Under the pieces are notes generated by a model. The model made no database searches, was not told the origin of the DNA, and saw only the letters and a program-made list of their open reading frames with translations. The translations under genes and the position numbers were made by a program. Shown here one piece after another: positions 1 through 22,098 of a DNA stretch of 22,098 bases. The stretch is taken from the IMG/VR virus record IMGVR_UViG_3300021963_000727, positions 1 through 22,098 of that record, one strand, 5' to 3'. The first letter of the stretch is position 1. Each line of letters begins with the position of its first letter. Source of the DNA: a virus.

Positions 1-1489
1 AGTTACCGATTACACTTGAAACAGGTGAACTCGTATTGTTATAAAAGTTTGTATTTATACAATATATTTCAGCATTGCTCATGGATAATGAGCTACTGCA
101 ATTATATACTAAGCAATTTAATAACTTGACATCAATAACAGTATTAGATTGTATTGCTACTGATCCACCACAGAAAACAATATTGCTATATTCAGTATTG
201 TTTGCTGCCGTCATCATATTTTGGAATCTTGCAAATTTGAAGTTTTCAAATCGCCACCCTGCTGTTGTCGAAAATACAGCTCCAATTCCTAACAATGAAC
301 TTCCAAATACAGTCATACCGTCACGCAAATTAGTAGACGTATTCCATCCCCCAGAGCATATATTGAGGCCAGCCCCCCTATTGCCAGTTCGGTTTAGGGT
401 GTTAGCAATTCCTGTTGTGGTAATTTCAAAAGGAACTTGATAGTATAATGTTTGTGTAGATGTTGTGCCTGAATATCCACGCCCAGTCGCAGTAGTATTA
501 TTTGAATCAATTTTAATGGTTACCCCGTCTATGGACTGGATATTGTAGTTTGTATCACCTGTTTTTCCTATTAAGGTTTTTAGTGATATATCACCATTTG
601 ACGCAAAAATATTATTGATACGGATTTGGTCAGCCCCCGCATCAATAACACAGTATATAGCTACGCTTTGTATTGACGCCCCCAAAGCTGCACCGTAGTT
701 AATTGACACAGGTGTATAGGAGGTGTTTGCTAATTGCGAGGGGAGCAAAACTTCATTCACGATTGTATCGCCTGTTGTATCTGAGCATAGACATAACTTA
801 TACGTTCCTGCTGCTGTTGGGATATTAGTTTGATACCAGAGATTTAGATATTGATACCCTGAAAAATCCTGTGTTCCCCCTCCAGCAATTGCCCTGTAAG
901 CTAATTTGCCGGTTGTAAAGGCTACTGATGGCGTTATGATAGTTGAAGTTGCTCCTATTTTTCGTATATTAGTTGTTGCCGATGTGACATTTGTAGAAGG
1001 TGTCCAGGCTACTATTGCGTCCTCAATTTTCTTAGTCACCGCAGTTGTAAGGGTTACGGTCTGACTGCCATCCGTCCAGGTAGCATTTTGGCCAAGTGAA
1101 ACCTCATCGGCAGTTTTTGCTATTCTCAAAGTATCACCCGTAGCGAGTCTTGCAGCCGTAGCTCCAGTCGTAAACGTCAGCCATGCGTCTGTCCAGTTCA
1201 TGCCTCCTCTCGGAGTTACTGTGCCATCTGCATCGGCTGTAGCTTGCCATGTAGTAGCGTCTAAATCAAAGCTATTAGCATCTACTACAGTGATCTTGAA
1301 TGCCGCATTAAGCCAGGTCGTAAACAGCGTTAGGTCTACTACTGCGCCTGTTACCAGACCATGCGCTGTCTTAGTTATTCTTGTAATTGTCCCAGACGGA
1401 TTCGAGGCAATACACGAGGTTAGAGCGGTTCTTGCCGCATCTGACCCGCTTGCCAAATTAATGTAATATATTGCGTTAGTATATGCCAT
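1..1489 (-). CDS. Partial phage tail/appendage protein, beta-helix-like (3' end off the left edge)
   Basis: Translating the minus strand from the ATG at 1489 gives 496 codons with no stop before the window edge, so the C-terminus is missing. The product starts MAYTNAIYYINLASGSDAAR and is rich in Thr, Ser, Asn and Ala. The last ~130 visible residues have short repeating strand-turn units with Asn/Ser turns (for example FCGGSVAIQSNTVIDVKLLN), as in right-handed parallel beta-helix domains of phage tail fibers and tailspikes. The start lies 2 nt after the stop of the upstream gene (1492), so it belongs to the tail operon and is its most distal visible member. A host-recognition or appendage role is inferred from position and fold style; no catalytic motif is visible. 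The gene is certain, the fold moderately so, the function weakly so. Confidence 0.8.
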   Translation of the reverse strand, partial: MAYTNAIYYINLASGSDAARTALTSCIASNPSGTITRITKTAHGLVTGAVVDLTLFTTWLNAAFKITVVDANSFDLDATTWQATADADGTVTPRGGMNWTDAWLTFTTGATAARLATGDTLRIAKTADEVSLGQNATWTDGSQTVTLTTAVTKKIEDAIVAWTPSTNVTSATTNIRKIGATSTIITPSVAFTTGKLAYRAIAGGGTQDFSGYQYLNLWYQTNIPTAAGTYKLCLCSDTTGDTIVNEVLLPSQLANTSYTPVSINYGAALGASIQSVAIYCVIDAGADQIRINNIFASNGDISLKTLIGKTGDTNYNIQSIDGVTIKIDSNNTTATGRGYSGTTSTQTLYYQVPFEITTTGIANTLNRTGNRGAGLNICSGGWNTSTNLRDGMTVFGSSLLGIGAVFSTTAGWRFENFKFARFQNMMTAANNTEYSNIVFCGGSVAIQSNTVIDVKLLNCLVYNCSSSLSMSNAEIYCINTNFYNNTSSPVSSVIGN

Positions 1490-1491
1490 CT

Positions 1492-1905
1492 TTATTGCAA
1501 ATTAATCAATCCATTTGCAGCGTCAAAATCTACTGTAAATGTTTCTGAGGTTGCTAATGTAATAGAGCTGCCATAATCATACCACCCAATGAGCGGATCT
1601 GCTGGGCTGGTAGGTGTATCATTGTATATAACAACGTATCTGAATGGCCCTACCGCTCCTGAAGCCGTCAATATTATGTCTGTTAATATTAGTTTGTATA
1701 ATCCTGAAGTTTGACTACTACTTGATGTAGTAATGTTTCTGCTTGATAGGTTGGTGTAACTTATTTCTGTAATGTTAGCCAAAACAGTGTTAGACGAGGT
1801 TGGCAGAGTATTAGTAAGTGCTACGACTAACTGACCTGTCTGTAGGTTATGTACCCCTTCAGCTACGTTTTCTACAAATGCGTTGAACTTGTTAAATGTT
1901 GCCAT
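1492..1905 (-). CDS. Small phage structural protein (tail region)
   Basis: 137 aa, beginning MATFNKFNAFVENVAEGVHN. I recognise the pattern from a widespread family of uncharacterised tailed-phage proteins: an N-terminal NKFNAFVE...GVHNL segment, a central TSSSSQTSGLYKLILTD, then GPFRYVVIYND...PLIGWYDYGSS and a closing ETFTVDFD strand. It looks all-beta, without signal peptide or membrane segment, and such proteins occur among virion and tail genes. It lies 2 nt before the beta-helix gene and about 30 nt after the preceding gene, consistent with the late tail operon. The precise role (decoration, adaptor or fiber-associated protein) cannot be read from the sequence. Confidence 0.85.
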   Translation of the reverse strand: MATFNKFNAFVENVAEGVHNLQTGQLVVALTNTLPTSSNTVLANITEISYTNLSSRNITTSSSSQTSGLYKLILTDIILTASGAVGPFRYVVIYNDTPTSPADPLIGWYDYGSSITLATSETFTVDFDAANGLINLQ

Positions 1906-1937
1906 GTTTATGTGTTTTTTAAGTTCTTGTTATGTTA

Positions 1938-2357
1938 TTAGTTTACTGTAGTATCGCTTTTGACTTCAATTGTTCCAACCGTGTAGGTTTTAATAATTGC
2001 GCCGTTTGTCAATTCTAAATCATACAAATACCTCCCTAACAAACCGCTTGTTTGCGTGGCCGTCATTGTAAGCGTTATTACACCAAGGCTTGATATGGTA
2101 ATGCCCTGCGATGGAGTGCTAGTAAGTGTTACCACCACATCATTGCTGATTGCATTCCTGATCTCCATTTTCGCAGTCCAGCCTGAAAAATTGATTGGCG
2201 TTCCGGATAGAGTGGCCGTAATTGTGCCTGGTGTCCATGTATCGCCCTGCCAGACTTCGTAATCTATTTGCAGTGGCAGATTTGCTATTATGTTTGCCAA
2301 GTTTGTTTTTATTTTAGACGATTGTAAAAGTTGTTGATGAGTTGCCAGTATATGCAC
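1938..2357 (-). CDS. Small tail/baseplate protein, BppU-like N-terminal pattern
   Basis: 139 aa from the only in-frame upstream ATG (2357). The core begins near residue 28 with LPLQIDYEVWQGDTWTPG, followed by strands such as INFSGWTAKMEIRN and a C-terminal GRYLYDLELTNG. A polar stretch with QGDT then alternating strands resembles the N-terminal domain of phage receptor-binding/baseplate upper proteins (BppU-like, DUF2479-type); this is resemblance only. The ATG start makes a 44-nt overlap with the upstream gene, unusual here. An in-frame TTG at 2300 would give a protein starting ANIIANLPLQ, 120 aa long, 14 nt after the upstream stop. That is typical of similar small proteins and may be the true start. 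Confidence 0.75.
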   Translation of the reverse strand: MHILATHQQLLQSSKIKTNLANIIANLPLQIDYEVWQGDTWTPGTITATLSGTPINFSGWTAKMEIRNAISNDVVVTLTSTPSQGITISSLGVITLTMTATQTSGLLGRYLYDLELTNGAIIKTYTVGTIEVKSDTTVN

Positions 2358-2628
2358 TTAACTTGGTCACTACTGCTTTTTCTAATGCATTAAACCAAGG
2401 TGCTGTTTCCCCTGATCCACTACCTGTTTCAGCGTCTACTTCAGCTGTTGTCAATGTTACATATCCTGTTCCTATATAATTTGTTGTAACAGTATCAAGA
2501 ATATTAAGCGTGACCAAAAATAGACCTGCTAATACATAATATTGTGAATCACAAATTATTGAACTGCCTGAAAACTTTTGCTGGCTGCTGCTTTCAATTA
2601 CAAATGCTGAACCGCTTGTAGTTATCAT
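2314..2628 (-). CDS. Hypothetical small structural protein
   Basis: 104 aa with no family I can name. The N-terminus (MITTSGSAFVIESSSQQKFS) is Ser-rich and followed by strands such as YYVLAGLFLVTLNILDTVTT. The middle has an acidic/Gly-rich segment (VDAETGSGSGETAPW), then an amphipathic helix (FNALEKAVVTKLSAY). It lies 12 nt downstream of the large tail-tip gene on the same strand and in the same operon, which suggests a tail-tip or fiber accessory role. The hydrophobic stretch at about residues 30-45 is too polar overall for a confident membrane helix. The 3' end overlaps the start assigned to the next gene by 44 nt. Confidence 0.7.
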   Translation of the reverse strand: MITTSGSAFVIESSSQQKFSGSSIICDSQYYVLAGLFLVTLNILDTVTTNYIGTGYVTLTTAEVDAETGSGSGETAPWFNALEKAVVTKLSAYTGNSSTTFTIV

Positions 2629-2640
2629 ATTTATATTTTT

Positions 2641-5600
2641 TTAGTTACTATCTGCGCCCCAAATATGGAATACTAAAGTTTGAGAACCACCTGCTAAAGT
2701 TCCTACTGCTGTCATTGTTGCTCCTATTGCACTTGTTGCTGTATTGTCGTATTTTAAAAAGTTTGCCAATCCAACTGACCCTTTGGCATTCCATGTTAGA
2801 TATGAACTTGTTTTAAAGGCATACGGATAGGTAATATCGAACATTTTACCATCTGCAACAGGTGATGTACCAACATTAAATACAACAGCTACGCTATTAC
2901 CTGTTCCTGTAACGCTTAATATTCCGCCACCTGTTCCCAATCCATTTCCAATCACAAAATTAGCAGCAGTCCAAGGGTTTGATTTACCTGTAAAATTCAA
3001 AGCTCTGCATTGCCCATTCACGTCTAATTCCACATCAGGCGCATCCTTATTTATTCCTACTTTTGGTGGAGTAGTATTTGTTATAATTAATCCGCTGTTT
3101 ACTGTTCCACCCGGTGCGCTTGCATTAGGTGTTATCTTGAATTTGTCACTGTCTGAATTGTCCAACCCTATAGCATGACTTACTACACCTGTAACGCTGA
3201 ATTGAATTACAGGATCTGCTGCTATTGATCCACCTGTAGATAGTTGAAAAATAGTATTTGAATTGGCTAAATTATTACTATTATTCAGAGACATTGCCAT
3301 ATTCCCTGTAATGTTACCACGCATTCCTAAGAACTCTGTAGTACCAGTTATTGCCCCAGTTTGAATATTTAATATCGAACTGTCTGCGCCACCTCCAGCA
3401 ACAGAGCCTGTTATGGTCATTCGATTATTTGTATTATTCCATAATAGTTGAGCCGAATTAGATATTACATTCGTACCCGTAAAAATAGGTACTCTACCAC
3501 TTACGCCTGTAATGTTGAGCAATGTGTAGGCTTGTGCAACTGATATTTCTTCAACAACGCCTGCTCCAGCTGATCGCCTGCCAAGGAGCGTATTTGTTGC
3601 TCCTACGTTTTGTATTTTTGCGTAAGTTACTGCGCTATTAGTTATACCTCCTGTATTTACAGTTGCAAAAGAAATGCTTGAATTACTACCATCTGAAACT
3701 AAAACTTGATTGGCTGCACTTGAAGCAATATCAGTAACGTTACTGGTAACGTTACCTGATACTCCTACCACCGAATGCGCAGCACCCTGACGAAACTTTG
3801 CATTTGTCACAACATTATTATCAATAGTCCACGTTGCACCCGAACCACTTACTGTTATATCGCCCTTATCCCCATCCGCTATATTTGCTATAGATGCTTC
3901 GCCCTGCCATCCGTTTGCAGTATCCCATGTAAGCACATGGCCATCTGTAGTGCCGCTGTAAGCCTCCCATGCGTCTGTAGTGTCATTATATCGTAATACC
4001 TGACCTTGTACCGCTGAAGGCAAGGAAAATGCGTAAGCGGCTTGTTTTACAACCAAGTATGAATCCTCAGGGAAATCGTTTGTGGCCGTTGCGCTTGTTA
4101 CCGATATAGATGTTGCACCTAATGCCGGAACAGCTGATACGGTGAACGTCTGAAATTGTCCTGTGATAGGATTTACAATTGTGACACCATCACCAACAAG
4201 AAACTCATTACCCAATGATGCTACCTGGATTGGAATGCTTGTAACCGTATCCCCTTCATCTATTCCTGAATCCAGTGCATTATATGCTACAGGGGCAAGA
4301 ACTGTAGGCCCAGGATTTACGTTCATGCCTGGTGAATTGTTCGTTAATCCGTTAGGATTATTTGAGCCGATTATGGGAGGAAAAGTAGGCCCATTTTGCG
4401 TTACTTTTACTTTTACGGGTGTTGAATTTACCCCAGCACTTCCATAATCCAATTCAAACCATGTTCCTCTTGTTACGTTTTGAGTCAAATCCCATTGAAG
4501 TGCTGAAAACATCCATATTATCCCATCTGAGGTAGATATTAATTTTCGAGGTGACAAATTACCAAATAGGCTACCGTTTAACCTCCTTCTTGTCGTATCT
4601 CTTGAATTAAGCAAATTCTTAACTAAAATTTGACCTATGCTTGTATTTCTCGCATCTGAACCTTGTCCCCACGATGTTGCAGCTACCCATGTAGTGCCAT
4701 TCCAAAAAAATGTCCTACCCTGAGAGTTTGCATTTGATTCGCTACCTATCCTAATATTTGTTTCGTACTTTTCTGAAGAACTTACACTATTATTTGATAT
4801 GTACATTATTTGATCCTCAGTAATAGTCGTAGTTCCCTTGTCAATTACTTCAAGGAAAATACCATCCACAGACCATTCTAAGGTGTATCCACTGTAAATT
4901 GGTGTACCTTGGGAAGATAATATTGTGCTAAAGTCAAATTCTAATGTATTTGCATCACCATCATCAAGCAATACAGTCGTAAGAATATCTAAGTTGACAG
5001 TTCCAGATAGTATTGATCCTGTGGGATAAAAAGGCATTTGAAGTGGGCCAATTGGTACGCCAAATGAACCCGCTCCCGTATTCCAATATCCAGTTCCTAT
5101 ATGAGACGAGAAATTTGTAATTGTATATGGCCTTTTATAATAAAAAGCTCCTATTTTTAGGCTAATTGTAGGCACTAAGAATGCCTGAATAGGTACGGTT
5201 GCTGTAGCTGTTACTTTGTAACTGATACGACCTGTTATTCTGCAAATAGCTTTTGAATTATCACATGAAATTTCTTGATCAAAATCAATATTAGGTGATG
5301 TGGCAGTAATGCTTGCACCATTTAGGAAATTACGCCTTGTCTTAATGTCGTAGAATACTTTAGTCTGGCTGAGTGCTGGAAGAAAGTCGTAATTTATTTG
5401 TTTTAGCTTTGCTCCTGATATTGTCTGATTTATTGTACTTGTTCCTGTTACCACTGCATTTGCAAGGTAACCTCCTGTTTTTGAATAATGTCGTGAATAA
5501 AAAGATGCCGAAGTCCTATATGATATTTGTTCAATCCAGAAAACACCATCAATCTGAAACATTCTACATTCAAATGACTTGAGTATATGCCAAAGTACAT

Positions 5601-6285
5601 CATAAGAACTTAATACATCTTCATCAATGCCGCCCTCTGTATTGTAGTCATAGAAAACAGCGTGATCTAATCCACCTTGGTAGAAAGCATCGTATGATGC
5701 GCCTGATGTCATTGCACTTGACCACCAATCTACTGATGTTTTCAAAAATACATCTGATCCACCCCAAAGACTTGCAACGTGAGGTAATTTGCCTAATGCT
5801 GTTGTAAAGTGTGTTATAATTCGATCAATGCCTGTAAATATTGCTGTTCCTGAATTATAGGGTTTTTTCTTCAGCATTCCTATGCCGCACATAGCTGACA
5901 TTGAAAAAACAAAATTCGGTGCAATGTCTTCCTCGCCTGTAAAGTCCGCTAATATGATTCCTCGCCACACACCTGAAGCACCGTTTTTTATTTCAAGGAA
6001 AAAACGGTCTAAACCATTAGTAGCAAAGTCAGTTACAAATGTTGTTAATGTTGCATCGCTTGTAGGTATTATTATTCCAATCTTAGCCGTACTCCCTATG
6101 AGCGGACTGCTAATGTCTTCACCTGATCCTGAGTCATAGTTAATTGTGCAGGATTCAATTTGTACTGTATACGGTGATCCTGAATAGCTTGAATCATACA
6201 CATTAACTGTGTAATCATGAGTATAGTCAGGACTCGTAGGTAATGTACGAGGTGATTTGAATGTACCTGTGAATCTTATTGCCAT
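2641..6285 (-). CDS. Large tail tip / fiber protein
   Basis: 1214 aa. The start shares one base with the tape-measure stop (TAATG at 6283-6287), so the two genes are coupled. Residues ~1-450 are a beta-rich globular region (opens MAIRFTGTFKSPRTLPT). A Pro/Gly/Asn-rich linker around 640-670 and a beta region to ~750 follow. Next come fiber-like segments typical of Bacteroidota phages: VQGQVLRYNDTTDAWEAYSG (~755), GDKGDITVSGSGATWTIDNN (~808) and ANQVLVSDGSNSSISF. Near 1088 a DVNGQCRALNFTGK motif resembles the segment preceding C-terminal trimerisation or chaperone domains in tail fibers, but no peptidase S74 Ser-Lys pair is evident. Position right after the tape measure suggests it forms the distal tail tip and carries the receptor-binding fiber, combining tail-tip and fiber roles. 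Confidence 0.85.
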   Translation of the reverse strand: MAIRFTGTFKSPRTLPTSPDYTHDYTVNVYDSSYSGSPYTVQIESCTINYDSGSGEDISSPLIGSTAKIGIIIPTSDATLTTFVTDFATNGLDRFFLEIKNGASGVWRGIILADFTGEEDIAPNFVFSMSAMCGIGMLKKKPYNSGTAIFTGIDRIITHFTTALGKLPHVASLWGGSDVFLKTSVDWWSSAMTSGASYDAFYQGGLDHAVFYDYNTEGGIDEDVLSSYDVLWHILKSFECRMFQIDGVFWIEQISYRTSASFYSRHYSKTGGYLANAVVTGTSTINQTISGAKLKQINYDFLPALSQTKVFYDIKTRRNFLNGASITATSPNIDFDQEISCDNSKAICRITGRISYKVTATATVPIQAFLVPTISLKIGAFYYKRPYTITNFSSHIGTGYWNTGAGSFGVPIGPLQMPFYPTGSILSGTVNLDILTTVLLDDGDANTLEFDFSTILSSQGTPIYSGYTLEWSVDGIFLEVIDKGTTTITEDQIMYISNNSVSSSEKYETNIRIGSESNANSQGRTFFWNGTTWVAATSWGQGSDARNTSIGQILVKNLLNSRDTTRRRLNGSLFGNLSPRKLISTSDGIIWMFSALQWDLTQNVTRGTWFELDYGSAGVNSTPVKVKVTQNGPTFPPIIGSNNPNGLTNNSPGMNVNPGPTVLAPVAYNALDSGIDEGDTVTSIPIQVASLGNEFLVGDGVTIVNPITGQFQTFTVSAVPALGATSISVTSATATNDFPEDSYLVVKQAAYAFSLPSAVQGQVLRYNDTTDAWEAYSGTTDGHVLTWDTANGWQGEASIANIADGDKGDITVSGSGATWTIDNNVVTNAKFRQGAAHSVVGVSGNVTSNVTDIASSAANQVLVSDGSNSSISFATVNTGGITNSAVTYAKIQNVGATNTLLGRRSAGAGVVEEISVAQAYTLLNITGVSGRVPIFTGTNVISNSAQLLWNNTNNRMTITGSVAGGGADSSILNIQTGAITGTTEFLGMRGNITGNMAMSLNNSNNLANSNTIFQLSTGGSIAADPVIQFSVTGVVSHAIGLDNSDSDKFKITPNASAPGGTVNSGLIITNTTPPKVGINKDAPDVELDVNGQCRALNFTGKSNPWTAANFVIGNGLGTGGGILSVTGTGNSVAVVFNVGTSPVADGKMFDITYPYAFKTSSYLTWNAKGSVGLANFLKYDNTATSAIGATMTAVGTLAGGSQTLVFHIWGADSN

Positions 6286-8969
6286 TATCGAACCCTTGAA
6301 AGCTTATTTTGAGTGCGGTCCAAAACTAATACCAAATCTGTTCCCTTTACCATAAATTCACCTGATAGATTTATGTTTGAACCACCTCCGCCTCTTAACA
6401 TTGTTGATGTTTGTCCTGCGCTAAATACTTGCGAATGCTTTGGTATGTTTACAATTTCAGGCCCACGTTCACCTACTAATGCCATACCACCTGGTGCATC
6501 TCTTGTGCCTGCTGCAAATTTCTGAGACGCAATAACAGCCATTTGAATGGCCCCAGCTGCTGCAATTAATCCAATCATAATAGGATTAGCTAAATGCTCA
6601 GATATTGCTACTGCTGTATTTATTACTACTTGAGTCATTGCAGATATTTTTTTTCTATTACCTGCTTTCTTTTCAATTGCTGCTTTTTGCTTGTCAAGAT
6701 CAGCTTGTATTTTAGCTTCCAATTTGGCATTGCCTTTTGCATTTGCCAACATTATTTTTCCTTTTTCGTCAAGATCCCTGAGTTCTCTTTCTTTTTTCTG
6801 ATCGGCTATATTGTTGAATATGTCTAAACCTGCTTGTGCTGCTTGTTTTGCAAGTTCTTTTTTTGCCCCCTCAATATCTTTTTCATTTTGTATTGCTAAA
6901 GCTGGATCATCAATTTCGGCAATCCCCTTATTTGGTATTGGGGCATCTGGCAATTTATTATCTCTGCTTGGTTTTTTTATTACATCAATTAATACTTTTG
7001 TAGGTTTTATTTGTTCAAGAATGTCAAACTCTTTTTGTAAGTCTTTTACATCCTCTGATAATTTTACTACCGCAGCAGAATTAGGATTCCAACCTGCATC
7101 AATTAATTTTTTTAATCCATTTTTAGCAACATCTAATTTATTCCCTAAATCATCAATACCTAAAGATTTTTGTAAGATATTTTCATTATTAATATCATTA
7201 AGTACTTCTTTTAGTGCTTTTGTTTTTTCAATTTCCTTTTCTTTTGACGCAGCTATCCTTTCTGCTTTATTTTCTTCAGCTGTGGCTAATTTTTCTGCTG
7301 CTGCTGCTGCATCTTCTTCTGCTTTTATCTGTTCTGCTGTTTTTGCTGTTATTTTAGTGATAGAAAAAATAGCTTCTTCATTCGCTGCTATTTTTGCATT
7401 CTGAACCTTAATGCCCTCTTCAACTCGATTATTATGCTCTTCATTGATTAAATTGTTATAACCTTGAGCTATACTATTTCCACGAATTGCTGAACTAAGC
7501 CCCTGCATTGCCGCTCCAAAATAAACAACTGGATTATAACTTGCTCCAATAGTCTCATTCATATTTGTCACAGCTTTTTGGGCTTCAACAATATTTGACT
7601 TGAATGCTTCTATTTTTGCAGTATTTACAAGCTGCTCTACATAATTCTTTGTGGCTTCAGTTATTGCATCTACATCACCTTTACCTACTTTTATTTGTCC
7701 ATAGTATTCTGACGAGATACTTTTAAGCTTTTCAAGAATTTGCTTTTTTTCATCAAGCGTTGTTTTCTCGTTTTTATAAGAAGTAACAAGTAAATCTACT
7801 GTAGTTTTTTGTTCCTGAGCGTTTGTTAAAGCTGATAATTCTGCATCATGGACTGATTTTTGAGCTATTTGAGCAGCACTTAAAGAATGTGCATAAGCAT
7901 CGTATGCAAAGTATAATGCAGTTACGGCTGCAATTAAAGCACCTATTACATTTGCTTTTTGCACAGCATTTAATGCTTTAAATGCATCAACAGCTTTTAA
8001 AATATTACCTGTCAATAAATTGCCCATCACACCAGCTAACCCTTTGAAAACTCCAGCTATTGTTGATCCAAGTGAAACTATGCTACCGAATGCTTTTAAT
8101 GCAGGGCCTATAACTACAACCATTAAGGCCATCTCAAAAATAAACTTTTTCGTTCCATCGCTTAACCCCTTAAACCAGTTTGTCAATTCACTTAGCGTAT
8201 CTCCAAATTTGTTTGCCTGTTTATCAAGATCAAATACCTTATTTATTTCATCACCAATATTGGAAAGAAATTCTTTGAAAGCTGATCCAGCATTTACTAA
8301 ACTATTTGCCATTCCACCCTGAACTCTTTTCAGTTTCCCCATTTCAGCTGTGATCTTAGTCACAAATTCTTTTCCTGTAATGCCTAATTTTTGAATATCC
8401 TCTGCTTGAGAGGTTCCAAAAGCCTTCTGCATTAAATCAGAAACAATAGGAAGATTTTCTTGCACAATCCTTAAATCCCCTGCAAGAACTTTACCCTTAG
8501 AAATCATCTGCGAAAACTGAACAGTTACGCTTGATAGATTTTCAGCAGTTCCCCCAGTAGACGCTATTGCGTTTGCAAGCTCTTCAATTGTATTTCTTGC
8601 AGATTCAGCAGATAATCCTACTGACTGCAATCTAATAGAAGCTTTTACAGCTTGTTCAAAATCAAGTCCTGGGGCTTTTGCTGATTTTCTTAGCTTTTCA
8701 ATTTCCGCATCTGCTTCTGAAATGCTTCTCCCTGCATTCTGAAAAGTAGCACGGATTGCCATTGTCATTGCCTCAAATTCGCCTGCTGCCTTAATCGCTG
8801 AGAATCCTAACAAGCCAATAGGCAACGACAAACTTGTAGTTATGTCGTTGCCTATTCTTGAAAATTTTGCACCACTTTGGCGCAAAGAACGCTCTGCGCC
8901 ACCTAATCCTTTTTGAAGGTCTTTTGTGATCAGTCCTACAGATATATTAAGTGAAGCTATCGTTGCCAT
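6285..8969 (-). CDS. Tail tape measure protein
   Basis: 894 aa. The N-terminal ~220 residues match the tape-measure N-terminal domain: LQSVGLSAESARNTIEELAN (~114-133), MISKGKVLAGDLRIVQENLP (~155-174), then a helical region. Hydrophobic segments lie at about 276-300 and 339-357. Ala/Glu/Lys-rich coiled coils follow (about 540-620 and 725-790). The C-terminal part carries a typical closing motif, GGMALVGERGPEIVNIP. At roughly 1.5 A per residue it would set a tail of about 130 nm, a siphovirus length. The protein fills the tail tube lumen, fixes tail length, and may help DNA enter the cell. It follows the chaperone pair by 2 nt and overlaps the tip gene by one base. The start is preceded by an A/T-rich stretch with no Shine-Dalgarno. 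Confidence 0.95.
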   Translation of the reverse strand: MATIASLNISVGLITKDLQKGLGGAERSLRQSGAKFSRIGNDITTSLSLPIGLLGFSAIKAAGEFEAMTMAIRATFQNAGRSISEADAEIEKLRKSAKAPGLDFEQAVKASIRLQSVGLSAESARNTIEELANAIASTGGTAENLSSVTVQFSQMISKGKVLAGDLRIVQENLPIVSDLMQKAFGTSQAEDIQKLGITGKEFVTKITAEMGKLKRVQGGMANSLVNAGSAFKEFLSNIGDEINKVFDLDKQANKFGDTLSELTNWFKGLSDGTKKFIFEMALMVVVIGPALKAFGSIVSLGSTIAGVFKGLAGVMGNLLTGNILKAVDAFKALNAVQKANVIGALIAAVTALYFAYDAYAHSLSAAQIAQKSVHDAELSALTNAQEQKTTVDLLVTSYKNEKTTLDEKKQILEKLKSISSEYYGQIKVGKGDVDAITEATKNYVEQLVNTAKIEAFKSNIVEAQKAVTNMNETIGASYNPVVYFGAAMQGLSSAIRGNSIAQGYNNLINEEHNNRVEEGIKVQNAKIAANEEAIFSITKITAKTAEQIKAEEDAAAAAEKLATAEENKAERIAASKEKEIEKTKALKEVLNDINNENILQKSLGIDDLGNKLDVAKNGLKKLIDAGWNPNSAAVVKLSEDVKDLQKEFDILEQIKPTKVLIDVIKKPSRDNKLPDAPIPNKGIAEIDDPALAIQNEKDIEGAKKELAKQAAQAGLDIFNNIADQKKERELRDLDEKGKIMLANAKGNAKLEAKIQADLDKQKAAIEKKAGNRKKISAMTQVVINTAVAISEHLANPIMIGLIAAAGAIQMAVIASQKFAAGTRDAPGGMALVGERGPEIVNIPKHSQVFSAGQTSTMLRGGGGSNINLSGEFMVKGTDLVLVLDRTQNKLSRVR

Positions 8970-8971
8970 TT

Positions 8972-9298
8972 TTAATTATCTGATTGTGAAAATTCTAATG
9001 CATCTAATCTGTCAAATGCTTCCTTATTAAGTTCTGTAAATCGTGGGGAATAATCCTTTTCATTCTCCCATGGGAAAATTCCAAAATCCTGTAATTTTAA
9101 TGTTTTTGGTGAATGAATTAGAGATGAATAGTACGCTGTAAGCCTTGAGCTTTCCATGTCTGCTCTGTTTTTGCCCCTTATTGAATTAAATAAGAACCGA
9201 GGTTCGCAAAAATCAAAATCAGTTTGCCTCCATCCTAATCTACCTGCTGAGATTTCTAACTCGTCAAAATCCCAGTCTGATTCGACTCCCCCGGAGTA
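8972..9298 (-). CDS. Tail assembly chaperone extension (gpT-like), read by -1 frameshift
   Basis: This frame is open from 9298 to the stop at 8972 (108 codons) and lies in the -1 frame relative to the chaperone gene ending at 9256. Its first ATG is only at 9157, but the residues upstream of it look genuinely coding: LGWRQTDFDFCEPRFLFNSI, then MESSRLTAYYSSLIHSPKTL. This matches the layout of the T half of gpG-gpGT chaperones (G..p..F..lt..E....I.G, then an Arg/Ala helix). I infer that it is expressed mainly as the C-terminal part of a fusion of about 222 aa, which would bind the tape measure protein encoded 2 nt downstream. A separate 61-aa product from ATG 9157 is possible but less likely. 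Confidence 0.7.
   Translation of the reverse strand, partial: YSGGVESDWDFDELEISAGRLGWRQTDFDFCEPRFLFNSIRGKNRADMESSRLTAYYSSLIHSPKTLKLQDFGIFPWENEKDYSPRFTELNKEAFDRLDALEFSQSDN
9256..9298 (-). other. Probable -1 programmed frameshift window
   Basis: The gpG-like frame ends in TAG at 9256-9258, while the -1 frame has a stop at 9299-9301 and is open below it. Any -1 slip must therefore fall in this 43-nt window. On the minus strand it contains a run of five G (9288-9292, read CCG GGG GAG) and a T-run read GGG ATT TTG. Neither is a perfect X XXY YYZ heptamer. At the G run a P-site GGG tRNA can re-pair perfectly after slipping back one base, so it is the best candidate. The slip itself is inferred, by analogy with lambda-type G/GT genes. 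Confidence 0.55.
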
Positions 9299-9639
9299 TC
9301 ATCGCCCTCCCCTACTGATGATTTTGGTAATGAGTTAAGAATTAATTGTGACAATAGCTCAAGGCTGCCTGGTGTTTGATCAATCCATATTGATACGTCC
9401 ATTTCATCGTAATCTGGTCTGTCTGATATATTTGCACATCTATCACCTGTTTTTAGTGCGCAAAAAGTCAAATCTGCTACAGCATTAAAAATAACATCAG
9501 GCTCGTCTTGATTCTGTAATTCTGCAAAAAATGCAGTCATGCTTTTCCCGCTTCTCATTTTTCGGAGGCGAAAAGCTGCAAGTCCAAAAAGGATTGGTCG
9601 CTTTTCGCCTCCAAGTTCAATATATTCTACTGAAATCAT
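9256..9639 (-). CDS. Tail assembly chaperone (gpG-like)
   Basis: 127 aa from the ATG at 9639, starting MISVEYIELGGEKRPILFGL. The frame is open further upstream to an ATG at 9690, but 9639 shares one base with the tail-tube stop (TAATG), as at other junctions here, and puts a conserved-looking strand at the N-terminus. The gene is small and acidic toward its end (SSVGEGDDTPGESNQTG). It sits between the tail tube and tape measure genes, exactly where G-type chaperones sit. Such chaperones coat the tape measure protein and recruit tail tube subunits, and are absent from the finished virion. The 3' part overlaps a -1 frame extension. Confidence 0.8.
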   Translation of the reverse strand: MISVEYIELGGEKRPILFGLAAFRLRKMRSGKSMTAFFAELQNQDEPDVIFNAVADLTFCALKTGDRCANISDRPDYDEMDVSIWIDQTPGSLELLSQLILNSLPKSSVGEGDDTPGESNQTGILTS

Positions 9640-10049
9640 TATAAGGTAAATTTGGTCAATGTTCCTGTTCCTTGAAAAGAATAGGCGCACGTTACGTTTT
9701 CATTTTGTCCTGGACTTGACAAAGACCATTCAGTTATTACAGCTGATCCTGACCAATGAATATCACCTGATACACCTGTGCCATACACAAGTGATGCAAG
9801 TGTTTGACCAACTGTTACATCATATATTGCTGTACCTCCTTGCGCTGCATCATAGCTGAAATTCAAATCGCCTGATATTGTCCAGTTACTTTGCCCATAC
9901 AGGAATTCTTCCCATTGCCCAGAGTCTTTACAGGTTGTTTGGCGTGTGCCATTTGTAACTTTTAGATCAGCATTAGTTTGGCAGGTTATATAAGTGCCAC
10001 CAAATTTCAATCGCATTAGTTTGGAATTTACTACTCCAGTTGTTGCCAT
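9639..10049 (-). CDS. Major tail (tube) protein
   Basis: 136 aa, starting MATTGVVNSKLMRLKFGGTY. The pattern is that of TP901-1-type tail tube proteins: an N-terminal strand, T...CKDSGQWEEFLYGQSNWTIS (the typical K-d-s-g-W-e-e...W-t-i-s segment), an acidic/aromatic SGDLNFSYD, and a C-terminal NENVTCAYSFQGTGTLT with the G-T-G-x-L ending. Subunits polymerise as stacked rings around the tape measure. It is directly upstream of the chaperone gene (one shared base), the conserved order tube - chaperone - tape measure. All-beta, no signal peptide, standard length for a short version of the family. Confidence 0.9.
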   Translation of the reverse strand: MATTGVVNSKLMRLKFGGTYITCQTNADLKVTNGTRQTTCKDSGQWEEFLYGQSNWTISGDLNFSYDAAQGGTAIYDVTVGQTLASLVYGTGVSGDIHWSGSAVITEWSLSSPGQNENVTCAYSFQGTGTLTKFTL

Positions 10050-10052
10050 GGC

Positions 10053-10259
10053 TTATTTGTTTTTTGATTTGTTATTATTTTGAGGAAGACAACCCGTATT
10101 ACCGTATGCCTTTATTCTTGCCATTGTTCCATCAGGAACAGTTTTAGCTTTATTATTTTTAATTAAATCAATTGCTTCACAGTCAAATACATCTATTACT
10201 GCACAAGCAGGATATACTTTACCTTCAATTTTTACATCTTCAAGTAATTCTACTTTCAT
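10053..10259 (-). CDS. Small hypothetical protein in head-tail module
   Basis: 68 aa: MKVELLEDVKIEGKVYPACA, then a helix (CEAIDLIKNNKAKTVPDG) and a basic Asn/Lys tail. The start overlaps the previous gene by 4 nt (ATGA, 10256-10259) and the stop lies 3 nt before the tail-tube gene, so it is a true member of the operon. Strand-strand-helix order with a G-x-x-Y turn and an A-x-x-L-I-x-x-x-x-A helix end is shared with the 57-aa product at 12304-12477. Short proteins of this build are common between head and tail genes of phages and have no assigned function. Confidence 0.75.
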   Translation of the reverse strand: MKVELLEDVKIEGKVYPACAVIDVFDCEAIDLIKNNKAKTVPDGTMARIKAYGNTGCLPQNNNKSKNK

Positions 10260-10801
10260 TGTATTTTGTGTTCTTGTTCAAATTTTGCACCTATTCGCAT
10301 TAATTCGGAAAGCATAATTTTGTAGATTCGTCCCTGGCTTTTACTCCAACTGTTCCTAAAAAAGTGTGTAGCAGATTGTCCTCTTCTTTCTTTATAAGAT
10401 TTAGTTCCTTCTTCAAGCCAATGCATATAATACCCATCTGTTCTGCTTCCTGAAAATATTCCCCGTGATCCTCTTTTATCTAATTTTGCGCCTACAAATA
10501 CTTTAGATGCAGCTTGTTTAAATTTCATTACATGGAAAGATCTTGCAAGGTTGCCTGGATAATATGTTGCAACTTTTTGACCCATTCCATTTGGGGCTCT
10601 TATTGATTTAGTTGATTTTGGTGTGCTGTATCTTGAGTGCTTATATTTTGATTTTGGAGCTGCTGCTTCAGCTGTTGACGCAAAATAAGCACCACCTAAA
10701 CCAGCTACTCTTTGCCTATTTTTCCAATACACATCACCACAGGCTTTTAATTGCTTTACAGCAAATTCAACTTCTTCTTTAATTTTATCATATCCTTCCA
10801 T
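10256..10801 (-). CDS. HK97 gp10-like head-tail / tail-completion protein
   Basis: 181 aa. An N-terminal amphipathic helix (MEGYDKIKEEVEFAVKQLKA) is followed by AEAAAPKSKYKHSRYSTPKS, GNLARSFHVMKFKQAASKVF, GYYMHWLEEGTKSY and a C-terminal QSATHFFRNSWSKSQGRIYK plus a long helix. This is the signature of the HK97 gp10-like family: 'A-P', 'G-x-L-x-x-S', 'Y-x-x-x-x-E-x-G-T', then 'FxR-x-a-w'. Members are small neck or tail-completion proteins at the head-tail interface. The start shares one base with the preceding stop (TAATG). Here it follows the DUF3168-like gene, whereas in many phages it precedes it; this order change is minor. Confidence 0.85.
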   Translation of the reverse strand: MEGYDKIKEEVEFAVKQLKACGDVYWKNRQRVAGLGGAYFASTAEAAAPKSKYKHSRYSTPKSTKSIRAPNGMGQKVATYYPGNLARSFHVMKFKQAASKVFVGAKLDKRGSRGIFSGSRTDGYYMHWLEEGTKSYKERRGQSATHFFRNSWSKSQGRIYKIMLSELMRIGAKFEQEHKIQ

Positions 10802-11382
10802 TATACTTTGCGCATTTTAGCCACGCCTCCAGGTAGTGAAACGTGAGTATTATTAGTCATGTAATAATTACCTATAACTATACCACCTGCCCCTGCTGCT
10901 GTATCGCTGCCAAATTCTAACAACGTATCCATCCAATCTTGAATTTGTGTCGTATAAGGCAATGTAGAAGGACTTATGTAATATCTTACATCATATATGC
11001 ATTGCCTTACAAATAGAATGCTTTCTGAATCGAAATCATCTTTTCTGCTTAAAAATCTGACTCCATCAATATAATGAGAAACCAAATCTGATGTTGTTAC
11101 AGTACCTTCAAATCCGTCAATTGCTGCACGAATTGCAGTATCAATCTGTTGTACTTTATCATAGGTTTTTCCAAAAATAGTTATTGCTACAGCTACATTA
11201 TCAATAGGACTTGTCTGTGTTTTTGAGTCATTTGCCTTTGAATCAGTTAGCATTAATGTAATTGCTGGATACTCCTTTTGCTGAGGCAGAATAATAGGAT
11301 AAACAGATGTCGAATTGAATAATAAGGCCACACTTGTAGCGTCATCTAATATTATTTTTCTGATCGCTCCAACTGCATTCAT
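10801..11382 (-). CDS. Tail terminator-like protein (DUF3168-type)
   Basis: 193 aa. The N-terminal helix (MNAVGAIRKIILDDATSVAL) is followed by VYPIILPQQKEYPAITLMLT, where Q..~YP.I~~~ is the hallmark of DUF3168/gpU-like tail terminators. Next come IDNVAVAITIFGKTYDKVQQ (strand then helix), an AIRAAIDG helix and FVRQCIYDVRYY near the end of the core. The last ~45 residues (Ala/Gly-rich, ending GGVAKMRKV) extend beyond the usual ~120-140-aa family core. Family members cap the tail tube and join it to the head. It lies 1 nt downstream of the head-closure gene, consistent with assembly order. Confidence 0.75.
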   Translation of the reverse strand: MNAVGAIRKIILDDATSVALLFNSTSVYPIILPQQKEYPAITLMLTDSKANDSKTQTSPIDNVAVAITIFGKTYDKVQQIDTAIRAAIDGFEGTVTTSDLVSHYIDGVRFLSRKDDFDSESILFVRQCIYDVRYYISPSTLPYTTQIQDWMDTLLEFGSDTAAGAGGIVIGNYYMTNNTHVSLPGGVAKMRKV

Positions 11383-11383
11383 A

Positions 11384-11743
11384 TTAAGTCAAATTGTCTC
11401 TTTTTTCTGCTTCAATTATTACAAACCTACTTCTACCTAATTTTGTAATGCTCTTTATATCGTATTCGTCTGAATCAAATACTATTCGCATTGTTTCTGT
11501 AATTGTCCAAAAATCTCTAAATGTAAATTTAACTACGTTCCAAGCTACTATTTGCTGATCCTCGCCTCTCGTACCTTCATTACTTGTTGAAGTGTATTCA
11601 ATCTTTGCCCATATTTCTTCAGCTAAGTAGCTTGCTGTGTCAATCCACCCACCTGTTGCATCTGCCACTCTGGAATACTGTCTGATGCTAATGAGTTGAT
11701 CCATTGCCCCGATGTCATTGAGCAATTTTGAAAGACCTGCCAT
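11384..11743 (-). CDS. Head-tail adaptor / head closure protein (SPP1 gp16-like)
   Basis: 119 aa. The core from about residue 14 (MDQLISIRQYSRVADATGGW) shows the typical start of the Phage_H_T_join family: 'I.i......d..GgW.dt....~e~WA.i'. It continues with EEIWAKIEYTSTSNEGTRGE, VAWNVVKFTFRDFWTITETM (strand, R, strand, 'I...mri') and a final YDIKSITKLGRSRFVIIEAE. The protein closes the portal-connector channel after packaging. The start at 11743 lies directly after the previous stop; an internal Met at residue 14 would match the usual family N-terminus and is an alternative start. Confidence 0.85.
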   Translation of the reverse strand: MAGLSKLLNDIGAMDQLISIRQYSRVADATGGWIDTASYLAEEIWAKIEYTSTSNEGTRGEDQQIVAWNVVKFTFRDFWTITETMRIVFDSDEYDIKSITKLGRSRFVIIEAEKRDNLT

Positions 11744-12319
11744 TTATAGTAATCTTTGAGGCATGAGTAATGCATCTGCTGACCTTTGTCTTGGCAGATT
11801 AGTACCGCTAAGGGGTATGTCTTCTCTATTTTCATACATGAATGCTATTTTTTGCAACATTGATTGCATGATATTCATCGGAATTAAAGTTGTTGCTGTT
11901 GCTCCTGCTGTATATGTCACTTTTATAACATTTGGCGTATAAAGGTCATAATTAGGAATATTCGCAGTCAACTTAGGTACAATCCTTGCTGGTTCACTTA
12001 CTGTATCAACATTGTAATTGCTTGCACTCCAAGTCACATAAGAACCACTTGCCAAGTATGCAATTGATGATACTGTTTGAATTGGCGCAACTGATAAATT
12101 GAATATCATTGCATAAGGCCAACCATCAAAGTATTCCTCAATAGTTTGATTCATCAATGCTCTTCCTGTTCCATGTTCAGCCCACGCTCTTGCTGAATGT
12201 ATTAGGTTATCAATAATTGTATCATCAGTTGTTACACTTGAGGGTATTTTTAGCCAATTCTTAACGTATGCGACTGTGAATGGCTCTACCGTTGGTTGAA
12301 TTGTTACCTTGTAAGCCAT
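11744..12319 (-). CDS. Head-tail connector (gp6-like; phiE125 gp8-type)
   Basis: 191 aa. The N-terminal part (VEPFTVAYVKNWLKIPSS, then DDTIIDNLIHSARAWAEHGT) is diagnostic of the gp6/gp8 connector family: 'EP.tl.e.K.~L......D..I..lI.aAr.~~E..TGraL'. QTIEEYFDGWP and AYLASGSYVTWSASNYNVDT match the middle part, and IMQSMLQKIAFMYENREDIP the C-terminal helix. Twelve copies normally attach to the portal ring. The gene begins 16 nt inside the preceding small gene (12304-12477). It is followed without gap by the head closure gene, the standard order. Confidence 0.9.
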   Translation of the reverse strand: MAYKVTIQPTVEPFTVAYVKNWLKIPSSVTTDDTIIDNLIHSARAWAEHGTGRALMNQTIEEYFDGWPYAMIFNLSVAPIQTVSSIAYLASGSYVTWSASNYNVDTVSEPARIVPKLTANIPNYDLYTPNVIKVTYTAGATATTLIPMNIMQSMLQKIAFMYENREDIPLSGTNLPRQRSADALLMPQRLL

Positions 12320-12477
12320 CGTGTTTGTTTTTGAATTGCTTTTTCATAATCATATACATTAGCCTCTAAGGGTTCTGCATTGCCAGCTATGATAGCTGCC
12401 ATTGCTTCTTTAATAGGCAAGTCGTATTCCACGCCTGCCTTAAATATTCCCTTAGAGACTAATGCTATGATTTTCAT
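12304..12477 (-). CDS. Small 57-aa hypothetical protein between capsid and connector genes
   Basis: A short complete reading frame fills the space between the capsid and connector genes: ATG at 12475-12477, TAA at 12304-12306. The product starts MKIIALVSKGIFKAGVEYDL, continues with a helix (KEAMAAIIAGNAEPLE) and ends in a basic tail. It begins 4 nt after the capsid stop and overlaps the connector start by 16 nt, so it fits the tight operon. Its strand, G-x-E/V-Y turn and A-x-x-I-I-x-G-N-A helix resemble the 68-aa protein at 10053-10259. A small capsid-associated or regulatory role is possible; no function can be assigned. Confidence 0.7.
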   Translation of the reverse strand: MKIIALVSKGIFKAGVEYDLPIKEAMAAIIAGNAEPLEANVYDYEKAIQKQTRWLTR

Positions 12478-12481
12478 TAAC

Positions 12482-13717
12482 TTATGCCTGAAGCAATGAT
12501 TTTATTGCTTTGTTGTTGATTAGGTTACCATCCATTCGCAACCAACCCATAAATCCAACTGTTTTTGAAGCCCAGTATAATTGATCATTACGTTCAATCG
12601 AAATTGGAGCAATCTTACGAATGATGTACTTTGAAAAGTCACCATAGTAGATATGCTTTTTCGCAGTCACAGGTAGACCAGTTGTTGAATTGGCTGGCTC
12701 TAAATCATTGTTAATGAAAATTGGACGGCCAAGTAAGGTTGTAACAGGTTCACCCCCTATGATTGTATCTACGAATAAGTGCGTAGTATCTGTAGTAGCG
12801 TCCAGAGTGCGCAGATACGCAAGAATGGTATCATGCATCATAAAGCCTACGTTAGGGCCATACCTGTAGCTACGATCAACAGAATGCGAAAACTTGATTA
12901 TTTCAGCTTTTGTAATTGCTGTCGCTGAAGCAGTAGTACCACCTGATGTAGTTGATGCTACAGTTAATCCGTAAGGCTGTGAAGATCCAGTACCATTTGT
13001 GAGCAGAGTATTAACCTTTGCGCCAAGCCTACGACCAATATTTTCAAGTAGTGCTTTTTGTAAAAAGTTAACTCGCTCGTCCTGAATCAATTCACGAGAT
13101 ACTTTAACAATATTTGAATCAATTGAATAGTCACCAAATGTAACCTGACCAAAAGTTAAATCACTAACCACCATATCAACACCTTGAGCTGTGATAGCAC
13201 CAGTTACAGATGTATCATCTCCTGTAGGCCATGAAAGCGTCCCACCAATTGTATCTTCGTAAGTGCCACAAGCCTCCATCATTCCACCATAGTACAGCAT
13301 CATATTTTCAAGTTGATTTGAAAATGATTGAGGTACTAAGAATCCGCCTAATGAATTAGTTGATGTTTTTTGGGTATTTGTGCCACGAGCTTCTAACAGT
13401 TGCATTTCAGATTCATGCAAGGGTGCTGTTGAACTTCGTGACATATAACGCCAAAATACATCGTCATAAGTGAGCGATGGTTTTGTTTCAATTGTGTTTT
13501 TAGCTCGGCTTTCTTCGTTTTCGCTTTGAACAGCAATAGAAATTTTTTCGAGATTGTCAATTTCCTTTTGGTATTTAATTTGATCCATCAACTCATTGCG
13601 AGCTTCAACAGACTTAATCCAACCTTCAGGAGTTTTGCCTGGAGAGGCTTGTGTCATAGCTCGCTGTTCATTTAACAGCGAGTCAAGTTTGCTTTGTAAT
13701 TCGAGAACTTTACTCAT
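12482..13717 (-). CDS. Major capsid protein (HK97 fold)
   Basis: 411 aa. Residues 1 to about 95 are a charged, coiled-coil region (MSKVLELQSKLDSLLNEQRA; IKYQKEIDNLEKISIAVQSE), the built-in scaffold or delta domain. It is expected to be removed by the protease encoded just upstream. The mature part begins around RGTNTQKTSTNSLGGFLVPQ, the classic 'GG.lvP' start of HK97 capsids. It continues through SRELIQDERVNFLQKALLEN, IGRRLGAKVNTLLTNGTGSS, FMMHDTILAYLRTLD and ILG-type LLGRPIFINNDLE, ending in KTVGFMGWLRMDGNLINNKA. There is no separate scaffold gene, as expected. It starts 8 nt after the protease stop. Confidence 0.95.
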   Translation of the reverse strand: MSKVLELQSKLDSLLNEQRAMTQASPGKTPEGWIKSVEARNELMDQIKYQKEIDNLEKISIAVQSENEESRAKNTIETKPSLTYDDVFWRYMSRSSTAPLHESEMQLLEARGTNTQKTSTNSLGGFLVPQSFSNQLENMMLYYGGMMEACGTYEDTIGGTLSWPTGDDTSVTGAITAQGVDMVVSDLTFGQVTFGDYSIDSNIVKVSRELIQDERVNFLQKALLENIGRRLGAKVNTLLTNGTGSSQPYGLTVASTTSGGTTASATAITKAEIIKFSHSVDRSYRYGPNVGFMMHDTILAYLRTLDATTDTTHLFVDTIIGGEPVTTLLGRPIFINNDLEPANSTTGLPVTAKKHIYYGDFSKYIIRKIAPISIERNDQLYWASKTVGFMGWLRMDGNLINNKAIKSLLQA

Positions 13718-13725
13718 TTTTGTAT

Positions 13726-14619
13726 TTAAATTGTTAGCAACGAGGCTTCAAAAATTGCGAGTTCCTCGAATGCGCTGTTAAAGAAATTATTGTTTTCAGT
13801 TTTGTTTCTTTTCCCGTTTGCTGCCGCAATTATCTCAGTATGAGTTTGTATTGCTACTTTGCAAGCGTCAATACTTGCCTGACAGTTAGTTTTCATCTGC
13901 GTATATAGATCCGAATTCATAGGATCTAATGAAATGTATGTATCTGCATTATCAATGCATCCCTGACAGCATTCAATACATTCATTACATTCATCTATAC
14001 ATTCAGCAGCTTCAGAAATTATAGATGCAAATATTTCTGATGGGCTTGGTAGCTCCATATATTCCCCTGTTCGTTTTTGCATATCAAAAGAGCGTTTTGC
14101 AATACTTGTATCTGGGTTTGCAGGAAAAGTAACAGGTGAAGCATCTAATACTTTCTTTACATCTGTAATTGTTCGGTGTTCTTTGCCATCTCTGATTTCC
14201 CATTTATCAGGACTTTCATTTTGGCTACGATTTAGCATAAATCCCCAACTGCTTTGGCTGACATCACCACGTTCTACAGCTACTCTTGCATTATGACCAT
14301 TTGGTGAATTGGGCAAATCAACTTCGTACCATAGTCCAGTTGAATCAACACCTACTCTTGCTGTATTTGCAGATGTTCTACCTAATATTTGATTTGGATC
14401 GTGATTGAATAAAATTCGGACATCTGTTAGGTCTGCATTATCCAGTGCTGATCTGCTTATTTCTTCTGTAAACCAACCCATGTCATAGGTTGATCCAAAT
14501 CGCAAAGCATACCCTTTTAGCATCGCTTGACCTGTGTCAGCGTTTTTAAGTTCAAGGCCATCAGTAGAAGCATATCTACGCTCTACATCAATTTGCTGGT
14601 TGATCTTGCGGAGTTCCAT
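13726..14619 (-). CDS. Prohead maturation protease with Cys-rich C-terminal domain
   Basis: 297 aa from the ATG at 14619. An upstream in-frame ATG (14784) would add only a Lys/Gln/Asn-rich segment lying inside the portal gene. Residues ~12-180 are an HK97-type (U35) prohead protease: LKGYALRFG, ILFNHDPNQILGRT with probable catalytic His73, GDVSQSSWGFML with probable Ser124, and DASPVTFPANPDT. The family usually ends soon after that point. Here residues 200-260 add a helical Cys cluster with cysteines at 207, 211, 214, 217, 218, 221, 246 and 253 (ECIDECNECIECCQGCID). It resembles half of a DUF326/Csp-type four-helix metal-binding bundle. The protease cleaves the capsid delta domain inside the prohead. 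The start overlaps the portal end by 32 nt. Confidence 0.88.
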   Translation of the reverse strand: MELRKINQQIDVERRYASTDGLELKNADTGQAMLKGYALRFGSTYDMGWFTEEISRSALDNADLTDVRILFNHDPNQILGRTSANTARVGVDSTGLWYEVDLPNSPNGHNARVAVERGDVSQSSWGFMLNRSQNESPDKWEIRDGKEHRTITDVKKVLDASPVTFPANPDTSIAKRSFDMQKRTGEYMELPSPSEIFASIISEAAECIDECNECIECCQGCIDNADTYISLDPMNSDLYTQMKTNCQASIDACKVAIQTHTEIIAAANGKRNKTENNNFFNSAFEELAIFEASLLTI

Positions 14620-15964
14620 TTGCTTGTTGTTTTCCACCCGACCCTGGTTGCCCTGAGACTGGTTTTTGAGTATTTGTCGTGCCTTGCGCATCTTGCGACT
14701 CTTGGACTTCTGGTATTTCAATTTTCCCATTTTCTTGTATAATTGACATATTGGCTGGAACAAGCGGTTTGTCCAGTCCTTCAATTGAATTCAGATTTTC
14801 TTTTTCTCTTACTTCATTTCTTGTCATCCAACCATTTAGGATGGCAGAAGCATAAAGAGCTGATCTACTTGCGCTATCACCTCGAAGCAGTCCCTCGAAA
14901 TTGTGCCTGAAGAATAGATTTCCTGTTTCTTTTTCGTCTCTTGTTAATAGCTTAATTCCCATTTCTTGCTCACTTTGAACTGCCCATGGGCGAAGACAAA
15001 GTGTTACAAATAGGGTAGTCATCATTTCGATATTGTTGAATGTTGCTCTGTCCATATTTTGCAAAAGATGAACAGGTACACCAAATACCCTTGCTACTTC
15101 ATTGACCTGAAATCCTCTGCTTTCATTCAACATAGATTGCTCAGGGTTCAAGCCAATCGTTTTCAAATCCATCCCTGCATCTAATACCAATGTACTACCT
15201 GATTTTCTTGAACCTGAGACGCTTGCAATCTTATTCTGAAGTTGATCATTTTGCGCTTTCGTAAGCATTCCAGGATAGGTTAGCACCTTATCAACTGAAG
15301 CATTATTGGTAAAAAACGCATTGCCGTACTGATTTGCACCAATTGCAAATCCTAAAGTATCACGATGCATTGCAGCTACATTCATGCCTTGCTTCGTATC
15401 CATTGAAAAGCCCTTAATGTGAATCACATCCTGCGGCATTAATATTACTCTACCGGATTGTCCAGCTCTACTCCAATCCCATACATATATATTTGTTCCA
15501 TCTTCTTTTTCCAACACTTGAATGCCTCCGCTCATTAATTCAAGGCGAACAGGTCTACCTATGCCATTTCTGTGAATCCTTGCAAATGCATCGCCAAAGC
15601 AAGCTCTTGCAAATAATGCCCTCCTGAAATCATAGGATGAAACGTAGGGAGATGGTTCAGTACGAATAAGGTAACGGACTGGATGTCCTTCAGCAGGTTG
15701 ACTGCCTGTGTCAGTTTTTCTGAAAATATCAAATGGAAGAGATGCCAAGGTTTCAGATACTTTTTTCACTGCATCCCAAACGGCAGGCACAGACAATGCG
15801 CCATTTATACTTACTGATTTGCCTGCCGTCCAATCAGTAGGGAATCCCCAGATGTCAAATGAATTAACTCCACCAAGTTGTGAGCGTGATTCTTCAGATG
15901 GTGATTCAAGGGAGGTATTTCCTCCCATCCATGATGTTGTTAATGCTCTGAATATCTCCCACAT
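14588..15964 (-). CDS. Portal protein (HK97 family)
   Basis: 458 aa. Diagnostic segments appear in order: VPAVWDAVKKVSETLASLPF (~59-78), YDFRRALFARACFGDAFARI, PQDVIHIKGFSMD, then VNEVARVFGVPVHLLQNMDR and NNIEMMTTLFVTLCLRPWAV, ending with LNGWMTRNEVREKENLNSIE. The last ~45 residues are a low-complexity Gln/Gly/Asn/Thr tail. Twelve copies form the DNA-entry vertex and dock the terminase. This is the first gene of the head operon, but it is separated from the terminase genes by about 3.8 kb holding the glycosyltransferase cassette and the plus-strand RAMP-like gene with its array. The upstream region (15965-16163) is shared, divergently, with that gene. Confidence 0.95.
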   Translation of the reverse strand: MWEIFRALTTSWMGGNTSLESPSEESRSQLGGVNSFDIWGFPTDWTAGKSVSINGALSVPAVWDAVKKVSETLASLPFDIFRKTDTGSQPAEGHPVRYLIRTEPSPYVSSYDFRRALFARACFGDAFARIHRNGIGRPVRLELMSGGIQVLEKEDGTNIYVWDWSRAGQSGRVILMPQDVIHIKGFSMDTKQGMNVAAMHRDTLGFAIGANQYGNAFFTNNASVDKVLTYPGMLTKAQNDQLQNKIASVSGSRKSGSTLVLDAGMDLKTIGLNPEQSMLNESRGFQVNEVARVFGVPVHLLQNMDRATFNNIEMMTTLFVTLCLRPWAVQSEQEMGIKLLTRDEKETGNLFFRHNFEGLLRGDSASRSALYASAILNGWMTRNEVREKENLNSIEGLDKPLVPANMSIIQENGKIEIPEVQESQDAQGTTNTQKPVSGQPGSGGKQQANGTPQDQPAN

Positions 15965-16010
15965 AACACAAAGATGGGGCTAATACATTGTAGAAAAATA
16001 AATGTGAGGT

Positions 16011-16030
16011 TAACTACTAAAATGTAGTTA
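16011..16030. promoter_or_regulatory. Inverted repeat just upstream of candidate promoter
   Basis: TAACTAC (16011-16017) and GTAGTTA (16024-16030) are perfect inverted repeats with a 6-nt spacer. They end 9 nt before a TACCTTTG box. In position and size this could be an operator for the plus-strand gene or for the divergent portal operon. It could equally form a weak hairpin. No bound protein can be named. Confidence 0.35.
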
Positions 16031-16039
16031 AATACAAAT

Positions 16040-16047
16040 TACCTTTG
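16040..16047 (+). promoter_or_regulatory. Candidate Bacteroidota -7 promoter box
   Basis: TACCTTTG matches the Bacteroidota sigma-ABfr -7 consensus TAnnTTTG exactly. No clear -33 TTTG/TTG element is seen at the usual ~19-21-nt spacing, so support is partial. If used, transcription would start at about 16054, giving a leader of ~110 nt that contains both hairpins described at 16064-16131 and reads into the gene at 16164. Confidence 0.4.
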
Positions 16048-16063
16048 TGCTATCAGAATCACA

Positions 16064-16131
16064 GCATCGGGCAATGATGCAACAAAATATTTATCTGCGT
16101 TTTAGTCATGCTATCTGATTGCCCCAGATAG
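16064..16131 (+). promoter_or_regulatory. Structured leader: two hairpins with complementary 7-nt loops (kissing loops)
   Basis: Hairpin 1 is GCATC (16064-16068), loop GGGCAAT (16069-16075), GATGC (16076-16080). Hairpin 2 is CTATCTG (16111-16117), loop ATTGCCC (16118-16124), CAGATAG (16125-16131). The two loops are each 7 nt and are perfect reverse complements, so they can form a 7-bp kissing interaction. TGCGTTTT (16096-16103) can also pair with AAAGCGCA (16140-16147), with one G-U, closing an outer stem around hairpin 2. A second TATCTG at 16092-16097 could compete with the hairpin 2 arm. The element lies in the leader of the gene at 16164, 30-100 nt before its ATG. Purine riboswitches also join two hairpins by 7-nt loops, but I see no conserved purine-aptamer core. 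It may be a cis-regulator or the protein's own RNA target. Confidence 0.6.
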
Positions 16132-16163
16132 TTTTGATTAAAGCGCATTTTTATTTTTAAATT

Positions 16164-16799
16164 ATGGCAAAGTCCAAAAATGAAGGTGAGGTTTTTAATA
16201 ACCTCGAAAATGCTTCTGAATCATTAATTGATGCGCAACGTCCCTATTTGGCTACGGTTAAAATAGTTGGGACAGCAAAAAAACTTTTTCACTGCTGGAA
16301 ACAGAGTATCGTAGATGTAAAGGCGAGCAGCCTAAAGAACAGTACAACAAAAAAAACTGATGACATAGAATCCTATGTTATTCGCAATGAAAAAGGACTA
16401 ATCACAATTCCTACTGCGAATTTTTGTGCATCAATCAGATATGCGGGCAAAGCGTTTGCCGATCCATCAAGCCCACGAAAATCAATGTATGACAAACTAA
16501 ATTCCATTTGTGTGCCTTATGATGAATATGCACTTATAAATGAAGGAGTTAATACATGGGACTATATTGATGCCAGACGAGTTGTTATTCAGCGTGCTGG
16601 CATAACTCGTCAACGTCCTGGATTTAATGAAGGATGGACGGCTACTTTCAAAATAATGATATTGGCTTCTGATTTCTTGCCACCTGCAAGACTTCGTGAA
16701 ATTATGGACTATGCAGGCAAGTTTCAGGGTATTGGCGATTTTCGCCCATCGCATGGCCGTTACCGTGTTGATGGGTTTTCAATTGAAGTTGCCGCTTAG
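16164..16799 (+). CDS. Phage protein with RAMP/Cas7-like layout, linked to GGTNN array
   Basis: 211 aa, the only plus-strand gene. After a polar N-terminus come LATVKIVGTAKKLFHCW (~29-45), GLITIPTANFCASIRYAG (78-95), DARRVVIQRAGITRQRPGF (136-154), WTATFKIMI, and a C-terminal helix leading into GIGDFRPSHGRYRVDGF (189-205). I recognise this as a widespread uncharacterised phage family with a first strand 'I.G.aPLlmh', 'iP...~..alr.AG', 'R..P.F..W' and 'GIGD.RP.yGRF.V'. The ferredoxin-like order and Gly-rich C-terminal loop recall RAMP (Cas7/Cas5-like) RNA-binding proteins; that relation is inference, and no catalytic residues are evident. The ATG follows a T/A-rich stretch without Shine-Dalgarno. 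The TAG stop at 16797-16799 overlaps the first base of the pentamer array, so gene and array are probably co-transcribed. Confidence 0.85.
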   Translation: MAKSKNEGEVFNNLENASESLIDAQRPYLATVKIVGTAKKLFHCWKQSIVDVKASSLKNSTTKKTDDIESYVIRNEKGLITIPTANFCASIRYAGKAFADPSSPRKSMYDKLNSICVPYDEYALINEGVNTWDYIDARRVVIQRAGITRQRPGFNEGWTATFKIMILASDFLPPARLREIMDYAGKFQGIGDFRPSHGRYRVDGFSIEVAA

Positions 16800-17196
16800 G
16801 TAAGGCTAATGGGTTAGGTACGGTGAGGTGTGGTGTGGTTGGGTGGGGTCTGGTTAGGTATGGTAAGGTAAGGCTAATGGGTGGGGTCGGGTCAGGTGTG
16901 GTGTGGTGAGGTGGGGTATGGTGAGGTACGGTGAGGTATGGTAAGGCTAATGGGTTAGGTACGGTGAGGTAGGGTGGGGTATGGTCAGGTATGGTAAGGC
17001 TAATGGGTTAGGTAAGGTTCGGTGAGGTCGGGTATGGTAGGGTACGGTGCGGTAAGGTATGGTAAGGCTAATGGGTGAGGTATGGTGTGGTACGGTAAGG
17101 TAAGGTGGGGTCAGGTATGGTATGGTAAGGCTAATGGGTGTGGTCGGGTGGGGTGGGGTGCGGTTCGGTGAGGTTTGGTGAGGTAAGGTCTGGTTT
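16799..17196 (+). repeat. GGTNN pentamer array punctuated by GGCTAATG octamers
   Basis: By hand parsing, all 398 bases resolve without remainder into 70 pentamers GGTNN plus six exact octamers GGCTAATG. The anchor GGTAAGGCTAATGGGT starts at 16799, 16867, 16940, 16993, 17061 and 17124, so anchor spacing is 68, 73, 53, 68 and 63 bp. One GGTAA precedes the first octamer; then come blocks of 12, 13, 9, 12, 11 and 12 pentamers. GGT never varies. NN shows 15 of 16 dinucleotides (AA 12, AT 10, GA 9, GG 7, GT 6, AC 5, others 1-4, CC none). Each octamer is preceded by GGTAA, mostly GGTAT-GGTAA. A 5-nt period with many TAG/TGA triplets excludes coding. It fills the space between two convergent genes and is probably transcribed from the plus-strand gene. 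Confidence 0.95.
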
Positions 17197-17204
17197 TATT
17201 AACA

Positions 17205-17238
17205 ATGCGGATAATGCGGAAATCCGCATTATCCGCAT
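17205..17238. terminator. Perfect 16-bp inverted repeat (hairpin) between convergent genes
   Basis: ATGCGGATAATGCGGA (17205-17220) and its exact reverse complement (17223-17238) are separated by AA. Each arm contains two copies of an AATGCGGA-like octamer (17204-17211, 17213-17220, and inverted 17223-17230, with 17232-17239 differing at one base). It lies 8 nt after the pentamer array and 2 nt before the stop of the minus-strand gene. It could act as a bidirectional terminator, a 3' end for the array transcript, or a protein-binding or cruciform site. There is no strong T-tract on either side, so a classical rho-independent terminator is not established. Confidence 0.6.
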
Positions 17239-17240
17239 CA

Positions 17241-17471
17241 TTATTTACCCTTAAAATTAGGCCTTCTCAAAGCTCCATAAGCTTCTCTGCATCTTGCGTT
17301 TTCAAAGCTAATGTAATGCTCAAATCTTCTTAAGCCAAAAGGCAATTCTTTTTCTACCTGAATCCATGCATCCTTAACACTACTTCCTGCCATACATAAT
17401 TCTCGAACTCGGTCAAAATATCCTTCATTGGTTAATAATGCGGATCTTTTTTCAAAGTCAGTATCTATCAT
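17241..17471 (-). CDS. Small hypothetical protein (76 aa)
   Basis: MIDTDFEKRSALLTNEGYFD then a predicted helical region (RVRELCMAGSSVKDAWIQVE; LRRFEHYISFENARCREAYG) and a short basic tail. I do not recognise the family. The helix pair around GSSVKDAW and FGLRRFEHYISF has the spacing of a small DNA-binding or packaging-accessory helix-turn-helix, but the evidence is thin. It starts 2 nt after the glycosyltransferase stop, so it is the last gene of the terminase-proximal operon. Its stop abuts the 17205-17238 inverted repeat. An AATGCGGAT (17437-17445) matching the repeat's half-site lies near its 5' end. Confidence 0.7.
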   Translation of the reverse strand: MIDTDFEKRSALLTNEGYFDRVRELCMAGSSVKDAWIQVEKELPFGLRRFEHYISFENARCREAYGALRRPNFKGK

Positions 17472-17473
17472 GC

Positions 17474-18436
17474 TTAAATTGTTTTCCCTTCTAATCCAAG
17501 AATTTGAAGGATATGATGGTATCTGATTGCATTTACTTTGTCAAGATTATAATGCTTTATAATTGCAGATTTGCTCGCAGACCATTGTGATTCGATAAAA
17601 TCAGTATTAGTAGTAAATTTATCAATTGACCACTCCCATCCTGGCTTAGTAGCGTAATTTGTTACACATACTGCACCAGCCATCGTAGCTTCAATCCATG
17701 CAATGTTACTTTTTGCGTCATTAAACTCATTAATTTGCAAAGGCTTCCACATAATGTTAATCCCTACCTTTGATATGCCAGATATGTACTCAATTAGATC
17801 TACTCTTCTTAATCCTCTTGAATTATCAGTTCTATAACTTGAAGGATGATAACCCCAAAAAAGCCAATTTGTATATTGCTGATAATTCTCCTCAAATAAT
17901 TCAACTGCATCCTCATTTTGAATATCAGCAATCTGTGAAGCACTTCCCCTCCAGCATACTACTCCTTTGTAATCGCTTGGCTTTTCAGGCAATTCATTTT
18001 CAAGAATTGCATTAGGCACAACTACACCCCTACCATCTCGTGCATCACAAAAATCCATTAATGGATCGGTGCTGCACCAAATGCCATCCGCAAGAGCATA
18101 TATTTTGTGTAAAATTTGTGCTGACTCATTGTAATCTGCTTCTGAAGGATGTCCAGGTGGAAGTCTCCATAAATTGTCATCAATATCAATGATAACTTTA
18201 ATATTGAATAGTGAATTCTTACACATCTGAATGAATGCAAGACTATTAGCTGTAATAGGTCTGAACATCAAAACAACATCAGCCCAAAGCAAATCAGTTG
18301 CTGTTGCTTTTTCAGAAACTTGTTTTATTTCAATATCCTCCCACTTCCTTTGTAATTCAGACAATGGTCTGATATTACGCCACCACGTTACTCCATCAAG
18401 ATTTGGATTATCAACTGCAAGTATTCGTATTTTCAT
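17474..18436 (-). CDS. Glycosyltransferase, GT4-like (GT-B type)
   Basis: 320 aa from ATG 18436. An ATG two codons upstream (18442) is possible, but 18436 gives the 4-nt ATGA overlap seen at the two preceding junctions. The N-terminal half begins MKIRILAVDNPNLDGVTWWR and includes VIIDIDDNLWRLPPGHP and ADGIWCSTDPL, as in phage and bacterial GT-B enzymes. VVVPNAI marks the domain boundary. The C-terminal half has KPLQINEFNDAKSNIAWIEA followed by TMAGAVCVTN, matching the donor-binding 'F-N-x-x-K-S-x-x-k-x-l-E-x-x-a-x-G-x-P-v-v' motif. It would transfer a nucleotide-activated sugar; acceptor unknown. Placed with a GT2-like enzyme and a methyltransferase, it likely modifies a glycan or a phage component. 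Confidence 0.85.
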   Translation of the reverse strand: MKIRILAVDNPNLDGVTWWRNIRPLSELQRKWEDIEIKQVSEKATATDLLWADVVLMFRPITANSLAFIQMCKNSLFNIKVIIDIDDNLWRLPPGHPSEADYNESAQILHKIYALADGIWCSTDPLMDFCDARDGRGVVVPNAILENELPEKPSDYKGVVCWRGSASQIADIQNEDAVELFEENYQQYTNWLFWGYHPSSYRTDNSRGLRRVDLIEYISGISKVGINIMWKPLQINEFNDAKSNIAWIEATMAGAVCVTNYATKPGWEWSIDKFTTNTDFIESQWSASKSAIIKHYNLDKVNAIRYHHILQILGLEGKTI

Positions 18437-19173
18437 AACCATCTTGGAGCAGAATTGTCTACCCCGGCATTTAAAAGTTCATTCCATTTTTCTTTAATCC
18501 ATCCAGATGGGTTTTTCAAATAGTCTTGATACCAGATATAATATCTATTATCAGTCAATCCCATTTCAGTCATAGATTTTCCATGATTTAATATCTTATT
18601 TTCTAATTGTTTTTTTGTCCTAAATTGATAGTGCTTATAATATATAGCATAATTTATCTCTGATTCTTTGCCATTAATCATGTGGCTTCCGATACTTATA
18701 AGCATATTTTTATCAAACCAACCAAAGACTTTTGTCTGTGGATCTTGCCACAAAGTACCGCCACCTGGATATACATTCAAATATCTCATTTGAAGGAAAA
18801 ATGGCTTTTCATTATGGTTTAGTGTTTTTAAAAAATCACTAAGAGATGAATACTTCTGAGGAAGTTGAATGAACTCATCCGCATCGGCAGGGAATATCCA
18901 TCTATGACCATCTTCTATCGCTTTATTTTTAAGCTCATTAATAATTCGCTCACCGGCAAATGTTGGATCGTTATCATAGCTCAATGTAATATTTATGCCT
19001 CTCCCACTACTTAATTCCTCAATAATCTTGTCAGTCCAATCAGTTGATCCATTGTCGCAAATATAAAAATCCGTTACCCCATGGTCAAGCCAATGCTTTA
19101 GACATTTAGCTATTATATCCGACTCATCCTTAACCATCATTATAACAGCAGGTCGGTCTATTGTTGCATTCAT
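18433..19173 (-). CDS. Glycosyltransferase, family 2-like (GT-A, Glyco_tranf_2_4 type)
   Basis: 246 aa. MMVKDESDIIAKCLKHWLDH (12-31), VTDFYICDNGSTDWT (33-47) and WIFPADADEFIQLP (92-105) are the motifs of the Glyco_tranf_2_4/GT2 type: N-terminal K-x-E-x-x, the D-x-GSTD nucleotide-sugar loop, and a DxD metal-binding site (Asp97/Asp99). GSHMINGKE and a Tyr-rich helical C-terminus follow. It presumably transfers a sugar from a nucleotide donor. The start forms an ATGA overlap with the methyltransferase stop, and its stop forms an ATGA overlap with the next glycosyltransferase, so the three are made together. Confidence 0.88.
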   Translation of the reverse strand: MNATIDRPAVIMMVKDESDIIAKCLKHWLDHGVTDFYICDNGSTDWTDKIIEELSSGRGINITLSYDNDPTFAGERIINELKNKAIEDGHRWIFPADADEFIQLPQKYSSLSDFLKTLNHNEKPFFLQMRYLNVYPGGGTLWQDPQTKVFGWFDKNMLISIGSHMINGKESEINYAIYYKHYQFRTKKQLENKILNHGKSMTEMGLTDNRYYIWYQDYLKNPSGWIKEKWNELLNAGVDNSAPRWL

Positions 19174-19784
19174 GTATTTTTTTGTTTTAATACAATAGTA
19201 AATCCATTGCCAACTTTGTCATCAGGACTGTCAACTCTTACTATATCCCAATTTTTGCCCCAAGTTTGCAAGCAAATCCAATCACACATTGAGATAAATG
19301 AATTAGCAGTCCACCTGCTGTGATGTTCATCACTTGTACCTTCAACATGATTAAAATACCTATCAATATGCTCCTGAAGTTCTGTTAAAGGTTTATCCTT
19401 ATCACTTTCAAGCGCATCCCTTTGCGGAACAATCATAAAAATATACTGCGTTGCAATTCGCATCCATTCTTGAATTGCTCTTATCGGATTATGAAAATGT
19501 TCAATTACATGGCTATTAATTACAAAATCGTAAGACTGAGAAGGAACTTTTATATCGTCACCAGGTGATACTATATCAACAGGCATGACTTCACCGCATA
19601 ATCTTACTTGTTCATTTGCATAAGGTTCAAATGATAGATCAGTATGGCTGAATTTATCAATGTTGATTGTCATCAATCCAAAAGCATTGTGGTATGCCCC
19701 TCCTATCTCAATGCCTCTAAGTCCATCAAGTAGATTATGGGCTAATTTAGATTCTGGAAATTTTTTTGAATTGTAAATTTGCAT
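19170..19784 (-). CDS. SAM-dependent methyltransferase (class I)
   Basis: 204 aa. Residues 24-30 (GIEIGGA) form the SAM-binding motif I; an acidic residue follows in NIDKFSH (Asp43). VPSQSYDFVINSHVIEHFHN (80-99) is the 'DvV.s.hvlEH..d' post-II signature of Methyltransf_11-type enzymes, and IQEWMRIATQYIFMIVPQ follows. The C-terminus is shorter than in many relatives. Context with two glycosyltransferases suggests O-methylation of a sugar or related surface group rather than DNA methylation: no NPPY-type motif is present. It begins 1 nt after the large terminase stop and overlaps the GT2-like gene by 4 nt. Confidence 0.82.
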   Translation of the reverse strand: MQIYNSKKFPESKLAHNLLDGLRGIEIGGAYHNAFGLMTINIDKFSHTDLSFEPYANEQVRLCGEVMPVDIVSPGDDIKVPSQSYDFVINSHVIEHFHNPIRAIQEWMRIATQYIFMIVPQRDALESDKDKPLTELQEHIDRYFNHVEGTSDEHHSRWTANSFISMCDWICLQTWGKNWDIVRVDSPDDKVGNGFTIVLKQKNT

Positions 19785-19785
19785 C

Positions 19786-21525
19786 TTATATGTTTAAAAT
19801 TGTTGCTTCGTCATCGAATAAATAGGATGTAACTTTTGGAACACCTCTGTCAGTTAGCCACTGACCAATTGCATTTAATGTTGCAGAAATAAAATCTATT
19901 TTGTCATTGCTTGCGCCTTTGCTTGGTAAGTGGTTCTGATTTCTGTCGTATTGCATCACAATGTTTGACATCATCCATCTTGCTACCGGATTGCCATCGT
20001 GCAAAAATTCAGGAATCTTATTGTCTTCTCTTTGAATATTTTTTGCATTTGCTAAAAGTTCAAAGTACTGAGCTGGTGGGGCCATGTTTCCCCATGATTG
20101 AGAATAGATCTTCATCTCAATTCCATCTTCTTGTAGACCAGGTGCTAAATAGCTACTTAATGCTCTGTCGTATGCAATTGATTGAAGTCGAAGTGGAGCG
20201 CATATTTGTTTTATATCATTTCTGATAAGTTCATAGTCTGTTACGTTACCAGGTGTAGCCTTCACATATCCATCATTTGCCCAATGCCACAAGAATGGTC
20301 TATTGCGTTTGTGCTTTTCCATGCTTTCCTCTGGAATCCAAAAATGTGGAATAATAACAGACTTTTGTCCTTCAATATTAGGATCAGCAGGAAAGAATAA
20401 AACAAAAGCATTGAAGTCCCCTGTGTTTGCTAAGTCAAGCCCACCCCAGCAATCACGTTCCCTTAATTCTTGCCAATCAATTTCTCCAGTACAATCCATC
20501 CATACTGAATCAGAAATCCATCCTTCTTGGCTTGCATACTCTTCATTTAGATTTTTCACTCTAAAATCTATTTCTTTGGTAATTCCTTGCGCTGCTATCT
20601 TGTTGTATTCAGTCCGTATTCCATCCAAGGTTATGGAAATACCTATGCCAGGATTAACTTTTTTCCAAACTTTTTCGTCTCTCCAATCATCACCTTTATC
20701 TGCTTCATATATAAAAGCAAGTAGTTCGTCATTCTCAGCGATACCGTCAAGCATATTTTTGCAAGCTTTTAGAAATTGGCTGTTTGGCCCATTAGGCAAA
20801 TATCCACCTGTAGTTATAATCCATGACATAGTTTTTAAGGTACTGTCTTTAACCATCCCACTTTCAAACTTATTAAGCAGTTCATCATTAGGCCATTCGT
20901 GAAACTCATCACAAACAATGTAATATGGATTTAACCCATCCTTACCTTTTGAATCTTGCCCAACATACCCAACCCAGCTAAGTCCATGCTTTAGAGAAAT
21001 TCGTGAAGACGTTTTTCCTTCTGGAATATCAACAGCTTCTGATAATTCAGGGAAATCCTGTACCATCGTCTTTAGCATCTCCCTTTGCCTGTCCCATCCA
21101 ATCTTTGCCTGATCCTTATTCATGGCCAACCAATAAACCTCGCTGTCGCCCTGGCCATCAAAAAGAAATCCTATTGTTGCAATATTAACAAGATTTGCAG
21201 TCTTAGCATTACCACGAGGTACTTTGCAATATATCTTCCTAAATCTCCTTCCTCCTGTTTTTCTTTGCCAACCATACGCTAAATAAACTAAAGCTGAAAA
21301 CCAAGGCATAATGTCAAATGGTTGCCCGGACATTGAACCTTTAGAATATCGAAACATATTGAACATTTGCAATATTCTTGCAGCTTCAGTTACATCGAAA
21401 TAAAAAGGCCAATCCTTTTTTTTTAGATCAGAAAAATGCCTGGATACTGCTTTCTTAATCCATTCGGGTGCAATTATCTTTCCTGAATTTACGCCCTTTA
21501 AATAGGCTGTTGCTTTTTCTATCAT
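19786..21525 (-). CDS. terL: Terminase large subunit
   Basis: 579 aa. The ATPase half has a Walker A-like VPRGNAKT (102-109), Walker B LNPYYIVCDEFHEW with Asp206-Glu207, and a coupling motif ITTGG (~237-241). The nuclease half carries GGLDLANTGDFNAF with Asp364, AYDRALSSYL with Asp453, and GASNDKIDFISATLNAIGQW with Asp541/Asp544, the RNase H-like metal ligands of headful and cos terminases (YmfN/Terminase_1 type). It docks on the portal, cuts concatemers and translocates DNA into the prohead. The start overlaps the small subunit by 4 nt (ATGA at 21522-21525). All expected catalytic residues are present. Confidence 0.95.
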   Translation of the reverse strand: MIEKATAYLKGVNSGKIIAPEWIKKAVSRHFSDLKKKDWPFYFDVTEAARILQMFNMFRYSKGSMSGQPFDIMPWFSALVYLAYGWQRKTGGRRFRKIYCKVPRGNAKTANLVNIATIGFLFDGQGDSEVYWLAMNKDQAKIGWDRQREMLKTMVQDFPELSEAVDIPEGKTSSRISLKHGLSWVGYVGQDSKGKDGLNPYYIVCDEFHEWPNDELLNKFESGMVKDSTLKTMSWIITTGGYLPNGPNSQFLKACKNMLDGIAENDELLAFIYEADKGDDWRDEKVWKKVNPGIGISITLDGIRTEYNKIAAQGITKEIDFRVKNLNEEYASQEGWISDSVWMDCTGEIDWQELRERDCWGGLDLANTGDFNAFVLFFPADPNIEGQKSVIIPHFWIPEESMEKHKRNRPFLWHWANDGYVKATPGNVTDYELIRNDIKQICAPLRLQSIAYDRALSSYLAPGLQEDGIEMKIYSQSWGNMAPPAQYFELLANAKNIQREDNKIPEFLHDGNPVARWMMSNIVMQYDRNQNHLPSKGASNDKIDFISATLNAIGQWLTDRGVPKVTSYLFDDEATILNI

Positions 21526-22022
21526 CCAGTTTTAATTTTTGCAACAGCACCTCCTTTGATCAAATCAAGTATAGATGCTTGCTTTGCTTTTTCATTGCCT
21601 TGAACCTTAATGCCCATCCTGGCTCTTGGGGAATACCCTATTAATGCGCCAATCTGGGTAATTACTTTTCCGCTCTCTTGCATAATATTGAAAGCAGGGT
21701 TCTTAGTTATTTTTCCGTTTTCATCAATATAAGTAATTCCTGAAGCAGCTACCTCAAGTGCTGAATCTTGCCACATGAACCAATTCCTAACATATACTTC
21801 AAGTAAATCAAGATCCTGATTGGCTAATATTTTAAGCGATTCAATGTTTTTGCACACTTCAATCCACTTATCCTTATGCCTTTGGTCAAAGTTTGCAGGC
21901 GGTTCAGGCAAAGTTTCAAATGGCTTTGAATGCTCTTGAATCCTATTTGCGTGCCTGCTTGGCTTATAAGTACCTGTTTTTTTATGCTCTTCAACTGATT
22001 TAACCAGATGTCCTCCTCTCAT
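21522..22022 (-). CDS. terS: Terminase small subunit, P27 family
   Basis: 166 aa. The N-terminus has a typical basic entry (HKKTGTYKPSRHANRIQEHS). Then come the P27-family core helices: LPEPPANFDQRHKDKWIEVC, LKILANQDLDLLEVYVRNWF, ASGITYIDENGKITKNPAFN (the G.t...~ng...~NP signature) and LIGYSPRARMGIKV. A short basic tail follows. It recognises the packaging start site and stimulates the large subunit. It is the most upstream gene visible, coupled to the large subunit by the ATGA overlap. Only 76 nt of A/T-rich upstream sequence remain before the edge. Confidence 0.9.
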   Translation of the reverse strand: MRGGHLVKSVEEHKKTGTYKPSRHANRIQEHSKPFETLPEPPANFDQRHKDKWIEVCKNIESLKILANQDLDLLEVYVRNWFMWQDSALEVAASGITYIDENGKITKNPAFNIMQESGKVITQIGALIGYSPRARMGIKVQGNEKAKQASILDLIKGGAVAKIKTG

Positions 22023-22098
22023 GTTTAAGGGTTTTTAGTTTTGAATTAAATTTGTATTGTTCATAAAAGAATGTTTATTGTACGAATGTCTCGGGTGG

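Follow-up and report, generated by a model that had tools for sequence, protein, structure and literature searches.

The window analyzed here, a 22,098-nt stretch of viral DNA (IMG/VR record IMGVR_UViG_3300021963_000727), carries a cassette composed of a leader, a protein-coding gene (vipr), an array of GGTNN pentamers directly downstream of that gene on the same strand, and a hairpin. The cassette is flanked by capsid, portal, protease and terminase genes (ten proteins scanned) and stands alone on the + strand, with the portal gene on one side and a small ORF, glycosyltransferase and methyltransferase genes and the terminase on the other. The genes inserted between portal and terminase beside the cassette (17474–19784) encode a glycosyltransferase-like protein, a family 2 glycosyltransferase and a methyltransferase. 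In the closely examined relatives L224 and L274, unlike in the window, vipr adjoins RusA and helicase genes. The cassette comprises the following features:

16000–16163, + strand: leader before vipr, with 160/164 bases identical in the related contig L002
16164–16799, + strand: vipr gene, encoding the 211-aa Vipr (RAMP-fold) protein, assigned by homology, profile, Foldseek and PHROG 4652
16799–16811, + strand: first GGTAAGGCTAATG repeat, starting on the final base of the vipr stop codon
16812–16871, + strand: vrRNA block 1, 12 pentamers (TA AC GA GT GT TG GG CT TA AT AA AA)
16872–16879, + strand: GGCTAATG octamer 2
16880–16944, + strand: vrRNA block 2, 13 pentamers
16945–16952, + strand: GGCTAATG octamer 3
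16953–16997, + strand: vrRNA block 3, 9 pentamers
16998–17005, + strand: GGCTAATG octamer 4
17006–17065, + strand: vrRNA block 4, 12 pentamers
17066–17073, + strand: GGCTAATG octamer 5
17074–17128, + strand: vrRNA block 5, 11 pentamers
17129–17136, + strand: GGCTAATG octamer 6
17137–17196, + strand: vrRNA block 6, the last, 12 pentamers, with no repeat behind it
17205–17238, + strand: 15-bp hairpin with a terminator-like fold, conserved in L002, the probable transcription terminator of the cassette

A recount of the array (16799–17196) confirmed what an initial annotation had reported: 70 GGTNN pentamers with GGT intact in 70/70, 15 of the 16 possible NN dinucleotides (CC is the absent one), and six GGCTAATG octamers setting off blocks of 9–13 pentamers. 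One GGTAA adjoins the vipr stop codon, and the other 69 pentamers are spread over the six blocks (12, 13, 9, 12, 11 and 12). NN usage is uneven (AA 12, AT 10 and GA 9 among 70), partly due to the GGTAT/GGTAA approach at block ends. The unit of the array is better written as GGTAAGGCTAATG plus block: this 13-nt repeat stands before all six blocks, with none behind block 6, leaving a spacing between guides of the 8-nt octamer only, or of 13 nt if GGTAA is included. The final block leads into the strong hairpin at 17205–17238 (fold −28.9 kcal/mol, z −7.6; terminator-like). Runs of three or more GGTNN are absent from the rest of the window on both strands, and an Rfam search of the window returned no match, so no known hammerhead was recognized between the guides. 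Blocks 1 and 3 begin with the same three dinucleotides (TA, AC, GA), which had been taken as a hint of block duplication; a shared run of three occurs in 30% of permutations and is attributed to chance.

Such a pattern could in principle be a plain pentanucleotide tandem repeat produced by slippage, or an assembly artefact. Scanning IMG/VR for ten consecutive GGTNN, a pattern search that the initial annotation had proposed, returned at least 119 stretches, which we split into simple pentamer repeats and high-diversity arrays. Among the matches listed, 37 stretches of viral contigs are simple repeats built from one or two kinds of unit, which lends slippage a precedent, but they have low NN diversity and none is accompanied by a Vipr homologue (0/37), against 68 of the 82 high-diversity stretches. 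No GGT has changed in 70 units, and arrays of this kind turn up independently in L002 and in dozens of other viral contigs, so the array is no assembly artefact confined to this record. We consider slippage or artefact refuted, with a negligible residual probability. In relatives, GGT/GGC scaffolds are kept while NN turns over, with two defective units in about 80 in L002, which supports the earlier proposal that selection or mechanism restricts variation to NN, in our reading through function. Retrieval starting from the protein yielded 72 Vipr loci, 48 of which have at least eight diverse GGYNN pentamers, all on the vipr strand. Fourteen high-diversity stretches among the matches listed (e.g., L045, L117 and L101) lack a Vipr hit in the fetched flanks; their flanks may be cut short, their Vipr may be more distant, or their guides may act in trans.

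The protein matches the solved Vipr of Escherichia phage SUSP1 (PDB 36pp_D) with a phmmer E value of 1.3e-5, and a family profile built from 45 sequences (the window's own and relatives from array-bearing contigs) matches 36pp_D with an E value of 5.9e-48. Its structure was predicted with a pLDDT of 83.6 and a pTM of 0.78, and a Foldseek search with this model gave Csm and type VII CRISPR chains as top matches (E about 1e-6). Glycines G185, G189 and G198 are invariant, a glycine-rich loop being a feature of the VIPR RAMP/RRM fold. The protein falls in PHROG 4652, whose function is listed as unknown. The window and L002 proteins form a long-branched lineage that joins the group of phage DSL-LC04 with support 82/95, its exact place being unsure given the branch length.

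VIPR (Viral Interference Programmable Repeat) was introduced in a 2026 preprint (PMC13142463) which describes viruses silencing rival viruses by means of vrRNAs with alternating GGY and NN, 9–16 repeats per vrRNA, and a RAMP-type Vipr protein in phages. There, double-stranded DNA is read by successive NN pairs that leave out one base in between, mostly the codon wobble position; each vrRNA has a constant 3′ tail, a vap (accessory) gene is typical but not required, and the systems are classified into seven types. Production of vrRNAs, their binding and repression were shown for other VIPR systems (PMC13142463). Judged from sequence and a predicted structure, array, protein, fold and linkage settle the membership of the window in this class, so that the array, which had been thought to fall outside any nameable class, is a VIPR vrRNA array with the Vipr gene directly upstream. 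The likeness noted earlier to a repeat-spacer array, its spacers set on an invariant 5-nt scaffold, was apt, as was the view that it is neither coding, CRISPR nor a set of iterons.

With class 1 CRISPR-Cas (Csm3/Cas7) the system has in common the RAMP fold of its protein and a guide array that combines a short repeat with variable blocks, features that would also fit a CRISPR array of unusual form. In the window, however, the repeat is 13 nt, GGT recurs every 5 nt within the spacers and the guide would be read with gaps; Vipr is only about 10–14% identical to RAMPs. No adaptation or effector cas gene, cas1 and cas2 included, was recognized among the ten window proteins scanned, and Vipr itself has no cas match in Pfam or PADLOC. 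We regard an unusual CRISPR array as extremely improbable. Instead, we are highly confident in the explanation proposed here as a whole, namely that the window holds a VIPR system on an HK97-type tailed phage, encoded as a self-contained + strand cassette.

The window is a divergent, previously undescribed example of this already known system. It shares with VIPR systems such as SUSP1 Vipr (PDB 36pp) grouped GGY/NN repeats, an adjoining RAMP-fold protein of about 200 aa and carriage by a phage. Relative to VIPR as described in the preprint, it differs in its divergent Vipr lineage, its six guides placed head to tail, its packaging-module position and the lack of a same-strand accessory gene: vap has no same-strand neighbour as candidate in the window, the nearest ORFs lying on the opposite strand. 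The Vipr homologue of phage DSL-LC04 (OR003939.1), annotated as a transcriptional regulator, is 41% identical over 98% of the window query and is also accompanied by GGYNN arrays; there, however, the arrays lie upstream of the gene, contain GGC units and use other separators, and a same-strand 147-aa gene follows. VIPR is thereby seen in a phage lineage far from the tested systems, and the analysis, using nothing but sequence, independently confirms a recently reported RNA-guided system believed to predate CRISPR.

By analogy with those systems, a single transcript would probably span vipr and the array and end at the hairpin at 17205–17238. Its promoter probably lies in the leader (16000–16163); a promoter scan found sites no more frequent than in shuffles. 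The array would be processed into six vrRNAs, each of 9–13 GGU-NN units. Vipr subunits, sharing the RAMP fold of Cas7/Csm3, would bind along the RNA at its GGU positions, leaving every NN pair exposed. The exposed pairs would then read double-stranded DNA, skipping one base per triplet, and the bound complex would repress its target. The six guides of the window are likely to be directed against rival phages or satellites.

The relatives offer a view of this gapped code. Over 66 loci, which are not all independent, the first NN base is richer in G than the second (46 vs 13 loci) and poorer in T (44 vs 18); this composition is typical of codon positions 1 and 2 and agrees with the code in the preprint. 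We compared all array windows of the collected loci, taken as 10-pentamer windows, with all collected DNA. The statistics leave out loci that had been retrieved with target patterns of the window, since including them inflated skip 1. With homologous sites counted and overlapping windows taken separately, skip 1 gave 19, 34 and 155 matches at 0, 1 and 2 mismatches, against 0, 0 and 14 for skip 0, 0, 0 and 23 for skip 2, and 0, 2 and 25 for order-shuffled guides. Counted as distinct guide windows, skip 1 gave 1 at no mismatch and 12 at one mismatch, and the shuffles 0 and 2. Judged by these matches, the target code with a 1-nt skip also holds in relatives of the window Vipr, which shows it at work in the wider clade.

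In relatives, guides find targets in three genes of sibling phages (helicase, DUF669 and vipr); these phages would thus aim guides at each other's copies. Because the DNA compared comes from the surroundings of vipr genes or arrays, neighbours of vipr are over-represented in this list. One L274 guide agrees, under skip 1, with 19 sites across sibling loci over an unbroken stretch of ten dinucleotides (20/20 bases); the sites examined lie in the reading frame of the helicase gene, at the residues VNVLTTGFDA. The targeted sibling helicase carries ResIII/DEAD and Helicase_C domains. L274's own helicase is without about residues 198–472 of the sibling protein, the target-bearing part, so L274 cannot hit itself there. 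The guide and the internally deleted helicase gene lie at L274:3369–3423 and 3557–4516. The vipr gene of L274 appears split over two frames, which may reflect partial decay of this contig or an error in its sequence. Sibling DUF669 genes are matched by guides of L249 (up to 25/28) and L274 (20/22), whose own loci score 17 and 16; the start region of the sibling helicase is matched by an L253 guide (21/24), against 18 at its own locus. The first guides behind their own vipr in L267 (951–1010) and L255 (2835–2894) find their match at the 3′ end of sibling vipr genes, stop codon included (22/24 and 21/24, against 19/24 for their own), which reads as VIPR aimed at VIPR.

Scans of IMG/VR (blocks 1, 2, 4, 5 and 6) and of genomes (blocks 1 and 4) gave no target for the guides of the window itself; matches reached seed length only and were often antisense or out of frame. 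Exact-match scans miss targets with mismatches, and the lack of targets is thus a gap and not evidence against function. Two candidates were rejected as chance: block 5 against a site immediately behind vipr in L214 (19/22), equalled by 2/40 order-shuffles and out of frame, and block 6 against L219 (19/24), equalled by 4/40 order-shuffles. A VIPR locus that no longer interferes, either as a relic or because its vrRNAs regulate the phage's own genes rather than attacking rivals, would account for the missing targets, for the missing vap gene and for the two defective scaffold units of the related L002. Yet all 70 scaffold units of the window are intact, no guide has a good match inside the window itself (best 20/26), and vipr has been kept relative to L002, with an open frame and, among 23 differing bases, 12 silent changes and 10 changed codons, a modest silent excess. 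We judge loss of interference improbable.

L002 is nearly identical to the window around the array: 160/164 bases in the leader, 613/636 (96%) in vipr and 259/273 across the hairpin and next ORF. Its seven guides and the window's six have no common run longer than two NN, a complete guide turnover, and this pair makes VIPR guide renewal directly testable. Guides 2, 4 and 5 of L002 share runs of 4–6 NN (longest run within trimmed blocks, p 0.001) and look as if they had recombined in register into mosaics; its two defective units both lie in the last two blocks. One tentative reading, which we hold to be rather unlikely, is that the window and L002 stand for a distinct form of VIPR array: a compact CRISPR-like repeat-block array with the 13-nt repeat as handle and no accessory gene, whose guide blocks are replaced whole, recombine as in the L002 mosaics and decay at the end remote from vipr, at a pace well above that of the flanking genes. 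Such a process would resemble leader-end renewal without adaptation machinery.

The constant GGTAAGGCTAATG of the window precedes block 1 and is absent behind block 6, in contrast to the 3′ tail described in the preprint, whereas GGTAAGG-type tails stand behind blocks in L006 and other contigs. L006 (2217–3400) holds at least 13 guides, most ending in GGTAAGGAATGGTTTAATGAATTTAAT, which looks like a longer relative of GGTAAGGCTAATG and is placed behind the blocks. The 112-kb phage contig L039 (2609–12922) has a very large VIPR guide set, with about 250 GGTNN pentamers in runs of at least six, one of them 47 units long without interruption, spread over many separate clusters around a Vipr gene.
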